This document shows, one piece after another, positions 1-64,000 of a DNA stretch of 64,000 nucleotides; the first letter of the stretch is position 1; the number at the start of each line of letters is the position of its first letter. The stretch covers positions 2,775,001 through 2,839,000 of the forward strand of contig CP054184.1 of assembly GCA_015709715.1 (NCBI GenBank). The letters are read 5' to 3'. The notes under the pieces were generated by a model, which worked only from the letters and a program-made list of their open reading frames with translations, was not told the DNA's origin and made no database searches. Source of the DNA: Nitrospira sp. Lineage in GTDB: Bacteria; Nitrospirota; Nitrospiria; Nitrospirales; Nitrospiraceae. The position numbers and the translations under genes were made by a program.

Positions 1-1239
1 CTCAAGGCGCCGGACCTCATCTGGGCAGGGAGCAAGTATCAACGAGCATGGCTCATCCGATGGCTGACCGGGAAAGAGGCGCCACTCTACGAAAAGGGGT
101 ATCGATGGGATTTGGGCGAAGGGCCGATGCGGCATCCGGTCGTGATGGATGCGGAGGCCGAAGCAATCGCGGACTACTTCCAGCAACATAACAAAGATCC
201 GCGGGTCACGGTCGGAGCTTTCGATTTGGCCAAGGTGAGCAAGTTCGATGCGACCTTCGGCGGCATGGCCTATAAGGCCCACGCGTGCCTGGGCTGCCAT
301 CAGGTCGAGGAGAACGGCAAGGTCATCGGCGGCCCCCAGAGTGCTTCGCTGGTGACGGCAGGGCAACGGTATGACAAGGATTGGCTCTTCCGCTTCGGGC
401 AAAACCCCCAAGACTTTACGGTCCACAATGGGGAGTTCCTGGCCGATGCCACGGAGCCACAACTGCGGGCCGTCATCGGCTACCTCATGGTGCAGGGGGT
501 CAAGGACTTCAAGTATTACGAACCCTGGAACGCTCCGGAGTTCGGGATGGCCAGCGTGGATCGCGGCAAGGTCCTGTATAAGGAATACTGTGCGCAATGT
601 CACGGTATGACGGGCAAGGGCGACGGGCCGGCTGCTTCAGGGCTGGAGCCGAAACCGGCCATCCATGCCAACATTCCGTTCGACAAGGTGCCGACCGACT
701 ATCTCTACAATGTGATCAACCATGGCGGCGCGGCGATGGGCAAATCGCCGAATATGCCCTATTGGGGCTTGACCATCGGGCAGCAGGGGGTGGCGGACGT
801 GATGGCCTATCTGCGGGCCACCTTCAAGGGCGGAGCTGAAATGGCCCAGGCGGCGGTGGGCGGCGGACCATCGGGAGTCTGTCCGCAGCCGAGAAAGACC
901 GCCAAGGCGCCGGCGGACTTCCTGGCGAAGACCAATCCGCTCCCTGCCACGGATGCCACGATCAAGGCAGGCAAGACGCTCTTTCTGCAGACCGCTCAAC
1001 CGGTGGCCTGCGCGATGTGTCACGGCGAGCAGGGCAACGGACAGGGGTTCATGGGTGCGGCGTTGATCCCGCCGCCCAGAAACTTCACCTGCGGTTCCAT
1101 GATGAAAGACATTCCGGACGGACAATTGCTCTGGATCATCAAGAACGGCTCGCCGGGCACGGGCATGATGTCGTTTGCCGGGTTGCCTGATGATCAGGTC
1201 TGGCAGTTGATTGCCTATATCCGGAGTTTGGCGAAGTAA
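1..1239 (+). CDS. Periplasmic c-type cytochrome with three haem sites, 5' end outside window
   Basis: The reading frame is open from base 1, so the true start lies upstream and at least 412 codons are visible. Three CxxCH haem-binding motifs are seen: CLGCH (codon about 96), CAQCH (about 198) and CAMCH (about 336). Each sits in a class I cytochrome c fold, and GMMSFAG near the end supplies a likely axial Met. This is an electron-transfer protein expected in the periplasm; the signal peptide and any further haem domains are off the window. A DsrE gene follows 83 bases downstream. Partner and reaction cannot be told from sequence. Confidence 0.88.
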   Translation, partial: LKAPDLIWAGSKYQRAWLIRWLTGKEAPLYEKGYRWDLGEGPMRHPVVMDAEAEAIADYFQQHNKDPRVTVGAFDLAKVSKFDATFGGMAYKAHACLGCHQVEENGKVIGGPQSASLVTAGQRYDKDWLFRFGQNPQDFTVHNGEFLADATEPQLRAVIGYLMVQGVKDFKYYEPWNAPEFGMASVDRGKVLYKEYCAQCHGMTGKGDGPAASGLEPKPAIHANIPFDKVPTDYLYNVINHGGAAMGKSPNMPYWGLTIGQQGVADVMAYLRATFKGGAEMAQAAVGGGPSGVCPQPRKTAKAPADFLAKTNPLPATDATIKAGKTLFLQTAQPVACAMCHGEQGNGQGFMGAALIPPPRNFTCGSMMKDIPDGQLLWIIKNGSPGTGMMSFAGLPDDQVWQLIAYIRSLAK

Positions 1240-1322
1240 CCACGTGTGGTCGCCTCTCTTTCGTGAGGGCCCAGCTTGGGCGGCGGAAGAGGGACGAAAC
1301 TGGCAGGCATAAAGGAGCGATG

Positions 1323-1682
1323 ATGGCGACGTTTATTGTCTCCGGAAGTCGTGGCACGGATGATCCGACGATGGCGACCCTGCCCTTCATGGCGGCTAAG
1401 ACGGCCAAGGAGCAGGGGCATGATGTCGTCTTGTGGTTATGGAACGAGGCGGTCACGTCGGCCCGCAAGGGGTCGGCGGACCATGTCGTGGGGGTGAACC
1501 TCACGCCGCTGAAGGACTTGCTGGCAGCGGTGCAGGCGGCCGGGATTCCGATCTGGGTCTGCGGTGCCTGCGCGGTGGCGCGACAGATCGGGCAAGGTGA
1601 TTTAGTGGCGGGCGCCACGATCAAGGGCATGCCGGATTACATCAAGGCAGTGGCGGAACGCGATCGAAGCGTCGCCTTTTGA
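1323..1682 (+). CDS. DsrE/DsrF-like family protein
   Basis: This 119-residue protein starts MATFIVSGSRGTDDP and has the small alpha/beta DsrE fold. It carries a Cys pair in VCGACAVARQIG at the place where DsrE-family proteins keep their sulfur-relay or regulatory Cys. AAAGGAG at 1311-1317 serves either ATG 1320 or ATG 1323; 1323 gives the better spacing. DsrE relatives take part in sulfur transfer or are peroxide-related small proteins of unknown role, and the sequence does not decide between these. It lies between a cytochrome and PPK2 on the same strand. Confidence 0.75.
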   Translation: MATFIVSGSRGTDDPTMATLPFMAAKTAKEQGHDVVLWLWNEAVTSARKGSADHVVGVNLTPLKDLLAAVQAAGIPIWVCGACAVARQIGQGDLVAGATIKGMPDYIKAVAERDRSVAF

Positions 1683-1716
1683 GCGGGCCGGGCGAACCGG
1701 CGGGAAGGGGCTTCGG

Positions 1717-2748
1717 ATGGCAAGCGAGAATCGAAGGACCGACAAGATACGAGCGGGTAAGGAGCACCCCGCCGAGGGTAGGCCGATGGAGATCGCGCAG
1801 GGAAACGGCCAGGTCGCCCCGGAAGACCTGGAGGCTATTCCCGTAGCCGTTCCTCAGGAAGGTGATGGGTATCGCCGCTCACGTCCGGATCGCACCGCGA
1901 ATGGGCTGACCGAGGCGGACCTGCGACGAGTCACGACGAAGCGGGGACTTCTGCAACTGCTCAAATCCAACGAGATGGACATCGAGGAGGTCAAAAAAAC
2001 CCTCCTGTACGAAGAGGAGCTGCGCGGGCTCCAAGTTGAACTCGTGCGCTTGCAACGATGGGTGCAAGCCGGCGGACAGCGGGTGGCGATTCTGGTCGAA
2101 GGACGCGATGCCGCGGGCAAGGGCGGCACCATTCGCCGGTTCACCGAGCATTTGAATCCGCGTGCCATGCGGGTCGTGGCATTGCCGAAGCCCACCGACG
2201 AAGAGAAGGGACAGTGGTACTTCCAGCGGTACATCCGCCAATTGCCGAACAAGGGGGAAATCGTCTTCTTCGATCGCAGTTGGTACAACCGCGCCGTCGT
2301 GGAGCCGGTGATGGGCTTCTGCAGCAAGAAGGATCACCAACGCTTTTTGCAGCAGGTGACGGAATTCGAGCACATGCTCTACGAAGACGGCGTGATGATC
2401 ATCAAATTCTGGTTCTCGATTTCCAAAGACGAGCAGGCAAAGCGGTTTGAAGCGCGCCGGCAGAACCCGCTCAAGCAGTGGAAGTTGAGTCCCGTCGACG
2501 AGAAGGCGCAGGAATTGTGGGATTCTTACACGCGCTATAAAGAGGAGATGTTCAGCAAGACGCACACCACCTTCAGCCCCTGGATCATCGTGAAGGCGAA
2601 CGACAAACAGGCGGCCCGGTTGGAGAGTTTGCGGTACGTATTGAATCTCCTTCCTTACAAGGGCAAGGAGGAAGCCGCCATCCGGCTGACGCCGGACCCC
2701 AACGTCATCACACGCTTCCATCGCAAAATGGTGGAGCTGGATTTTTGA
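1717..2748 (+). CDS. ppk2: Polyphosphate kinase 2 (PPK2)
   Basis: This 343-residue cytoplasmic enzyme transfers phosphate between polyphosphate and nucleoside diphosphates. The Walker A motif GRDAAGKGG is at residues 129-137, the PPK2 Walker B region FFDRSWYNR at 184-192, and the lid-region basic motif RRQNPLKQWKLS around 247-258. The length and single kinase domain fit a one-domain PPK2. The N-terminal ~65 residues are charged and of low complexity, longer than usual. GAAGGGG precedes the ATG. The stop codon overlaps the next start by one base (TGATG), so it is probably cotranscribed with the cytochrome gene. Confidence 0.92.
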   Translation: MASENRRTDKIRAGKEHPAEGRPMEIAQGNGQVAPEDLEAIPVAVPQEGDGYRRSRPDRTANGLTEADLRRVTTKRGLLQLLKSNEMDIEEVKKTLLYEEELRGLQVELVRLQRWVQAGGQRVAILVEGRDAAGKGGTIRRFTEHLNPRAMRVVALPKPTDEEKGQWYFQRYIRQLPNKGEIVFFDRSWYNRAVVEPVMGFCSKKDHQRFLQQVTEFEHMLYEDGVMIIKFWFSISKDEQAKRFEARRQNPLKQWKLSPVDEKAQELWDSYTRYKEEMFSKTHTTFSPWIIVKANDKQAARLESLRYVLNLLPYKGKEEAAIRLTPDPNVITRFHRKMVELDF

Positions 2749-3239
2749 TGAAGACGACAGCCGCCCTTGACTGGGTCCGTCCCGTTCGCCTCTGGGCACT
2801 GTTGTCGATGGCTCTGCTCGCCACCGGCTCCGGCGTGGAAGCGGCCAGGCATGACATGCAGCCCCGCGTGCCGCCCGACAAATTGGAATCGCTGCGGTCA
2901 CTGCAGAATCCCCTGCCGAACACGCCGGAGATTGTGGAAAAGGGCAAGGCGCTCTATCACGGCAAGGGGACCTGCGTGAATTGTCACGGCGTGAACGGCG
3001 GCGGTGACGGACCAGGCGCCAAAGGGCTCACGCCGCCGCCGCGTAACTTCCAACATCACGGTTTCTGGCGCCATCGATCGGACGGAGAGCTGTATTACAT
3101 CATTCAGAACGGCTCTCCCGGCACCGCCATGGCTCCCTTCGGGGGGATTCTAACGGACGAGGAAATTTGGAGCCTCATCCGATACGAACAGACGTTCAGC
3201 CGCCATCACGGCCCGCGAAGAAGAATGGGCCGCCTGTAG
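2748..3239 (+). CDS. Mono-haem cytochrome c, periplasmic
   Basis: This 163-residue protein has an N-terminal hydrophobic signal (about residues 13-33, ending near GVEA) and one CVNCH haem motif at about residue 77. GSPGTAMAPFGG downstream provides the usual axial Met loop, so it is a class I cytochrome c. The start ATG overlaps the PPK2 stop by one base. An alternative TTG one codon upstream is less likely. The C-terminus is Arg/His rich. The electron donor and acceptor are unknown. Confidence 0.88.
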   Translation: MKTTAALDWVRPVRLWALLSMALLATGSGVEAARHDMQPRVPPDKLESLRSLQNPLPNTPEIVEKGKALYHGKGTCVNCHGVNGGGDGPGAKGLTPPPRNFQHHGFWRHRSDGELYYIIQNGSPGTAMAPFGGILTDEEIWSLIRYEQTFSRHHGPRRRMGRL

Positions 3240-3374
3240 CCTTTTGGGGCAGGGAACTGCCTATCCCGGTTCTGGAATGCCCCAGTCGTCCGCAGAGCGC
3301 AGGAGAGCCACCCTCGCACATTGGGAAACCGCCCATCAAACCAGCGACTTCGCCGGGATGGAGGCTTGCGCCCC

Positions 3375-3390
3375 TGGCATGTCCTCTGCT
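3375..3390 (+). promoter_or_regulatory. Candidate sigma-54 (-24/-12) promoter
   Basis: TGGCATGTCCTCTGCT has the invariant GG and GC separated by ten bases and matches the RpoN consensus (TGGCACG-N4-TTGCW) at most specified positions. It lies 72 bases upstream of the YtxH-family start in a 222-base gap that holds no gene, in the correct orientation to drive it and perhaps the oxidoreductase genes behind it. It is almost identical to the element at 35757-35772. Confidence 0.45.
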
Positions 3391-3461
3391 TTGATCAAGC
3401 GAGCGGAACGCAGGACATTGGCCTAGGCCGAAATCTCATAGAGAAGGAAGGAGAGTGCATC

Positions 3462-3770
3462 ATGGCCGATCAACACGAGGGCTGTTCCGGAGCAGGGGTG
3501 ACCGTGGCCTTTTTGAGTGGAGTGATGTTGGGGGCGGTGGCGGCGATGCTCTATGCGCCGGCCTCCGGGGAAGAGACTCGAAAAACGATCAAGGGCTACG
3601 CGCGACGCACGGAGGAAGAAGTCTTGGAAAAGGCGCGGGAGATTCGAGGGGAGCTGACCCACACCATCGACGAGGCCAAACGATTCTTGAAGGATACCGA
3701 GACGACAATTTCAGCGGCCTTCGCGGCGGGGAAAGAGGCTTTCAAGAAGGAGCGGGCGGAGCGCGCCTGA
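3462..3770 (+). CDS. YtxH domain-containing protein
   Basis: This 102-residue protein has a glycine/alanine-rich hydrophobic segment (about residues 12-30, GVTVAFLSGVMLGAVAAML) followed by YAPASGEETRKTI, the hallmark of the YtxH family. An amphipathic helical tail rich in Glu/Lys comes after. YtxH proteins are small stress-associated membrane-anchored proteins without a defined activity. GAAGGAAGGAGA precedes the ATG. One base separates its stop from the next gene. Confidence 0.83.
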   Translation: MADQHEGCSGAGVTVAFLSGVMLGAVAAMLYAPASGEETRKTIKGYARRTEEEVLEKAREIRGELTHTIDEAKRFLKDTETTISAAFAAGKEAFKKERAERA

Positions 3771-3771
3771 C

Positions 3772-4689
3772 ATGGAGGCGGTACGGTTTCACGGGCGCGG
3801 AGGCCAAGGCGCCAAGACGGCCAGCCGCATCCTGGGGACGGCGGCCTTCCTCAGCGGCCTCATCGCGCAGGACTCTCCCATTTACGGAGCGGAACGTCGG
3901 GGCGCGCCGGTGGCGGCCTTCACGAGGATTGCGCGAGAGCCGATTCGCGAGCGGGGGGTGATCGCCCATCCTGATGTCCTTTGTGTGGCGGACGCCTCGT
4001 TGATCGAGGATCCTACGGCGCATGTGGCGGATGGCGTGGCAGCGGAAACCCTGGTGTTCGTGAACTCGCCGTTTCCGCCGGAAGAAGTGGTCGCCCGTAC
4101 GGCGATCCCCGGAAAGGTGACGACGTTGGACCTCACGGACCTGGCCTTGCAACGATTGGGACAACGTGAGGCCATCAGCGCCTTGCTGGGAGCCGTGGCG
4201 GCTCGATTGGTTCTTCTCCCCCAGGAATCGGTGCAGGAGGCCATCGCGCGAGAGTTGGGTGACCTCGGATTGAACGCGACGGCGATCGAGCGCAATCAGT
4301 CGGCGGCCCGCTACTGTTACGACCGCCTCGAGGTGCCGGCGAAAGGCGTGCGACCGCAGCAGGGGCCCGGCAGCGCGGCGCTCTATCTGCCGACCTATGA
4401 GCCGCCTACGAGAGGCAGCGCAAGAATCAGCGCCGCAGCCAATTCCGTGCTGCGCGAAACCAGCGGATGGCGGACGTTTCGCCCGATCCTGCAGGCGGAC
4501 AAGTGTAACGGCTGCTGGCTCTGTTTCGCCTTTTGCCCGGACGGCGTGATCGCGATGGACCAGGATGACAAGCCGGTGATCGATTACGCCCATTGCAAGG
4601 GCTGTCAGATTTGCGTGCACGAGTGTCCCACCCACGCGTTGGTCGCGGAGCGGGAGCAGGCGGGGGGAGTCGCATGGGCGGCGAAATGA
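3772..4689 (+). CDS. 2-oxoacid:ferredoxin oxidoreductase, fused gamma-delta subunit
   Basis: Residues 1-190 match the gamma subunit, with FHGRGGQGAKTAS at 6-18 and YGAERRGAPV at 38-47, typical of the CoA-contacting domain. Residues 230-305 are a delta-type ferredoxin with two [4Fe-4S] motifs, CNGCWLCFAFCP (245-256) and CKGCQICVHECP (275-286). The enzyme interconverts 2-oxoacids and acyl-CoA with ferredoxin. In autotrophs with the reductive TCA cycle it carboxylates acetyl-CoA or succinyl-CoA. The substrate (pyruvate or 2-oxoglutarate) cannot be assigned here. The alpha gene start overlaps the 3' end. Confidence 0.9.
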   Translation: MEAVRFHGRGGQGAKTASRILGTAAFLSGLIAQDSPIYGAERRGAPVAAFTRIAREPIRERGVIAHPDVLCVADASLIEDPTAHVADGVAAETLVFVNSPFPPEEVVARTAIPGKVTTLDLTDLALQRLGQREAISALLGAVAARLVLLPQESVQEAIARELGDLGLNATAIERNQSAARYCYDRLEVPAKGVRPQQGPGSAALYLPTYEPPTRGSARISAAANSVLRETSGWRTFRPILQADKCNGCWLCFAFCPDGVIAMDQDDKPVIDYAHCKGCQICVHECPTHALVAEREQAGGVAWAAK

Positions 4690-5906
4690 TGACCGGCAAC
4701 CTGGCTGCCGCGTGGGGTGCGCGCCTGGCCGAGGTGGATTATATCCCGGCCTTTCCCATCACGCCGCAGACGGAGATCGTGGAGGCGCTGGCGAAATGGT
4801 GCGCGAGCGGCGAGCTGGCGGCCCGCTTCGTGACGCTGGACTCGGAACATTCCATGATGACGGCGGCCGGTGCCGCCGAGGCGACGGGGGCGCGGGTGTT
4901 CACGGCGACCTCCAGTCAAGGCCTCTTGTATGCCTTCGAAGTGCTCTACTCGATTTCCGGCTGGCGCGCGCCGCTGGTCTTGGTGAATGTCTCGCGGGCG
5001 CTGGCCGCTCCCATTACGCTGGAGCCGGACCACAACGATGTGTTGGCCGCGCGAGATTCCGGCTTTCTCCAGATCCATGCCGAAACCTGTCAGGAGGTCG
5101 TGGATTCGATCGTGATGGCCTATCGGATCGCAGAGGATGCGCGCGTCATGTTGCCGGTGATCGTGAACCTGGATGGGTTCTACCTCTCCTTCACCCGCGA
5201 GCCGGTAAAACTGCCCGATCCGGAGTTGGTTCGTAAGTTCCTGCCGCCCTTCCGTCCGGCCCACCTCGGATTCAAGGCCTCCGCGCCGCATGCGTTGGGG
5301 GTGGCGGTCGTCGGCGGAACGCCCTATGCCTACTTCCGTCATCAGATGCACTTGGCGGCGATCAACGCGTTGGCGGTCCATCAAGAGGCGGCAGCTTCGT
5401 TCGAGGAACTGTTCGGACGGCGGTACGACCTCCTCGAAGGATATCGGCTGTACGACGCGGAAGACGTGCTCGTCATGAGCAACGCCTTTGCCAGCAAGGG
5501 CAAGGCGGCGGTCGATGCGGCAAGGCGCGAGGGGCGGCGCGTCGGGCTGTTGCGCTTGAGGGTCATTCGACCCTGGCCGGCTGATGCGATTCGCGCGGCA
5601 TTGCGAGGGCGGCGCGCCGTGGCGGTGCTGGATCAGAATCTGGCGCCGGGGCAAGGCGGCATCCTCTTTCAGGAGATTGCGGCCTGTCTCTACCACGAGG
5701 CCTCGCGACCGCGGGCGCTCTGTTCCTTCATCGGCGGGCTGGGCGGGCAGAACCTATCCGAAGGGACGTTCCGCGCGATCTTTGAGCAGACCGCCCAAGC
5801 AGGCTCTGATGGGAAGGGCATCGGGCCGGTGTTGCTCTATACCGAAGCGGAACATCGCGAGATTCGGACGCTGCAGGAGCTGGCCGCCGGAGCGCAGGAA
5901 GGCTGA
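4674..5906 (+). CDS. 2-oxoacid:ferredoxin oxidoreductase, alpha subunit
   Basis: This 410-residue subunit opens with the pyrimidine-binding domain motif YIPAFPITPQTEIVEAL and continues with SEHSMMTAAGAAEATGARV, both typical of PorA-type alpha subunits. The central transketolase C-terminal-like region (about 250-380) includes the ITP-family stretch VAVLDQNLAPGQGGILFQE. ATG 4674 is preceded by a GGGGGGAG ribosome site inside the gamma-delta gene. ATG 4686/4689 are alternatives that would overlap the upstream stop. It works with the gamma-delta and beta genes on either side. Confidence 0.9.
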   Translation: MGGEMMTGNLAAAWGARLAEVDYIPAFPITPQTEIVEALAKWCASGELAARFVTLDSEHSMMTAAGAAEATGARVFTATSSQGLLYAFEVLYSISGWRAPLVLVNVSRALAAPITLEPDHNDVLAARDSGFLQIHAETCQEVVDSIVMAYRIAEDARVMLPVIVNLDGFYLSFTREPVKLPDPELVRKFLPPFRPAHLGFKASAPHALGVAVVGGTPYAYFRHQMHLAAINALAVHQEAAASFEELFGRRYDLLEGYRLYDAEDVLVMSNAFASKGKAAVDAARREGRRVGLLRLRVIRPWPADAIRAALRGRRAVAVLDQNLAPGQGGILFQEIAACLYHEASRPRALCSFIGGLGGQNLSEGTFRAIFEQTAQAGSDGKGIGPVLLYTEAEHREIRTLQELAAGAQEG

Positions 5907-5912
5907 GTCACC

Positions 5913-6854
5913 ATGGTGTGGCAACGGGAGACGTTCAAGAAGATCAAACAGATTCCTCGGGAGGAGCACGTGTTCCCCGGCACTGGACTCTGCGCCGGTT
6001 GCGGGGGGTTGGAGGCCTTACGGCTGGCCGCCAAGGTGTTGGGTGACGACGTGGTCTATGTGAACGCCGCCGGCTGCTTCACGTTGTTGGCTGCCTATCC
6101 CTACACGCCGTTCAAGGGCTCTTGGCTGTACACGACGATGGGATCGGCGCCGGCCGGCGCGCAAGGCGTCCGCGATGCGCTGGATGTCTTGATCGCCAAG
6201 GGGCGCTTGCCCAAGAGTGAGAATCTGAAGGTCGTGGTGCTGGGAGGCGACGGCTCTACCTATGACATGGCGCTCTCCTCGACTTCGGGCGCTATGCATC
6301 GCGGGCTGGATTTTTATTATGTCTGCTACGACAACGAGGCCTACGGCAACACCGGCATGCAGCTCTCCGCCGCGACACCGTTCGGGGCGCGCACACCCAC
6401 GTCGCCCTGCAGCGTGCAGCACCAAGCCGCAGCCAGCCAGGAGAAAAAGGACCTCTTCGAAATCTGGCGCGCGCACAATCCGCCCTACCTGGCGACCGTA
6501 TCTCCGCGGTACCCGCTCGACTTGGAGGAGAAGTTCGCGCGTGCGGCGAAGGTGACTGGGCCTAAGATGTTCCTGGCCCTCTCCGCCTGCCCCACCGGCT
6601 GGCTCTACGATCCGGGGGCCACGCCGGAAGTCGCCAAGCTGGCGGTGGAGACCGGCATCTGGCCCTTGAAAGAAGCGCTCAACGGCACGGTCACCCATAC
6701 GTATGTGCCCAAGCGCAAACCGGTGGAAGCGTACTTGACGCTGCAGGGCCGGTTTCGGCACCTCTTTGAGCCGGTACGGCAAGAGGCGGCGATCCAGCAC
6801 ATCCAGGCCCGCGTCGATGTCTACTGGGAGCGTGTCGCGAAGGAGCACACATGA
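5913..6854 (+). CDS. 2-oxoacid:ferredoxin oxidoreductase, beta (TPP-binding) subunit
   Basis: This 313-residue subunit binds thiamine diphosphate through GGDGSTYDMALSS and probably ligates a [4Fe-4S] cluster through CAGCGG near the N-terminus plus later Cys residues. NEAYGNTGMQLS is the usual beta-subunit substrate and TPP loop. With the two preceding genes it makes a three-gene enzyme lacking any separate delta or epsilon gene. Its stop overlaps the next ATG by four bases (ATGA), which suggests translational coupling to the cytochrome c'-like lipoprotein. Confidence 0.92.
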   Translation: MVWQRETFKKIKQIPREEHVFPGTGLCAGCGGLEALRLAAKVLGDDVVYVNAAGCFTLLAAYPYTPFKGSWLYTTMGSAPAGAQGVRDALDVLIAKGRLPKSENLKVVVLGGDGSTYDMALSSTSGAMHRGLDFYYVCYDNEAYGNTGMQLSAATPFGARTPTSPCSVQHQAAASQEKKDLFEIWRAHNPPYLATVSPRYPLDLEEKFARAAKVTGPKMFLALSACPTGWLYDPGATPEVAKLAVETGIWPLKEALNGTVTHTYVPKRKPVEAYLTLQGRFRHLFEPVRQEAAIQHIQARVDVYWERVAKEHT

Positions 6855-7339
6855 TGGGACGGATCCCGTTCCGCATCGGCTCCGTCGTCATGCTGGCCGC
6901 GGCACTTGTCCTGACGGCTGCTTGCGCCGAGCGTCATTCGGCCTCCGGCTCCGGCGTCACGCCGGTGCATCTCCCGGATGTGCGGACGGTGATTCCATTG
7001 AGCGCCGAGGCGCGCCAGGAACATCGGGCCGTCATGTCGCAACATTTGGAAACCATCCAAGCGATCGTGGCGGCGCTTGCGGAAGAGGATTACAAGCTGG
7101 CGCAGGGGCTGACCGAAGCACACTTGGGCTTTTTTATGCACCGGCAGGCGATGGCCCGACAGCAGCCGGCCGATTTTCCTCCCGCCTACCACGACCTGGC
7201 GATGGCTCACCATGAAGCGGCCGAAAAAATGGCCGATGCCATGGAGACGCGGGATCTCAAACAGATCCTGCCCCCGTTCAACAACGTATTGAAGGCCTGT
7301 GTGGCCTGTCATCTGGAATATCGACTCGGAAGTTCATAA
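6851..7339 (+). CDS. Cytochrome c'-like mono-haem lipoprotein
   Basis: This 162-residue protein has a lipoprotein-type signal ending VLTAAC (Cys at about 25) and a helical body with many His and Met. A single CVACH lies only ten residues from the C-terminus. Haem attachment at the end of a four-helix bundle is the cytochrome c' arrangement. c'-type proteins bind NO or transfer electrons. ATGA overlap with the beta subunit gene implies coupling. Placement between an oxygen-sensitive oxidoreductase and a hemerythrin hints at gas sensing or protection, which is inference. Confidence 0.75.
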   Translation: MMGRIPFRIGSVVMLAAALVLTAACAERHSASGSGVTPVHLPDVRTVIPLSAEARQEHRAVMSQHLETIQAIVAALAEEDYKLAQGLTEAHLGFFMHRQAMARQQPADFPPAYHDLAMAHHEAAEKMADAMETRDLKQILPPFNNVLKACVACHLEYRLGSS

Positions 7340-7353
7340 CCAAGGAGTAGGGC

Positions 7354-7836
7354 ATGGCTGACGCAACGATTACCGCCACCTTCGAACAAGACCACGATCG
7401 GCTCGATCGACTATTTCTTACGTTTCAGGAGCAGAAGCGCAAGGACTTCGCCAAGGCCAAGGAAGCGTTCGTCGAATTCAAATTCGGCCTGCAACGCCAC
7501 ATCGTGTGGGAAGAGGACATTCTCTTTCCCAAGTGGGAGGAGAACGCCGGCATGGCGGAAGGCGGGCCGACGGCGGTCATGCGGACGGAACACCGATTGA
7601 TCGGCGAGTGCCTGGAGGCCATTCATCGCAAGGTGCAGGAGCAGTCCCCCGAGAGTGATCGGGAGGAACAACGACTGATCGAACTGCTGAAGTCGCACAA
7701 CATGAAAGAGGAGCGCATCCTCTACCCCTCCATCGACCAAGTGATCAGCGAGGCGGAGCGCGCCGACATCTACCAGGCGATGAAGGACCTGCCGGAGGAA
7801 CGCTATCGCGTCTGTTGCGGGAGCGATCGATCATGA
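7354..7836 (+). CDS. Hemerythrin HHE domain protein
   Basis: This 160-residue cytoplasmic protein has the hemerythrin ligand pattern: EQDHDRLD (His 14), RHIVWEEDILFP (about 49-60), MRTEHRLIGE (about 75) and KSHNMKEERILYP (about 110-122). It should carry a di-iron site binding O2 or NO, or storing iron. The ATG follows AAGGAGTAGGGC. The stop overlaps the next ATG by four bases. Next to the ferredoxin oxidoreductase, a role in oxygen scavenging is plausible but unproven. Confidence 0.88.
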   Translation: MADATITATFEQDHDRLDRLFLTFQEQKRKDFAKAKEAFVEFKFGLQRHIVWEEDILFPKWEENAGMAEGGPTAVMRTEHRLIGECLEAIHRKVQEQSPESDREEQRLIELLKSHNMKEERILYPSIDQVISEAERADIYQAMKDLPEERYRVCCGSDRS

Positions 7837-8189
7837 ACGGCGGGCGGACGGTCACCACGCTGGGGCTGCTCAGCGCGCTCTCGGTGGTTGGCTGGCTGGG
7901 AATGGCCGACTGGGGATGGGGGCTCGACGGGGCCAGGCCGGCGGCGGACGGTGGCGGGATGGTCAGTAATCCGCACAGCGACCTGATCTTCCGGGCGACG
8001 GGCGCTAAGGCCTGCGCCGATTGCCACCGTGCCGACAAGCAGGGAACAGTGACTGCGCAGGTGTTGGACAATGCGCTCGTGCAGGAACTCAGGGCCAAGG
8101 CCAAGGGGATCCATGGGCCGGGACGCTTTGCGGATTGTCTGCGTTGTCACGCCGGCGGCAGCAAGTATGTCGAGAAGTATCGGAAGTGA
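7833..8189 (+). CDS. Small membrane-anchored diheme cytochrome c
   Basis: This 118-residue protein has an N-terminal hydrophobic segment (residues 8-30) and two haem sites, CADCH (61-65) and CLRCH (102-106). The stretch NPHSDLIFRATG before the first haem and GRFADCLRCH around the second recur in the multiheme protein at 8823. The two are therefore homologous modules, and this one equals the C-terminal half of the larger protein. It starts inside the end of the hemerythrin gene (ATGA) and precedes a diheme-b-like membrane protein by 42 bases. Confidence 0.82.
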   Translation: MNGGRTVTTLGLLSALSVVGWLGMADWGWGLDGARPAADGGGMVSNPHSDLIFRATGAKACADCHRADKQGTVTAQVLDNALVQELRAKAKGIHGPGRFADCLRCHAGGSKYVEKYRK

Positions 8190-8231
8190 GGATCAGCTCA
8201 AGGCAACAGGCGAGTCGACACAAGGGGCTGT

Positions 8232-8819
8232 ATGGGGCTGGTGGGGAATCGGCTGGTGGTCATCGGGGCGGTGGTCGCTGCGGCGGTGGCGACGGCCTGG
8301 TTGTTCGAGGCCTTGCTGAGCGTCGGTGAGGCGACGCCCTTCGGTCACACGAGCGACGGCCATGGGGTCGGTTGGCTGGGGTTGGGCGTGACGCTGCTGG
8401 TGTTCCTGTACCCGTTTCTCAAGCGCGCCAGTCTCGCGCGCCGTTGGCCGCGAGGATGGTTTCGCGTCCATATGGCCGCCGGGCTGGTCGGTCCGTTGCT
8501 CATCTTCCTCCATTCCGGCGCCCACTACCATGCGCTGGTGCCGGTGCAGGCGATGGTCTCCATGGTGATCGTGGTATTGAGTGGGGTCGTGGGGCAGGCC
8601 GTCCATGCGCTCAGCCTGCGGGCGCTGAACGACCGCCGTCATGCGCTGCACCAACAGGGATTGTCGGAGGACGAGATCGACGCGCAATTGCACGGCCTCG
8701 CCTCACAGGAGGAGGCCTTTCGCATCTGGCAAGCCGTCCATGCACCCCTGACCCTGACGTTTCTCGTGCTGACGGTGTTGCACGTGGCCGGCGCCCTGTT
8801 CTTTGCGGGATGGTCGTGA
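8232..8819 (+). CDS. Ferric-reductase/NOX-like diheme b membrane protein
   Basis: This 195-residue protein has about five membrane helices. Two helices each carry a His pair with exactly 13 residues between: His80/His94 and His170/His184. That H-x13-H twice pattern is how ferric reductases and NADPH oxidases bind two b haems across a membrane. No FAD or NAD domain is attached. Neighbouring genes encode periplasmic multihaem c proteins, so the likely role is moving electrons across the membrane between the quinone side and the periplasm. The family name is inferred from the ligand pattern. Confidence 0.72.
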   Translation: MGLVGNRLVVIGAVVAAAVATAWLFEALLSVGEATPFGHTSDGHGVGWLGLGVTLLVFLYPFLKRASLARRWPRGWFRVHMAAGLVGPLLIFLHSGAHYHALVPVQAMVSMVIVVLSGVVGQAVHALSLRALNDRRHALHQQGLSEDEIDAQLHGLASQEEAFRIWQAVHAPLTLTFLVLTVLHVAGALFFAGWS

Positions 8820-8822
8820 CGC

Positions 8823-9370
8823 ATGCGGTACCATCCGCTTCCCAGGACGGCGCTGCCGGTCGTCGCGTTGGGAACACTCGTGCTGCTCGTCTGGATCGCG
8901 TGGGGGTCGGCGAGGAGCCCCGAGACCCTCTGGGCTCCCGGAGACCTGAGCCACTACCATGCCGATGTGGCCGCCTGTACCCATTGCCATGAACCGTTCC
9001 GTGGCCCTAGCCCGGCGCGTTGTGCCGCCTGTCACAGCGAACAGGACTTTGAGTGGCGATCTGTTCCGGAGACGGCGGCCTGGCATCGCGGCTTGGTCAT
9101 CCAGCGGACGGCCTGCACCGGCTGCCATACGGAGCATCGGGGCGCGTTGGCCCAGATCACCGACCAGGCACGGGTGAACCCGCATGGCGAATTCATTTTC
9201 CGCGCGATGGGTACCAGTTCTTGCATGGCCTGCCACACGTTTGGGGGAGGGTGGCGACTGCTCCGACGTTGCGCGACGAACCGGTGGTAAGACGGCTGTA
9301 CGAGAAGGGGCGAGGGGCTCACCAGGCTGGCCGCATGGCCGTGTGCCTCACCTGTCACGGCGGGCCGTGA
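8823..9370 (+). pseudogene. Multiheme cytochrome c (five haem motifs) with a frameshift near 9243
   Basis: The first frame gives an N-terminal anchor (residues 11-30) and haems CTHCH (52), CAACH (67), CTGCH (98) and CMACH (134), then turns to junk and stops at 9290. The other forward frame continues the homology to 9370, with GRVATAPTLRDEPVV and a fifth haem CLTCH, matching the C-terminus of the 7833 protein. One extra G in the G5 run at 9243-9247 restores a continuous ~182-residue penta-haem protein. The cause is either a homopolymer sequencing error or a recent mutation. Its product would pair with the membrane protein four bases upstream. Confidence 0.75.
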
Positions 9371-9382
9371 TGAAAGGACAGA

Positions 9383-9928
9383 ATGGCTGGAGTTATGGCG
9401 ATTGAACTGAATCTCGAACAGGCCTTTCCGAACGAACAGGCGTTGCGTGCAATGATCCAGCACCGCAAAGTGTGCTTCGACCACGATCCCTTTTACGTGC
9501 GGACCGGTGAGGGGCTGGTGGTGCAGATCGGATTTCAACTGAACCTCTACGCCGCCTTTCAAGATCCCGCGCAGTTGCCGCTCGGCGACGATGTCGAACA
9601 TCGTGCCATCCTCGGGGATCTCCAACGCCTTTGCCGGGTGTTCTTTCAGTCCCTGGATCTGTTGAAGCCCTGCGAACATCCGCAGCCTTCCGCCCATCGC
9701 ATCCTGTTCTCGCCCGAGCGACAGCATCGCGCCGAGGTCTGTCTCCAGATTCCGATCTTCGACCTGACCCATTATGGCGACGAGGCGTCGACGAGGCGGG
9801 TACAGCAGTTGCTGCAGACGGCGGAATGTCTGCTGCTTCAGGTCGGAGCGAGACGCAAGGTGTGGGAGGAGTCTGATAGGCAGCCGAGCGCATCCGCCGG
9901 AGGTTGTGAGGCGAGGAGCGAGACTTAG
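9383..9928 (+). CDS. Hypothetical protein
   Basis: This 181-residue soluble protein has no signal peptide and no family I recognise. It is mixed alpha/beta with a Cys/His-containing centre (KVCFDHDPF near 30, LKPCEHPQPSAHR near 95). AAAGGA precedes ATG 9383; a second ATG at 9395 has GGAG nearby. It follows the multiheme module by 12 bases, so it may be part of that operon. Its last four bases overlap the convergent response-regulator gene. Confidence 0.6.
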   Translation: MAGVMAIELNLEQAFPNEQALRAMIQHRKVCFDHDPFYVRTGEGLVVQIGFQLNLYAAFQDPAQLPLGDDVEHRAILGDLQRLCRVFFQSLDLLKPCEHPQPSAHRILFSPERQHRAEVCLQIPIFDLTHYGDEASTRRVQQLLQTAECLLLQVGARRKVWEESDRQPSASAGGCEARSET

Positions 9929-10680
9929 GCGGCGGAGGCCTCCTTGGGAGGCGGGGCTTTGGCCGGGTCGTTCACTTTCTTCGGACTACGGCGTGCCGAG
10001 AGCTCCAGCGCCAGTTCCTGCAATACCCGTAGGAGGGCAGGGAGCTGTGATCTCGTCAACGCCTTGTCGGCCACGAGTTTCGCATAGAGGTGTGAGAATT
10101 TGTCTGCGCCGAGGAGAGAGGCGCTCTCTGCCAGAGCGCTCAGTAGTTGGTTCAGCGTCTCCGACATCGGCTCATGGGATGTGGATTCTTCTAGCACTGC
10201 GATGGGGATGGTTTCGTCTACCTGAACAGCCAATATATCAATCAGTTCCTGATATTCTTCCTCACCGATCTGTAGGGCGTCCGACACATCGAACTTGCTG
10301 TGCAAGACCAGGGGTTGGGTGCTCAGGACCTCTTGTACGCGTTCCAATAACTGCTCTTTTTTCACCGGCTTGACGAGGATCGCGTTGCAATGCAACCCTC
10401 GCGCGACCTTGACGGTAGGGACGTCGCAATGCGCCGAGAGAATGATGGCGGGAATGTCTCGCAAGCCGGGAAGCGTTTTCAACTGTTGGATCAGTTCGAT
10501 GCCGTTCATCTCCGGCATCAGGTAGTCGGTGATGATGAGCTGGACGTTGCAGATGGTGGGAAGTAACTCCAGCGCCTCTTTGCCATGCTTGGCGGTCACC
10601 GTTTGATACCCGGCTCTTTGGAGCAGCCCTTCGACCAGTTTCGCGCTGACGACATTGTCTTCCACGATCATGATGGCCAT
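9925..10680 (-). CDS. Response regulator: receiver domain with helical C-terminal extension
   Basis: This 251-residue protein has an intact N-terminal receiver: VEDN acidic pair, phospho-acceptor Asp in IITDYLMPEMNG, Ser in ILSAH, and Lys in LVKPVKK. The C-terminal ~120 residues are helical with no DNA-binding or enzymatic motif, ending in a Lys/Pro/Ala-rich tail. GAGGAG lies upstream of ATG 10680; a longer reading begins at 10707 without a ribosome site. Output is unknown; it may act by protein interaction. No partner kinase lies nearby. Confidence 0.85.
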   Translation of the reverse strand: MAIMIVEDNVVSAKLVEGLLQRAGYQTVTAKHGKEALELLPTICNVQLIITDYLMPEMNGIELIQQLKTLPGLRDIPAIILSAHCDVPTVKVARGLHCNAILVKPVKKEQLLERVQEVLSTQPLVLHSKFDVSDALQIGEEEYQELIDILAVQVDETIPIAVLEESTSHEPMSETLNQLLSALAESASLLGADKFSHLYAKLVADKALTRSQLPALLRVLQELALELSARRSPKKVNDPAKAPPPKEASAA

Positions 10681-10805
10681 GGGAAGGCTCCTCGCGAACG
10701 TCAACAAAGCGGGCGGGGCGTAGGAGTGCGAGACGGCTCGTTATCGGACGAATGCCGTGAAAACTTGAGGACCTTGGGGTGTGGCTGCCACGGCCGTCGG
10801 TAGGA

Positions 10806-13556
10806 TCAGAGGGTGGATTGCTTCGCGAGCGTTCCCACCTTGATCCGCGCATCCACGATCTGGCAGCCCTGGCCGGGCGGCAGTGCGAAGATGGGATTCA
10901 GGTCCAGTTCCACGATCTCAGGGACTTCTTCCACCAACCGTGACAACCGGAGCAACAGGTCCTGGATGGCTCCCACATCGGCGGGGGCATGGCCGCGATA
11001 GCCCTGCAGCAACCGGTACCCCTTGATGCCGCGGATCAGGTCGGCCGCGTCCAATTCCGTGAGCGGGGTGATGCGGAAGCGGACATCGCCGAGAATTTCG
11101 ACATGGATGCCGCCGAGCCCAAACCCGATCAAGGGGCCGAAGGAGGGATCGTGCACCATGCCGGCCATGACCTCCACGCCTCCGGACACCATCGGCTGCA
11201 CCAACACGCCTTCCATCGCGTCACCGGCACCGTCCTGGGCCAGTCTCGCCGCGATCTTGTCATAGGCCTCTCGAGCCTCTGCCTCGGTAGCGAGGTTCAA
11301 GTGCACCCCGCCGATATCCGTTTTGTGGACGAGGGTGTGGGAAGCCAGCTTCACCGCGACGGGAAACCCGACCTGCGCGGCGAGCGTGGCCGCCTCCTCG
11401 GCAGATGTGGCGAGGCCGCCCGGCGGCAGGGGAATCGCCATGGCGCCGAGAACCGTCCGCGTCTCCTTTGCCGTGAGCCACCCGCTCCCGCGCTCGGCCA
11501 GCGCCTTGCGACAGGTGGTGGTGATAGTCGGCAGATCCAGGTCATCGAAATCCGGCACCATGCCGATGGGGCGATCGCGCCATTGCACATACGCTGCCGA
11601 TTTGCCTGCCACACGCGCCGGCAACTCGGGGAGTTCGAAGGTCGGGATGGTTTCGTCCGGCAGCACGAACCGGCGCGCACGATCCGTTTCGACCATCCAA
11701 CCGATGTACACGGGCTTTCGCTCGCGGGCCGTGGCTCGCGCCGCCAAAACACCCTGTCGAATGCCGTCCGCGATGGGGTCGACGTCCGTGGCGGTGACGG
11801 CGATGTAGAGGATGATCAAGGCGTCGATATCGTCGGATTCCAGCAACGCGGTAATGGCCTGCGCATAGTGGTCCGGGCTGGCCGAGGCGATCAGGTCGAC
11901 CGGGTTGCGCAGGGCGGCCGTGGGCGGAAGAAAGGCGGCCAGCCGCGTCGTGGTGCTTTGGGACAACTCCGGCACCTCCAACCCTGCAGCCTCGCAGGCG
12001 TCGGCACAGAGGATGGCGGGACCTCCGGCATTGGTCAGGATGCCGACGCGCTTTCCTGCCGGCAACGGCTGTTGGGAGAGGCCCGCCGCCAGCGCGAACA
12101 TGTCTTCCAGGGTGTCGGCGCGGAGAATCCCGCTCTGCTGGAACAGGGCTTCCACGGCCACGTCGTTCGCGGCCAGCGCGGCGGTGTGCGACCCGGCGGC
12201 ACGTTTGCCCGAGGAGGTGCGTCCGGCCTTCAGCGCGACGATCGGTTTTTCACGGCTGACTCGTCGGGCGATGCGCGCGAACCGCCTGGGGTTGCCGAAG
12301 GACTCGACGTAGAGCAGGATGACGCGGGTGGCGGGGTCGCTCTCCCAATATTGCAGGAGGTCGTTGACCGACACGTCCGCCTTGTTGCCGACGCTGACGA
12401 AACTCGACAGCCCCAGGTGCAGCCGCTCCGACGCGGCGAGCAGGGCCAATCCCAAGGCGCCGCTTTGCGACGACATGGCGATGGAGCCGGCGAGGGGAAC
12501 GGCCGTGGTGAAGGTCGCGTTGAGCCGCACGGCGGGATCGGTGTTGACCACGCCGAAGCAGTTGGGCCCCACCATGCGCAGACCCAGTTGCCGCACCTTC
12601 TGCAGGAGTTCATCCTGCAGGCGTCGCCCCTCCTCACCCACCTCGGCGAATCCGGCCGTGATGACGACCAGTGCCCTGGCGCCGGCTGCCGCACAATCGT
12701 CCACCGTGGACAGCACCGCATTGATCGGCACGGCGATCACGGCCAGGTCGATCGGCTCGGGGAGGCCTCGGAGCGACGGGTAGGCCGGTAGACCGGCAAT
12801 CGAGGCGGCATGGGGGTTGACGGCATAGGCACGGCCACGAAATCCGTTGACGTGGAGGGCCTCCGCCAACCGGTAGCCGATGCTGCCGGGGCGGCGCGAG
12901 GCGCCGACGATGGCCACACGCTGCGGACGAAAGAGGGGTTGCAGCGAGGCCGTCGTAGCCAGCCGCTCGCGCCATTCGGATTGCCGCACCGTCTGGTCGG
13001 TCGGGGCCAGCGAAAGCTCGACCTCCATGGCCCCCCCTTCGCAACGTTCCTCCATGGCAAAGCCTGAAGTGGCAAACACCTCCCGCATCGCGAGGTTGTC
13101 GGCATGGGTGATGGCCCAGAGCCTCGTGAACCCGTGGCGGATCGCCAAGAGCGCCAGGCGTTCCAGCAGAATCGTGCCGAGGCCGTGCCCATGCAGGCGG
13201 TCGTCGACGGCCAAGGCTACTTCGGCCTGGCGCGGGTCGCGCGCATGGTAGGAGCCGGAGGCGATGATGTGCAGGTCGCCTTCTTGGCGGCGGAGGGCCA
13301 CGACGGTCAGGCTGCGTTGCGGATCGGTGTTGTCGCAGAGCGCGCGAACCACCTCCGCCGGCGGGGTCGTTTCCGAAAAGAACCGATACCGTCTCGCCGC
13401 CGGTGACAGGCGCTCCACGAACCGCTGCAATTCTTCGGCGTCGCTCGGTTGGGCCAGGCGGAGGAGCGCGACCGTGCCATCGCTCAAAATTACATGGCCC
13501 GACTCCTGGCGTTCGTCTCCGGAGGGGGGCAGATGGTGCGGGCGAATACGTTGCAT
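10806..13556 (-). CDS. GNAT acetyltransferase fused to ADP-forming acyl-CoA synthetase (Pat/AcsD-like)
   Basis: This 916-residue protein has a GNAT domain at about 20-185 (acetyl-CoA loop DRLHGHGLGTILLERL). A CoA-binding Rossmann domain follows (VAIVGASRRPGSIG, about 213-226), then a succinyl-CoA-ligase-like domain with AAGSHTAALAAND, holding the His used as phospho-carrier in acetate-CoA ligases. The C-terminal ATP-grasp region (about 690-900) includes GFPVAVKLAS. Such fusions are either lysine acetyltransferases (PatZ type) or acetate:CoA ligases (ADP-forming). Retention of the His leaves catalytic ligase activity possible. It is the last gene of a long minus-strand operon. Confidence 0.87.
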   Translation of the reverse strand: MQRIRPHHLPPSGDERQESGHVILSDGTVALLRLAQPSDAEELQRFVERLSPAARRYRFFSETTPPAEVVRALCDNTDPQRSLTVVALRRQEGDLHIIASGSYHARDPRQAEVALAVDDRLHGHGLGTILLERLALLAIRHGFTRLWAITHADNLAMREVFATSGFAMEERCEGGAMEVELSLAPTDQTVRQSEWRERLATTASLQPLFRPQRVAIVGASRRPGSIGYRLAEALHVNGFRGRAYAVNPHAASIAGLPAYPSLRGLPEPIDLAVIAVPINAVLSTVDDCAAAGARALVVITAGFAEVGEEGRRLQDELLQKVRQLGLRMVGPNCFGVVNTDPAVRLNATFTTAVPLAGSIAMSSQSGALGLALLAASERLHLGLSSFVSVGNKADVSVNDLLQYWESDPATRVILLYVESFGNPRRFARIARRVSREKPIVALKAGRTSSGKRAAGSHTAALAANDVAVEALFQQSGILRADTLEDMFALAAGLSQQPLPAGKRVGILTNAGGPAILCADACEAAGLEVPELSQSTTTRLAAFLPPTAALRNPVDLIASASPDHYAQAITALLESDDIDALIILYIAVTATDVDPIADGIRQGVLAARATARERKPVYIGWMVETDRARRFVLPDETIPTFELPELPARVAGKSAAYVQWRDRPIGMVPDFDDLDLPTITTTCRKALAERGSGWLTAKETRTVLGAMAIPLPPGGLATSAEEAATLAAQVGFPVAVKLASHTLVHKTDIGGVHLNLATEAEAREAYDKIAARLAQDGAGDAMEGVLVQPMVSGGVEVMAGMVHDPSFGPLIGFGLGGIHVEILGDVRFRITPLTELDAADLIRGIKGYRLLQGYRGHAPADVGAIQDLLLRLSRLVEEVPEIVELDLNPIFALPPGQGCQIVDARIKVGTLAKQSTL

Positions 13557-13560
13557 CGAA

Positions 13561-14763
13561 TCACCTCGTCAGCAAGCTCGGTTTGAGGATCAGCAGCAGC
13601 CCCAGGGCGATCATGACCGCGCCGCTGATGAGTTTCAACCACCGCCCTTCGCGCTCCTCCAATTTGCGGCGTCCCAAGGTGACGACCGCCAGCGTGACCA
13701 TCAGCGCATCGTCGGCGATGTAGGCGAGATTGTAGAGTCCGAGATAGGCGTAGTAATGCCAGGTGGGGAGGTTGTAGGTGGTCAACACATGGGTGTAGAG
13801 CGCGGGTAATCCGGCCGTACAGAGCAACTCGACGACATTGACCAACCCCGCCAGCAGGACCACGCCGACTAAGGCTCCGGTTCGGTCCTCCGCCTGCACG
13901 ATGCGGCGGATCCTGGCGTAGAGACCCGGCTTGGCGGACTCCGGAATGCTCAAAGAAAGCCCGCGCCGGAAGGCGAAGAAATCCTTGACGTTCACCGCGC
14001 CGATCCCTGTCGCCAGCGCTCCCAATGTGAGCTGAACGGGGCGGGACAGGCCGACCAGCAGAAAGAGGTTCAACCAGGCCGCCATGAAGGCAAAATAGAC
14101 GAGCCCGCTCACGATCACGAAGGTGCCGGCGAGGAGGGCCATGGCGAAGCGGTCGCGCAACGTCACCAGGAGCGACAGGAGAAACAAGAGCACCCACATG
14201 GCGCAGGGATTGAAGCCGTCGAGTAAGCCGATGGCCAGCGTGAAGAGCGGGAGTCCCAGTTCGCCGGCGCTGACGCGTCCCAGCCAGGGCAGCACGACGC
14301 TGTCTTCCTCCGCCGGGCGGGGGGCTGCGGTGGAACGGCAGTCCGGCGGGAGGGAGCGGCAGGCGGAAAACGGCTCGGCCTCGACGGCGGTGGAGGAGCG
14401 ATCGAGTAACGCGAGGAGGCGGACGCCCGTGGTCCGCTCATCTTGGTACCCGACGATCAGCTCCCCTCTCAGGTAGAACGTCGGAACTCCGACCACGGCG
14501 AGGGCCTGGGCGCGCGCCAGAGTTTCGAGTCGCGCCAGTGCGGCCGGATCGCGGTCGATTGCATGGATCAGGATACGCAGCTCCGGACGTGCCCGTCGCA
14601 GGTCCTCAAGAAAGGCCTTCGCCGCCTCGCAATGCGGGCAGCCGGTTCGTACGAACACTTCCAGGTCCGGAGCCGACTCCGACGCCAGGCCGGCTCCCGG
14701 ATGGACGAACAGGCACAGGAGCAGGAGGAGCAGGCCGGTGTGTAGGCGTCCAGGCGGAACCAT
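13561..14763 (-). CDS. Thioredoxin-like domain fused to CcdA/DsbD-type membrane domain
   Basis: This 400-residue protein has a signal sequence (about 1-27) and a periplasmic glutaredoxin-like domain with TGCPHCEAAK (Cys about 42/45) and the cis-Pro loop GVPTFY. About six membrane helices follow, with NPCAMW and LLCTAGLP, the Cys-containing helices of CcdA/DsbD thiol transporters. It should carry reducing equivalents from the cytoplasm to periplasmic disulfides, as needed for cytochrome c maturation or metal-site repair. It lies between a cytochrome c gene and the acyl-CoA synthetase, in the same direction. Confidence 0.84.
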   Translation of the reverse strand: MVPPGRLHTGLLLLLLCLFVHPGAGLASESAPDLEVFVRTGCPHCEAAKAFLEDLRRARPELRILIHAIDRDPAALARLETLARAQALAVVGVPTFYLRGELIVGYQDERTTGVRLLALLDRSSTAVEAEPFSACRSLPPDCRSTAAPRPAEEDSVVLPWLGRVSAGELGLPLFTLAIGLLDGFNPCAMWVLLFLLSLLVTLRDRFAMALLAGTFVIVSGLVYFAFMAAWLNLFLLVGLSRPVQLTLGALATGIGAVNVKDFFAFRRGLSLSIPESAKPGLYARIRRIVQAEDRTGALVGVVLLAGLVNVVELLCTAGLPALYTHVLTTYNLPTWHYYAYLGLYNLAYIADDALMVTLAVVTLGRRKLEEREGRWLKLISGAVMIALGLLLILKPSLLTR

Positions 14764-14781
14764 GCCTCGGCCGGCCCCTCG

Positions 14782-15144
14782 TCAACTCATGAACTCCGGC
14801 GGTGCCATCGAGCGGATATAGGACAACACGTCCAGCATCTGCTGATCGGTCAATTTCCCGCGGTAGCCATGCATGGGGCTGAACAGCGCGCCGTTGGCGA
14901 TGGTGATGAGGAGTTCCCAGTCTGTCTTGGCCCGCGAGTTGACCGACTGAAAGTTCGCGGGCCGCACGATCAAGTATTGGCCGTCCGGCCCGGCGCCGTC
15001 CAGCTTGTCGCCGTGGCAGCGGAGGCAATTCTTTTCATAGATCGCCTGCCCTTCGCGCGGATTCCCGCGGGTGGTTTGTCCGTTGGCCCAGGAACCGGCC
15101 AGGATGACGAGGCAGACGGCGGAGAGAATGCTGAAGGTTTTCAT
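14782..15144 (-). CDS. Mono-haem cytochrome c
   Basis: This 120-residue secreted cytochrome has a signal peptide (MKTFSILSAVCLVILAGSWA...) and a CLRCH haem motif at about residues 40-44. A Met-containing loop (SPMHGYRGKL) likely gives the sixth ligand. AAAGGAG precedes ATG 15144. An in-frame ATG nine codons upstream lacks a good ribosome site. It lies between UspA and the thioredoxin-CcdA gene, which could service its haem Cys residues (inference). Confidence 0.88.
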   Translation of the reverse strand: MKTFSILSAVCLVILAGSWANGQTTRGNPREGQAIYEKNCLRCHGDKLDGAGPDGQYLIVRPANFQSVNSRAKTDWELLITIANGALFSPMHGYRGKLTDQQMLDVLSYIRSMAPPEFMS

Positions 15145-15191
15145 GCGTGGCACTCCTTTATGGTTCAACATGGCCCAGTTCTCCCTTCGAT

Positions 15192-16049
15192 TCAGCGGAC
15201 GATCAAGACCGGGCAGGGCACATGGTGCAGTAGGGCATGCGAAATGCTGCCCAAGAGAAACCGCTCCAGCCCTTTGCGGCCGTGCGAGCCGATGACGAGG
15301 AGATCCGCCGACTTGGCACGTTCGGTGAGAATGTCGGTCGGATCGCCGACCATGGCCAGGGTGCCGACCGTGTACTGATGGTCCATCACGGCCGCCGCCA
15401 GGCTCTTGACGAGATCTTCCGCCGCGCGCATCGCGACGTCGGTCCAATCCTGCAGGGGAAACAGACTGAAGGGATCGGTAGCCGGGATGGGGCGCACGAC
15501 GCTCACGATCGTGAGGTCGACAGCACTCTTGAACGGATGGGCCAGCAGCCAGGACTTGAGGCGCGCGCCGTCTTCATGGCCCTCGACCGCGACCACGACC
15601 CGTTTCAACGGGCCGCTGTGGTCCTTCACGATCAGGGTCGAGCAGTCGGCGTGCAGCGCGACCCGGTGCGAGACGCTCCCCAACATGAGTTCCCCGACCC
15701 GTCCGCGCCCTCGAGCGCCCATGACGATCAAGTCGGCGCCGGTTTCCCGTGCCTTGTCCAGGATCAGCGAGGCCGGTTTGGCGAACTCACAGACGCGGGT
15801 GATCGTCACCCCTTCCGACGGCAGCATCGTCGTGGTATGGTCGAGCAGTTGTCGGCCCGCCTTCTCCATCGCTTGCCGGAACTCGTCGTACCCCTGCATG
15901 TTGCTCACTTCCGCCACCAGCGGATATTGAAACATGCCCAAGTCGATCCCGTGCACCAGGACGACCTCCTGCAGGTCGTACAGTTGGGAGACTTCACGGA
16001 CTCCCGCGAACGCCTGTTCCGACCAATCGAGCGCGATCAAGACACGCAT
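15192..16049 (-). CDS. Universal stress protein, tandem UspA domains
   Basis: This 285-residue protein has two UspA folds. Each keeps the nucleotide-binding signature: GARGRGRVGELMLGSVSHRV near 125-144 and GSHGRKGLERFLLGSISHAL near 253-272. These G-x2-G-x9-GS patterns predict ATP binding. CAAGGAG precedes the ATG. A second tandem UspA gene is at 35835. It is embedded in the Hsp20-led operon. Confidence 0.9.
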   Translation of the reverse strand: MRVLIALDWSEQAFAGVREVSQLYDLQEVVLVHGIDLGMFQYPLVAEVSNMQGYDEFRQAMEKAGRQLLDHTTTMLPSEGVTITRVCEFAKPASLILDKARETGADLIVMGARGRGRVGELMLGSVSHRVALHADCSTLIVKDHSGPLKRVVVAVEGHEDGARLKSWLLAHPFKSAVDLTIVSVVRPIPATDPFSLFPLQDWTDVAMRAAEDLVKSLAAAVMDHQYTVGTLAMVGDPTDILTERAKSADLLVIGSHGRKGLERFLLGSISHALLHHVPCPVLIVR

Positions 16050-16060
16050 AACGCTCCTTG

Positions 16061-16606
16061 TTAGAACAACGGGTGGGGCGACGTACCGAACGGCATGATC
16101 CTCGGCGAATCACCTAGATTGCCGCGGATGCGCCACCGGCCCTCTTCGAGCGTCAGATAATGGACCTCACCGTACCAGCTGTCGATGGGAACCAGCAGGC
16201 CGCTGGTTTTCGAGAGTCCCGACAGACTCCCCGTGCAGGTGACCTCGACGATAGTCTGTGAGCCGGACCCGACCTTGACGATGCGGGAGAATTGATGGAC
16301 GTTGGACAGCTCTCGAAATTCGTCGAAGAGGTCGCGCCAGATTTTCATCATATCGGCCTTCTTCAGGCCGTGGTAATTGTACTGCTCCGCATAGAGCGCC
16401 ATGACGCCGTCCAGGTTCCGGCTGTGCATGGCGTCGTCGGCCTGCCGAAAGGTCGTCAAGACGGCCTCTACCGTGGCCTGATCGACGTCGGTCGCCATGC
16501 CGGGCAAGACCTGTATCTCCGCCTGTGACGGCGCAGCCGCCGCCCACAAGGCCCCCGCCAGCAGCAGCCGGCTCAGTCGCCCCTTCGATCGTGCCCCGTT
16601 GCGCAT
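16061..16606 (-). CDS. Secreted NTF2-like (SnoaL/DUF4440-type) protein
   Basis: This 181-residue protein has a signal peptide ending near APSQA. A cone-shaped NTF2-like domain follows, suggested by DQATVEAVLTTFRQADDAM, DGVMALYAEQYNYHG and the closing strand LEEGRWRIRG. No catalytic residues are obvious. It is periplasmic and may bind a small ligand. It sits 11 bases upstream of UspA and just after the cupredoxin gene in the same operon. Confidence 0.7.
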   Translation of the reverse strand: MRNGARSKGRLSRLLLAGALWAAAAPSQAEIQVLPGMATDVDQATVEAVLTTFRQADDAMHSRNLDGVMALYAEQYNYHGLKKADMMKIWRDLFDEFRELSNVHQFSRIVKVGSGSQTIVEVTCTGSLSGLSKTSGLLVPIDSWYGEVHYLTLEEGRWRIRGNLGDSPRIMPFGTSPHPLF

Positions 16607-16627
16607 GGTGGCTCCTGTTCCTTCCGG

Positions 16628-17086
16628 TCACGCCGACGGAATTTCCAACACAAACAACTCACCCTTCATCTGTGGGTGCAAGTCGCACCGGAACGTCAAG
16701 CGCGCGTTGGATTCCGGCACGAAATGCAACACCAACGTTTTCCCCGGATCGACATGAAACCCCTCGATCCCGATCCCATAGGCGGTCAGCCCCTCACCCT
16801 GTACCCTGATTCTCAGCGTGGGCAGGGCCGACGACTGAAACCCATGGGGAACAATGTCCTGATTGCGCAAGATGATCACGGTGGGGACGCCGAACCGGAT
16901 GGGGCGGGGGTCGCTGAGGGCGAAATCGTAATTGCGCATGAGCAATTCGATCCGCTGTTCTTGTTGTTGCGGTGTCGGGACGTCATCCGACGGCCCCGCC
17001 GTGGAGAGGCCCGGCAGCAGGAGAAGCCCCAGGACCGCCATCGCCACCCATCCCTGTCGCCGTTGCCTGTCACGTCCTGTCCTCAC
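16628..17086 (-). CDS. Periplasmic cupredoxin-like copper protein
   Basis: This 152-residue protein has a signal peptide (about 15-30) and a single cupredoxin fold. Candidate copper ligands are His in IVPHGFQ and Cys, His and Met in CDLHPQMKG near the C-terminus, the type I (blue copper) order H-C-H-M. It overlaps the zinc-protein gene by four bases. A close relative at 37821 has CDIHPEVKG with Val in place of Met. It is a likely electron carrier. Confidence 0.84.
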   Translation of the reverse strand: MRTGRDRQRRQGWVAMAVLGLLLLPGLSTAGPSDDVPTPQQQEQRIELLMRNYDFALSDPRPIRFGVPTVIILRNQDIVPHGFQSSALPTLRIRVQGEGLTAYGIGIEGFHVDPGKTLVLHFVPESNARLTFRCDLHPQMKGELFVLEIPSA

Positions 17087-17598
17087 AAAGCGGCCGCCTT
17101 CCGTTCGCTGGTCCAGGTGACCCGTACGAAGTCTTCGTCCTGCTCATACTGCACGACCAACTCGCCGTGGTGCGCATGTTTGAGCGCCTCACCGATGCGG
17201 CGAGGCAAGTGACTGTCGGTCGTGGACACCACGAGGCCTTCCGCGCGATCCTCGATCGCCATGATCCGGGCCAGGGGATGTTCCTGCTTTTCCCTGGATT
17301 CCGTGTTCCGAATGATTCCCAGCAGTTCGTCGCGATGGTGGTCCTTGAAGGTCCCCTTCAGTGTGACGAGCCCTTTCGGGTATGTATCTCGGATGCGCAG
17401 GCAGGCCGGGCAGACGATTTCTTCGGCCCCCGCCGGTTTGGCGCCCCAGGTCCAACGGCCTTTGTGAAAGAGCGCACCGCATTCCGTACAGACGGTCGGC
17501 TCCTTGAGTTTGCCCGGCATCTTGTAGGAGTCGTGCTGGTACTCTTGAACGAATCGATCATGGCGGACACCATGGCCGCCCTCGGTTGATGTGCTCAT
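17083..17598 (-). CDS. Zinc-binding BCAM0308/NMD3-like protein
   Basis: This 171-residue cytoplasmic protein has a zinc ribbon, CTECG (about 37) and CPACL (about 63), separated by 25 residues. A C-terminal alpha/beta domain carries STTDSHLPRRIGEALKHAH. The arrangement resembles BCAM0308-family proteins, a group of unknown function often found in stress operons. ATGA overlaps join it to the phosphoribosyltransferase upstream and the cupredoxin downstream. Confidence 0.68.
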   Translation of the reverse strand: MSTSTEGGHGVRHDRFVQEYQHDSYKMPGKLKEPTVCTECGALFHKGRWTWGAKPAGAEEIVCPACLRIRDTYPKGLVTLKGTFKDHHRDELLGIIRNTESREKQEHPLARIMAIEDRAEGLVVSTTDSHLPRRIGEALKHAHHGELVVQYEQDEDFVRVTWTSERKAAAL

Positions 17599-18308
17599 CG
17601 TGCTCGCTCCCTTTCTGCGCCGGCTTCAGCCGCAGACGGCTGAGACCGTATGGCCGATCGTGTGGCTAGGTAGGTTTCTTCCGCCAGATTCAGATACTGC
17701 AAGACCTCCCGGTCTTCGACCTGCTCGAACTGTTCGTAGAAGTTCCCGACGGCGTAGAACGGCTCCGGTACCCGAAGCACGATCAGCTCGTCGACGATGG
17801 CGCGCACCTGCTCCACCGTGCTGCGGGGTCCCACCGGAACGGCAGCGATCACGCGGCGCGGTCGCCCTTCCCTCACGGTCGCCACCGAGGCGAAAAACGT
17901 GGCGCCGGTGGCCAGACCGTCGTCCACGACGATCACCGTTCGGTCCTGCAATTGGGGAAAGGGCTTGCCTTGCCGGTAGAGCGCGACCCGCCTGGCGATT
18001 TCCTTCCGCTGTTCCCGCACCATGGCATCCAAGTCCCGTTCAGTGAGTGACAAGCCGCTCAGCGCGCCTCGATTCCAGTAGAGGGTACCGCGTTCGCTGA
18101 TGGCGCCGACAGCGTATTCAGGATTGCCGGGCGCGCCGATCTTTCTGGTGATCACCACATCCAGCGGCAGGTGCAGGGCGAGGCTCATCCGATAGCCCAC
18201 CACGACACCGCCGCGCGGCAGAGCGAGCAGCAGGGCGTGCGGATCGTCGCGCCAAGCCGCCAGTTTTTCCGCCAGGAGTTCACCGGTTTCTTCACGGTTC
18301 TTGAACAT
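17595..18308 (-). CDS. Phosphoribosyltransferase family protein
   Basis: This 237-residue protein has the PRPP-binding signature VIVVDDGLATGATFF and the N-terminal LALPRGGVVVGY loop of type I phosphoribosyltransferases, so it binds PRPP. The base substrate is unknown. Similar proteins commonly sit in stress and redox operons without assigned activity. A close paralogue is at 49037. It overlaps the next gene by four bases. Confidence 0.84.
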   Translation of the reverse strand: MFKNREETGELLAEKLAAWRDDPHALLLALPRGGVVVGYRMSLALHLPLDVVITRKIGAPGNPEYAVGAISERGTLYWNRGALSGLSLTERDLDAMVREQRKEIARRVALYRQGKPFPQLQDRTVIVVDDGLATGATFFASVATVREGRPRRVIAAVPVGPRSTVEQVRAIVDELIVLRVPEPFYAVGNFYEQFEQVEDREVLQYLNLAEETYLATRSAIRSQPSAAEAGAERERAR

Positions 18309-18345
18309 AGGGTCGTTCCGCTCCTCCCATCGACGCTGAGCAGGC

Positions 18346-18498
18346 TCAGAGCCCGCTCGTGACCCCGACTCCGATCAAAAACAACGCGCTGAGGATCACG
18401 AGGAGTACGACCCACCAGTGCCAATGGTGGTGCCAGGGGCGGCTCGGCTGCCAATGGATTTCCCAGGGGATTTCCAGATAGCGCGGATGCCTGAACAT
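18346..18498 (-). CDS. 50-residue single-span membrane protein with His/Trp-rich N-terminus
   Basis: The ATG at 18498 is preceded by AAGGAGGAG, and the frame runs 50 codons to TGA at 18346. The N-terminal half is aromatic and His rich (WEIHWQPSRPWHHHWHWW), followed by one membrane helix (VVLLVILSALFLIGVGV). Codon use matches its neighbours. It sits between Hsp20 and the phosphoribosyltransferase with short gaps, so it is very likely a real operon member. The His cluster at the membrane edge could bind a metal or haem, which is speculative. Confidence 0.72.
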   Translation of the reverse strand: MFRHPRYLEIPWEIHWQPSRPWHHHWHWWVVLLVILSALFLIGVGVTSGL

Positions 18499-18515
18499 GA
18501 TCTCCTCCTTCCGTC

Positions 18516-18989
18516 TCAGGACACCTTCACCTCGATCGATTTCGGCTTCACCTTTTCCGATTTCGGCAGGTGCACCGTGAGGATGCCGTCCTTATATTCC
18601 GCGCTCACCTTCGTGCCGTCGGCGTCTTCCGGCAGGGTAAAACTGCGCAGGAAGCTGCCGTAGGCGCGCTCGACGCGGTGGTATTTCTTGTCCTTTTCTT
18701 CTTTTTCGTACTTGCGTTCGCCCGAGATGGAGAGCACGTTGTCCTGTACCGTGAGTTTGACCTCTTCCTTCTTGATCTCCGGCAACTCGGCCTTGATCAG
18801 GTATTCTTTGGCGTCTTCGGTGATGTCGACCAGAGGGGCCCACTCCGCGACGGAGATCGCTTCTTTCTGGCCTTCGGCCTTGGCCGGTGGGCGACCCCAG
18901 AGGGCGGAGAGGCGCTTCTCCACTTCCTCCAATTCCTTCCATGGATTCCACTGTGACCGAAAGGGCTCCCATCTTGTCAGTCCGCTCAT
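18516..18989 (-). CDS. Small heat shock protein Hsp20
   Basis: This 157-residue protein has an alpha-crystallin domain (about 45-145) with the family core ISGERKYEKEEKDKKYHRVE and the C-terminal A-x-x-x-n-G-I-L motif (AEYKDGILTVHLPK). It is an ATP-independent holdase. GAGGGAGGGG precedes ATG 18989; an upstream in-frame ATG at 19019 has no better site. It is the first gene of the minus-strand operon, with a -24/-12 promoter-like element 76 bases upstream. Confidence 0.92.
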   Translation of the reverse strand: MSGLTRWEPFRSQWNPWKELEEVEKRLSALWGRPPAKAEGQKEAISVAEWAPLVDITEDAKEYLIKAELPEIKKEEVKLTVQDNVLSISGERKYEKEEKDKKYHRVERAYGSFLRSFTLPEDADGTKVSAEYKDGILTVHLPKSEKVKPKSIEVKVS

Positions 18990-19064
18990 GATCCCCTCCC
19001 TCGTGGTGTCTTGGGTCAATTCACAGATTCCTGAACCGTCGCAGGTACGACGATGTGGAGGTAT

Positions 19065-19080
19065 TGCAGGCCGGATGCCA
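19065..19080 (-). promoter_or_regulatory. Candidate sigma-54 (-24/-12) promoter of the Hsp20 operon
   Basis: Read on the minus strand the site is TGGCATCCGGCCTGCA, with GG and GC ten bases apart and TGGCA/TGCA at the two conserved boxes. It points at the Hsp20 start with a predicted leader of about 60 bases. No better sigma-70 pair was seen by eye. Confidence 0.42.
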
Positions 19081-19514
19081 GCAAGTGAGAAGACAGGGTT
19101 TTAGGGTGAGGTGCGAAAGTTCACCCACTTAGCCCTGCCGGCGCGGGAGCGGTTGGGGCGATACGGGACAGGAGCTTCGAGAGGCAATGTCGCCAATTAC
19201 CTCATTGATTTCAGGCGTCCCATGATTATTCAAACAGTAGAAGGGAGGTGGGACCAGGATAAGGTCGAAAGCCCCCGCTTCCGTGCCGCGAAGAGTTGGG
19301 TCGGGGGTTGCGCCCGTGCCGGTTTCGGGATCAGTTCCGAAGGGACGCGCTTCTATCTCGGTGCCAGTAGGAGGCACGGCTCAGCGATGAGCAGATGAAT
19401 GGGGAGCGCGGGACGTCCAAGCCTGGGTTTCTGGCTGAGATGTTCGGATGGGTCTCGCTCGGTCGGCAGGTCTGATCTCCACACGGAAGCGGGTTTTTTG
19501 TCTCCCGTCCTTCG

Positions 19515-19547
19515 AAGGGGCTGTTCCTGCCGCAGGAACAGCCCCTT
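19515..19547 (-). terminator. Perfect 15-bp hairpin, probable terminator
   Basis: Arms AAGGGGCTGTTCCTG and CAGGAACAGCCCCTT pair perfectly around a three-base loop, six bases after the stop of the minus-strand nucleotidyltransferase gene. It lacks an immediate U-tract, although a T/A-rich stretch follows about 15 bases further on. It probably ends the acyl-CoA synthetase to nucleotidyltransferase operon or protects its 3' end. Confidence 0.6.
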
Positions 19548-19552
19548 GATAT

Positions 19553-20233
19553 TTAACGCAGAAACGCCGTGCGGAGTTTGATGAGGAAAGCGTCGGCTGA
19601 CTCGGGCTTGGCTTGGTGATGGCAGGTTCTGAGGCGGCGAGCGGCTTCCTCGGTCCAATATTCTCCCAGCTCGATGACCTCGCCGAGCCGATAGCGCCCC
19701 TCCTTGATGCGTCGGACGGTGTCCCCCAACGGTGTCTCGGCGATGCGAATGCTGAATGTGCCCCGTTCCAGAAGCTCACAGAGGTTGAAGAGTACCCGCA
19801 CATAGGCCGCCGCATACTTGGCCGGCCGGTCGTCTTTTTTCTCCAGCAGTTTTCTCCGCTGGTTCTCGCAGTAATTCAGGAAGGCCTCGTAGGCGCGTTG
19901 GGCCGACCAGAGATGCGGAAAGAGCCAGCGCAATTCCGCGCCCCAGTCATCCATCGCGATGACCGGCGCAACCAGCGTTTCCAGAATCAGCGGATGGCTC
20001 TGCAGCGCCAGCTGCAGGAAGTGGCCTACTTCCCAGGCGGTTTCGTCCTCTGCCTCCTTCACCATCCTCGTGCCTTGATATTTGAACCCGACGCGAAAGA
20101 ACTCGGCTGTCGGCAGTACGAAGACGCTGCGAAAATCCTGGTCGCTCTCGGGGCCGGCGAGTCCGTGGGCCTGCGAGCCGACGACGACCTTCAGGATGCA
20201 GGTCTCGGTGGCCGGCGGGGGCGTGACCATCAT
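19553..20233 (-). CDS. RlaP-like nucleotidyltransferase (DNA polymerase beta superfamily)
   Basis: This 226-residue protein has the nucleotidyltransferase signature VVGSQAHGLAGPESDQDFR near residues 17-35 (GS...D-x-D) and a helical C-terminal part. This matches the YcgL/RlaP-type predicted nucleotidyltransferases. Their substrate is unknown; some are linked to RNA ligases. Here it ends an operon with a dehydrogenase complex and an acyl carrier protein. Its start overlaps the carrier gene stop by four bases, an odd partnership. Confidence 0.75.
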   Translation of the reverse strand: MMVTPPPATETCILKVVVGSQAHGLAGPESDQDFRSVFVLPTAEFFRVGFKYQGTRMVKEAEDETAWEVGHFLQLALQSHPLILETLVAPVIAMDDWGAELRWLFPHLWSAQRAYEAFLNYCENQRRKLLEKKDDRPAKYAAAYVRVLFNLCELLERGTFSIRIAETPLGDTVRRIKEGRYRLGEVIELGEYWTEEAARRLRTCHHQAKPESADAFLIKLRTAFLR

Positions 20234-20487
20234 GCCTTGGTCGCTCCAAGCTGGGCCAGGCAGCCGTTCAAGGTCTGGTACTTCGGGTAGTCCGCTTCCG
20301 GAATGTCGATCTGAAACTCCTTGTGCAGCGCCACGACGAAATTCAGGAAGTCCATGGAGTCGAGGTCCAATTGGTCGCGAAAGCTTACGTCGGGCCGCAG
20401 CGTGGAGAGATCGGCTTCCGGCGCGATGTCGCCCAACAGGCGAAGGATCAGCCGGCGAATGTCGGCCGTGCCGGTCGGTCTGCTCAT
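20230..20487 (-). CDS. Acyl carrier protein
   Basis: This 85-residue acidic helical protein has [11 protein letters not shown], in which the Ser is the phosphopantetheine attachment site. It is longer and more divergent than a housekeeping AcpP. No fatty-acid synthase genes are near; instead it overlaps the E2 gene and the nucleotidyltransferase gene by four bases each. It may carry an acyl group made or used by the adjacent dehydrogenase complex or acyl-CoA synthetase (inference). Confidence 0.87.
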
Positions 20488-21620
20488 AACGAGTGGGGCT
20501 CCTGCAAGAGGCGGTCGATTTCAGCCAACAATAGGCCGCCGCGATGTCCGTCCGTCACGCGATGGTCGGCGGAAAGTGAGGCGGTCATGATCGGCCTGGC
20601 GACGAGCCGGCCGTCCAGCACCCAGGGACGTTCGACGATCTTTCCGAATCCGACCAGTGCGACTTGAGGAGGATAAATCACTCCGAATACTGTTTCCACT
20701 CCTTGGTCGCCCAAGCTCGTCACCGTGATCGTGGGATCGGACAGTTCCGAACTGCGCAGGGAGCCGGCGCGGGCGCGTTTGACCAGGTCCTGAAAGCGGG
20801 CCATCAACTCCCCCAGACTGAGGCGGTCGGCATCGTGCAACGCGGGCGCGATCAGGCCGCCCTGGCGAAGCGAGATCGCGACGCCGATATGGATCCGTTC
20901 GCTTCGCACGGCGGTGGAGCCGTTCCACAGGGCATTGAGTTCGGGCACGCGTGTCAGCGCCAGGGCCACGGCCTTGATCAGCAGCGCGACAGGAAGCAGG
21001 CGCGCCGTGACCGGCAGCCGCTCGTTGCGCTCCTTCAGCCAGGCAAGGGCAAGACCCATGTCGATGGTGGTGCCCAGGTAGTAATGGGGAATCTCGCGTT
21101 TGGACCGGCTCATGGCCGCGGCGATCGTCTGGCGCATCTTGGCCTGGCGGTCGACGGTCTCGGTCGGCTCGGCCGATCCTGCCGCTCGTTCCACGTCGGC
21201 GAGGGTGATGGCGCCGTCCGGGCCGCTGCCCTGCAGGCGCGAGAGATCGACGCCGCGTGACTCCGCGAGCGTCCTGGCGGCAGGAGAGATGCGCCGACGG
21301 CCGCCGGCGGGCGCCGGCATCGCGGGACGAACCGGGGTTGGGGGCATGGGAGCCGGAGTGGGAGAAACCGGTGCGGCAGGTTGGCCCGCTTCGCGAATGA
21401 GGGCCATCACCGTGCCCACCGCTACCTTGTCGCCTGGTTTCGAGAGCAACCGTTCAATGACGCCGCTGTGGTGCGACTCGACCTCGATAGCGGCTTTTTC
21501 CGTATCGACCTCGGCGATGATCTCCCCCTTCGCGATCGGATCTCCTTCACGCTTTTTCCACTGCACCAAGGTCCCCTCGGTCATATCGGCGCCGAGCGTG
21601 GGCATGATGAATTCAGCCAT
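20484..21620 (-). CDS. Dihydrolipoamide acyltransferase (E2) of a 2-oxoacid dehydrogenase complex
   Basis: This 378-residue protein has one lipoyl domain (residues 1-75, lipoyl Lys in VDTEKAAIE), an Ala/Pro linker and a peripheral-subunit-binding domain (about 105-145, [19 protein letters not shown]). The catalytic domain ends with SADHRVTDG, which contains the catalytic His and Asp. It is shorter than typical E2. It transfers the acyl group from lipoate to CoA. The E1 genes are upstream; no E3 is in the operon. Confidence 0.9.
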
Positions 21621-21632
21621 GGCACCCCTCAG

Positions 21633-22613
21633 TCAACGCCGCCCCAGCAGCGCCGCCACGGTCGAGACGATCGTCTCAGGTTGCGGCAAGGCGGCTTCCT
21701 CCAAGTGTTTCGGGTAGGGAATCGGCACTTCCGCGCTACAGACCCGCGCCACCGGGGCATCCAAGTCATAGAAGGCCCCCTCCATGATCTGCGCGGAGAT
21801 TTCTGCGGCGAAACTCCCGGTCCGCCAGGCCTCGTCGATCACGACTGCGCGGTGCGTCTTGCGCACGGAGGCGAGGATGGTGCCGATGTCGAGGGGGCGT
21901 AGCACCCGTAAATCCAGCACCTCCGCGTCGATGCCGGTCTCCGCCAGTGTAGTGGCGGCGGCCAAGGCCTTCCAGAGGCAGCCGCCGAAGGTGATCAGAC
22001 TGACATCCCGGCCCGGGCGGCGGACGGCGGCGTGGGCGATATCGACGAGCGAGGGCCCCTCTTCCAACTCACCTTCCATTGAATAGAGGTACGCATGCTC
22101 GAAGATGAAGACCGGGTCCGGCTCCCGCAAGGCGGCGAGCACCATCCCGCGGGCATCGGTGACGGTGGCCGGCGTCAGGACCGTGATTCCGGGAATATGC
22201 GCGTACCACCCTTCGAGGCTGTGGGAATGTTGCGCGGCGACTTGCCGTCCGGCGCCCGTCGCCATCCGCACGACGAGCGGCACGTTGAATTGGCCGCCCG
22301 ACATATGCCGCAAGGTCGCCGCATTGTTCACGACCTGATCGAGCGCGAGGAGGCTGAAGTTGACGGTCATCACTTCGACGATCGGTCTCATGCCGCCCAA
22401 CGCCGCGCCGATGCCCGCGCCCACGAAGGTGCTTTCGGAGAGCGGCGTGTCACGAATGCGCTCGGGGCCGAACTCGTCGAGGAACCCTTTGCTGCAGGCA
22501 TAGGTGCCGCCGTATTTGCCGACATCTTCGCCCATGAGAAATACACGGGGATCGGTCGTGAGGGCTTCCCGCAGTCCGGCGCGCACGGCTTCTCGGTAGG
22601 TGAGGCTGGTCAT
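21633..22613 (-). CDS. 2-oxoacid (pyruvate-type) dehydrogenase E1 component, beta subunit
   Basis: This 326-residue subunit starts [18 protein letters not shown] and keeps GEDVGKYGG and [11 protein letters not shown] of PDH/acetoin-dehydrogenase beta subunits. The C-terminal domain includes [13 protein letters not shown] and [12 protein letters not shown]. With the alpha subunit it decarboxylates a 2-oxoacid using TPP. ATG 22613 overlaps the alpha stop (ATGA). E2 follows after 12 bases. The substrate is probably pyruvate, but acetoin or branched oxoacids are not excluded. Confidence 0.91.
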
Positions 22614-23584
22614 GCTGGTCGTTCGCTGTAAAGGTCCTTCGTGAGGTCTTGGACCGATTCCCACGGGCTGGCCTCCGAGAAGGCGACAGCCCCTTCGAGT
22701 TCGGCGGCGATGTCTGTCTCCATGGCCGCCAGGTCGGCGTCGGCCAACCAAGAGGCTTGGCGTAGGCGCGCGGTCAGGCTGGTGATCGGGTCGCGCTGTT
22801 TCCACTCCGCCACTTCGTCTTTGGTCCGATACAGTTCCGCGTCGTACATGGAGTGGGCGCGGAAGCGGTACGTGCGGTATTCGAGCAGGTACGGCCCTGG
22901 TCCCTTTCGCACCAGTTCGACGGCGCGGGCGGTGGCCTGGTGGACGGCCGACACATCCATGCCGTCGACGGCCTCCGACGGCAGCGCATAGGCCTGGGCC
23001 TTCGCGGCGATGTCCGGTTGGGATTGGTGGCGAGCCAAGGCGGTGCCCATGGCATAGAGGTTGTTTTCACACAGGAACAACACCGGCAACTTCCAGAGCG
23101 CCGCCAGATTGAGTGATTCGTGGAACTCGCCCTCGGCCACCGCGCCATCCCCGAAGAAGCAGGCGGTGACCTGGGGGCGGCCTTGCATCTTGTCGGCCAA
23201 GGCCAAGCCGACCGCGACCGGCAATCCACCCGCCACGATCGCCAAGCCTCCGTAGAGGCGGCGAGCCTCGTCGAAAAAATGCATCGACCCGCCGCGGCCT
23301 CGCGCGCAGCCGGTTGCTTTGCCGTAGAGTTCGGCCATCAACGCGTTCATCGGCGTGCCGCGCACCAGCGCGTGGCCATGTTCGCGGTAGGTCGCTACGA
23401 TGGCATCTTCCGCTGTGAAGCAAGGTAATGCCCCAGCGGCCACCGCTTCTTCTCCGATATAGAGATGGAGGAACCCGCGGATCTTCCCCTGCTGGTAGAG
23501 TTCCGCCGCCCGTTCCTCGAAGCGACGGATCCGCAGCATCTGCCGGAGCCATTCAACGCCCTGTGCCTTGGTCGGCATCGTCAT
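22610..23584 (-). CDS. 2-oxoacid (pyruvate-type) dehydrogenase E1 component, alpha subunit
   Basis: This 324-residue subunit binds TPP through [18 protein letters not shown] and [16 protein letters not shown] and [11 protein letters not shown] are the PDH-type active-site stretches, and [14 protein letters not shown] is the phospho-loop region. Its start overlaps the acyl-CoA synthetase stop by four bases. A second ATG (23578) is also possible. It forms the heterotetrameric E1 with the next gene. Confidence 0.92.
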
Positions 23585-25347
23585 GAGGCACCCTCCAGCG
23601 TGGAGGTGTCACCTTCAGGCAGCCCCAGTTCGCGCGCCTTCAACAGTCGTCGCATAATCTTGCCGCTTCTGGTTTTCGGAAGGGTCGGCAGGAACGTGAT
23701 CTCCTTCGGCGCCACCACCGCGCCCAGCCTGGCCCTCGCGAAACCCAGCAGTTCTCGCCGAAGCGCGTCGCTCGGCTCGAAGCCGTCCTTCAGCGAGACG
23801 AAGGCCTTGACGATTTCCATCGCTATGGGATCGGGTTTGCCGATGACGCCTGCTTCCGCCACTGCCTGGTGTTCGATCAAGATGCTTTCCACTTCGAAGG
23901 GCCCGATCAGGTGCCCCGAGGTCTTGATCACGTCGTCCGCTCGGCCGACGAACCAAAAGTAGCCGTCGGCATCTTGCCTCGCCAGGTCGCCGGTCAAGTA
24001 CCAGCCTCCGGCGAAACATTTTGTATAGCGCTCCGGCTCATTCCAGTAGCCGCGGAACATCGAAGGCCAGCCGGGACGCAGGGCCAACTCGCCCTGCCGG
24101 TCCGGTTCCCGCACGACTTCCACCTCGCCCGCTTCCGTCTTGTGCACGATGGCGGCGTCGATGCCGGGCAAAGGCCGGCCCATTGAACCGGGGCGGACAT
24201 CCATGGCGGCGTAGTTGGCGATCATGATTCCGCCGGTCTCCGTCTGCCACCAGTTGTCATGGAAGGGGCGCCCGAACGCCTCCTGCCCCCACAGGACGGC
24301 CTCCGGGTTGAGCGGCTCACCCACGCTGGCGAGAAAACGCAGCGGGCGAAGATCGTACTTACGCACAAGGTCCAATCCGCTCTTCATCATCATGCGGATG
24401 GCGGTCGGGGCGGTATACCAAACGGACACGCGTTGCTGCTGCAAGATGCCGTACCAACGTTCAGCATCGAATTCCGCCTCGTCCACGATGCTGGTGATGC
24501 CGTTCGTGAGCGGCGCGATGATGCCATACGACGTGCCGGTGACCCAGCCGGGATCGGCGGTGCACCAAAAGATGTCCTCGGGATGGAGATCCAACGCCAA
24601 CTTACCGGTGCAGTGATGGGCCAGCACTGCGGCATGCACGTGGATGGCGCCCTTCGGAGTGCCGGTGGTGCCGCTGGTGAAATGGAGCAGCGCCACATCT
24701 TCGGGATCGGTCGGTTGGATGCGGTAGGTGGGGGGAGCCTGCTCCATCAGCCGGTGAAACCGTTGTGTCCCCGGCGGCGGGGATGCACCACCCTCGCCAT
24801 CCACCAAGAGAATGTGGTTCAAGTGCGGCAGGTGCTGGCGGATGGAGGCGACCTTGCGTTGATAAAGCGACTCGGTGGTCACCAGGACCGTCGCCTCTCC
24901 GATGGCCAGCCTAGCCCGGATCGGTTCCGGTCCGAAGGCAGAGAAGAGGGGGCAGAAGACCGCTCGATGTTTGAAGGTCCCCAGCGCGGTCACGTAGAGT
25001 TCCGGGACACGGCCTGCCAGAACGAAGACTCGTTCTCCCTTCGCGACCCCGAGTGTTTGCAGAACGTTGGCGAAGCGATCGCTCAGGTCGTGGAGTCGGG
25101 CGTAGGAGTAGTCGTCGACCCGCCCATCTTTTCCCAGCCAGCGCAGGGCCCTGTGCGATGCCAACGGTCCGGCTGCATGGCGTCCGACGGCTTCATACCC
25201 GATATTCACGCCCTCGGCATTCGGCAGTCCCGCCAACTCTTCCCGCGCCCGTTCCCAAGAAAACTTCGCGCGGACGGTTGCGTAGTCATGCAGGTTTGGG
25301 ACGACGTCCCAGTCGCGCCGCGATTTGATGATCGGGAGCCAAGGCAT
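23581..25347 (-). CDS. acsA: AMP-forming acyl-CoA (acetyl-CoA) synthetase
   Basis: This 588-residue ANL enzyme has [18 protein letters not shown] (P-loop), [28 protein letters not shown] and the C-terminal [12 protein letters not shown] with the catalytic, often acetylated Lys. The WWQTETG motif favours acetate or another short acid. ATG 25347 (MPWLPIIKS) is preceded by GGAG; a frame continuing to 25440 looks non-coding. It is first in an operon with E1, E2, ACP and a nucleotidyltransferase. Confidence 0.87.
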
Positions 25348-25375
25348 CGGGAACTCCGTAGTCGAGCACGAGTTC

Positions 25376-25391
25376 TGCAAGGCATGGACCA
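25376..25391 (-). promoter_or_regulatory. Candidate sigma-54 (-24/-12) promoter of the acsA-pdh operon
   Basis: On the minus strand the site reads TGGTCCATGCCTTGCA: an intact -12 TTGCA and a GG ten bases before GC, with a weaker -24 box. It lies 29 bases before the acyl-CoA synthetase start, giving a short leader. Confidence 0.33.
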
Positions 25392-25456
25392 TGAAAGAAG
25401 CAGAGGCAAAGGCCAAGGTTTGAGGGATCGGCTGTAGCATTATTCATCAGAAAGGA

Positions 25457-26812
25457 ATGTCGGCGGTGGACAATCGCGCCAAAACGGGAAGCACACGCAT
25501 CGTGATTATGGGCGCGGCAGGACGGGACTTTCATAACTTCAACGTCCTGTTTCGCGACGATCCGGCCTATGACGTGGTCGCGTTTACCGCCGCCCAGATT
25601 CCCAACATTCAGGATCGCACCTATCCTCCTTCGCTGGCCGGGGCCTTGTATCCGAAGGGGATCTCGATCCATGCGGAACAGGAGTTGGAGCGGTTGATCC
25701 GGACCAGGCACGTCGAGCGTGTGGTCTTCGCCTATAGCGATGTGTCCCACGAAGCGGTCATGCAGGCGGCGTCCCGGGTGATGGCGGCGGGGGCCGATTT
25801 CTGGCTGCTGGGGCCTGGTGCGACCATGTTGCCCGCGAAAAAACCGGTCGTCTCGGTCTGCGCTACTAGAACGGGAGCGGGGAAGAGTCCCGTCGCGCGA
25901 CACGTTGCCGGGATTTTGCGCGCAGCGGGGCTGCGCGTTGCCATCGTGCGGCATCCGATGCCCTATGGGGACCTGGCGGCCCAGGCGGTTCAGCGCTTTG
26001 CCTGTCCGGACGATTTAGATCACGCGGCCTGCACGATCGAGGAGCGGGAGGAGTATGAGCCGCACCTGGCGCAGGGCGGGGTGGTGTATGCGGGCGTGGA
26101 CTATGGGGAGATCCTTCGGCAAGCGGAAGAACAGGCGGACAGCATTGTCTGGGACGGGGGCAACAACGACTGGTCGTTCTTCGTGCCGGATCTGGAACTT
26201 GTGCTGGTCGATCCGCACCGCGCCGGAGAGCCGGCCTTTTTCCCGGGCGTGGTGAATCTCCTGCGGGCCGATGTGGCGGTGTTGACGAAGCTGGATTCAG
26301 CGACCGACGCTCAGGTGGCGGCGGTGCGGGAGGCCGTCGCGCTACAGAATCCGCGCGCGACGGTGGTCGAGACGGCCATGCCGCCGATCGTGGAGCAACC
26401 GGAGCTGATTCGCGGTAAACGCGTGTTGGTCATCGAGGATGGTCCTTCCCTGACACACGGCGGGAGACCATCAGGGGCGGGACTCCTCGCGGCCGAACGG
26501 TACGGCGCGGCGCAGGTCGTGGATCCAAGGGCCACGGCAGTGGGAAGCCTAGCCAAGTTGTACGTCCGGCATCCATACCTGGGGCCGCTCTTGCCCGCCA
26601 TGGGCTACGGCGCCGAGCAGATGCGGGAATTGGAAGCCACGATCAATCGCACCGACTGCGACCTGGTGCTCAGCGCCACGCCGGTGGATTTGCGGCGGCT
26701 GCTGCGCATGATCCATCCGACGCTTCGTGTGCGATACGAGATCGAAGAACGCGGAAGCCCGACTCTGGCGGACGTGCTGCAGGGGGTGATCCTGCGGGCA
26801 AAGCAGGGATGA
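25457..26812 (+). CDS. Cyclic 2,3-diphosphoglycerate synthetase-like GTPase
   Basis: This 451-residue protein begins IVIMGAAGRDFHNFN, has a central P-loop (VCATRTGAGKSPVARH, about 135-150) and WDGGNNDWSFF. These features are shared with archaeal cyclic 2,3-diphosphoglycerate synthetase and its bacterial relatives. The bacterial members are of uncertain function and may be P-loop GTPases or synthetases. AAAGGA precedes the ATG. It is divergent from the acsA operon with about 110 bases between the starts. Confidence 0.75.
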   Translation: MSAVDNRAKTGSTRIVIMGAAGRDFHNFNVLFRDDPAYDVVAFTAAQIPNIQDRTYPPSLAGALYPKGISIHAEQELERLIRTRHVERVVFAYSDVSHEAVMQAASRVMAAGADFWLLGPGATMLPAKKPVVSVCATRTGAGKSPVARHVAGILRAAGLRVAIVRHPMPYGDLAAQAVQRFACPDDLDHAACTIEEREEYEPHLAQGGVVYAGVDYGEILRQAEEQADSIVWDGGNNDWSFFVPDLELVLVDPHRAGEPAFFPGVVNLLRADVAVLTKLDSATDAQVAAVREAVALQNPRATVVETAMPPIVEQPELIRGKRVLVIEDGPSLTHGGRPSGAGLLAAERYGAAQVVDPRATAVGSLAKLYVRHPYLGPLLPAMGYGAEQMRELEATINRTDCDLVLSATPVDLRRLLRMIHPTLRVRYEIEERGSPTLADVLQGVILRAKQG

Positions 26813-26885
26813 ATCCTTTATGCGGAATAGGGCTCAAACGAATGACAGGTGGATACCTGACCTTCAAGGGAAAGGAGACCCATAT

Positions 26886-27104
26886 ATGGTTGCTACATCG
26901 ACGAGACAATCGCAGGCGTCATGTCACCGCTGCGGAGGTTTTATGGTGCCGGAGGAACTCCGGGAAGCCAATACAGTGGGGTGGCGTTGCGTCATGTGCG
27001 GAGAACATATCGACCCGCTCATCCTTGAGCATCGCCGGCGCATGCAGACGCCGGAAGGCGCGAAGGCCCTCAGGGAGAAGGCGGGAAAGGCGGAATTGAA
27101 CTGA
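26886..27104 (+). CDS. Small zinc-ribbon protein
   Basis: This 72-residue protein has CHRCGG and CVMCGE, a C-x2-C pair twice with about 20 residues between, which predicts a zinc ribbon. The C-terminus is basic and helical. AAAGGAG before ATG 26886 decides the start over an upstream in-frame ATG at 26820. No enzymatic domain is present; it may bind nucleic acid or be a regulator. Confidence 0.72.
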   Translation: MVATSTRQSQASCHRCGGFMVPEELREANTVGWRCVMCGEHIDPLILEHRRRMQTPEGAKALREKAGKAELN

Positions 27105-27115
27105 TATCGGTCCCA

Positions 27116-28006
27116 TCACGGCGCAGACCGCTTGCGCCGTGCATGGGCCGAGGAGGCAGCCACCAAGAGTTGCTTGATTCGGTACGCCGGTTCGACCATA
27201 CCCAAACCGATATAACTCAAGGCCAACAGCGGTTCGGAGGCCTTCCTGTCTTCCAAGTGTAGTTCCACCTGTTTTCCCCCCGCCATCAAGGGCAAGATCT
27301 GAATCCTGGCCTGCGTGACGATACCCAGCAGCGCCACTGTCCCTGCGGTGGCCAGGTGTCCCTGCCGATTCATGACGGCGGGGAGCCGGAACACGGGGCC
27401 GCCGCTGTTGCCGGGAAACACGTGACTATCGATCAGGAACACTTCTGAGCCGGGCCTGCTCGGCGACACCCACGATACGATCCCTTGCCGCACGATGGCT
27501 CGTGGTGAATCGGGAAGGTCGAAGGCCGTCGGATAGCCGAGCACCACGACCGGCACCCCTTCACACAGATCCGACTTGGTTGCGATGTCCATCCAGGCAA
27601 TGGATGTCAGCGCGCCGGTTTTCGAGGGGCGCAGGGTCAGCGGTACGGGCAGGCAGGCGAGGTCGACGGATTCATCCGGGTGCGGATACCAGAGGCGGCG
27701 TGTGCCCTTGGTGAGTTGGAGGGGAATCTCCAACGCCTGGCGGCCGTTGCCATGGGGGCTCTGAGAAAACATCATGCCGAGGGAGGATGGCGCCCAGTTT
27801 TCCGCCGGATCGTACAGGACGTGTTTGGCCGTGACCAGCCAGGTGGTCTGGGCTCTGGTTCCGTACAACGAAAACAGGACTCCGGTGCCGTCGATGGCAA
27901 AGAAGGGTTTCGTCGAGGTCCGGCCGCCTGGTGACTGCACGCGGTACTCCTGCCTGTGTCCGATGGCGACCGTCGCCGCCCGCCAGTGATCGATCCATCC
28001 AGCCAT
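27116..28006 (-). CDS. Trypsin-like serine protease, S1 fold
   Basis: This 296-residue protein has a complete catalytic triad in trypsin order: His in TAKHVLYD, Asp in DESVDLACL and Ser in FPGNSGGPVF. No clear signal peptide or PDZ domain is visible, which is unusual for a DegP-like protease; it may act in the cytoplasm. ATG 28006 has GGAG nine bases upstream; a TTG at 28021 is less likely. A near-consensus -24/-12 element lies 36 bases upstream. Confidence 0.82.
   Translation of the reverse strand: MAGWIDHWRAATVAIGHRQEYRVQSPGGRTSTKPFFAIDGTGVLFSLYGTRAQTTWLVTAKHVLYDPAENWAPSSLGMMFSQSPHGNGRQALEIPLQLTKGTRRLWYPHPDESVDLACLPVPLTLRPSKTGALTSIAWMDIATKSDLCEGVPVVVLGYPTAFDLPDSPRAIVRQGIVSWVSPSRPGSEVFLIDSHVFPGNSGGPVFRLPAVMNRQGHLATAGTVALLGIVTQARIQILPLMAGGKQVELHLEDRKASEPLLALSYIGLGMVEPAYRIKQLLVAASSAHARRKRSAP
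27117..27141. terminator. 9-bp hairpin between convergent genes
   Basis: CACGGCGCA and TGCGCCGTG pair perfectly around a seven-base loop, 12 bases past the zinc-ribbon stop and overlapping the stop of the convergent protease gene. There is no U-tract on either side, so termination is likely but not certain. Confidence 0.45.
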
Positions 28007-28041
28007 CGTGAGGGTCTCCAAGAAAGTTGAGCCGTCCGGTC

Positions 28042-28057
28042 AGCAAGCCGAGTGCCA
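28042..28057 (-). promoter_or_regulatory. Candidate sigma-54 (-24/-12) promoter of the protease gene
   Basis: On the minus strand the site is TGGCACTCGGCTTGCT, which differs from TGGCACG-N4-TTGCW at one specified position. It is the best RpoN-type match noticed in the window, correctly oriented, with a predicted leader of about 26 bases. Confidence 0.55.
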
Positions 28058-28333
28058 GGCGGTCGAGAAATCGCAGCGGACCGATGGCCATGGGATTTGA
28101 TCGGGCGTCGTGGGCGGTGAATTGATGAGCCTGGCAGGGGCCTACGCCAAAAACCGAGGCGTTCTGCGACAGGGGCGGTAGGGCTGTTGGGGAAGAAGGC
28201 GACGATCGGGCGAGTGGCACCGGTGCTCGAACCAGGCCTCTCTTGCCATCCGCTACGTCACTCGGGTGAGCCGGCAGGCCTGCTGATTGCTAGGTAACGG
28301 GGGTGCCGATAACGGAGGAGGGCGATCGGGCCC
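28058..28333. other. Intergenic region between divergent genes, no gene recognised
   Basis: These bases separate the protease from polX. Open frames here lack ribosome sites and protein-like composition. Apart from the minus-strand promoter-like site at 28042 no element was recognised; the polX promoter must lie here. Confidence 0.5.
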
Positions 28334-30064
28334 ATGCGGATCCATAATGCTGACGTCGCGGCCCTGCTTGAGGAGATCGCCGCCTTGCTGGAAATCGAAG
28401 GCGCCAACCCCTTCCGGGTCAGGGCCTATCGGTTTGCCGCCAGGACCCTTCGCGACCTCACCCATGACGTGGCGGAGATGGTGGCCAAGGGCGAGGACCT
28501 CACGGCCTTGCCCGGGATCGGCGAAGACCTGGCGGGCAAGATCAAGGACATCGTGGCGACCGGCACGACCGCCGTGCTGGAACAAGAGCGCAAGAAGGTG
28601 CCGGCCACGTTGACGGAGTTGCTGCATATTCCCGGCCTGGGGCCCAAGCGCGTGCAGACCCTGTCTCAGGCCCTGAAGGTCCGTACCCTGGCGGACCTAG
28701 AGCAGGCGGCGCGAGAAGGGCGGATCCAAGCCCTGCCCGGTTTCGGTGCGATCACGCAGCGGCGCATTCGGGAAGCGTTGACTGCGCGCACGGGCGAGGA
28801 GCGGCGCATGCGCTTGGCCGATGCTGTCCCCTATGCGGAAGCCTTGGTGGAGTACTTGCGGCAGGTGCCCGGAGTAGAGCGAGCGGCAGCGGCAGGCAGT
28901 TATCGGCGAGGAAAAGACACGATCGGCGATCTGGATCTTCTGGTGACCGCCCGCCTCGGCCGACAGGTGATCGATCGCTTCGTGGCCTATCCCGGGGTCG
29001 ACAGCGTGTCGGCGAAGGGGGACACCAAGGCCAGTGTGCGGTTGCGAAACCGGCTGCAAGTGGATCTGCGCGTCGTGCCGCAGGAGAGTTACGGCGCGGC
29101 CCTGCTCTATTTCACCGGTAACAAGGACCACAATGTGGCCCTACGGCAATTGGCCCAGCAGCGCGAACTCAAGATCAACGAATACGGTGTCTTTCGCGGC
29201 GACTCACGCGTGGCGGGGGAGACGGAGGAGTCGGTCTATCAGGCGGTGGGCTTGCCTTGGATTCCGCCGGAACTGCGGGAGGGGCGCGGGGAGATCGAGG
29301 CGGCGAGGGCGAACCGGCTGCCGCAGCTCCTGCAGCAGGATGACCTGAAGGGCGACCTCCATGCCCATACGAACGCGACCGACGGCCGGAACAGCTTGGT
29401 GGAGATGGTCGAGGCGGCCAAACGCCGAGGGTGGCAGTACGTGGCGATCACGGATCATTCCCGTCGCCTCGCGATGGCCAAGGGATTCGATCCCAAGCGG
29501 CTGCTCAAGCAGGTGGATGAGATCGATCGCCTGAACGCGACCCTCTCCGGCATCACGGTGTTGAAGGGCATCGAGGTCGACATTCTGGAGGATGGGTCAC
29601 TCGATCTGCCGGACGGGGTGCTGGGACGGCTGGATGTGGTCGTCGGCGCGGTCCATAGTCACTTCAACCTGTCTTCGGCAAAACAGACGGACCGGATCTT
29701 GCGGGCCATGGACCGCCCCTACTTCACGATCCTCGCGCATCCCACCGGCCGGCTCATCGGGCAGCGTCAGCCTTATGAGGTAGACATGGCGCGCCTCATC
29801 CGGCAGGCGCGCGAGCGTCCTTGCGTTCTCGAAGTCAACGCCCACCCGGAGCGGCTGGATTTGAGCGATGTCCATTGCCGCATGGCCAAAGAGGCGGGGG
29901 TATTGTTGGCGGTCAGTACCGATGCGCACAGTACGTTGGATCTCGACAACGTGCGTTATGGGATCGGCCAGGCCCGCCGCGGATGGCTCGAAAAGGCGGA
30001 TGTGGTCAACAGCCGATCCTACCCTGAGCTTCGCCGACTCTTGGATCGGATGAGGGGCACATAA
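28334..30064 (+). CDS. polX: Family X DNA polymerase with PHP domain
   Basis: This 576-residue protein has an N-terminal helix-hairpin-helix region (LPGIGEDLAGKI and IPGLGPKRVQTL) and a nucleotidyltransferase palm with GSYRRGKDTIGDLDLL, giving the catalytic Asp pair. The PHP domain (from about 335) begins GDLHAHTNATDGRN and carries metal-binding His/Asp, including HPERLDLSD and STDAHS. PolX fills short gaps in base excision repair; PHP adds 3'-5' exonuclease. The length and order are normal. Confidence 0.94.
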   Translation: MRIHNADVAALLEEIAALLEIEGANPFRVRAYRFAARTLRDLTHDVAEMVAKGEDLTALPGIGEDLAGKIKDIVATGTTAVLEQERKKVPATLTELLHIPGLGPKRVQTLSQALKVRTLADLEQAAREGRIQALPGFGAITQRRIREALTARTGEERRMRLADAVPYAEALVEYLRQVPGVERAAAAGSYRRGKDTIGDLDLLVTARLGRQVIDRFVAYPGVDSVSAKGDTKASVRLRNRLQVDLRVVPQESYGAALLYFTGNKDHNVALRQLAQQRELKINEYGVFRGDSRVAGETEESVYQAVGLPWIPPELREGRGEIEAARANRLPQLLQQDDLKGDLHAHTNATDGRNSLVEMVEAAKRRGWQYVAITDHSRRLAMAKGFDPKRLLKQVDEIDRLNATLSGITVLKGIEVDILEDGSLDLPDGVLGRLDVVVGAVHSHFNLSSAKQTDRILRAMDRPYFTILAHPTGRLIGQRQPYEVDMARLIRQARERPCVLEVNAHPERLDLSDVHCRMAKEAGVLLAVSTDAHSTLDLDNVRYGIGQARRGWLEKADVVNSRSYPELRRLLDRMRGT

Positions 30065-30093
30065 ACCGGCCCGGTCATGGGAGGTAGGACACG

Positions 30094-31431
30094 ATGACCA
30101 GCAAGGCGGATCTGTTAGCCAAGGCGTTGAAGCCCGCGGAGGAGGCGCTCCGGCTGCATGCCCATTACAAGGGCAAGATGCAGAGCATGCCGAAGTGCGC
30201 GGTCCGCAGTTTGGACGATTTTGCGCTGTGGTACACGCCTGGCGTGGCGGCGCCCTGCAAGGCCATCCAGGCCGATCCCGACCGCGTGTTTGACTATACC
30301 AACCGCGGCAACACGATCGCTGTCGTCTCGGACGGGACGCGCGTCTTGGGATTGGGCGATATCGGGCCGGAGGCGGCGCTCCCCGTGATGGAGGGCAAGG
30401 CCTTGCTCTTCAAGTATCTGGGCGGGGTGGATGCGGTGCCGATTTGCCTGAAGACCAAGGATCCGAACGAGGTGATCCGGACGGTGTTGCTCCTGGCTCC
30501 TTCGTTCGGGGCGATCAACCTCGAAGACATCGCGATGCCCAAATGTTTTCACGTGCTGCGTGAACTGCAGGCCAGGTGTTCCATTCCGGTATGGCACGAT
30601 GACCAGCAGGGAACCGGCACGGTGCTGCTGGCCGGCCTGATGAACGCGCTGCAGGTCGTGGGCAAGGAGCTCGGTCGTGTGCGGATCGCCATGATCGGGA
30701 TGGGGGCGGCGAACGTCCCGGTCTATCGGTTCCTCACGGCATCCGGGGCCGATCCCGCCCGCATCGTCGCCTGCGACCTGGGCGGTATCCTCGGCACCCA
30801 TCGGCGGGAGTATGAGTGTGACCCGGCCTTTGCGGAACAATGGCGCGTCTGTCTCCATAGCAATCCGGACAGGTTGAAGGGGGGCATTGCCGAGGCCCTG
30901 CGAGGGGCTGACATCTGCGTCGCCTTTTCCGCCGGCGGCATCATCAAGCCGGAGTGGGTCAGAGGAATGGCGCGAGACGCCGTCGTCTTTGCCTGCGCAA
31001 ACCCGGTTCCGGAGATCTGGCCTTGGGAAGCCAAGGAAGCCGGGGCGCGAATCGTGGCGACCGGACGCAGCGATTTCCCGAACCAGGTCAACAATTCGCT
31101 GGTGTTTCCCGGCATCTTTCGCGGGGTGCTCGACGTGCGGGCGCGCACCATCACCGACGAGATGGCGATGGCGGCTGCGCATGAACTCGCGTTGTGCGCT
31201 AGGGAACGCGGCATCCACGAGGAGAGTATTCTGCCGACGATGGAGGAATGGCACGTGCCGATGCGGTTGGCGGTGGCCACGGCCACTAAAGCACAGGAGC
31301 AGGGGTTGGCGCAGGTGGAACGCACTCGCGACCAGATCCATATTCTAGCGGAATCGAAGATTCGTTCTGCGCATGAGGCGATGAAGGTGTTGCTGAGAGA
31401 GGGATTGATCGTCGCGCCGCCGGCACCTTGA
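30094..31431 (+). CDS. NAD(P)-dependent malic enzyme
   Basis: This 445-residue enzyme converts malate to pyruvate and CO2, or the reverse. It has YTPGVAAPCKAI, the metal and malate site VWHDDQQGTGTV, and a nucleotide-binding fold (MIGMGAANVPVYRF). The FPNQVNNSLVFPGIFRG motif is typical of bacterial short malic enzymes, and no phosphotransacetylase tail is present. It follows polX by 29 bases and has GGAGG upstream of the ATG. Confidence 0.93.
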   Translation: MTSKADLLAKALKPAEEALRLHAHYKGKMQSMPKCAVRSLDDFALWYTPGVAAPCKAIQADPDRVFDYTNRGNTIAVVSDGTRVLGLGDIGPEAALPVMEGKALLFKYLGGVDAVPICLKTKDPNEVIRTVLLLAPSFGAINLEDIAMPKCFHVLRELQARCSIPVWHDDQQGTGTVLLAGLMNALQVVGKELGRVRIAMIGMGAANVPVYRFLTASGADPARIVACDLGGILGTHRREYECDPAFAEQWRVCLHSNPDRLKGGIAEALRGADICVAFSAGGIIKPEWVRGMARDAVVFACANPVPEIWPWEAKEAGARIVATGRSDFPNQVNNSLVFPGIFRGVLDVRARTITDEMAMAAAHELALCARERGIHEESILPTMEEWHVPMRLAVATATKAQEQGLAQVERTRDQIHILAESKIRSAHEAMKVLLREGLIVAPPAP

Positions 31432-31459
31432 GAGCAAGAGATGCGAGACCGCTACTCTT

Positions 31460-32089
31460 TCAGGACGATTCCCAATGTTGATCGCGTCCGGCGTCGAGAA
31501 GGAACTGGGTCGTCGTCGCGCGAAAGGCATCCTCTTCGCTCGCCGTCAGGAGGTTGACCCACATGAAGGGAAGGAGGGGAACCCATGTCATACCGTTCCG
31601 TCCGATTTCGTAATGGTAGGTCTTCTGAAATGCCCCGTCGACATAGAGATCATACGTGACCAGATAGCCTCCCGTCCCGCTGAAGCCAGGGAGGAAAAAG
31701 CCGGAGACGAGCGATAGCGCCCAGAAATACTGCGCCCAAAAAGACGGCAGAGTGGGAAAGATGGTGGCTGTAAAGTAAGGACCGCTGCTTGGAGGATTGT
31801 CGCCCATGATGGAAGACACGCCGTGATCGATAATGATCCGTTCCAGCGACGCATACGTCGAGGTCCTTGGAGCGGACATATAATAGGTGGGGTCGATGAT
31901 AGGGGGCGATCCCTGGTAATTGCCGACATGGTAATACTGGAGCCCAGGCGCGAGAGATTGTAGTGAGTGGTCCGGCTTAGGGAAGTCGTAGGTGATCACG
32001 CAACCATTGAGTGTCGTGACGGAAAGACAGAGAAAAAGCCCGATTCTTCCCATCGAATATCTGTGTTGCATCAAATCGGCATACCTCAT
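31460..32089 (-). CDS. Lipoprotein of unknown function
   Basis: This 209-residue protein has a lipobox LNGC (Cys about 29) after a hydrophobic signal. The mature part is rich in aromatic residues, with strands and one hydrophobic stretch (FWAQYFWALSLVSGFF, about 125-140). ATG 32089 overlaps the upstream gene stop (ATGA), which decides the start over ATGs at 32071 and 32053. I recognise no family. It is paired with the next lipoprotein, possibly in the outer membrane. Confidence 0.68.
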   Translation of the reverse strand: MRYADLMQHRYSMGRIGLFLCLSVTTLNGCVITYDFPKPDHSLQSLAPGLQYYHVGNYQGSPPIIDPTYYMSAPRTSTYASLERIIIDHGVSSIMGDNPPSSGPYFTATIFPTLPSFWAQYFWALSLVSGFFLPGFSGTGGYLVTYDLYVDGAFQKTYHYEIGRNGMTWVPLLPFMWVNLLTASEEDAFRATTTQFLLDAGRDQHWESS

Positions 32090-32544
32090 AAGGCCAAGGC
32101 GAACAATCCGAACGCACCGGCAAGGATGAGAACGGGGACTTCCCACATCCTGTTCCAACAGGAGAATCGGCCTCGTTTCGAGAGGCTGAGAAGCGGTTCG
32201 CAGGTTCCGGTCTCGGCTGCGACATTGTATCCCCTCATGTCCCACTCTCCGTCCAATTTGGGGACTTGGCCTAGGCGCACCAGCCATCCTTGCGGACAGT
32301 GAGAGTATTCTCCGGTCAAGGGCCTTGGCGGAAGCACAGGTGAACCGGCGACCGTCGCCTCCACGCACGTAATGTCATAGACTGTGCCGTTGGGATCTAC
32401 GTGGAGCACTCTCCCGGTCTTGGTCGCGTAATACTGACCGGTCTGGTCCTCATGAAAAAAGTCTCCCGGTCTTTTCTCGCTCGCACAGCCGTTGCCAAGC
32501 ACGAGCAGGATCAATCCTGCGAGAATCGTAAGTTCCCGCACCAT
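32086..32544 (-). CDS. Lipoprotein with C-terminal membrane helix
   Basis: This 152-residue protein has a lipobox GNGCAS (Cys about 20), a Cys-containing middle part (DITCVEA, GEYSHCPQGW, GTCEP) and a hydrophobic C-terminus (VPVLILAGAFGLFALAL). No family is recognised. It overlaps the second lipoprotein gene by four bases and is divergent from the cluster at 32966. Confidence 0.66.
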   Translation of the reverse strand: MVRELTILAGLILLVLGNGCASEKRPGDFFHEDQTGQYYATKTGRVLHVDPNGTVYDITCVEATVAGSPVLPPRPLTGEYSHCPQGWLVRLGQVPKLDGEWDMRGYNVAAETGTCEPLLSLSKRGRFSCWNRMWEVPVLILAGAFGLFALAL

Positions 32545-32621
32545 AGTTTTCCCCTGATGCCGGTCTTTATCCTCCTGCGATCCTTCCGCAGATCGTAAGC
32601 GCTATACCCTTCATAGCTCCG

Positions 32622-32637
32622 TGCATGCCGCGGGCCA
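32622..32637 (-). promoter_or_regulatory. Candidate sigma-54 (-24/-12) promoter of the lipoprotein pair
   Basis: Minus-strand TGGCCCGCGGCATGCA has GG and GC ten bases apart and an intact TGGC and TGCA. It points at the 32544 start with a leader of about 65 bases. Confidence 0.33.
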
Positions 32638-32845
32638 GCCATGGTCATGGCTTTGCGCCTGAGGCAAAAAATCGAATAGTCGGCTCTTGTGCGAAATGGT
32701 TCGCCTGGGAGTAGGTCGAGCGCGCCAGCCGTTGAGGACAATTGACCCTTCTACTTAGTGGTTTGTAGGGGAGAATCGCTACAGGGGGATGTAAGTCCAT
32801 TCACAATCGCATTTCAATGGCTGATCGTTGAGCGATCCATGGCAA

Positions 32846-32861
32846 TGGTCTCCCTATTGCA
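32846..32861 (+). promoter_or_regulatory. Candidate sigma-54 (-24/-12) promoter of the rightward lipoprotein cluster
   Basis: TGGTCTCCCTATTGCA has an intact -12 TTGCA and correct spacing from GG, but a weaker -24 box. It lies about 105 bases before the 32966 start, in the 421-base divergent gap, which contains no gene. Confidence 0.33.
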
Positions 32862-32965
32862 GAAGCCTCAAGTAAAGACACCGTACGTACTATTCCATGC
32901 TGCTGTTGCGATACCGGCGTGGCGAGACACAGGACCTATCGCACAGCATAACAAGGAGGCTGGTG

Positions 32966-33421
32966 ATGAGAAGTATCGTCATGTGCGCTCTAGTGGCGGG
33001 TATCGCACTATGTAGCGGAGGCTGCGGGGTCTACATGGCGTATACCCAGCCTCCCCAGATCGATGTGGATGAGTTTCGGGCAGAAGGAACATCGCGTAAT
33101 TATGTTATGGCCAAGCTTGGGCCCCCGACCGCTAGCGATAAGACTCCTGATGGAGGGAGAGAAGATGTCTATCAGTTCTATGAGGGGTCGGACCCGGCGT
33201 GGAAAGCTGTTCGCGGGACGTTTCATCTATTGGCCGATTTATTCACCATAGCACTGTGGGAAATTGTCGCGACCCCGATGGAATATGCAGTCCGAGGCGA
33301 CAAGATCACTGCACGGGCACGTTTCGACAGCAATGAACGGTTGATTTCCATGCAGGTACTCGGCCGTGAAATAAAGCCATTGGAAAAAATTCATAGGCGG
33401 CAAAACGGCACTTCCGGTTGA
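32966..33421 (+). CDS. Lipoprotein, possibly BamE/SmpA-like
   Basis: This 151-residue protein has a signal ending CSGGC (Cys about 20). The mature region RNYVMAKLGPPTASDKTPDGG followed by YQFYEG resembles the BamE/OmlA fold, in which a short helix precedes L-G-x-P and a strand sheet. AAGGAGG before ATG 32966 decides the start. Function is not assigned. It is the first of three rightward lipoprotein genes in a lower-GC stretch. Confidence 0.68.
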   Translation: MRSIVMCALVAGIALCSGGCGVYMAYTQPPQIDVDEFRAEGTSRNYVMAKLGPPTASDKTPDGGREDVYQFYEGSDPAWKAVRGTFHLLADLFTIALWEIVATPMEYAVRGDKITARARFDSNERLISMQVLGREIKPLEKIHRRQNGTSG

Positions 33422-33560
33422 CCATGACGTTTCAACTCGAATCGGGAGGAGCGTAGTGGGTATTGCCGGCATCCGAAGCATCCTGGTTCCGGCAAATCGT
33501 ATCCGCCGGAATGCGAGCCATGGAATCAACAGGGCTATTCAGAGGGCGAGGTCAAGAGTT

Positions 33561-34235
33561 ATGACTGTCGGATCGAAGTGTGCCGTCGCTGTCCTTGTCG
33601 TAATGGCGACAAGTATGTCCTGTGTTCCCACGACCGGCACAAAGGCCGCGCTCACCTCGGCCGAACGCTCCACGATCAAAAAGGCAGGCATCTTGGTCGA
33701 GTCAGGGGGCCCATTTTCCGTCCGCATTGCGCGGGATAAGATGACGAATACGGGCGCTCTGCTGTTCGGATTGGTCGGTGCGGGCGTCGAAGCAGGTTAC
33801 AAGGCATCTAAAGATGCCTCATATGAGGAGGAGCTGACGCCCTTTGTGCAGGGGTTTGATGTGATCAAAGATAGTTCTATGGCATTTCAGGAGAACTTCT
33901 TATCTACAAAGCTGTTCTCGATGTCCGAGATCGTTCGGACCAGGGATGAATTGAAAGAACGAGGTTTTGATGCGCTGTTCACAGAAACGATTGAGGAATG
34001 GGGGCTGCGTCTATGTTTGGGGGTGGAAAATGTACAAGTGGCATTTGACATCCACGCAAAGCTCGTTCTGCTGTCGGACAATGTGACGGTATGGGAACGT
34101 GACGAACTATTTACACATGGTCCGTGTCGTCCGTTAGCTGATTTTAGGAACGATCGAGAGTTGCTCGGAGTGGAACTCAAGCGCGCCACTAAGGTTCTTG
34201 CAGGACGGATCGCGAATGAAATCGCTTTTCCATGA
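33561..34235 (+). CDS. Lipoprotein of unknown function
   Basis: This 224-residue protein has a lipobox TSMSC (Cys about 21). A glycine-rich hydrophobic segment (NTGALLFGLVGAGVEAGY) follows in the mature part. The region after about 130 repeats an alpha/beta pattern reminiscent of periplasmic lipoproteins that meet the outer membrane. A GTG at 33456 with a very good GGGAGGAG site would add 35 residues ahead of the signal; I prefer 33561 because the lipobox then lies at a normal distance. No family is recognised. Confidence 0.62.
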   Translation: MTVGSKCAVAVLVVMATSMSCVPTTGTKAALTSAERSTIKKAGILVESGGPFSVRIARDKMTNTGALLFGLVGAGVEAGYKASKDASYEEELTPFVQGFDVIKDSSMAFQENFLSTKLFSMSEIVRTRDELKERGFDALFTETIEEWGLRLCLGVENVQVAFDIHAKLVLLSDNVTVWERDELFTHGPCRPLADFRNDRELLGVELKRATKVLAGRIANEIAFP

Positions 34236-34255
34236 ATGACGGAAGGAGGGTTCCT

Positions 34256-35074
34256 ATGAACAATCTGTGGCGTCTCTGCGCGATCCTTGTCATGGCCCTT
34301 TTCACTGCTCTTTCAGGATGCGCTTTTCCAAGCGGACATGTGCGTCCCCTTTATACTCCCGAACCGGGAACGAGAAGTCCTATGAGTACCGTTCCCTCGA
34401 GCATGATTTCCGTTGAGGTCGAGGATGAGCGAGACTTGTATGTCGTAAATTGGCTCGGGGACCAAAAGAATAACTTTGGGTCCGTATTAAGAAAGGTCTT
34501 GTCGGACAACGACCCGCCGACGATTGTTCGGGAAGCGCTGACAGCCGAGTTATTGAACAATGGCCATAAGATTGTGGACACCGAAGGCGGTAATTCGGAC
34601 GCAATAGTCAGAGTGACGCTGAAGAGATACTGGAGTGACATGGCGATTCATGCCTTCGACGTTGAGATGAAGGGAAGTCTTGAAGCGGATATTGTCGTAC
34701 TGGTCGGCTCTGATAAGAGGCAATTGGTTTCGAAGCCGATTAATGGATCGTATCGAGAGAGTCGGCAGTTTGCCGGTGATTCAGCTTTTGAGAGCGTGTT
34801 GAATGGGGCATTGCACGAATTTGTGCGAGCCTTTTCCCGCGATCCCGAGATTGTCGATGCCCTGAGATCAGCCGCTTCTAGGAAAGAAGGCGTAATAGGC
34901 ACGGGCAGAAAACATACAGCGGCCCATCAGTTCAGTCGTGGGTGTTGCAGGCGATATCTCGTATTTTCAGCGCAAGTCGGATGGTGCCAAGTTCGATATA
35001 GTACCCATCTCTGGCCTTCTGATGTTGCGAATCTCCCTGCGCAGGAGCGACGAATTTCCCCAGGCAAGATATAG
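34256..35074 (+). CDS. YajG-like lipoprotein, C-terminus possibly altered
   Basis: GGAGGG precedes ATG 34256, and a lipobox LSGC lies at about residue 22. Residues 45-210 resemble YajG-type proteins (ISVEVEDERD, an AELLNNGHKI segment, strand-rich centre). After about residue 215 composition changes abruptly to a Cys/Arg-rich tail (RGCCRRYLV) that does not look like this family. The natural stop may have been lost by frameshift. Confidence 0.66.
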   Translation: MNNLWRLCAILVMALFTALSGCAFPSGHVRPLYTPEPGTRSPMSTVPSSMISVEVEDERDLYVVNWLGDQKNNFGSVLRKVLSDNDPPTIVREALTAELLNNGHKIVDTEGGNSDAIVRVTLKRYWSDMAIHAFDVEMKGSLEADIVVLVGSDKRQLVSKPINGSYRESRQFAGDSAFESVLNGALHEFVRAFSRDPEIVDALRSAASRKEGVIGTGRKHTAAHQFSRGCCRRYLVFSAQVGWCQVRYSTHLWPSDVANLPAQERRISPGKI

Positions 35075-35102
35075 CCCTAGTCGGAATCGGCCCAAGCGAG
35101 CG

Positions 35103-35644
35103 ATGTGGTGCTGTCTGAGTCTTGTGATCTTGGTTGATTGCGTCGAGGAGACGGCCGTATTTCGGGATTGAAACCGTACCATCCCCCGTCCCTCAGGACA
35201 GATTGTTCCACAGTGACAGAGTTACAACCATCACTACGCTGGCAGGCTTTTTCGCTTCCTGAACCAGAAGGAAGCCTCAGCGAGGTGACCTATGAAGTGA
35301 AGATTTGGGCCGCAGCCCATGATGCGCCTGGTCAGCTGGTCTATGCCCGTGAAGGGCTGCCTGAGCCATCTCACAACGTGCAGGAGTCGCTGCCTCCATC
35401 GATGACGCTCTTTTGGTCGGTGCGTGCGCGATTTCTCTTGAACGGGTTGCCGCGAGTGATAGAGGCGAAAAAACAAAAAAGCAGAGCGGAGGCAGGTCCA
35501 GAGAGCTCGACATCAACAGTGGAGATCTTGGAGAGGTTTCAGGCTTCCCGCTTCGCACCTGCGGGCCTGCTCACCACCTCTGCGTTTGACCTCGGTATCC
35601 TTCAGTGTTCCTCTCACCGAAGCCTCCGCTCATTTATTAAATAA
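35103..35644 (+). pseudogene. Frameshifted lipoprotein gene
   Basis: ATG 35103 opens a short signal-like peptide (MWCCLSLVILVDC) that stops at 35169. Another frame continues from about 35150 with LKPYHPPSL, TELQPSLRW and TYEVKIW, then GLPEPSHNV and FWSVRARFLLNG. This looks like the body of one lipoprotein with a fibronectin-like domain, so one frameshift near 35155-35170 is proposed. After about 35480 the second frame also degenerates. The two parts together are a decayed relative of the local lipoprotein cluster. Confidence 0.5.
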
Positions 35645-35756
35645 CGCTGTTTCGGGAGAAATCAATGGGGGCTCGCGCCCCAGTGGCCTGCGTCGTTGCT
35701 GTGGCAATTTAGGACAGAAGTCAAATGGAAATTCAGCGGTCGCAGCGGTTTGTGCG

Positions 35757-35772
35757 TGGCATGTCCTATGCT
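35757..35772 (+). promoter_or_regulatory. Candidate sigma-54 (-24/-12) promoter of the UspA gene
   Basis: TGGCATGTCCTATGCT differs from the element at 3375-3390 by one base and has GG and GC ten bases apart. Transcription would begin near 35783, leaving a leader of about 50 bases before ATG 35835 and making the earlier ATG at 35793 unlikely. Confidence 0.48.
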
Positions 35773-35834
35773 GTATCAGAAACGGAGGATGTATGCTGCC
35801 GTGCCGGTTGAGGGCGAGTCGCGGGGGAGTGACG

Positions 35835-36716
35835 ATGCGATGGTTGGTGGCGCTGGATGAATCGGAGTTTTCCGAGCGGATCATAGGGTGGATGCGAGCG
35901 TTCCCACATTCCAAGCAGACGGCCGTCACGGTGGTGCATGTGCTTGCCCCATTGGATGTGCCTGAGACCATCGGCCTCACCGGGCAGCAGCTGCTGCTGC
36001 AACAACAGGGAGCGATGGTGGAGGCTTTGCTGCAGCGTGTGCGCCGACTCCTGGAAGAGTCTTTTGCGGACGTCGAGGTCATTTTGCGGGAGGGTGTTCC
36101 GAGCCGGGAGATTCTGCAAGTCATACAGGAACGTCGGCCGGACTTGGTCGTCTCCGGCATGCAGGGGCTCTACCGATCGCCGGGTTTCACGATAGGTGGG
36201 GTCGCTCAACGGCTCCTCTCCTATGCCCCCTGCAGCTTGATGCTGGTGCCCGGCAAGGCGCAGCCGGGCGATGGGTTGCGAATCATGTTGGCCACGGACG
36301 GCTCGGAAGATGCGCGGCGCGCCGCCCGCGTGGTGGCGGAATTGCCGGGTGTACGTGAGACGATGATCGTGAGCGTCGTCCGTCCGCTCGGCGCGGAGAA
36401 GGCGGTCCTCGAACGGTTTCAGCCCGAGGAGAGCCGCAAGATGGAAGCGGCGTTTCTGCGTCGGCGGCGAGCCGAGGCGCGTAAAGCCCTGGCCGAATGC
36501 GAATGCCTGCTGCGGCAGGCAGCGATGGTGGTGCGCGCCAGAGTGATCGCCGGGCATCCGGCCGAGGCCATCGTCCGTGCCGCTCGGCGTGATGCGGTGG
36601 ATCTGTTGGTGGTCGGCTCACGCGGCCTGACCGGGATGAAGGCGACTGCGCTCGGGAGCGTGTCCCAGACGGTAGCGCAGTTGGCGCCCTGTCCAGTCCT
36701 GATCGTGAAGCCGTAG
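35835..36716 (+). CDS. Universal stress protein, tandem UspA domains
   Basis: This 293-residue protein has two UspA domains. The first begins MRWLVALDESEFSERI and has an altered nucleotide loop (GMQGLYRSPGFTIGGVAQ). The second has the intact GSRGLTGMKATALGSVSQ. One active ATP site is therefore likely. GGGGGAG precedes ATG 35835. A PAS-LuxR regulator gene follows by 57 bases. It is only distantly similar to the UspA at 15192. Confidence 0.88.
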   Translation: MRWLVALDESEFSERIIGWMRAFPHSKQTAVTVVHVLAPLDVPETIGLTGQQLLLQQQGAMVEALLQRVRRLLEESFADVEVILREGVPSREILQVIQERRPDLVVSGMQGLYRSPGFTIGGVAQRLLSYAPCSLMLVPGKAQPGDGLRIMLATDGSEDARRAARVVAELPGVRETMIVSVVRPLGAEKAVLERFQPEESRKMEAAFLRRRRAEARKALAECECLLRQAAMVVRARVIAGHPAEAIVRAARRDAVDLLVVGSRGLTGMKATALGSVSQTVAQLAPCPVLIVKP

Positions 36717-36773
36717 CAGAGGGGACGTGCGCAACTCCCATGGAGCGGCAGATTCTCCACAGAGGTCGTGATC

Positions 36774-37466
36774 ATGGTGCAGATCACGGAGATGGTGGCG
36801 CGCATCGCCGACGGTGCCATGCTGGTGGATGAGACCGGTATGGTGAGGATGTGGAACAGGGCCGCCGAGCGGTTGCTGGGGTTTCGTGCCGACGAAGTGG
36901 TGGGGCGTCCTTGCCGAGACGTTTTATGCGGCCGAACGCTAGGCGGGAGCGAATTGTGTTCACCGGCATGCGAAATCGGGAAACGCCTTGCCGCAGGGAC
37001 CGGCGTGCGAAACTACGATATGCAAACCCGTGCGAAGTCCGGTCGGGTCGTGTGGGTCAATATCAGCTCCATCCCCGTGCCGACCCGGAAGGCCGGTCGA
37101 TTCATGAGGCTGCATCTGTTTCGCGACATCAGCCGGCAGATGAAAGTGTTGCAGTTGGCGGAAGATCTCCACGGTATGCTCTCGGCCACGGGCCATGCGG
37201 GTTCGATGCCGGCGCCGGCGCGACCGACGCCGCAGGCCTCCGCAAACCTGCCGGTCGGTCGAGGCACGTCGCCGTTGACGAAACGGGAGCAGGATGTGCT
37301 GCGGTTGATGGCGGCCGGGAGCACGACAAAAGAGATTGCGGATGCGCTGTTTATCAGCATGGTGACCGTCCGAAACCACATCCAACACATTTTTGAGAAG
37401 CTGGGCGCTCACACCCGTTTACAAGCCCTTGCCCTTGCATTCCCCCCCGGTCCGTCCCCCGCCTAG
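36774..37466 (+). CDS. PAS domain-LuxR family transcriptional regulator
   Basis: This 230-residue protein has an N-terminal PAS domain (about 10-125) containing four Cys (DVLCG, ELCSPACEIG). A Pro/Ala linker leads to a LuxR/GerE helix-turn-helix, LTKREQDVLRLMAAGSTTKEIADALFIS split across about 165-195 and followed by MVTVRNHIQHIFEKLG. The Cys cluster in the PAS loop could sense redox or metal. It lies between UspA and the cupredoxin cluster and is a good candidate regulator of either. GTG 36768 is an alternative start. Confidence 0.86.
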   Translation: MVQITEMVARIADGAMLVDETGMVRMWNRAAERLLGFRADEVVGRPCRDVLCGRTLGGSELCSPACEIGKRLAAGTGVRNYDMQTRAKSGRVVWVNISSIPVPTRKAGRFMRLHLFRDISRQMKVLQLAEDLHGMLSATGHAGSMPAPARPTPQASANLPVGRGTSPLTKREQDVLRLMAAGSTTKEIADALFISMVTVRNHIQHIFEKLGAHTRLQALALAFPPGPSPA

Positions 37467-37506
37467 CGATAAGGGAGAGCCAACGCGCGCGGCCTGAGCG
37501 AGACGC

Positions 37507-37522
37507 GTGGCGTGCCTGTCGC
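37507..37522 (+). promoter_or_regulatory. Candidate sigma-54 (-24/-12) promoter before the cupredoxin cluster
   Basis: TGGCGTGCCTGTCGCA has GG and GC ten bases apart and TGGC at -24. It lies upstream of a gene remnant and about 300 bases before the first cupredoxin gene, so the driven transcript may include the remnant. Confidence 0.3.
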
Positions 37523-37679
37523 ATGATGCAACTGATTTAGCGTCAAAATGATGCAAACGTCTCATTGTCCCGGCGGTCATGCCTGCCTATGCTGTTCCTA
37601 TGACGACCATTCCACAATCGCCCGGATCGGTCGACGATCCGATGAGAACGAGAAACGGAGTGAGCGATGTGGAACAGGT

Positions 37680-37772
37680 GTATATGGGATTTCGGGCGAG
37701 AGCGCGGACCGATTGTTCGACTATTGCTACACCGTGACGCCGGCGAAGTATCACAATGTCCCCCGCCACTAG
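37680..37772 (+). pseudogene. C-terminal remnant of the 39401/39926 small secreted family
   Basis: About 28 codons encode ISGESADRLFDYCYTVTP and AKYHNVPRH, matching the C-terminal signature of the proteins at 39401 and 39926 (ISAEVAERLFDYCYLVTP and ARYHDVSRH in the latter). No N-terminal part, signal peptide or start is present upstream. It is a truncated third copy left by duplication and deletion. Confidence 0.68.
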
Positions 37773-37820
37773 GATGGGCGAGGGATCAGACATTCGCGCA
37801 TCGAACAAAGGAGGGCAATC

Positions 37821-38318
37821 ATGAGAATCAGAGGACACACAGTACGATTACTTGCGGTGTCCGTGTCGTTCGCGGCCATGACGGGGTGGTCAGCGATGGG
37901 CGCGGACCGCGCGCTGGGTCAGGCGCCGGGCATGGGGGCTCCGCCGTCAAAGGTGGAGATCACCATCAAGGATCGGCAACACGGATATGAAACCGTGGGG
38001 CTCACGATGCCGTCGCATGACACGACGGTCGTGGTGCGTAATCAGGATACTGTCACGCACGGGTTTGCCTCGAAACTGTTCAAGGACATTTCTGTGCGGA
38101 TGGAAGGCGGGATCGAGGTTGCGGGAAGGAATTTCAAATCCTATCACGTCGATCCGGGAAAGACGATGACCCTGCACTTCTCCACGGCTCCGTCGAAGTT
38201 CGATCCTGCGACCGGCATTGCCGAGAGCATGCGGCACGCGCTCTGGTGTGACATTCATCCCGAGGTGAAGGGGGAGTTGTATGTCATCGAAACCAGGGGC
38301 GAAATCGGCGGCGGCTGA
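37821..38318 (+). CDS. Periplasmic cupredoxin-like protein
   Basis: This 165-residue protein has a signal peptide to about residue 33 and a cupredoxin fold with His in TVTHGFAS and Cys/His in CDIHPEVKGELYV. It is a clear relative of the 16628 protein, but the Met ligand position is Val and an insertion (FDPATGIAESMRH) precedes the Cys. GGAGGG precedes the ATG. It probably carries copper or electrons in the periplasm. Confidence 0.82.
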   Translation: MRIRGHTVRLLAVSVSFAAMTGWSAMGADRALGQAPGMGAPPSKVEITIKDRQHGYETVGLTMPSHDTTVVVRNQDTVTHGFASKLFKDISVRMEGGIEVAGRNFKSYHVDPGKTMTLHFSTAPSKFDPATGIAESMRHALWCDIHPEVKGELYVIETRGEIGGG

Positions 38319-38353
38319 ACGTCACGTTCGCCTGCAATCGAGAGGTTTCACCC

Positions 38354-38806
38354 ATGAGACGCATGGGGTCAGCCCTGCTGATGAACGGCGTGGCGACCGC
38401 AGCCCTGGTCGGAACCCTGAGCCTGGGGAGTTCGGCCGGGGCTGCGGAACTTCATTTTGCAGTCCAAGAGGTGGGGGAAAAGCGGGCCCTCTGGGTGCCG
38501 GAGGAGGTGGTGCTGCACCGCAGCACGGAACTGGTGGACGGTCTGGTGTTCGTATTGGAAAACCCGACGGATCGAACCCATGCCTTTGCGGCCTACGGCC
38601 TGTTCGAGGAAGTGACGACCGCCGGCGGGGCCGTTGCCAGGAAGCCGTTGCGCGTCAATGTGACATCAGAAGATACGGTCCGCGTGCAGATCAGCACGAC
38701 GCAGTTTCTCGGGCGTACGGATGCGGAGGTCGAAGAGTTTCCGTTTTTTTGCCCGCTGCATCAAGGAGATGCCCACGTGGGCGGGACGATCCGCGTGATC
38801 CCGTAG
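38354..38806 (+). CDS. Periplasmic cupredoxin-like protein, tandem copy 1
   Basis: This 150-residue protein has a signal peptide ending near SAGAA. Strands follow with REVV-like VPEEVVLHRSTEL and LENPTDRTHAFA. The C-terminal copper loop FFCPLHQGDAHVGG supplies Cys and His, but no Met at the usual distance. It is closely similar to the next gene, so the pair is a tandem duplication. Confidence 0.8.
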   Translation: MRRMGSALLMNGVATAALVGTLSLGSSAGAAELHFAVQEVGEKRALWVPEEVVLHRSTELVDGLVFVLENPTDRTHAFAAYGLFEEVTTAGGAVARKPLRVNVTSEDTVRVQISTTQFLGRTDAEVEEFPFFCPLHQGDAHVGGTIRVIP

Positions 38807-38829
38807 GCGCCTGTGAGGCGGGAGGCAGG

Positions 38830-39315
38830 ATGAGGCAGGACGTGAAGGGCACGCAGAGACGTTGCAGCCGGTTCTGGCTATCGGCGATAGGGCTGTTCCT
38901 GGTGATCGTGGGTACCGCTGCGACGCCTGCGAGGGGGGCTGCCGGAACGTTTCGTTTTGTGATTCAAGATGTGGAGGGGGGCGCGGCGGCCTGGTTTCCG
39001 CGCGAGGTTGTCATTCACAAGAGCACGGATCTTGAGGGAGGATTGATCTTCATCCTGGAGAACCCGACTCCCCGCACCCATGTCTTCGAAGCTCCGGATT
39101 TGTTCGAACAGGTGACGGAGGGGATCGACGTCCCGGCCGTCAAACCGTTGCGGGTCTATGTGGCCCCGGGAGAGACCGTGCAGGTTCGGATCAGCACCGA
39201 GCAGTTGTTCCGCGAGCCGGAAGCCGATGCGTCGGGCTCGCAGAACTGTCCGTTTTTCTGCCCCTTGCATGGGACCGAGGATGCGTTGCGAAGTATGATT
39301 CGGGTGGTGCCGTAG
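38830..39315 (+). CDS. Periplasmic cupredoxin-like protein, tandem copy 2
   Basis: This 161-residue protein has a signal peptide (about 12-37) and mature domain motifs PREVVIHKSTDL, LENPTPRTHVFE and PFFCPLHGTEDAL. It shares the strand order of the 38354 protein. The loop after CPLH differs in length, so the two may tune different copper sites. GGGAGGCAGG precedes ATG 38830; a frame open to 38281 is a shadow of the upstream gene. Confidence 0.8.
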   Translation: MRQDVKGTQRRCSRFWLSAIGLFLVIVGTAATPARGAAGTFRFVIQDVEGGAAAWFPREVVIHKSTDLEGGLIFILENPTPRTHVFEAPDLFEQVTEGIDVPAVKPLRVYVAPGETVQVRISTEQLFREPEADASGSQNCPFFCPLHGTEDALRSMIRVVP

Positions 39316-39400
39316 CCGCCGGAGGCGCAGTCGATGGTGCCGACTGCCGCGCATGCATCCTTGGATGATGGCGCAGAGACCGAATACCAGGGGGTGAACC

Positions 39401-39907
39401 ATGACACGCCTTGTCACATCTGGAACGGTGGTCGCCCTGTTCCCGTGGCTGCTCGTTTCGGTACTGCTCCCGTGGGCGGGCCGAGTGGCGGATACGAGTG
39501 CGAATGGGCTGGTGGAGCAACGGCGTGAGGCCGCAGGGGGGGGCGGTACCGATGCTCCCAGGTCTGTCGACTCAGCGGGCTGGGTGGATCAATTGACGGC
39601 CTTTGTCGTTGTCCAACAGAGCTTGGCCGGGACTCGGGGCGAGGCCGGATCATACGATGCCTATGTCGGTCAGATCGTGCTGGTGCGGAGTCTCTATGAG
39701 CGTGGCGAATGGAGCGGGGCCTTCGTGACGATGAATCGCTTCATGGACATGCTGGAGGCGCGAGAAGGGGGAATCAGCGGGCGGGCGGCCGACGCGCTGT
39801 GGGACTACTGTTATGTGGTGACTCCGCCGGCCTTGCACGATGTCAGGCGTCATCGACAATGGTGGGAGAAGCATGTGGAGTGGGACAAGTTTTTCTGGGA
39901 GGAATAG
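39401..39907 (+). CDS. Small secreted protein, novel family (copy 1)
   Basis: This 168-residue protein has a signal peptide (about 8-28), a low-complexity Gly/Arg linker and a helical body. The conserved core is MNRFMDMLEAREGGISG followed by WDYCYVVTPPALHDVRRH. The same core is in the 39926 protein and the 37680 remnant. The C-terminus here adds a Trp-rich tail (WWEKHVEWDKFFWEE). One Cys is conserved, no haem motif is present, and no known family is recognised. It is probably periplasmic and in the cupredoxin transcript. Confidence 0.68.
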   Translation: MTRLVTSGTVVALFPWLLVSVLLPWAGRVADTSANGLVEQRREAAGGGGTDAPRSVDSAGWVDQLTAFVVVQQSLAGTRGEAGSYDAYVGQIVLVRSLYERGEWSGAFVTMNRFMDMLEAREGGISGRAADALWDYCYVVTPPALHDVRRHRQWWEKHVEWDKFFWEE

Positions 39908-39925
39908 GGGTGGGTGAGGGCTACC

Positions 39926-40348
39926 ATGCGAATTATTGAAGACATCAGGTGGATGGCGGGAATCGTCCTGTTCCTGGCGAGCGTCATCTGTGCTGCGCCG
40001 GGCGGATCGAGCGTGGCCTCTGCGGCCGGAGATGACTGGCTTGATTCTCTGGTGCAAGCGGTGCTCGCCGAGCAGGCGAAGGAAGCCTTCCGGGGAGGCA
40101 GGTTCACCCCCTACCTCGCGCAATTGACCACGGTACGAGCCAACTTGATGAGCGGTGAGAACGAGGCGGTGTACCGAGCCATGAATCGATTCATGGACAT
40201 GCTCCAGGCGCGTGAAGAGGGGATTTCCGCCGAGGTGGCCGAGCGGCTGTTCGACTATTGTTACCTCGTGACGCCGGCGCGCTACCACGATGTCTCCCGG
40301 CATCTCCACCGGCTCAGCGGGCATCAGGCTGGTGCGCCACCGGCGTGA
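39926..40348 (+). CDS. Small secreted protein, novel family (copy 2)
   Basis: This 140-residue protein has a signal peptide (about 10-35) and the helical core AMNRFMDMLQAREEGISAEV followed by RLFDYCYLVTPARYHDV, shared with copy 1. The N-terminal region DDWLDSLVQAVLAEQAKEAF has a counterpart in copy 1 (WVDQLTAFVVVQQS). It starts 18 bases after copy 1. The function is unknown; association with copper proteins suggests a periplasmic accessory role. Confidence 0.68.
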   Translation: MRIIEDIRWMAGIVLFLASVICAAPGGSSVASAAGDDWLDSLVQAVLAEQAKEAFRGGRFTPYLAQLTTVRANLMSGENEAVYRAMNRFMDMLQAREEGISAEVAERLFDYCYLVTPARYHDVSRHLHRLSGHQAGAPPA

Positions 40349-40443
40349 GACTGCCATAGGCGAGCACAGGCCGCTCACTCGCAGGATCGGTCTCGATTGG
40401 AAGGGGGGTGTGCGGGTTGTGGCTCCATGCAAGAAGGGGCACC

Positions 40444-40671
40444 ATGTCGGCAGATGGCGGAGAGGCTGGAGATCGCGAAGCACTGGACGCGAGGTTTCGC
40501 CGCTGGCGGGCCGCCCATAGAACACCCAGTACGGTCCTTGACGCCCATCGCGAGGTCATATTGGAGCGCGTCTCCCAATCCATGACCTTCGAGGGTGAGC
40601 CCGTGACCGTCTCTCGCCTCAAAACCCTCTTGGAGCAATCTGGCCCATGGCCGAAGAACCCGGACACCTAG
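40444..40671 (+). CDS. Fic antitoxin-like protein (class I inhibitory motif)
   Basis: This 75-residue protein carries SMTFEG near residue 48, matching the S/T-x3-E-G/N inhibition motif that places a Glu in the ATP site of Fic enzymes. It is followed by a helical C-terminus. Its gene overlaps the Fic gene by 25 bases, the usual antitoxin-first order. It should bind and silence the AMP-transferase encoded next. Length and layout match VbhA-type antitoxins; overall identity cannot be judged. Confidence 0.68.
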   Translation: MSADGGEAGDREALDARFRRWRAAHRTPSTVLDAHREVILERVSQSMTFEGEPVTVSRLKTLLEQSGPWPKNPDT

Positions 40672-41249
40672 GAACCACCCGCTCATTCGAGACGACGCAA
40701 GGGCACTTGACCTATCCGGAGCTCTCGGAACGGCTTGCCGTCGCGCTGGCGCGGATTCTCGACCGGATCTTGCAAACCCCCGCTCAGGACATCGTCGTGA
40801 CGCCGGAATGGTTGTGCGAGAGGCACCGTGAGTTGGCCGGAGATCTCTTTCCCGATTGGGCGGGACGATTCCAGACAACCGACGTGAAGGTGGGCGCCTT
40901 GGAGCCCCCTGCTTTTTATCAAGTACCGATGCTGGTGCGGTCCTTCTGCGACGATCTAACCGAGCGGCTGCGGCATGTCCGGGAGGACGACCTCACCCAC
41001 ATTGCCGCATTGCTGGCCTGGGTGGACTGGCGCTTCCAGTGGATCCATCCCTTCAAGGATTTCAACGGCCGTATCGGCCGGATGGTCCTTGCGGCACTCT
41101 TATACAAACTCACTCTGCCGCCGGTCGAAACGGCGCCGATCGATCCTGAGGGGCGTCGTGCCTATCTCGAAGCCCTGCGTGCCGGGGATGCGGGCGACCT
41201 CCTGCCCCTCCAGCACCAGTGGATCGCCCGGCTCGCGGCCGCAATTTAA
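40647..41249 (+). CDS. Fic family AMP-transferase toxin
   Basis: This 200-residue protein has the Fic core motif HPFKDFNGRIGR (about 137-148), with catalytic His and the anion-binding N-G-R. A Phe replaces the common Gly/Ala before Asn. Fic enzymes AMPylate target proteins. GGAG lies ten bases before ATG 40647. It overlaps the antitoxin and ends 18 bases before a convergent gene. Confidence 0.84.
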   Translation: MAEEPGHLGTTRSFETTQGHLTYPELSERLAVALARILDRILQTPAQDIVVTPEWLCERHRELAGDLFPDWAGRFQTTDVKVGALEPPAFYQVPMLVRSFCDDLTERLRHVREDDLTHIAALLAWVDWRFQWIHPFKDFNGRIGRMVLAALLYKLTLPPVETAPIDPEGRRAYLEALRAGDAGDLLPLQHQWIARLAAAI

Positions 41250-41267
41250 CCCGGTGAGTTCCCGGGA

Positions 41268-42269
41268 TCATAAGAAAAGATACAAGGCCGCCACGATCCC
41301 GAAGAACTCGGACGTGTTTTGCCCCCTCACGCTCATCCAGGGCCCGGTCAGCACACCGATATGCTGGTTCCAACTGTATTCCAAGGCCGGTGCGATAGTG
41401 ACCAGGTTGCTCGAGCCCCGTCCCACCAACGCCGACTGGCCATGGGCATCGAGGCCGGGAATGCCGGAAAAATGCGTGGCGTTCACGGCTTGGAATCCGA
41501 TGTCGAGGGCCAGCACCAGGTGACGGGTCAGGCTGTACTCACCGGCGACCGTGACGGTGGAGACCGATCCGGGCGTGACCCGGCCGGCTGTGCCGAAGCC
41601 TCCGCCGTAGGCGTTAAACCCCTGCACATCGACCGATGAATAGATGCCGTAGGTGGCGTTCAGCCGGTAGCGCAACACATGCGCTCCGCCGAAGGGGATC
41701 GCCTTTTGAAGGGCAATGCCGAATGTGGTCGCGTAGACGCCGCCTCCGGTCCGTTCCAGGTCCGCCGTCGCCGGACTCAGGTCGGAATAGCGGCCGGTGG
41801 GAAAAATCTCTTGCACCCACAGCCGGACATCGGGCACCCAGGATTGCGAGGGACTGCGCCAGGCTTGGATACCCAGTTGGAGCGGAAAGTCGCCGAAGCC
41901 GCCGGAAGAATCCCCTCGTGCGTGGTTGCCGATCCATTGAGGCGCGATTTCGATATCGAGAGAGTCGGTGAGGCCGTAGATGAAGTAGGTCTGTTGGATG
42001 AGGCTCTGGGAGGTGGTGGCCGATTGGAGCCGCCAGTTGTCGTTGTACAGGCCGCCGTACCTCGTGTAGTACACATAGGGCTCCACCACCGCGTGGCCTT
42101 TGCCCAAACTGGTGCCCCTCGTGGAGAGGAGCGTCCCCGTAAACCAGGGCATGGTTTGGGGAACGTCGCCGGCCGGCTCGCTTCCGGCGACGCCAGTGCC
42201 GCAGATGAGGATGAGAAACAGGCCGAGCAGCAGGCTGCTTAGATGATGACACCGTGCGAGGATGGTCAT
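41268..42269 (-). CDS. Outer-membrane beta-barrel-like protein
   Basis: This 333-residue protein has a signal peptide to about residue 28 and then repeated amphipathic strands rich in Tyr, Gly and Ser. It ends in the aromatic/Phe terminus GIVAALYLFL expected of a barrel. The stretch IYGLTDSLDIEIAPQW resembles the MetA/phenol-degradation outer-membrane family. It may be a porin or passive transporter; the substrate is unknown. It follows an MlaC-like gene on the same strand. Confidence 0.74.
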   Translation of the reverse strand: MTILARCHHLSSLLLGLFLILICGTGVAGSEPAGDVPQTMPWFTGTLLSTRGTSLGKGHAVVEPYVYYTRYGGLYNDNWRLQSATTSQSLIQQTYFIYGLTDSLDIEIAPQWIGNHARGDSSGGFGDFPLQLGIQAWRSPSQSWVPDVRLWVQEIFPTGRYSDLSPATADLERTGGGVYATTFGIALQKAIPFGGAHVLRYRLNATYGIYSSVDVQGFNAYGGGFGTAGRVTPGSVSTVTVAGEYSLTRHLVLALDIGFQAVNATHFSGIPGLDAHGQSALVGRGSSNLVTIAPALEYSWNQHIGVLTGPWMSVRGQNTSEFFGIVAALYLFL

Positions 42270-42347
42270 GCCGATCGGGTACCCTTGTCAGTTGAGCCGG
42301 GGCTTGGCCCGATCTATGCTACTCCGTCCGCTGGTGAGAAAGGGAGT

Positions 42348-42971
42348 TTATCGTGTGGTGGGTTTGGCGAGGTCTTCCTTGGTGCGCTCCCGCAGCCGCC
42401 GCACCAGTTCTTGATAGGACGCATCCGCGATGATCGCGGTGAATTGGCTGCGATAGTTCATCACCAGGCTCACCCCATCGACGATCACGTCATACGCGAA
42501 CCACTTGCCGCCTTTGTTCGTCAGGCGGTAGTCCATCGGGACGTCGAGCTTGTCGGAGACTAACCTCGTGCGGACCTCGGCATAACCATCGGCGGTGCGT
42601 TCCGACAGGTAGACAACCCGTTCCCCCGCATAGCCCTCGATCTTGGACGCATACCGGTCCGAGAGGAAGGTCTTGAAGAGCGCGACGAACTCCTGCCGCT
42701 CGGGCGGGGACAACGGCTTCCAGTGAACCGCAAGGGTCCGCTTCGACATCTCTTCATAATCGAATCGTTCCGCGATGACTTGCTCGAGCAGGTGGCGTCG
42801 CTGTTTGGCCTGCGGCGGCTGCTTCAGCGTCTGGTCCTCCAGAATACGGAACACGGCATCGAGTGTCGCGCGAACGACAGCGGTGGGGGTTTCGGCTGGT
42901 TCGCTGTGTGCGGCAGTCGGCAACAGGAAGCAGGCAATGAAGCAGATGAGGACTGTTCGCACCGTCGTCAT
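42348..42971 (-). CDS. MlaC/Ttg2D-like phospholipid-binding periplasmic protein
   Basis: This 207-residue protein has a signal peptide ending near AAHSE. The MlaC fold is suggested by ERFDYEEMSKRTLAVHWK, LSPPERQEFVALFKTFLSDRY and the C-terminal FTAIIADASYQELVRRLR. MlaC shuttles phospholipids between the outer membrane and an inner-membrane ABC transporter. No other mla gene is in the window. It starts 13 bases after the stop of the large activase-like gene. Confidence 0.85.
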   Translation of the reverse strand: MTTVRTVLICFIACFLLPTAAHSEPAETPTAVVRATLDAVFRILEDQTLKQPPQAKQRRHLLEQVIAERFDYEEMSKRTLAVHWKPLSPPERQEFVALFKTFLSDRYASKIEGYAGERVVYLSERTADGYAEVRTRLVSDKLDVPMDYRLTNKGGKWFAYDVIVDGVSLVMNYRSQFTAIIADASYQELVRRLRERTKEDLAKPTTR

Positions 42972-42984
42972 TGGCGAGGTCCCT

Positions 42985-45900
42985 TCAGCGGTTCATGCCG
43001 GCGTGGTCGAGCACCTGTTGAATATGCACGTCGACCTGCCTGAGCACCGATGGCGCAACCGCGTAACCGTCGCTCTCATAGGTCAGGATCGGCATACCTT
43101 GTCGCAGGCTGAGCGGCTTGAGAATCGCTTCCGAGATGCGGTAGGGCAGGCAATTGAACGGGCCGATGAGGATGAGCCCATCATACCCTTCGCGGGCGGC
43201 ATCCAGTCCCTTGCCGATGGTCGGAAGCAATTCTCCCCAAATCGTGTGCGACACATGCGCCGCGCCCTTGTCGAAGATGGCGGCGGCTTCATTGGGGCCG
43301 GAGACCAGGAGGCCTGTTTTCTCGAAGAGGCCACGGTAGTGGTCCTCAATGCCTTGCAGAAGTTGGTGCCCGGCCCACTGCCGCAGGTACAGTTGCCCCT
43401 CGGGCTCAAGAATCTTGCTGCAGGCCTTCGCCATGGCCAGGCCTCCCGGCTTCACCCCCCAGGCATCCGCTGTCCAAGCCAGCTCATCATAGGAGAGGTA
43501 GAGGAACAGGTCGCTCAGGTCGACCGGCTTGAGGATGATCCCGCGGTCGGCGTAGAGGTCGCGCACCCCATCCATGAAGAACGAGCTGAAGCGGGTGAAG
43601 AAATCACCGGCGACGACGACGCGTGGGCAGGTGCGCGGGGCTTTGGTTCGGGGCAGGGCCGCGATACGGTCGACGAACGAAGGCAGCGCCTCGTTGAATT
43701 CATCCCACGAGGCGATGCGGTCAGTGAATGCCTGCCACTCCGCGCCGAGCCGAGTGCTCACGCTCGGTTCGCCGACGACGCGCAACACATGATCCAGTTC
43801 CACCAGCACATCGCCGACGACGATGGCCGGCGCAAACGATTTGGTCAGCCGATCCTTGTCGAAGCCGAGATAGCCATTCGCTTCACGGGGGTCGAAGAGG
43901 AACAGGTCCGGCAGCTGCTGCTCGCTGATGAATCGCTCTAAATAGCCGATGTAGGCGTCGCTGACGCAGGGGGCGCCGCCGCGCAGCATATAAAAACCGG
44001 CCACCTCGTCCGGTCGGCGTTGGTCCTGCACCTGCAGCAACTGCCCAATACAAATCGGAAGCGGCAGGCACTCGCGGCCGGAGGTGTATTGCAAGCCGCG
44101 GTCGAGCTGCGCTCGGTCGAGCGGCAATACCAACCCCGGATGGAGGCCGAGCCAACGCGCCGCCATGGCGACCGCGTGGGTGTGGTAGGGCGAAAAGTTG
44201 GGGAAATACAAGATGACGCGAGGATCGGTCAGGGGCAGGGTGGCCCCGTTCGAGCGGATGACTACCCCGTCAGCAGCGAGGCGGCAGGCCGTAAAGGCGT
44301 TGCTCAGGCGACCGTGGGCCTCCCGGTAGTTGTCGATGATGTCGAGAAATGCCTCCAGCCTCGTCTGGACGCCGGCGTCGGCGGTATGCGCGTCGATCTC
44401 CAAAATGAGATAGGGTTTGGATCCCAGTTCGGAGGCCAAGGTCGCGTGCGTGAAGGCGTCGATGGTGCAGCTGAAATTGCTCACGCTGAGCAGGAAGAGA
44501 TTCGGGTGCTGCTTGGCCACCTCGACGGCATTGAGGATCTGGTTGGCGAAGTGCCAGGAGGTGGGGCCTGCGCCGCGCGCGGTCAGGCAGTCGGCGGGAA
44601 TGACCGGGATGCCCATGCTGGAGAGTTTCTTGCCGACCGACTGAGACGCTTCCGGGGTAAAGGCGTTGTAACTATGGCCCGCGAGGAGAATGGCCGGTGT
44701 GCCCGAGGCAATGGCCCGTTCCAACGCGCGATGGCCCATATCGCTCAGCCTCTGTTCGGCGGCGGTCTGGGCCTGCACGGCCTCGCTCCAAGCCTGTGCG
44801 GCCGTTTCGCGCTCTACGCCCAACTCCCGTACCGCGATCTCCACGAGAGTTCCGCAGGACTCGTACCCGCGGGTGAAGTCCAAGACGGGTGAGAGTAGGC
44901 GACTCTCGGGAAAGGCCTTGGACAGGAAATAGGGTTCGGCCTGGGTAATCGGGCAGAGATAGGAATCCCGACAGCCGCCGTTTGCGGGCATGCGCATGAC
45001 CTGCGGAATGAAGATGAGCCCGATCCCGCGCCGGGACAGGTCCAGTACCGCTCCGTGGGCGATTTGAGCGGGAAAACAGAAGCCGGAGTAGGAGGTGAGG
45101 TCGCCGCGCGGGTCCACGTCGGACAGCACGACGTCCATCCCGAGGCGACGGAAGAACGTGGCATAGAGCGGAAAGAGCGAATGGGTCGTCAGGGCCCGGG
45201 GAATCCCAATGCGCCTGTCCGCGGTCGCGGAGGTGACGGGGTGCCCCAGCGATTCGCGTACGAACGCTTTGGCACTCTCATAGGCCGGGCCCACGCCCCA
45301 ATGGGCGCGTTCCGCTCGATCCTGTTGTGGCGTCGCGGCGGGTGGCGTCGGTGGGACTTGGAAGATCACCTGGGCCCGTTGCTCGACGAGGTCAGTCGCG
45401 ACGGCGGTGCGCGCCTTCCGTTTCCAGACATTTTCATAGAGGCTGCAACGCCCTCCGAAGGGGAACCGTCGCCCGGCGACTTCAAACCGGTCGATGCTGC
45501 AATACATTTTGCACGCGCCGCAAGTAAAACGTCCCACCAGCCGCATCTCCGGTCCGCAGAGGGTCAGCAGATCCGTGAAGCGACGTGTGCTCTTGCCGGC
45601 TCGTTTGTACGCCAGCAGCCCTACGCCGAACGCGCCGAGGAGTTCCGGGTTGGGCGGGATGACGACCGGGCGGCCGACGCTGTGCGCAAAGGCATGGCCG
45701 ACGGCTCGGTTCAACGCGACGCCGCCTTGCAGGAAGACTTTTTTGCCTACATAGCGCGGGCCCTTGACACGATTCAGATAGTTGGCTGCGATCGCATAGA
45801 CTAACCCTGCGATGATGTTGTCGCGAGGGTGGCCCTGTTGTTGCGCGAGACGGATGTCGGAGTTGATGAAGGCGGCGCAGGTAGCCTTGAAGTGCACGGG

Positions 45901-47223
45901 GGAGGGGGCAATCAGCGCCTGGTCGGCGATGGCGGAGACGGAGAGACCCAAATCGCTGTGGGCGCTTTCTTCGAGGAAGGAGCCTGTGCCAGCCGAACAG
46001 GCATTGTTCATAGCGTAGTCGATCGGGACCCCGTTGCGCAGGTAGATGTATTTCGAATCCTGGCCTCCGATCTCGAAGATCGTATCGACGTCGGGATCAA
46101 AATGGGTGGCGCCCGCGGCATGGGCGGAAATCTCATTGTAGACGTGCTCCGTCCCCAAATACGCGCCGGCCAATTCACGGGCCGATCCGGTGGTGCCGAT
46201 GATCTCGATAGGGCGATTGCCCACGTGACTGAGAAGGGCGTCGAGGCACTCGCGCGTGGCACCCACGGGGTTCCCCTTCGTGCGGCCGTAATGCGAGGCT
46301 ACCAGGGCCTGCGTCGCCGGATCGAGCAGCACGGCCTTGGTGGTGGTGGAGCCGGCGTCGATTCCCAGGATGAGAGGGCCGTCGGGCGGTGCCTGCATGG
46401 GGGGCGGGGCGATGACCTGTACCCGGTCTCCATAGAGATGGAGCGGTGGGAGGTGGCCCAGTACCGGTTGAGAAGCGATCTTCGGGCTCCGCTCCTGCGG
46501 AGCGTCTCTGGTGAGCAGGGCCGTGCCCCAGGCCTCGAACCAGGGACTCTCCGGCAGGACCACCCAGTCGGTCTGCGGTACTTTCGCCCGCAGGGCGGCC
46601 ACCATGGCGGAATTGTGCGTGACCCCGCCGATCAACAGCACGCGCTTCGGGGCGCGGGCCCCTTTCTCCAGCAGGGCAATGACCTTGTTGGACATGCTAT
46701 CGTGGAGTGTATGGAGAATATCCTGGGGCGTCGCTTCGTTGCGGTTGAGTTTATGCGTGATGTCCGATTTGCAGTGGACGGAACAGCGCGAGGCCAGCGG
46801 TACGACCTTGCCGCTGTGGGAGAGCGCAATCGCCTCGTCCATCCCCAACCCCATCCGGCCGATCTGTTGCACGAAGAATTCGCCGCTTCCTGCGGCGCAT
46901 TTGTTGTGCGAGAGGACGTTGGTGATGCGCGCGTCGGTCAGCAGATAGACCAGAAAGGATTCGCCGCCCAGTGAGGCCACCGCGTCGAAAGGGCCGGGAA
47001 TTTCCCGGAGCGCGCGCTGGATGGCCGCGGCTTCCGGCACATGCCCCAACTGCCCGGACACGCCGAAGTACTCGGCGTCGGCGAATTCCGGGCGAGACAG
47101 GATCTCCTGCAACACCTCAAGCGGGCGGCCTTGATGGGGGAGAATCGCCGCAGACCGTGCTTCGCCTCTGAGCGCGGCGACCTTGACCGTGATGGCGCCG
47201 ATGTTGATGCCAATAAAGGCCAT
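42985..47223 (-). CDS. Giant activase/2-hydroxyacyl-CoA-dehydratase-like fusion protein
   Basis: This 1412-residue protein has two ASKHA ATPase domains: residues 1-245 (GINIGAITVKVA, CAAGSGEFF at 109) and 286-550 (GIDAGSTTTKAV at 287, NACSAGTGSF at 408). They resemble activators of 2-hydroxyacyl-CoA dehydratase, and each keeps the Cys that would bridge a [4Fe-4S] cluster. CGACKMYC near 565 adds further cluster-like Cys. The C-terminal half matches DUF2229 and HgdB-like regions (IGIPRALTTHSLFPLYATFF onward). No dehydratase partner genes are near. It may catalyse an ATP-driven difficult reduction; the substrate is unknown. Confidence 0.85.
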   Translation of the reverse strand: MAFIGINIGAITVKVAALRGEARSAAILPHQGRPLEVLQEILSRPEFADAEYFGVSGQLGHVPEAAAIQRALREIPGPFDAVASLGGESFLVYLLTDARITNVLSHNKCAAGSGEFFVQQIGRMGLGMDEAIALSHSGKVVPLASRCSVHCKSDITHKLNRNEATPQDILHTLHDSMSNKVIALLEKGARAPKRVLLIGGVTHNSAMVAALRAKVPQTDWVVLPESPWFEAWGTALLTRDAPQERSPKIASQPVLGHLPPLHLYGDRVQVIAPPPMQAPPDGPLILGIDAGSTTTKAVLLDPATQALVASHYGRTKGNPVGATRECLDALLSHVGNRPIEIIGTTGSARELAGAYLGTEHVYNEISAHAAGATHFDPDVDTIFEIGGQDSKYIYLRNGVPIDYAMNNACSAGTGSFLEESAHSDLGLSVSAIADQALIAPSPVHFKATCAAFINSDIRLAQQQGHPRDNIIAGLVYAIAANYLNRVKGPRYVGKKVFLQGGVALNRAVGHAFAHSVGRPVVIPPNPELLGAFGVGLLAYKRAGKSTRRFTDLLTLCGPEMRLVGRFTCGACKMYCSIDRFEVAGRRFPFGGRCSLYENVWKRKARTAVATDLVEQRAQVIFQVPPTPPAATPQQDRAERAHWGVGPAYESAKAFVRESLGHPVTSATADRRIGIPRALTTHSLFPLYATFFRRLGMDVVLSDVDPRGDLTSYSGFCFPAQIAHGAVLDLSRRGIGLIFIPQVMRMPANGGCRDSYLCPITQAEPYFLSKAFPESRLLSPVLDFTRGYESCGTLVEIAVRELGVERETAAQAWSEAVQAQTAAEQRLSDMGHRALERAIASGTPAILLAGHSYNAFTPEASQSVGKKLSSMGIPVIPADCLTARGAGPTSWHFANQILNAVEVAKQHPNLFLLSVSNFSCTIDAFTHATLASELGSKPYLILEIDAHTADAGVQTRLEAFLDIIDNYREAHGRLSNAFTACRLAADGVVIRSNGATLPLTDPRVILYFPNFSPYHTHAVAMAARWLGLHPGLVLPLDRAQLDRGLQYTSGRECLPLPICIGQLLQVQDQRRPDEVAGFYMLRGGAPCVSDAYIGYLERFISEQQLPDLFLFDPREANGYLGFDKDRLTKSFAPAIVVGDVLVELDHVLRVVGEPSVSTRLGAEWQAFTDRIASWDEFNEALPSFVDRIAALPRTKAPRTCPRVVVAGDFFTRFSSFFMDGVRDLYADRGIILKPVDLSDLFLYLSYDELAWTADAWGVKPGGLAMAKACSKILEPEGQLYLRQWAGHQLLQGIEDHYRGLFEKTGLLVSGPNEAAAIFDKGAAHVSHTIWGELLPTIGKGLDAAREGYDGLILIGPFNCLPYRISEAILKPLSLRQGMPILTYESDGYAVAPSVLRQVDVHIQQVLDHAGMNR

Positions 47224-47285
47224 GCGGATCTCCGTTCCCTGGCGGAGGGGCCGTGCTGGTCGTGTGATCGTCCATCACGGTGATC

Positions 47286-47301
47286 AGCAAGTCGCGTACC
47301 G
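47286..47301 (-). promoter_or_regulatory. Candidate sigma-54 (-24/-12) promoter of the activase-like gene
   Basis: Minus-strand CGGTACGCGACTTGCT has GG and GC ten bases apart and an intact TTGCT, with two mismatches in the -24 box. It lies 63 bases upstream of the 47223 start. Confidence 0.33.
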
Positions 47302-47443
47302 TCAGAGCCATGACCGTCGTACATGTGGACGACAAACCAAGGTGAGGAAATCCGCCACAAGCTCTTCAGTAACTCTGGCGCGAAAGGGCACAGGGGCACC
47401 CAAGCAACCGGGCCTTCATCCGATCATCAAGGGGGAACGCCGC

Positions 47444-47459
47444 AGGCATTACGATTGCT
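47444..47459 (+). promoter_or_regulatory. Candidate sigma-54 (-24/-12) promoter before the Ddh-like gene
   Basis: AGGCATTACGATTGCT has GG and GC ten bases apart and an intact TTGCT. It would start transcription just before the ribosome site of the TTG-initiated gene at 47486. Confidence 0.28.
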
Positions 47460-47485
47460 CACACGAACCATCAAGGGAGGGGGGC

Positions 47486-48391
47486 TTGGACCCGATTCGC
47501 CTAGGTATCGTGGGGTTTGGAAAGGTTGGAAAGGCCTGCGCCGAGACGTTACTCCACAGCAAGGATCTGTCGCTGGCAGGGATCGTACGGCGCAGTGAGA
47601 GTCTGACCCTTCCCCTTGCCGAGGCATTCCGAAAGGTGCCGGTCGTCACGCACATGGCTGCCTTGCCTCGCGCAGAGGGAGCATTGCTCTGTGTGCCTGC
47701 CGCGCAGGTGGCGGGGGCGGCACGCGACTGTTTGCAGCATGGCATCCCCGTCATCGAATCATCGGTCCTGCATGGAGAAGCCTTTTGTGCCTATCGCGAG
47801 ACGATCCACCGTTTAGCGCTGCACCATGAAGTGCCCGCCATCGTCGGGGCCGGCTGGGATCCTGGCGGACTGTCCATCTTGCGCTCCCTGTTTGCGTTGC
47901 TGGTGCCGCAGGGGGGCATTGAGGAGACCCACCGAATTGCCGACAGCCTGCACCACACCGCGATGGTACGGCAAGTAGTCGGAGTGAAAGCCGCGCTCTG
48001 CACTGAGCATCGGACTTCGAGCGGGCGGCGGCAGCGGTATGTGTACGTCGAACTGGAACCAGGGGTGGATGGGGATCGCGTGGCGGCCGCGATCCGTGCC
48101 GATCCTCTATTCTTGGGAGACGACACCGTTGTGTTTCCAGTCGAAAGTGTGGCGGCACTCGAGCAGGGCCGCGGGCTTGTGCTGGAACGGCGCAGCGCGC
48201 CAGGGTCCGTGGCGCACCAGCGGCTGTTATTCGAAGCACGTTTTGATGAGGTCTGGACGACGGCCTGGATGATGTTGGCCGCCGCCCGCGCCTTGCCGGG
48301 GCTGAGGCCTGGCGCCTACACGCTGCTCGACCTGCCGGTCCGCGACCTGTGGGGGACCCAGGCGGACCAGGCGGTCCGAGCATGGTTGTAG
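47486..48391 (+). CDS. Diaminopimelate dehydrogenase-like oxidoreductase
   Basis: This 301-residue protein has an N-terminal Rossmann loop (LGIVGFGKVGKA). VIESSVLHG and AIVGAGWDPGGLSIL, then VGVKAALC, follow the order seen in meso-diaminopimelate dehydrogenase. It is shorter than the usual ~325 residues. AAGGGAGGGG precedes a TTG start, and no ATG in frame has a better site. If it is functional it gives a one-step route to meso-diaminopimelate; it could also act on another amino acid. Confidence 0.72.
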   Translation: MDPIRLGIVGFGKVGKACAETLLHSKDLSLAGIVRRSESLTLPLAEAFRKVPVVTHMAALPRAEGALLCVPAAQVAGAARDCLQHGIPVIESSVLHGEAFCAYRETIHRLALHHEVPAIVGAGWDPGGLSILRSLFALLVPQGGIEETHRIADSLHHTAMVRQVVGVKAALCTEHRTSSGRRQRYVYVELEPGVDGDRVAAAIRADPLFLGDDTVVFPVESVAALEQGRGLVLERRSAPGSVAHQRLLFEARFDEVWTTAWMMLAAARALPGLRPGAYTLLDLPVRDLWGTQADQAVRAWL

Positions 48392-48463
48392 AGTGGAGTG
48401 ACAGAGGGCCTCATTCGCAGGTGTGCGTGGCGACTGCGGTGTTGAGATAAGAGGGACACAGGC

Positions 48464-49018
48464 ATGGGTAGAAGGTGGCGGTGGGATGTGATGGCAGCTT
48501 GGTTGGTGCTGTTGCTGCCAGCTTGCGGCGGGGTGACGGTCATACCGGCCGATCTGGAAGGGCGGGTCGATCAGACCGTGACCTTCGAACAATTGAAGTC
48601 CTCTCCCGACTCGTTCAAGGGGCGTCTGGTGGTATTGGGGGGCAATGTATTGTCGGCGCGGCGTTTAAAAGAAGCGACTCGTATCGAACTGTTGCAACTA
48701 CCGCTGGACAGTTCTCTGGAGCCGAGCGGGCGACCGATCGATTCAAGGGGACGGTTCCTCGCATTTCAGAAGACATTCCTGGATCCGGCGGCGGTGCCGC
48801 CTGGCACGCGGGTCACGGTGGTGGGGGAAGTCACCGGCACCATGACCCTCACCCTCGACGACATCGACTACGTCTACCCATCGCTGGATGTGCAGGCCAT
48901 CACGATCTGGCCCGCCCAGACGCCGGCCTATTGGTTCCGTCCCATGCCCTATTTCGGCGCCTATTGGGGCCCGTATTGGGGCCCCTACTGGGGTCCCTAT
49001 TGGGGGCCCTACTGGTAG
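48464..49018 (+). CDS. Slp-family outer-membrane lipoprotein with YWGP tail
   Basis: This 184-residue protein has a lipobox LPAC (Cys about 21) and the Slp domain, with TFEQLKSSPDSFKGRLVVLGG, then RVTVVGEVTG. The C-terminus is a run of YWGP repeats ending in YW, encoded by the 12-base tandem repeat at 48962. Slp lipoproteins are starvation- or stress-induced. The aromatic repeat tail could interact with surface structures. Confidence 0.83.
   Translation: MGRRWRWDVMAAWLVLLLPACGGVTVIPADLEGRVDQTVTFEQLKSSPDSFKGRLVVLGGNVLSARRLKEATRIELLQLPLDSSLEPSGRPIDSRGRFLAFQKTFLDPAAVPPGTRVTVVGEVTGTMTLTLDDIDYVYPSLDVQAITIWPAQTPAYWFRPMPYFGAYWGPYWGPYWGPYWGPYW
48962..49015 (+). repeat. 12-base tandem repeat, 4.5 copies, encoding Tyr-Trp-Gly-Pro
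   Basis: Units of the form TATTGGGGCCCG differ only at third codon positions. They lie in frame at the very end of the Slp lipoprotein gene. Copy number change would lengthen or shorten the tail without shifting frame. Confidence 0.9.
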
Positions 49019-49036
49019 CCGAAGACAAGGAGTGCC

Positions 49037-49726
49037 ATGACCAAGCGAGCGGATGATGCTATGTTTCGAGATCGTCGTGATGCGGGTCGCGCGTTGGCTC
49101 AGGCCCTTTCGAAATACAAGGACGATCCCGCCGTCATCGTGGTGGCGCTGCCACGGGGCGGAGTGGTCATCGGCTATGAGATCAGCCTGGCGTTACATCT
49201 CCCCCTGGACGTGTTGGTGGTGAGGAAGCTCGGTACGCCGGTGAATCCAGAGCTGGCGATGGGCGCATTGGCAGAGACCGGTTATCGATACTTGAACGAG
49301 GACGTCATCAGAACGTATGGGGTCACGGTGGAGCAGTTGGATGCGGAGGTGCGCCGGCAAGAGCGGGAAATTCTGAGGCGGAGTGACAAGTATCGCGGCG
49401 GGCGGCGGCTGCCGCCGCTGAAGGGAAACACCGTACTGGTCGTGGATGATGGGATTGCGACCGGAGCCACGCTGTATGCTGCCTTGGCCGCTCTGCGGCA
49501 GGCGGAGGCGGCCCGATTGGTGGTGGCCGTTCCGGTGGCGCCGCCGGATGCCGCGCGTGACCTTCGGGCCAAGGTGGACGAGGTCGTCATTCTTCAGACG
49601 CCGGCGTGGTTTTTCGGCATCAGCCAGTTTTACGAGCGCTTTCCGCAGGTCGAGGATGAGGAAGTGATTGCCTGTTTGGAGACGGTTCGCGAAGCCTTGT
49701 CGCGCGGCAATACCTCAGCCGGATGA
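49037..49726 (+). CDS. Phosphoribosyltransferase family protein
   Basis: This 229-residue protein has VALPRGGVVIGY and the PRPP motif VLVVDDGIATGATLY. It shares nearly all motifs with the protein at 17595, including the conserved FYERFPQVED segment near the C-terminus (FYEQFEQVED in the other). The two are paralogues. AAGGAG precedes the ATG. It follows the Slp gene by 18 bases. Confidence 0.85.
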   Translation: MTKRADDAMFRDRRDAGRALAQALSKYKDDPAVIVVALPRGGVVIGYEISLALHLPLDVLVVRKLGTPVNPELAMGALAETGYRYLNEDVIRTYGVTVEQLDAEVRRQEREILRRSDKYRGGRRLPPLKGNTVLVVDDGIATGATLYAALAALRQAEAARLVVAVPVAPPDAARDLRAKVDEVVILQTPAWFFGISQFYERFPQVEDEEVIACLETVREALSRGNTSAG

Positions 49727-49780
49727 AGCGTGAGATTGTGCCTGTGCTGTAGAACCTGGAGCCAGAATAAGGAGTAGTCC

Positions 49781-50242
49781 ATGGCGTTCGAGCTGACGAG
49801 TAGCGCGTTCGCGGAGGGGGAGTGGATTCCGAAGAAGCATACCTGTGAAGGCCAGGACCTGTCGCCGCCCTTGCGCTGGAACCACCCGCCGACGGGAACG
49901 CGCAGTTTTGCGCTGATCGCCGATGATCCCGATGCGCCGGCCGGGACATGGGTCCACTGGGTGATGTACAACATTCCCATCGATATTCGCGGGTTGGTTG
50001 AAGCCCTTCCTGCTCAAGACATCCTGCCGAATGACGCCCAGCAGGGTCTCAACGACTTCAAGCGAGTCGGTTATGGCGGACCCTGCCCGCCGCCCGGCAA
50101 CCCCCATCGTTACTACTTCAGGCTCTACGCGTTAGATCAGGAGTTGAGTCTCAAACCGCGGGCCGCCAAGGCGCAGGTTCTTGATGCAATGAAAGGCCAC
50201 GTGCTGGCGGAAGCCCAGTTGATGGGGCGGTTCACGCGATAG
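49781..50242 (+). CDS. YbhB/YbcL-type PEBP (Raf kinase inhibitor-like) protein
   Basis: This 153-residue protein has the PEBP ligand-pocket motifs DDPDAPAGTWVHWVMYNIP and GGPCPPPGNPHRYYFRLYAL. It binds anionic phospho-ligands in other organisms; the bacterial role is unclear. AAGGAG precedes the ATG. It is in the same direction as the phosphoribosyltransferase gene. Confidence 0.9.
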   Translation: MAFELTSSAFAEGEWIPKKHTCEGQDLSPPLRWNHPPTGTRSFALIADDPDAPAGTWVHWVMYNIPIDIRGLVEALPAQDILPNDAQQGLNDFKRVGYGGPCPPPGNPHRYYFRLYALDQELSLKPRAAKAQVLDAMKGHVLAEAQLMGRFTR

Positions 50243-50244
50243 GA

Positions 50245-50275
50245 CCGGGATTGCCGTCCTGTTTCGTGATCCCGG
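50245..50275. terminator. 7-bp hairpin between convergent genes
   Basis: CCGGGAT and ATCCCGG pair across a 17-base loop just past the PEBP stop. There is no U-tract, so it is only a weak terminator candidate serving either convergent gene. Confidence 0.28.
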
Positions 50276-50311
50276 CCCCCACTCTCAGTTCAGATCGGGA
50301 GAAGCTGAGTC

Positions 50312-50665
50312 CTACTTGTGGCGCTGATGAAGCGTGATGTGATTGCCATCCTGATCCGCGATCACGGCCATCCGGCAGACCGGCGTGTCAAATATTTCGG
50401 TGGCGAATGACACGGCCCGTTCCTTCATTTTGTAGACGAACCCATTAAGATCCGACACCTCAAACGCCACAACGGCGCCTTTTGCTCCAGGAACATGTCC
50501 CATGTCCGCCGTGGTGATCGCAAAGGTTGAGCCTCCGATCTCGTATTCCACCCAGACGTCTTGGTAATTGCTGCTGACCCGCAAACCGAGTACCTGCTCA
50601 TAGAAGGCTCTGGCCCGCGCCATAGCCGAAACGGGATAGACCGTAAAGGCCATCGAGGTGATCAT
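50312..50665 (-). CDS. VOC/glyoxalase-like protein
   Basis: This 117-residue protein has the VOC fold: FTVYPVSAMARARAFYEQVLGL at the start of the first beta-alpha unit, and VIADQDGNHITLHQ at the end with a candidate metal Glu/His. GAAAGGAGT precedes ATG 50665; an in-frame ATG at 50722 is unlikely. The substrate is unknown. Confidence 0.84.
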   Translation of the reverse strand: MITSMAFTVYPVSAMARARAFYEQVLGLRVSSNYQDVWVEYEIGGSTFAITTADMGHVPGAKGAVVAFEVSDLNGFVYKMKERAVSFATEIFDTPVCRMAVIADQDGNHITLHQRHK

Positions 50666-50723
50666 TGACGGACTCCTTTCAGGACGGGAATCACTGGAGG
50701 GGTCTCGTCCCGTCCGACGCATC

Positions 50724-50972
50724 TTACACCGGAGGCCTTTGGCTCAGGATTTCTCGCTCGGCTTCAAGCCAATCGTCCAGCGCGCAGCCGTGTCGATACC
50801 CCTGCTCTGCATAGCGTTCATAGGCTCGTTTGGCAATCAGCGCTTGTAGCTCATCGGAGGTCGGTCCCCGCTGGGCGTGAGATGAAGGTGCGGCCCCCGA
50901 AGGTTTTGCCGCTGTCCGCGTAGAGGCCTGTCGCCTCTGTCCTGCCTTGTTTTGTCGGGATGGGGTCAGCAT
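50724..50972 (-). CDS. DUF2934 family protein
   Basis: This 82-residue protein has a basic low-complexity N-terminal half. The C-terminal DUF2934 signature is IAKRAYERYAEQGYRHG followed by DDWLEAEREIL. It is helical and soluble, of unknown function. AAGGAGAAGCCC precedes the ATG. Confidence 0.76.
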   Translation of the reverse strand: MLTPSRQNKAGQRRQASTRTAAKPSGAAPSSHAQRGPTSDELQALIAKRAYERYAEQGYRHGCALDDWLEAEREILSQRPPV

Positions 50973-51547
50973 GGGCTTCTCCTTGCGTCATGGTTGGACG
51001 GTGGGTTCAGAGCTAGCATCAATGAGCGGTGCCGACGCGAATGGGCGGTCGAGACATTCCATCGGGAACGCGTGGGCAGGTTGTTCAAAGCGAAGCGGGG
51101 TTTGGTTCATGACCTTCCTTGCCCCGGCTTGGCGGGGCCTGGGGTGGAGGATCGCTTGTGGCAGGCTTCGATCGCCTGAAACTTGCAAGCACCATCACAC
51201 TAGGGGCGGGCCTAGAACAGGTAAGAGCAAGAGGGACGCCACAGAGGTGAGGAAGTTTCGCGGGCAGGATCTGCGCATAAAAGCACACGGCTTCTTTCGA
51301 GGTGGTTCTGTGATGGGGAGAACTGGGGAGCTACGCCCCAAGACTAGAGCAGCAGGCTGTAGAGAAAAGTCCCAGGCATGGGAAGAGCGGTCGTATTGCG
51401 CCGGTGGGGATCGGGACCATCGTCAGTCGAGCCCGGGAAAATGACGCAGCTATCCAGTTTCGCGGCATCCTCGATCCGGAAGAGGTGAAAGAACGGATTC
51501 ACGCTGCATTCTTGAGGCGACGGTCTGAGGAATGAGTGGGGAGACCG
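50973..51547. other. Intergenic region, about 575 bases, no gene recognised
   Basis: No frame here has a convincing start plus protein-like composition. One frame ending at 51535 (GIGTIVSRARENDAAIQF, then DPEEVKERIHAAFLRRR) reads like the C-terminus of a protein but has no start and may be a remnant. The promoter for the CapA gene should lie in the right part. Confidence 0.45.
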
Positions 51548-52537
51548 ATGCAGATTGCGTTGACCGGAGACGTGATGCTGGGCCGCCTGGTGGATCAGCA
51601 GGTCATCAGGGATCCGGCGGTTCGTCCTGCGTCGCTTTGGGGCGATGTCCTTCCGATCATGCGGGGGGCCGATCTGCGTTGCGTCAATTTGGAGTGCACC
51701 ATCAGCAGCGTGGGGCGGGAGTGGCATCCGCACACGAAGGCCTTTCATTTTCGCGCCCATCCCCGCGCGATCGATTTTTTGCGCGCTGCCGGTATCGACG
51801 CGGTAACTCTGGCGAACAACCATATCCTCGATTATGGCGTTGAGGCGCTTGCCGATTGTTTGGCGTTGTTGGATCGGGCCGGCATCAAACATGTCGGGGC
51901 TGGGATGACGAGTCGGTCGGCGCTGCAGCCTTGTTATCTCCAGAGTCCCATGGGGCGAGTAGCAGTGGTTGCGTTGACCGACAATGAACCGGAATGGGAG
52001 GCCACGGAGAAGCAGGCCGGGGTGGCCTACATCGCCTATGATGAACGCGGATTAACCCAGCCTTCTCGTCGGCTGGTCGCGCAGGTGGTCCATGGTGCAA
52101 AACGACAGGCCCCATGGCTCATCGTCAGTGCGCATGTGGGGCCTAATTGGGGTGCGCCCTCTGCCGGCATGCGCGCGCTGGCTCACGATCTGATTGATTT
52201 GGGAGCGGATCTCTATTGGGGGCACTCGAACCATACCCCCCAGGGAATCGAGCGCTATCGGGGCAAGATCATTCTCTATTCAAGCGGCGACTTTATCGAT
52301 GATTACATGGTCGACGAAGATGAACGCAACGACCTGTCGTTCCTGTTCGTCTGTGAGGCGGAACGAGGCCGAGAGATAGGCCTACGGCTCTATCCCATTC
52401 GCATTGAGGATTGTCGGGTCAGGCGAGCAGTCGGGGAGGATGAACGTGTGCTTCAGAAGACCATGCAGGAGAAATGCGCTGTGTTTGGAACGACCCTCTC
52501 CTTCACGGATGGGGTGGGATGGCTCAGGCCGGGGTAG
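51548..52537 (+). CDS. CapA/PgsA-type metallophosphatase family protein
   Basis: This 329-residue protein has the CapA core: MQIALTGDVMLGR (metal Asp), NLECTIS (Asn-Glu), LANNHILDYG and GHSNHTPQGIE. These are the metal and phosphate ligands of the calcineurin-like fold. CapA proteins function in poly-gamma-glutamate export, but many orphan copies are of unknown role and no cap genes are near. GGGGAG precedes ATG 51548; a GTG at 51536 is an alternative. Confidence 0.86.
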   Translation: MQIALTGDVMLGRLVDQQVIRDPAVRPASLWGDVLPIMRGADLRCVNLECTISSVGREWHPHTKAFHFRAHPRAIDFLRAAGIDAVTLANNHILDYGVEALADCLALLDRAGIKHVGAGMTSRSALQPCYLQSPMGRVAVVALTDNEPEWEATEKQAGVAYIAYDERGLTQPSRRLVAQVVHGAKRQAPWLIVSAHVGPNWGAPSAGMRALAHDLIDLGADLYWGHSNHTPQGIERYRGKIILYSSGDFIDDYMVDEDERNDLSFLFVCEAERGREIGLRLYPIRIEDCRVRRAVGEDERVLQKTMQEKCAVFGTTLSFTDGVGWLRPG

Positions 52538-52587
52538 CGCGAAGGTGTGTCGCGCATTGTCCGGCCTGGCCGGGGCGGTGACGGCCG

Positions 52588-52992
52588 TCAGACCACCATG
52601 AAGATGTAGTCGATGAGGTCGTCCATGGCAATGCAGGGGAGTTCGCACGACAAGCGATAGAATTCTTGCCCGCGGTCCCCCGCCGTAAACTCCAGCGCCG
52701 CGATCTTTCGAGCCTCGCCGTCGATCATCGGGGAGGTAATTTCGGTATTTTTAGCAGTGAGAGTGAATTGATGGGTGTTGCGGTTGGCATCCGCGTATTC
52801 CATGACCAGGCGAACGCGGGTGCCGCGCGGAATCATGATCCGTTTGTTCTGCATGGCGATGCCGGACACCTGCAACCCGTGAGCGGTGACCTTCATGGTG
52901 ATCGTCAATTTGTCAGCGGCGCGGGTGGCCGATTGTTCGGCGGTGAGGAGGAACAATGTCACAAGGATGCAGATGAAGATACGGGTAATCAT
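52588..52992 (-). CDS. Cupredoxin-like protein with a CuA-like two-Cys loop
   Basis: This 134-residue protein has a signal peptide (about 5-25) and cupredoxin strands with NTHQFTL (His ligand). The copper loop is CELPCIAM, a C-x3-C-x2-M arrangement. Two Cys four residues apart recall the binuclear CuA site (C-x3-C-x3-H-x2-M), but the loop His is missing. ATG 52992 follows GAAGGA. It is paired with a small Cys-rich protein gene to the right. Confidence 0.72.
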   Translation of the reverse strand: MITRIFICILVTLFLLTAEQSATRAADKLTITMKVTAHGLQVSGIAMQNKRIMIPRGTRVRLVMEYADANRNTHQFTLTAKNTEITSPMIDGEARKIAALEFTAGDRGQEFYRLSCELPCIAMDDLIDYIFMVV

Positions 52993-53022
52993 GGCCTGGG
53001 CGTTCCTTCGTTCGGATTTCAA

Positions 53023-53307
53023 TTAACCGATGACCGTGCTGGGCGCGATGACGGGTTGCGTCTTGCTCAGCGAAACCACGCACTGCTGGCCGCAACTCCC
53101 ATGGGCAAACGAGCGGGCATCGCAGGATTCGACAGTCAGTCTCTGTTTCGCGTGATCCCACGACAAGCTCAGTTGCGCGGCCGCTCCCGAATTCGGACAA
53201 TCGGTGCAGGCTGACGTCGTCGGTGGTTTCTGAGATTGCACTCCGAACACGCTAACGGCCAGCATCGAAAAAAACGTGGCCACGATTCCGATTCCGACGA
53301 TGTCCAT
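53023..53307 (-). CDS. Small membrane-anchored Cys-rich protein
   Basis: This 94-residue protein has an N-terminal helix (IVGIGIVATFFSMLAVSVFG). The soluble part contains CTDCPNSG, ESCDARSFAHGSCGQQC, two Cys pairs and a His that could bind a metal or form disulfides. AAAGGAG precedes ATG 53307. Its stop lies 30 bases before the start of the CuA-like cupredoxin gene, so the two are probably cotranscribed. No family is recognised. Confidence 0.66.
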   Translation of the reverse strand: MDIVGIGIVATFFSMLAVSVFGVQSQKPPTTSACTDCPNSGAAAQLSLSWDHAKQRLTVESCDARSFAHGSCGQQCVVSLSKTQPVIAPSTVIG

Positions 53308-53570
53308 GGCAGGCTCCTTTGTGGCTAAGAGACCCACGTGATGATGTGGGTGCCTCACGAAACGATGTCTTGTCTCAGCTAGGGAAGTTAGCAAGGCAGG
53401 TGCCATGGGGATCGATGCAAACGGTCCGGACGAGCGCTGTAACTGATTGAGTTTGCGCGTTGTGCGGGAACGCACGAGTGATGGACATCCCGAAAAACGG
53501 CGCATATCGAGCAGAAATGTACTTTGGTAGAGCCGAGGCCGGAACGTTCAGGGGAAAGCGGTAGATGAAT

Positions 53571-54008
53571 TCAGTAAGGGGATGCGCCGGCGCGAGGCGT
53601 ATTCTGCCGGAGCGCTGCGAGGTATGTGAGCAGGTCCGTGATTTCTTGGTCCGTGAGCCTGGTATCGGGAAGCATGCCGCTCCCGGGATGGCCGTCGCGG
53701 ATGGCGTGAAACCGAGCCTTGTTGTCTTTCAGTTTCAGCGTCGTACGATTGCGAAGGTCCGGGGCAGAGGCGGCCAGCCTTGCCACGACTGCTGCCGTGT
53801 CAGGTTCCAGCGTGGGTTTCCGGTCGATCATGCCGTCGATGCCGTGGCAGTAGTGGCAGATCCCCTTGCCGTTGAACAGCGCCTGCCCCTGGGTCGCATT
53901 ACCTTTGGTCGCGGTATTTGCCTGGGGCGGTGTAGCGTGACTGAGGGATGTTGCTAAGCCCATCAGGATAGCCAGGACGAGTCTGGAAAGCAGTCTAGAT
54001 GTCGGCAT
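53571..54008 (-). CDS. Mono-haem cytochrome c
   Basis: This 145-residue protein has a signal peptide ending around LSHA, and a CHYCH haem motif at about residues 51-55. GSGMLPDTRL downstream supplies the axial Met. The ribosome site before ATG 54008 is weak. The C-terminus is short and basic. It is a class I carrier of unknown partner. Confidence 0.86.
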   Translation of the reverse strand: MPTSRLLSRLVLAILMGLATSLSHATPPQANTATKGNATQGQALFNGKGICHYCHGIDGMIDRKPTLEPDTAAVVARLAASAPDLRNRTTLKLKDNKARFHAIRDGHPGSGMLPDTRLTDQEITDLLTYLAALRQNTPRAGASPY

Positions 54009-54182
54009 GCCAACGGATCCGTAAAATTTTATGATAGTCCCATCAGTATGCCGCGACCACGTCGAGAACACAATGCCGTTGAGCGCGGAGCCGCGATCCT
54101 TGTCTTGCAAGGGGGCACCGGGCGCTTCTATGATCAGAATCGACGCGGGCTTCTTCGCTGCGGGGGAAACCAAGGAGGTTGT

Positions 54183-54581
54183 ATGAAAGCAAGGAGATCG
54201 TCAAAGGTCGCTAAGAACCGGGAAATGGAAACGTCTGCCATTCCATTGGCGCGCAAAGCCCTGGCGGTGCAGCGGCAACAGAAGAAAGAAGCCGTCACCG
54301 CTGCGCTGGAAAAATCCCAACGGAAAGGAATGATCGAAGGCAGTGGAAAGGCTTCTCCGGCGCTGGCGCGGACCGTCGAGGCAGTAAAACTCCAGCGCAA
54401 GAAACAGGCGATCACCGGAGCCCTGGAGGAATCGCAGCGAACATCCGGAGCCTCGAAGAAGCCGCGGACATCGGAAGCGTTGGCGCGGACGGTGGCGGTC
54501 GGTGCGCGTCTGCGGAAGAAGGCTACGATCACGGCGGCGTTGGAAGCCTCGCAGCGTCGGTCGGCTCCTCGGGGATCGTGA
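54183..54581 (+). CDS. Basic helical protein made of three ~33-residue repeats
   Basis: This 132-residue protein consists of three related units with the pattern LAR-x-x-x-x-V-x(5)-KK-x-A-I-T-x-ALE-x-SQR, seen as AVTAALEKSQRK, AITGALEESQRT and TITAALEASQRR. Units are joined by Ser/Gly/Lys linkers. It is strongly basic with no membrane segment. CAAGGAGG precedes ATG 54183. It could bind nucleic acid or scaffold proteins; no family is recognised. Confidence 0.7.
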   Translation: MKARRSSKVAKNREMETSAIPLARKALAVQRQQKKEAVTAALEKSQRKGMIEGSGKASPALARTVEAVKLQRKKQAITGALEESQRTSGASKKPRTSEALARTVAVGARLRKKATITAALEASQRRSAPRGS

Positions 54582-54721
54582 AGGGATTATCAGGGCCGAA
54601 CGTAATGCGTATCACTACAGCTACGTAGAAAATTTTGCGATATGCGTAGCCGTTCGTCTGCGCTATGTTCGTGCCTGGGTCCACGGCTCATGATTGATCA
54701 GAAAGGTCCGAATGGATTGCC

Positions 54722-55390
54722 ATGGCGGCAACTGATCAGCAAGATCGCAAACCACGGGTTCTCGTTGCGGATGGTGACTGTCTTGTGGCGGCAGGAATTC
54801 GCAAGTTGCTGGAACAGGACTGCGAGGTGGTCGGCATAGTTGAGGACGGCCGGACACTCCTGGCGGAAGCGGAGAAGTTACGGCCAGACATTTGTATCAC
54901 AGAAAGTGTCCTCCCCTTGCTCAACGGTCTGGATGTGGCCCACCGTCTGGCTAAGGTGAACCCAGGAAGCCGGATCATCTTCGTAACCAGCCAGGCCAAC
55001 TCAAGCTACATCGCCGAGGCGTTTAGGGCCGGTGTGTCAGCCTATGTCCTCAAACGTTCAGCGCCTGTGGAGTTGAGTCAAGCTATTCATGCTGTGATGA
55101 AGGGGCAGTACTACCTGACTCCCCTTATCACCAAGGACTTACTGGTTGCTGGTACGAATGGTTCGAATAAACAGATCGGCCCCCCGTCAGCATCCTGCCT
55201 TACCCCCCGTCAACGCGAAGTGCTGCAGTTGATCGCGGAGGGACGAGGGACCAAGGAGGTCGCGGCCATGCTCAACATTGCCGTCAAGACCGTCGAGTTT
55301 CATAAGTTCCGCATCATGGAGCAACTGGATCTTCACTCCACTGTTGCCCTCACAAAACATGCGATCGCTGAGGGGCTTGTCAGGCCGTAG
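54722..55390 (+). CDS. NarL/LuxR-type regulator with Glu replacing the phospho-Asp
   Basis: This 222-residue protein has a receiver fold (VLVADGDCLVAAGIRKLLE) whose phospho-acceptor position reads Glu (CITESVLPLLNGLD) while the Lys (YVLKRSA) remains. A LuxR helix-turn-helix follows (LTPRQREVLQLIAEGRGTKE, then VKTVEFHKFRIMEQL). A Glu mimics the phosphorylated state, so it may be constitutively active or ligand-controlled. The next gene starts directly after its stop. Confidence 0.86.
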   Translation: MAATDQQDRKPRVLVADGDCLVAAGIRKLLEQDCEVVGIVEDGRTLLAEAEKLRPDICITESVLPLLNGLDVAHRLAKVNPGSRIIFVTSQANSSYIAEAFRAGVSAYVLKRSAPVELSQAIHAVMKGQYYLTPLITKDLLVAGTNGSNKQIGPPSASCLTPRQREVLQLIAEGRGTKEVAAMLNIAVKTVEFHKFRIMEQLDLHSTVALTKHAIAEGLVRP

Positions 55391-55408
55391 GTGTCTCGGT
55401 TTGGCAAG

Positions 55409-56455
55409 ATGTATCGTCCTATTCTGATCGGCATTGCGCTCCTCATACTCTGGTCTGGTTGTGCGTTCAAGCGACCTCAGCAACAGACGGTAAGTTGTCC
55501 TGATATTGCTACGGCAGGGCGACTCAACGTCCTGACCCTGAACCTCCTCTATGACATGGCGGCTTCTGCGCGGCAGCAAACCTGGAGCGATATCGCTCAG
55601 TTTGCCGTCGCACACAACGTTCACGTGCTGTTGTTGCAGGAAGCCGTCTTGAGCGATGTCGATCGCATTCAGAAGCTCCTGGGCACCTCCGACAGCGCCC
55701 GTGACTTGCAGCGAGTCCTCAACGAACGCAGTTCGGAGCCCTATGAGTTGCGGGTGGCATGGGAGACCGGCGTCCCCCTTGTCCTGACGACGGCCAATGC
55801 CATTTTGAGCCGCTGCGATGTCACGCGGCATTTCCAGGCTTTTCTCCCGATTGAGTCGGAGGAAGCCTTTGAAGGGGTGGATCTCAAGATCACCAGAAAT
55901 GTTCAGGTGGCTCAGCTGAGCCTTCCTGGGTACGGGACCCTTCATGTCTATAACACGCATCTCTGCGCCGCCTGCTCAGCCGAATCGCTGAATCGACAGG
56001 TCGAGGCGGTACTGGCTTTCGTGGAGCAGGTTGAAGGAAAGTCGGCCGGCAACCATGTGATCCTCGGCGGCGATTTGAACCTGGATCGCGCGAAGGGGGA
56101 ATCCGAGCAGGCAGTCTACGAGGCCATTACGCGAGCCGGTTTCCGAGATGTCTACGCCGAGTATCGGACGACGACCTTCGGGGACGCCCGTCACGCCTTT
56201 TGCTGGAACGGAAGGCCCGACATCCACTGTACGGACGGCGTGAGCCCGACGCAGGGCCTGATCGATCAGAAAACCGGTGCCGCCTTCTCCAGGCCCACAC
56301 GGATCGATTATCTGTTTTTACGCGGGTTTGATACGGTGAGACTAAGCAGAGTCGTCTTCAATCCGGGGAATACCAAGACGGGTCCGGTCAATCCGAGCGA
56401 GTCGGCGGTCTCCGACCATAGCGGTGTCTTTGCGGAAATCATGCTGCAGAAATAA
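55409..56455 (+). CDS. Lipoprotein with endonuclease/exonuclease/phosphatase domain
   Basis: This 348-residue protein has a lipobox LWSGC (Cys about 18 from ATG 55409). The EEP catalytic residues are visible: VLTLNLLYD (Asn), LLQEAV (Glu), YNTHLCA (His), GGDLNLD (Asp-Asn), RIDYLF (Asp) and SDHSGV (His). EEP lipoproteins cleave phosphodiesters such as nucleic acid or sphingomyelin; the substrate is unknown here. A GTG at 55391 directly after the upstream stop is an alternative start. Confidence 0.82.
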   Translation: MYRPILIGIALLILWSGCAFKRPQQQTVSCPDIATAGRLNVLTLNLLYDMAASARQQTWSDIAQFAVAHNVHVLLLQEAVLSDVDRIQKLLGTSDSARDLQRVLNERSSEPYELRVAWETGVPLVLTTANAILSRCDVTRHFQAFLPIESEEAFEGVDLKITRNVQVAQLSLPGYGTLHVYNTHLCAACSAESLNRQVEAVLAFVEQVEGKSAGNHVILGGDLNLDRAKGESEQAVYEAITRAGFRDVYAEYRTTTFGDARHAFCWNGRPDIHCTDGVSPTQGLIDQKTGAAFSRPTRIDYLFLRGFDTVRLSRVVFNPGNTKTGPVNPSESAVSDHSGVFAEIMLQK

Positions 56456-56499
56456 ACAGGCTGCTTCGGTCAGTGCTGCTTGTAGAACAGGTATTAGCG

Positions 56500-57112
56500 T
56501 AATCCAGATCCTGGAAAAACGCTGCTTGCGCAAAGTTCCCGACGTACGGGGAGTCTGCGGGATCTTGGTAGAGCCAATAGTACGGAAAACCGCGGTCCGG
56601 GGGCGTCGCGTCGGCATGGTTGAACACCCCGTCCATGATCGCGTGAATGCCTCGCCGATGACATTCATTGATCAATCGTTTCAGATATGCCAGCCTCTTG
56701 GTCTCGTTGATCGGATTCCACGTGTATGTGTAAATGAAACAAATATTTGTACTCATAGAAGCCTTCCGACAAGGGCGGACTCGTATAGCTATACATCACA
56801 CCTTGGATCGGACCGCCGGCTTCATTCTGAAAATTGCTGGGCGTCATGCGACATGGTGCATCGGCATTCCATCGGCGATTCGCGGGATCTTGAAAGCTTC
56901 CCACGACAAAGACGTTCTTGAGGCGTGGCAACCCTCCACTTGTCCTGAAACACCAGGTCTTCGGGTTTAGTGATCAGCTTGACCGTCTGTCCGGCGACAT
57001 CCACGACATAGTCGAACTCCGTGAAGTGGCCGGTGCTAAGCATTAGTAGTCGATCATCTCGCTCTGCCGCGTATTGCTCGAACCCGCCCAGCGATGGTTG
57101 ATTGTTGTTCAA
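56500..57112 (-). pseudogene. Decayed glycoside hydrolase 13 (alpha-amylase family) gene
   Basis: Three minus-strand frames carry successive parts of one protein. An N-terminal piece ends at about 56930 (GHFTEFDYVVDVAGQTV). A CBM48-like piece runs about 56745-56925 (VFVVGSFQDPANRRW, GFYEYKYLF). A GH13 barrel piece runs about 56510-56725 (LINECHRRGIHAIMDGVFNH, the beta-3/4 region). The order is right, but at least two frame changes occur, about a hundred residues between the second and third pieces are missing, and the catalytic core is truncated after QDLDY. It is nonfunctional. Confidence 0.75.
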
Positions 57113-57712
57113 CGCGTCCTCGAACGACGTCTCTGAATCCTAAGAGCTGCAGCAGTCTATCCGGCCCAATCCCCCACAATCCGATACACGCCTTCAATCA
57201 GCAACAGAGGCATGATTGACCTCCATTTCATCTAGATCATGGCGATACTCCTATCAGATGCAATGTTGACTCCTGAGCCAAGAGCCGAACGGCATTGTAG
57301 CCGTGATCGATGCAACAAGGCTGTTTGGAAAGCATTGCAGGAAAACACTGGGGGTTCCAATGCTGAGGGGTTCAAAGTTAGAAAGGGCAAAAGTCCACAG
57401 TTGATGAACGGTGGGTATCGGTTCGCGCTTCACCCGGTAAGGTACGCGGATCCAAGAAATTCTACGTGGTGGCGTTATGCCACCAGAAATCTTCCCAGGG
57501 ATGAGGCTTCGTGCAACAGTTCCATGTCACCTAATACCGGTGAGCTGCGCCCAGCGGCGTAGCGAACACGGCGTCGAACGGCAAGCCCGGTGCGACAAAC
57601 TACGACCAGCGGAGCGTCACGCAAGAGACACAATTAGCTATAAGAAACGTCCGGACGCCGTGGAACGAAATTCGCAGCATGGCTGAGCAGCGAAAGATAA
57701 AGGAGAAGTCAG
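57113..57712. other. Intergenic region, about 600 bases, no gene recognised
   Basis: This stretch lies between two decayed genes. Short open frames (57239-57562, 57477-57686) have no ribosome site or protein-like composition. The AAAGGAG at 57700 belongs to the remnant at 57713. Confidence 0.5.
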
Positions 57713-57886
57713 ATGACAAAAGTGTTTCTTGTAGGAATCAATGATTACCCGTCGCCGGCTCGACAGCCTGGTCAGCGCCGACATCAAGAAGATGGGCTAT
57801 GCGCAGGTACCACAGCTCGAAGGGACAGCCAAGAATCTCGCCGGGAAGGTATGTACGTGATGGGCCATGCGCCAACGAAGAGGTGA
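57713..57886 (+). pseudogene. Possible deletion remnant of a caspase-like (peptidase C14) gene
   Basis: AAAGGAG precedes ATG 57713, and the first codons read MTKVFLVGINDYP, the typical N-terminus of bacterial caspase-like proteins. The frame then becomes Arg/Gln-rich junk to 57886. In another frame 57762-57860 reads DSLVSADIKKMGYAQVPQL then EGTAKNLAGK, which looks like a C-terminal end of the same kind of protein. An internal deletion with frameshift would join start to end. The identification rests on two short stretches. Confidence 0.42.
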
Positions 57887-57896
57887 AACATTGAAC

Positions 57897-60080
57897 ATGC
57901 AGAAACATAAGGTAAGGCAAGAAACGGATTATGAGTACACGAATAAGTTCAGCGGAAAACAAATTCGTTTCACTCCGAAGAGCGACGAGATCGTCGCGAC
58001 ATTTCAGCCGCATACGGCAGAAATGGCCGCACGCGACGTGATGAGATCGACGACGCTCGGGATCAGTCAAGGTATTAATCAGGAAAGGGGATTTGCTGTC
58101 TTCCAGGTCCGTTCGGGACAAGATATGGATGCGGCAACCCGACAGTTAACGGCTCAGCCTCAGATCGCAAATGCCCTTCCAGTGATGATCGACGATGAAG
58201 GCTTAACGCGGTACTTCTTGCCGGATGAGTTTACGGTTCAATTTCGAAACGGAATCAGTAAAGAGCAAGCTGAACGCATTCTCACAGAGAAAGGGACCAA
58301 AATCATTGTTGAGCAGCGAACGCCTGGGTACTACACGCTGCTGGTGCCGGAAGGTAAAGGATTGTTCGAAACGATTCGCGATTTTTCATCGATGGACCAA
58401 GTGTCCTTTGCCGAGCCGAGCGAGGCGGGTTTCAATGATGCACTGGCCTACTTTCCTGATGATCCAGAATTCACTAAATTGTGGGGCCTCCACAACACGG
58501 GGCAAGTTATCAATGGGGTAACTGGAACAGCCGATGCCGACATCGATGCGGTGGAAGCGTGGGACATTACCAGGGGCGATCCCTCTGTGATCGTGGCCGT
58601 CATCGATACCGGCGCTGATCTTAACCATCCAGATTTGCAGTCAAACTTCCTTCCGAGAGGCGCGGAAGACTGGGATTTTGCCGACGCGGCAGATCCAGTG
58701 CCCGACGATACGATGGGCCATGGAACGCATGTGGCGGGAACCATTGGCGCAGCCGATAACACCACCGGCGTGATCGGCTTGGCGTCACGATGCCGGATCA
58801 TGCCTCTGAGGGTAGATTTGACGACGGGAATGAACCAGAACCGGGCCGACGCCATTAACTACGTGGCTGCTCAAGCCACAAGCCATCCGACCCAGCGGTA
58901 TGTCATTAACTGTAGCTGGAGGATGAGCGGTGATCATGCAGGAGTGCACAACGCCATCATCAATGCTGTGACCAATAATGTGGTGGTTGTGTTCGCTGCT
59001 GGCAATAATAACCAAGATATCGATGTAACGCCCCAGTATCCCGCCGTGTATCCCGAAGTCATTGCGGTGGCGGCCACTGATCAACGGGACAGAAAGGCGT
59101 CCTTCTCCAACTATGGCACCAAAGTCGACGTCTCGGCTCCAGGAGTAAACATTTATTCGACGTATCCCGATGATACGTACAACTTCCTCGACGGCACTTC
59201 TATGGCGTCACCTCATGTGGCCGGCTTGGCGGCACTCATCAGATCGCGTAATAGCTCGTTGACCGTTCAGCATGTCCGTCAGATCATCGAAAGTTCCTGT
59301 GACAATATCGACGCCAAAAATCCCGCTTACGTCGGCAAACTTGGCAAAGGCAGGATCAACGCCTATAGAGCCCTGGCTGCAACGCCGCTGCCCCCAATCG
59401 GCTTTCGACTGTCGCGAAAATTTCCATTCCCTCAGAGGAATAATGGATCCAGCTCAGGACTCTCTTATGCGCGCAGGATCCGCATAGGTCTAACGTATCG
59501 CTCAGCGCTCTTATTCCTCACTCAACAACCGTTTTCCGAGAAAATTTACTATTTGAACCCCAGTACCGGGGGCGTTCTAGGTGCAGTGGATCCGGTGCTT
59601 AACGACACCATCGGCAGTCTTGAATGGGATGGTATCAACATTCGGGTTGCGAACGTCACGACCGGCTCGGGGGCCATCAACACCATTCACCCCCAGACGG
59701 GAGCCCAACTCGCATCGATTCCCGTTCCCACGGGAAGGGGCGAAGGATTGGCGGACGACGGCGTGAACCTCTACTATTCGACCATCATGCGGATCTATGT
59801 CCTTAACAGATCTACTGGTGCCGTAATGCGATCGTTCCCTCCACCCGGGGGAGCTTGTCGCGCCCTTGCATACGGACGAGGCTTTCTTTTTAGCGGAAAC
59901 TCAGCGACCGGTATGATCACGGTCTTTGATCGAAATACTTTGGCGATTCGAGGGACCATCGCTGCACCTGGTAGCGGGACTTTCAAAGTGGAAGGATTGG
60001 CGTTCAACCCGGCTACCAATGAACTGTTCATCGCGAACCAAAGCGAAAATCTCATCTATGTGGGGATGGTGACACTCTAG
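57897..60080 (+). CDS. Subtilisin-like serine protease with C-terminal repeat domain
   Basis: This 727-residue protein has an S8 domain with the triad Asp in VIDTGADLNHPD, His in MGHGTHVAGTIG and Ser in DGTSMASPHVAG. The ~190-residue N-terminal part resembles a fervidolysin-like propeptide. The C-terminal ~230 residues (from about 500) contain repeated motifs such as LNPSTGGVLG, IHPQTGAQL and LNRSTGAVM, suggesting a beta-propeller. No signal peptide is visible at 57897 or at the earlier ATG 57867. Export, if any, would be by another route. Confidence 0.86.
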   Translation: MQKHKVRQETDYEYTNKFSGKQIRFTPKSDEIVATFQPHTAEMAARDVMRSTTLGISQGINQERGFAVFQVRSGQDMDAATRQLTAQPQIANALPVMIDDEGLTRYFLPDEFTVQFRNGISKEQAERILTEKGTKIIVEQRTPGYYTLLVPEGKGLFETIRDFSSMDQVSFAEPSEAGFNDALAYFPDDPEFTKLWGLHNTGQVINGVTGTADADIDAVEAWDITRGDPSVIVAVIDTGADLNHPDLQSNFLPRGAEDWDFADAADPVPDDTMGHGTHVAGTIGAADNTTGVIGLASRCRIMPLRVDLTTGMNQNRADAINYVAAQATSHPTQRYVINCSWRMSGDHAGVHNAIINAVTNNVVVVFAAGNNNQDIDVTPQYPAVYPEVIAVAATDQRDRKASFSNYGTKVDVSAPGVNIYSTYPDDTYNFLDGTSMASPHVAGLAALIRSRNSSLTVQHVRQIIESSCDNIDAKNPAYVGKLGKGRINAYRALAATPLPPIGFRLSRKFPFPQRNNGSSSGLSYARRIRIGLTYRSALLFLTQQPFSEKIYYLNPSTGGVLGAVDPVLNDTIGSLEWDGINIRVANVTTGSGAINTIHPQTGAQLASIPVPTGRGEGLADDGVNLYYSTIMRIYVLNRSTGAVMRSFPPPGGACRALAYGRGFLFSGNSATGMITVFDRNTLAIRGTIAAPGSGTFKVEGLAFNPATNELFIANQSENLIYVGMVTL

Positions 60081-60133
60081 AGAACATCCAACGTGGCGCA
60101 TGGGACGTGGAAAATAATGAAAGGAGTATGACG

Positions 60134-60664
60134 ATGATCAGGAGTATGAGTGTGATCCTATGCGTTGCGATCTTGGTCAGCGTCCAGACGATGCCGACGA
60201 CGGCGTTTGCTGAGAGCTTGGGACCGGTATCCGAGGAATATCCTCCCGCGGCATGCGACCCAGGCTCATATGTGAGCAGTGTCAAGTGCACAGGGAAATA
60301 TTGTGACAACATGAAAATCACCTGTTTCGATTTGCCCAATGCGACTATTGGCCGCGCGCAGTGGATGCCTTGGATCTCCGAAGAAGGAGGCGGCATGAGG
60401 CAGTGCCCGGCAAACCACTATATTGCCGGTTTTGCATGCCGAGGGAAGTACTGCGACAACGTGTCGTTGTATTGTGTGGAGCTGAAGAATGTCGAACCTT
60501 CGCGGTGCGAATTTACTCGCTTCGTATCCGAAGAAGGAGGTGGGTATCTGTCGTTCTTCCTTGGCGATACAGCGGGACAGCACTTTGCGGCAAAAGGCAT
60601 GCATTGTACGGGAAGCTACTGCGACAACAAGCAATTTGAAGTGTGTGAACTGAGGCAGCGTTGA
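60134..60664 (+). CDS. Secreted Cys-rich protein with three G-x-YCDN repeats
   Basis: This 176-residue protein has a signal peptide ending near TAFAES. The mature chain contains three related units with CTGKYCDNMKITC, CRGKYCDNVSLYC and CTGSYCDNKQFEVC. The linkers contain SEEGGG. The Cys are paired within each unit, implying disulfides, so it is likely an exported binding module. AAGGAG lies before ATG 60134. No family name can be given. Confidence 0.72.
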   Translation: MIRSMSVILCVAILVSVQTMPTTAFAESLGPVSEEYPPAACDPGSYVSSVKCTGKYCDNMKITCFDLPNATIGRAQWMPWISEEGGGMRQCPANHYIAGFACRGKYCDNVSLYCVELKNVEPSRCEFTRFVSEEGGGYLSFFLGDTAGQHFAAKGMHCTGSYCDNKQFEVCELRQR

Positions 60665-60937
60665 CCGGGTTGACTCGCGATGTACCGATGCTGGGGAGTT
60701 GGTAGGCGGAGTCGGCATGTGGATGTGGGCATCTACATTAAAGAAGGAACGTAATGAGGGAAGAATGATGGCACATTGGGGAACAGCAGCACTGGTGTCG
60801 GGGATCGTCGTGATGACTTGTGGGGCTCGGTGGTAAAGGGAGCCCCGCAAACCACCAGCACCGCATTAACCGACCTCAAATAGCCAGCGCTCCAAGAACA
60901 CTGGGAAGGAGCGGCTGGTTGAGAAGGGGAAAAGCCT
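60665..60937. other. Intergenic region with a 23-codon lipoprotein-like stub
   Basis: ATG 60765 opens a 23-codon frame (MMAHWGTAALVSGIVVMTCG...) ending at 60836 that resembles the signal and lipobox of a lipoprotein cut off just after its Cys. It is preceded by GGAAGA. It may be a remnant or a tiny peptide. Nothing else was recognised. Confidence 0.35.
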
Positions 60938-61516
60938 ATGTCGACTTTCTTCGAGGATTCCATTGAAATCAAGAGGCCCTGGTCCGATTGGATATTCCTG
61001 CGACAGCAGCGGGATATGGATGGCAATGGCGGTTTTCATATCCATAATCCGTGGGGCAATTCGAACCAGCCCCAGGGCGACGCCTCCAGGAATCGACTGG
61101 AGTTCGGCTATCGGACGCCCACCGGCCAAGATTTGTGGGGGCAATTGGTCATTCACGGGCCTACCGGTAACGTTGGAATCGGCAAGGTCGCGCCGAGCGC
61201 CAAACTCGACGTGAATGGCGATGTAGCGGTCAGCGGCAGTGTGCGCATCAAGGACTGGACATTAGCCGTGCCAGATACCGTGTTCGAACAGGAGTACCAG
61301 CTCTTGGATTTGGATGAAGTGCGGGAGTATGTCCACCTCAACAGGCACTTGCCCGATGTCCCATCCGCCGCAGAGGTGCAACGAGATGGCGTGAGTCTCG
61401 GCGATTTTTCGATGAAACTGCTCAAGAAGATCGAGGAACTCACACTGTACGTGGTGCAGCAGCACGACACCATTCGAGCCTTGGAGCAGCGTCTCGACCA
61501 GATCGAAAACCGCTGA
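60938..61516 (+). CDS. Tail-fibre-like protein with C-terminal coiled coil
   Basis: This 192-residue protein has an N-terminal beta-rich region. It contains GNVGIGKVAPSAKLDVNGD, the repeat found in phage and bacterial fibre proteins, then LNRHLPDVPSAAEVQRDGVS and a long amphipathic helix ending IRALEQRLDQIENR. These suggest a trimeric fibre with a coiled-coil end. No signal peptide or protease domain is visible. The hydrolase at 61539 begins with a similar beta-rich motif. Confidence 0.7.
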   Translation: MSTFFEDSIEIKRPWSDWIFLRQQRDMDGNGGFHIHNPWGNSNQPQGDASRNRLEFGYRTPTGQDLWGQLVIHGPTGNVGIGKVAPSAKLDVNGDVAVSGSVRIKDWTLAVPDTVFEQEYQLLDLDEVREYVHLNRHLPDVPSAAEVQRDGVSLGDFSMKLLKKIEELTLYVVQQHDTIRALEQRLDQIENR

Positions 61517-61538
61517 TCAATCGAAGTGAGGCCACCCC

Positions 61539-63491
61539 ATGCTAAATCTCCGCAAGGCGAATCAAAACGTCTTGAGCATTGCATCGAACGGCGATGTAAC
61601 CTTCTCGAATATCTATAGAGAAGTGGTGACCAATCCGCCCCTGGCCGGCGAGCTGCAAATCCGAAAAGGGGCCGCGATGCAGGCGAGTTCGAAACAATCC
61701 GGTGCGGTGCGAAACGTCGAGCTGAGAGGCCGGCTCTTTGACAACGCGGTGTTTCCCGGGCAAGGCCTGCAGCTAAGGGATGCCACGGGCGTCCAAGCCG
61801 AATTCGACGTGGCCGGCGACCTCTATGTGCGCGGTCGTGTGACCAACGCCCTAACTAATCCCGCTACGCCTGGGCCGTTCGCTGTGATCAGCGTGGTGTA
61901 TGCAGCGGCCGGGTTAAGTTATGGCGCTGGTCTCGCGCAGTATGCCGTATTTCAGACGCCATCGCCTGGATACGCCACGCGGAGAATCGATATTTCCGAC
62001 TTTGCCAACCTCCCTGCATCTCCGACGTGGCCGTTCAACGCGACCAATGTTCCGATCAATGGGTTACTGAGGATACCTCAAGGTCCGGGTCCCTTCCCGT
62101 TAGTGCTCTTCGTTCATGGCAACCACAGTCCCACCGAAAATTCCACGCCAGGCTATGTATATCTCATGGACCTGCTCGCGTCCCACGGCATGATCGCCGG
62201 AAGCGTGGATTGCAATTTCCTGAACGGCTGGAACTTCGGAGAGAACGACGGCCGAGCGATTGTCCACTTGGAGCACGTGAAACAATTCCGAATCTGGAAC
62301 CAACAAGCAGGCCATCCGCTTGCCGGGAAGGTCGATCTGGCGCATGTCATGATCGCGGGCCACTCCCGTGGCGGAGAAGGCACCGGCCACGCCAGCGCGT
62401 TTAACGAACTCACATCGGTAGTTCCGGATCCAGGGGATCCCGCCGTGCCGTTGGATGGCTCTCGTGGACTGGGTCCTTATCAGTTCTCGCTGAAGGCTGT
62501 GGTTGCCATCGCCCCGACAGAAAACCAATATCAGCCTGTGGCAGGTCGGGTGGTGGTGAAGGACAACTACTTCATCGTGCACGGTAGCCGTGATGGCGAT
62601 GTGTCGGATTTTCAGGGCTATCAAACCTATGATCGGGCCCAGCCCATTCATCTCGCCAACCCCACGCAAGTCGCGCGTGGCTTCAAATCCTTATTGTGGG
62701 TGTACGGAGCCAATCATAATCACTTCAATTCGGTCTGGGGGCAAGATGACGGCCCAACTATTTCGCGGGCTGATCAGGAGAACGTCGCGAAGGTGTATTT
62801 TTCGGCCCTTGCGCAAGGCGCTCTCCTGCACCGCGGCCAATATCTGAACGTGCTGAAGGACGTAGGCATGGCCCAGCGCTCTGGTTGGATACCGGCGTCA
62901 ATGACGCTAGTCAGCCAGTATCAGGATCATCAGCGCATCTTTATGGCGCACTACGAAGAGGATGCCAATGCCAGCACGCCATCTCCGCCGGTCAATGGCA
63001 CCATCAATTCGTCGGGCGTCACCGTCAGCGAACTGCTATTCAATCAAGGCTCGGGAGGGAATCTGTACCAACAGACGAAGGGCCTGCGAGTTGATTGGTC
63101 ATCCTCCACAGGCCGCTACGAACTCAACATTCACGCGGGAGGACTGCCCGGCAGCAAATTGCACATATTAGCGCTTAGGAGCGGGCAGTCGGACGATGCG
63201 AAGAATCAGGCCAATGCGTTTCAAGACTTCAGCATCGTGGTCAGCGATGGGACTCACAGCCACACCGTGAGAGCCGCGCAATTCCAACCCTTTCCATATC
63301 CCGCACAACTGGCGGGAGGCATGCGGCGCTCGGTGATGCAAACGGTACGAGTACCGTTGCGAGTGTTCGCCGATGCGGGCGTGAATATACGCCAGATCCG
63401 GCAAATCGCATTCCGCTTTGATCAACCGATCAGCGGAACTGCTGTCATTCAGGGCTCCATGTATTTTGACGAGGTACAGTTAACCCACTAG
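61539..63491 (+). CDS. Large alpha/beta hydrolase with fibre-like N-terminus
   Basis: In this 650-residue protein, residues 1-110 are beta-rich and resemble fibre modules (LSIASNGDVTFSN, DVAGDLYVRGRV). The hydrolase domain (about 120-450) has oxyanion VLFVHGNHSP, nucleophile GHSRGGEG (Ser) and a candidate His in YGANHNHFN, resembling PAF-acetylhydrolase/dienelactone-type folds. The C-terminal ~180 residues are beta-rich. No signal peptide is seen. It follows the fibre gene by 22 bases; joint assembly is inferred. Confidence 0.78.
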   Translation: MLNLRKANQNVLSIASNGDVTFSNIYREVVTNPPLAGELQIRKGAAMQASSKQSGAVRNVELRGRLFDNAVFPGQGLQLRDATGVQAEFDVAGDLYVRGRVTNALTNPATPGPFAVISVVYAAAGLSYGAGLAQYAVFQTPSPGYATRRIDISDFANLPASPTWPFNATNVPINGLLRIPQGPGPFPLVLFVHGNHSPTENSTPGYVYLMDLLASHGMIAGSVDCNFLNGWNFGENDGRAIVHLEHVKQFRIWNQQAGHPLAGKVDLAHVMIAGHSRGGEGTGHASAFNELTSVVPDPGDPAVPLDGSRGLGPYQFSLKAVVAIAPTENQYQPVAGRVVVKDNYFIVHGSRDGDVSDFQGYQTYDRAQPIHLANPTQVARGFKSLLWVYGANHNHFNSVWGQDDGPTISRADQENVAKVYFSALAQGALLHRGQYLNVLKDVGMAQRSGWIPASMTLVSQYQDHQRIFMAHYEEDANASTPSPPVNGTINSSGVTVSELLFNQGSGGNLYQQTKGLRVDWSSSTGRYELNIHAGGLPGSKLHILALRSGQSDDAKNQANAFQDFSIVVSDGTHSHTVRAAQFQPFPYPAQLAGGMRRSVMQTVRVPLRVFADAGVNIRQIRQIAFRFDQPISGTAVIQGSMYFDEVQLTH

Positions 63492-63514
63492 ACCGTGGGG
63501 AGGGAGGGGGCACC

Positions 63515-63934
63515 ATGGCAGAGGGCATGGTCGTTGAAAAAGTCGAGCTCCATGCAGCTCGCCCGGAAGCGGCGGACGTGCGAAAACTCGAGCATCTACG
63601 AGCGGAAGGGGCTGCTGCGATTCCCGACGTGTCCTACATCATTAAAGTTTACATTCAGAATTTGCCACCGCCCGGAGGCAGCGGCTATGCGCTCTACGTC
63701 GGGGACAGGGAGGTTAGAAAATACGCGCAGTTCAAGAACGGCATCTTTTTCAAGGTCACCGACCCCAAACTCCTGGCATCCTATCGCGGCAAGAAAATAC
63801 GCTTTCGACGTGCGCCCGAAGGCGAGTTCATAGAAACGAACGTGATCTTTCCGGCTGCGGCGGCTGAACGCGGCCGGACGGAGGATGCGCGCTCGCGAGA
63901 GTTGCCTACTCAAGAGGAAGTGTTGCGAGAGTAA
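63515..63934 (+). CDS. Hypothetical protein, beta-sandwich-like
   Basis: This 139-residue protein has a strand-rich centre (SYIIKVYIQNLPPPGGSGYA, GDREVRKYAQFKNGIFF) between charged ends. No signal peptide and no known family. A GGGAGG site precedes the ATG. It follows the hydrolase by 23 bases and is probably in the same transcript. The remaining 66 bases of the window are AT-rich with no gene. Confidence 0.6.
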   Translation: MAEGMVVEKVELHAARPEAADVRKLEHLRAEGAAAIPDVSYIIKVYIQNLPPPGGSGYALYVGDREVRKYAQFKNGIFFKVTDPKLLASYRGKKIRFRRAPEGEFIETNVIFPAAAAERGRTEDARSRELPTQEEVLRE

Positions 63935-64000
63935 GAGCCTTAAACAGAGTTAATGTTGTCTATATCACTTTCCCTCTGAGCCGCGGTCTTTTTAGAGTGA

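Follow-up and report, generated by a model that had tools for sequence, protein, structure and literature searches.

A conserved gene pair for a diheme cytochrome b and a membrane-anchored multihaem cytochrome c in Nitrospira, a candidate transmembrane electron wire

In the Nitrospira loci examined here, the gene for a small cytochrome b with four invariant histidines is followed by a gene for a membrane-anchored multihaem cytochrome c wherever the downstream sequence allows this to be tested, and these two genes are the invariant core of a gene set in which a further, upstream diheme cytochrome c is optional. We propose, from the sequences, that the two proteins would form a transmembrane wire from haem b to haem c and that the compact form found in Nitrospira is, on balance, probably a small quinol:multihaem-c oxidoreductase in which outward flow is favoured. 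The excerpted text of PMC12324825 describes the passage of electrons between the membrane carriers of Nitrospira and its many periplasmic c cytochromes as unresolved. For that link, the b-c pair, small and conserved, offers a concrete candidate that can be tested alone.

The gene set in the window and in related genomes

The window, by which we mean the whole 64,000-nucleotide stretch of DNA that was analysed, belongs to a 4.16 Mb genome assembled as one contig, in which the cytochrome b is present as a single copy. The + strand carries, in this order, three genes of a pyruvate/2-oxoacid:ferredoxin oxidoreductase (POR; 3772-4689, about 4623-5906 and 5913-6854, recognised from ORFs and a neighbour scan), a cytochrome c'-like monohaem protein (6851-7339) and a hemerythrin (HHE) protein (7354-7836), both identified by Pfam scan, and then the diheme c (7833-8189), the cytochrome b (8232-8819) and the multihaem c (8823-9290). 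The gaps within this run are at most 42 bases or are replaced by short overlaps: the last POR gene overlaps the c' gene by 4 bases, the hemerythrin and diheme genes also overlap by 4 bases, and 3 bases separate the b and c genes. The run from POR to the multihaem c looks like one transcript. The preliminary description of this DNA had placed the diheme c and the cytochrome b here, and both ORFs are present with the haem motifs and histidines that it gave. It had also seen no flavin domain beside the histidine pairs, and the Pfam scan agrees, with neither a flavin nor an NAD domain in the cytochrome b or in the operon neighbours scanned.

Two known identities for the locus were considered and rejected. 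A bc1-type complex was ruled out, as no Rieske or cytochrome-b-type Pfam match was found among the scanned proteins. The nitrite-oxidation cluster that comprises two pentaheme cytochromes and TorD (NITMOv2_3614-3631, as given in the accessible part of PMC12342949) was rejected as well: about 620 kb separate the sole TorD-family match of the genome from the locus, and in four other genomes the TorD hits are at least 0.26 Mb from the cytochrome b gene, a test which assumes that the TorD found is the TorD of the published cluster. Two other features of the window were noted in passing. Directly downstream of the haem gene set, 9383-9928 encodes a protein without a Pfam family, a relative of which lies between the hemerythrin and the cytochrome b in L048, L049 and L053, and 18171-18577 matches one 139-aa ORF of relatives (L040 and L044) across three frames and is a decayed or frameshifted gene.

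Of 100 related genomes, 44, counting that of the window, gave matches to the cytochrome b at E <=0.001; seven of the 44 contain weak matches to larger relatives and nothing else. Almost all of the close relatives in the genome collection belong to Nitrospira or Nitrospirota records; one locus, L060, is labelled Methylococcaceae, which may reflect transfer or a binning error. The genome scan comprised 31 loci, three of them with too little downstream sequence for the c-gene test, and the c gene follows the cytochrome b in all 28 that were testable. The diheme c lies upstream in 21 of the 31. The gene order of the window, on whose recurrence elsewhere the preliminary description had staked its three-gene set, is thus found in other genomes; what is constant is the b gene with the anchored c gene, whereas the three genes are not conserved as a unit.

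Of the loci that could be tested, 24 of 29 have the hemerythrin gene and 22 of 30 the cytochrome c'-like gene, which would suit a unit for O2 or NO handling. In such a unit, the hemerythrin, the c' protein and the b-c wire would jointly deliver electrons for the detoxification of O2 or NO in the vicinity of the oxygen-sensitive POR. However, b-c pairs also occur with neither gene (for example in L050, L051, L054, L056 and L060), and neither the b nor the c protein shows a recognisable site for the reduction of NO or O2. We consider this explanation very unlikely.

The cytochrome b

The protein encoded at 8232-8819 (P0002, 195 aa) has histidines at positions 80, 94, 170 and 184. All 30 Nitrospirales sequences compared, that of the window included, have these four histidines, which the preliminary description had singled out, and His39, His44, His98 and His125 are likewise invariant there. 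In a more divergent alignment of 15 rows (six compact members and nine larger ones, with 19-59% identity to the first row), His80, His94, His170 and His184 are the only invariant histidines (15/15). Two H-x13-H pairs were found in each of the 25 loci scanned, although in L071 and L124 the scan took an alternative first pair. The H-x13-H spacing alone is weak evidence, because 7% of 20,000 shuffles of P0002 gave two such pairs separated by 40 residues or more, and because this His-rich protein contains a third, non-conserved H-x13-H (140/154). At the level of sequence, it is the invariance of the histidines rather than their spacing that settles that the pairs are real.

Two histidine pairs at this spacing occur in ferric reductases and NADPH oxidases, and bc1-type b cytochromes have the same spacing. 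The exact match in spacing to ferric reductases, on which the preliminary description relied, is therefore not specific. P0002 resembles these enzymes in His spacing only: it has no match to PF01794 (Ferric_reduct) at E 1 and no flavin partner, and its neighbour is a multihaem c. The relative in L060 reaches 11.4 bits against PF01794, where the cut-off is 28. P0002 exceeds no Pfam cut-off, and its score against PF01292 (prokaryotic cytochrome b561) is 12.0 bits, far below the gathering cut-off of 30.1, whereas some compact relatives lie just above a cut-off, L028 with PF01292 (30.7 against 30.1 bits) and L030 with PF14358 (DUF4405; 28.0 against 26.7 bits). Neither a PDB sequence search with P0002 and the b profiles nor an NCBIfam scan returned anything useful. 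Foldseek gave no match to the P0002 model at E 0.001, and the VIA Z values of the model against diheme b proteins of the ferric reductase/NOX, b561 and cytochrome b6 kinds, 8.9 (5oc0), 8.9 (4o6y), 8.6 (6rqf) and 8.0 (8qt6), fall in the range of unrelated helical rows (8 to 9.6). In L111, a second cytochrome b that is a clear PF01292 member (2018-2707) lies directly upstream of the compact cytochrome b, and the partner c protein of the latter has 12 CxxCH motifs.

The AlphaFold model of P0002 (mean pLDDT 80.5) contains five long helices, at 3-30, 41-66, 74-98, 102-141 and 161-192, with His80 and His94 in the third and His170 and His184 in the fifth. If all of the long helices span the membrane, the third and fifth would run in the same direction. 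We propose that His80 with His170, and His94 with His184, ligate two haems, which would be stacked through the inner membrane. Arginine and lysine cluster in the loop at 64-76 and behind helix four, which argues for His80 and His170 lying at the cytoplasmic side, such that the haem of His80/His170 would be near the cytoplasmic face and the haem of His94/His184 near the periplasmic face. Two membrane-spanning haems make sense mainly if electrons cross the membrane.

The multihaem and diheme c proteins

On the periplasmic side, the cytochrome b would exchange electrons with the c protein, which is predicted to be held by one N-terminal helix and whose first three haems would constitute a docking domain. 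Onward transfer could then proceed through a two-haem domain and, in many strains, through the separate homologous diheme c. In the window, the c gene (8823-9290, + strand; 155 aa) encodes the triheme docking domain and a part of the C-terminal diheme domain, as judged from the ORF, Pfam scan, His count and profile. The preliminary description had taken this protein for a pentaheme extending to 9370, which does not hold for the window: the ORF ends at 9290 with four CxxCH motifs, and the fifth (CLTCH) lies in another frame, in a continuation (9245-9370) identified from the frames and by tblastn that is part of one frame in most relatives. A DNA alignment with five relatives places the break in frame at a run of five G (9243-9247), the window being one base short within TTTGGGGGAGGG, and tblastn matches to the proteins of four relatives split at about 9245. 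Identity to the relatives is 67-82% after the break (39-40 residues) and 70-76% before it, and this similar conservation on both sides points either to a sequencing error in the homopolymer or to a loss that is very recent. The G run is absent from all five aligned relatives, which leaves no conserved slip site, and programmed frameshifting was rejected on this ground.

A genuine loss of the haem 5 motif in the window is possible. G001 has a stop codon at the expected first Cys of the fifth motif, which together with the break in the window before haem 5 suggests that this haem may be dispensable. L050, L055 and L114 have a c protein with three motifs, with no CxxCH in the three forward frames just downstream. 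In the intact pentahemes, exactly five histidines outside the CxxCH motifs are invariant (33/33; positions 46, 88, 105, 121 and 167 in L040), a count for which four of 37 loci were dropped, L036 for its contig end, L039 for its seven motifs, and L050 and L055 for their three. Five spare invariant histidines amount to one per haem, which is what bis-His ligation would need, and bis-His haems are usually low in potential. The model of the c protein has a mean pLDDT of 62, and a Foldseek search with it gave no useful match. In L039 (Ca. Nitrospira defluvii), an in-frame internal duplication at 10523-11272 has produced a c protein with seven CxxCH motifs.

The upstream diheme c (7833-8189, + strand; 118 aa, with the motifs CADCH and CLRCH and a hydrophobic N-terminal segment) is homologous to the C-terminal half of the pentahemes of relatives (tblastn identity 37-43%, E 8e-14 to 3e-16). 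It is a free-standing relative of that half, and the dihemes share two invariant histidines outside the motifs, at 48 and 94 (22/22). The homology of the two c proteins, which the preliminary description had read within the window, is therefore upheld for the diheme against the pentahemes of relatives, but the window itself holds no intact pentaheme.

The wider family and the proposed electron path

A profile of the cytochrome b matched 68 of 295 Nitrospirota genomes. The cytochrome b gene has a multihaem c gene as its neighbour in 29 of the 31 loci fetched (the exceptions being L119 and L120) and in all 30 loci of a further set, the sets of 28, 31 and 30 loci overlapping in part. The partner c proteins have 3, 5, 7, 9, 10, 12, 21, 24, 27 or 68 CxxCH motifs. 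In 15 of 19 of these partners (all except L067, L068, L072 and L122), the N-terminal triheme profile of the pentahemes scores higher than in any of 50 shuffles that keep the CxxCH motifs; two of the 21 b loci in this test, L119 and L120, are without a c partner. In a tree of 39 rows, one branch with 100/100 support has the compact proteins on one side, and another, also with 100/100, has on one side the seven members with an NAD(P)H-type partner. The two His pairs are 90 residues apart in the compact clade versus about 140-182 in the larger members.

In the sister clade of these seven (L069, L070, L071, L123, L138, L139 and L140), a protein with FAD_binding_6, NAD_binding_1 and Fer2 domains is encoded directly upstream of the cytochrome b in 7/7 loci scanned, the upstream protein of L068 having been left out of the domain scan. 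Two of the seven also exceed the cut-off of PF08030 (ferric-reductase NAD-binding). The likeness to ferric reductases thus gains some support from the separate FAD/NAD/2Fe-2S protein of the sister clade, but does not extend to the membrane profile, which P0002 itself fails to match. A third group (L067, which has an extra FAD domain, L115 and L121) has a cNMP-binding 4Fe-4S protein directly upstream. The upstream genes of L108-L111, of the compact clade, were inspected by eye and showed no common cytosolic redox gene.

A search of plasmid records gave 52 that match a protein of the NAD(P)H-partner clade; in the three that were examined, the genes around it relate to copper or heavy metals, or a multicopper oxidase is encoded nearby. 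P0002 itself had no match among plasmids, so that a plasmid-borne relative of it was rejected. L138, L139 and L140 are plasmids of Methylophaga, Sphingobium and Spirosoma, where the set, in metal-related surroundings, consists of the NAD(P)H/FAD/2Fe-2S protein, the diheme b and a downstream gene annotated as cytochrome C in L138 and unnamed in L139 and L140. A DUF1622 gene is part of the set in L138 and L139, and a literature search for DUF1622 together with a cytochrome found nothing.

A quinone is a plausible partner of the compact cytochrome b, and we prefer it because no constant cytosolic redox gene accompanies the compact form and because its loop between the His pairs is short. The membrane-side partner in Nitrospira would most likely be the methyl-plastoquinone pool, at the cytoplasmic side, with electrons passing outward from quinol to periplasmic c; the outward direction is favoured because the cytosolic proteins encoded in the sister clades are of a type that donates electrons. 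The potential of the Nitrospira quinone is about +57 mV in the portion of PMC12324825 consulted, at which value the membrane potential would be expected to help outward flow to low-potential haems. Counted against a quinone wire is the observation that the partners adjoining members of the wider family are all soluble and none is a quinone enzyme, and no quinone-site motif was recognised.

The main rival to a quinone partner is ferredoxin reduced by POR. According to this explanation, a soluble donor such as POR-reduced ferredoxin would feed the cytoplasmic face of the b, from which electrons would pass to periplasmic c, whether as an overflow valve or to supply a periplasmic reductase. The POR genes belong to the same gene run, and a POR beta subunit is encoded upstream in 15 of 27 testable loci, an association by which ferredoxin could be the partner; the soluble proteins encoded directly upstream in the sister clades point the same way. 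Set against this, POR beta was not found upstream in the other 12 of the 27 loci, the compact b is without most of the inter-pair loop of the larger members, and reduced ferredoxin costs Nitrospira energy, as stated in the excerpts of PMC12324825. We regard a wire fed from the cytosol as unlikely.

No description of the Nitrospira b-c gene pair was found in the literature searched, mostly the main text of open-access papers. By analogy, the pair appears to be an unfused variant of the CbcL/CbcBA/Mco kind. CbcBA is encoded by separate genes for a cytochrome b and a 7-haem c. In the passages of PMC10553843 and PMC12307469 consulted, it is a membrane-bound oxidoreductase between periplasmic c cytochromes and quinones; compared by description only, the CbcBA of Geobacter sulfurreducens and Seep-SRB2 differs from the Nitrospira pair in having seven haems rather than five and other neighbours. 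The accessible descriptions of CbcL, MtrH and MtoC (Geobacter, Rhodoferax and Fe(II) oxidisers) also give a diheme b membrane domain and a multihaem c domain, with 3 to 23 haem motifs among homologues (PMC6295460, in part). Those are single fused proteins, mostly with six helices and with the c part first, whereas Nitrospira and its relatives have two separate genes (8232-8819 and 8823-9290 in the window), with b first and five helices. In Mco of ANME-2a/2b, a cytochrome b gene is followed by that of a c protein with 7 to 11 CxxCH motifs, for which the part of PMC9012536 available proposes a methanophenazine:cytochrome c oxidoreductase; again by description only, Mco is archaeal with a VhtC-related b, and the Nitrospira protein has fewer haems.

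These comparisons also bear on whether the wire could run inward, from low-potential periplasmic donors through the c proteins to a quinone at the cytoplasmic face, for the use of alternative donors or for reverse electron transport. CbcL/MtrH/MtoC-type proteins have been proposed to be bidirectional (PMC6295460, as excerpted), and CbcBA is predicted to work inward in Seep-SRB2 (PMC10553843, likewise). However, electrons from nitrite, at +430 mV in the text of PMC12324825 consulted, are too high in potential to reduce a +57 mV quinone by way of low-potential haems, and a wire that has no Rieske-like branch would make no evident use of the proton motive force. An inward wire therefore seems quite unlikely to us.

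A broader reading of the family, which we put forward tentatively and with rather low confidence, is that it represents a class of modular transmembrane haem wires not previously described, in which an invariant core of diheme b and anchored triheme c would be combined with exchangeable inputs and haem tails. The inputs would be the NAD(P)H-FAD-2Fe-2S protein, the cNMP-binding 4Fe-4S protein or, in Nitrospira, the quinone pool or POR-ferredoxin, and the tails would range from none (three CxxCH) to dozens of haems (68 CxxCH). The Nitrospira form would then be an outward wire driven by the membrane potential, with methyl-plastoquinol or POR-ferredoxin as the donor and periplasmic c haems of low potential as the acceptor; no such route was found in the portions of published nitrifier electron-transport models that were available. 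The wider family, in which the membrane core stays the same and the inputs and tails differ, is a natural series from which one could learn what determines the direction and the reach of biological wires.

In L118 (G115), the stretch 5410-10340, directly after the family cytochrome b, encodes a c protein of about 1640 aa that consists largely of tandem repeats and has 68 CxxCH motifs, and an 816-aa ORF upstream resembles, by eye, a metal-efflux (RND) protein. In L117 (G109), proteins with 21 and 41 CxxCH motifs follow the family cytochrome b.

Follow-up and report, generated by a model that had tools for sequence, protein, structure and literature searches.

Sequence comparison and structural models indicate that two small proteins of Nitrospira sp., here named p1 and p2, belong to an unnamed, lineage-restricted family of exported, paralogous, single-domain proteins with a predicted four-helix-bundle fold. 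Their genes stand last in a conserved operon of cupredoxin-like genes, and we propose, at a probability of about 0.4, that p1 and p2, p1 specifically, act as periplasmic helical partners in a cupredoxin electron-transfer module. Nitrospira oxidize nitrite all over the world, and little is established about which proteins carry electrons in their periplasm. The conserved, privately regulated operon offers a concrete, testable gene set of unassigned cupredoxin-like proteins and lineage-specific helical partners, and the helical family is a widespread, unnamed component of the Nitrospira envelope proteome. Coordinates refer to the window, the 64,000-nucleotide stretch of DNA that was analyzed, unless another locus is named.

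The p1 gene (39401-39907, forward strand) encodes 168 amino acids, and the p2 gene (39926-40348, forward strand) starts with ATG, with a GTG at 39914. The two proteins are 43% identical across 115 amino acids (E 2e-28) and share the cores MNRFMDML(E/Q)ARE..GIS, DYCY(V/L)VTP, and HDV(R/S)RH, as the first-pass annotation of this DNA had described for the genes at these positions. Signal sequences for export were read off both sequences, searches of Pfam and NCBIfam gave no family above cut-off, and the CxxCH haem motif of c-type cytochromes was found in neither protein, which agrees with the earlier description of a new small secreted family with no haem motif or known domain. AlphaFold2 prediction (38 sequences) placed helices at residues 37-52, 57-75, 79-95, and 102-115, with block pLDDT values of 94-98, a first loop at 85, and weaker ends; for p2, most blocks between residues 41 and 120 of the predicted four-helix bundle exceeded a pLDDT of 94.

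The mature chains of p1 and p2 contain one cysteine each. One cysteine and one histidine had been taken as invariant; the conserved residues are instead one cysteine and two histidines, and their C-x8-H-x4-H pattern is kept in 86 of the 95 family sequences. The pattern was missing as a set from L004 and five L005-type rows of the 95-row tree, and the other rows without it were truncated or frameshifted open reading frames. Three further family members are encoded elsewhere in the genome of the window (G000, 4.16 Mb, single contig), two of which, representing the paralogous L004 and L005 lineages, lack the cysteine and both histidines. A C-terminal motif, [DE]Rxx[ML]xF, was considered as a common feature of the exported proteins and rejected, as the pattern test matched the L003-type gene only.

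To judge from sequence searches, the helical family is recognized inside the Nitrospirales only, one odd contig apart. Of 395 genomes sampled from the phylum, 46 carry it: 44 belong to the taxonomic family of the window and two to a second family within that order. When 84,980 species genomes were scanned with patterns of the p1, p2, and copy-1 type, which distant types elsewhere could escape, matches were Nitrospira or Nitrospirae records with two exceptions. One was a 22-kb 'Gaiellales' contig (QZKG01000068.1; L109, L111) that contains an entire Nitrospira-type cluster and may reflect mis-binning or transfer; the other was a weak Azoarcus match without a family open reading frame.

The conserved gene order comprises a PAS-LuxR regulator, an operator/promoter, a further helical-family gene (copy 1), an extra cupredoxin-like gene (cupA'), cupA, cupB, cupC, p1, and p2. 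N. defluvii FP929003 (L103) and many Nitrospira records have the full order, and the comparison points to an ancient operon shared between species. The claimed linkage of the family to cupredoxin-like genes was thus upheld at this locus, where three exported cupredoxin-like genes follow a remnant of copy 1 and the order is conserved in relatives. Among the papers searched, none was found to describe the operon. Upstream of the regulator lies a gene for a universal stress protein with two Usp domains (35835..36716, forward strand; Pfam Usp, E 1.2e-46; start set by eye at MRWLVALDE), and its orthologue occupies the same place in L095-L098, L103, and L107. At 40408-41249, a small open reading frame begins upstream of a Fic-domain gene (40647-41249) and overlaps it. 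The SMTFEGE stretch of this small frame is reminiscent of a Fic inhibitory motif (S/TxxxEG); from sequence, the two may be a toxin and its antitoxin. L099 and L100 have an intact Fic gene, and matches in L105 and L097 were confined to fragments.

The regulator gene (36768..37466, forward strand; Pfam GerE, 3.1e-20; PAS_9, 1.2e-13) precedes the cluster in nearly all relatives. Three cysteines of its product (PC-x14-C-x3-C) were invariant in 25 of 25 homologues compared, which suggests a redox or metal sensor. The operon probably has its dedicated regulator in this protein, which would bind an operator-like element, AAATGATGCA-NN-CG(G/T)CTCATTGT, with inverted half-sites AATGA...TCATT, at 37546..37568 on the forward strand. 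The element was recovered from the upstream region common to 18 clusters, 15 of which contain the 8-mer CTCATTGT. At up to three mismatches, it was the sole match in this genome (window expectation 0), and it was absent from the solitary p2 loci tested. In genome G023, the cluster lies in two separate halves, and the element precedes each of them at up to five mismatches (L126 3395, L127 4406); the single occurrence in the genome and this doubled one support the partner model. A probable sigma-70-type promoter, TTGTCC-N17-TATGCT (37565..37593, forward strand), was read from the sequence and overlaps the operator; comparable boxes and spacing, TTGTC-N17-TANNCT-like, occur in the upstream regions of relatives.

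Copy 1 survives in the window as a pseudogene (37667..37772, forward strand), in which the region of the start codon runs directly, with a shift of frame, into the final ~100 bp, and which ends with DYCYTVTPAKYHNVPRH-stop. BLASTN aligned 37670-37769 with the 3' part of an intact copy 1 in a relative (L096 3159-3259; 81%, E 5e-22), 37650-37672 aligned with the start region of the same gene (L096 2865-2887), and the promoter region (37440-37589) showed an 89% match to a relative. The ends of copy 1 are directly joined, ~0.27 kb being gone, and the window also lacks the entire cupA' that follows copy 1 in relatives. As the promoter region, start, and last ~100 bp remain, and an intact copy 1 occupies the equivalent place in L095, L096, L098-L100, and L103, we regard the remnant as a genuine decayed gene, in line with the earlier observation that the end of the core stands alone at 37680 before three cupredoxin genes. 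In N. defluvii isolate NOB1 (L097), the regulator is directly followed by cupA, and no copy 1, cupA', or intact p1 was seen at the locus; G089, with the same layout, retains a short family fragment directly before p2 (G089:C3:405319-405453).

The three exported cupredoxin-like genes of the window all lie on the forward strand: cupA (37821..38318), in which H80 and C143-x2-H146 are invariant; cupB (38354..38806), with a CPLH motif; and cupC (38830..39315), a cupB paralogue with 42% identity. In alignments of all three, the type-1 copper ligand pattern His ... Cys-x2-His is invariant or nearly so, and a profile match between cupB and cupA (86% probability) places the His and Cys-x2-His in register. 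This pattern and a beta-rich prediction liken the proteins to cupredoxins (Pfam Cupredoxin_1). However, all 15 of the cupA homologues matched Cupredoxin_1 below its cut-off (best E 6e-4), the window's cupA scored 16 bits against the gathering cut-off of 27 bits, and cupB and cupC did not match it at all, cupB having no Pfam family of its own. The AlphaFold2 model of cupA was poor (pLDDT 54), and no meaning attaches to its fold matches, except that copper oxidases are among them. A sequence search of the PDB with the helical family and both cup profiles returned nothing credible. With identity below the Pfam cut-offs and a poor cupA model, an electron-transfer function is putative. A second exported cupredoxin-like gene elsewhere in the window (16628-17086, within 16061-17598) matches Cupredoxin_1 (E 4e-4) and cupA-type proteins and adjoins a SnoaL-like exported gene and a Usp gene (15192-16049).

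In relatives sampled without the helical family, the neighbor of cupA and cupB is a multihaem cytochrome c gene. The cup genes of five such loci (L121-L125) adjoin an orthologue of the window's cytochrome c gene at 112-1239 (E ~1e-210), and DsrE and PPK2 orthologues lie close by in most of them. This arrangement points to an electron-transfer context that is independent of the helical family. In the window itself, a block of cytochrome c, DsrE, PPK2, and cytochrome c genes at 112-3239 stands without cup genes; related genera have cupA and cupB inside a block of this type, apart from the helical family.

Linkage was examined in 98 genomes of the taxonomic family by comparing 150 listed helical-family matches with strong cup matches, the counts being approximate. 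Forty of the 150 listed matches, in 15 genomes, lay within 6 kb of a cup gene, so that the family occurs widely without cupredoxin genes, the outcome named beforehand by the first-pass annotation as one that would refute its reading. Among the matches listed, 17 genomes had both, 32 the helical family only, nine cup genes only, and 40 neither, an association that was not significant (Fisher p 0.11, n=98), which goes against the accessory role in copper insertion or electron transfer that had been suggested for the family as a whole. In a FastTree phylogeny of 95 sequences, built on few columns and weak at its deep forks, all 22 rows of the p1 clade lay beside cup genes. By contrast, p2 persists in solitary form, without cup genes, in L052, L058, L059, L061, L082, L085, L090, and L101. 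Because p2 grouped with copy 1 and p1 formed a separate old lineage, we rejected a recent tandem duplication of p1 and p2. The reported repeated duplication beside copper proteins is real insofar as p1, p2, and a remnant copy are present; the tandem is, however, ancient and shared between species. The 16 rows of the L003-type clade keep C-x8-H-x4-H and have no cup neighbor, an absence that leans also on wider coordinates since most of these loci span ~1.5 kb on each side. The most conserved member, found in many sampled Nitrospira genomes, is of this type (L062 9934-10425); it adjoins an alginate-export-type porin gene and has no cupredoxin neighbor.

Taken together, these observations suggest a model in which p1 and p2 would be exported by the Sec route and form a periplasmic module with cupA, cupB, and cupC, switched on by the neighboring PAS-LuxR regulator from one private promoter. 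The periplasmic location and the mode of regulation are inferred. Electron transport is the most likely function of the cupredoxin-like proteins, because cupA and cupB adjoin multihaem cytochrome c genes in the sampled relatives that lack the family. As p1 was never found away from cup genes, it would most likely serve cupB and cupC as a specific helical partner or adaptor, holding or docking them, although operon linkage by itself does not establish binding. Since p2 persists alone, p2 and the copy-1 lineage would have a related yet separable job. The C-x8-H-x4-H residues may constitute a small metal or thiol site or a part of the fold. Counting against the partner model are the family members without cup neighbors, which are the majority, and the nine genomes with cupA and cupB but no family member among the matches listed. 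An unlikely, more far-reaching version is that the bundle carries an unrecognized periplasmic metal or redox-thiol site that evolved in the Nitrospira lineage and was duplicated for several envelope redox systems, p1 being dedicated to a private cupredoxin relay as its partner.

The strict linkage of p1 to cup genes also speaks against a generic periplasmic helical protein-binding domain of the FIMAH/NnGH92-FHB type that multiplied by duplication in Nitrospira and was taken up by several systems, its link to cupredoxins being incidental to its basic function. Such a domain would account for the many members without cup neighbors, and both the top fold match and the sub-threshold FIMAH matches given below lean toward it, but the FIMAH cut-off was not reached, the fold score lies within the range of unrelated helical bundles, and the NnGH92 domain has itself been assigned no function; overall, we consider this reading somewhat unlikely. 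Quite unlikely, in our assessment, is a copper-handling role of the kind suggested by the first-pass annotation, in which the conserved cysteine and two histidines would bind Cu(I) and hand it on to the cupredoxins as a metallochaperone. The retention of C-x8-H-x4-H outside the L005-type lineage and L004, the shared operon, and a weak fold likeness to Csp copper-storage bundles are in keeping with it. However, the motif persists in the L003-type lineage away from any cup gene, nine genomes have cupA and cupB without the family, and the Csp likeness is within the range of any helical bundle. A general copper-insertion factor is disfavored because most of the family occurs without copper proteins. 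We give little credence to a third reading, namely that p1 and p2 serve an envelope stress response, as stress or storage proteins, and that the cupredoxin-like proteins likewise act in stress and do not carry electrons; the upstream Usp gene in many relatives and the PAS domain with its three invariant cysteines fit it, but the cytochrome c genes adjoining cupA-cupB in sampled genomes without the family do not. We retain the partner model, tentatively.

Among known systems, the Csp copper-storage proteins share the four-helix bundle (Z about 4 to 5), but their bundles are lined with many cysteines, whereas p1 and p2 have one cysteine and two histidines. Foldseek returned no match for the family model at E <= 0.001. 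In a second look with VIA, the top match was 7nsn residues 1319-1409 (Z 9.3, rmsd 2.7 over 87), which we read as fold likeness, not proof of kinship, since unrelated helical bundles reach Z ~9 by chance. Pfam FIMAH (PF22888), the one weak match that recurred in the family, was matched below its cut-off by 17 of 38 members; the consensus scored 21.6 bits (E 3.3e-4) and p2 17.8 against a gathering cut-off of 24.8 bits, the p2 match spanning residues 53-108, that is, helices 2-4. The four-helix bundle typical of FIMAH and the NnGH92 FHB is predicted here by the AlphaFold2 model and fits the 7nsn match. The matched part of 7nsn is the four-helix-bundle (FHB) domain of the GH92 mannosidase NnGH92, to which its authors could assign no function (PMC10167667). 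That domain is the C-terminal module of a large hydrolase, whereas p1 and p2 stand alone, and identity is 10%; nevertheless, both are extracytoplasmic, and the predicted helix arrangement is alike over nearly the whole domain.
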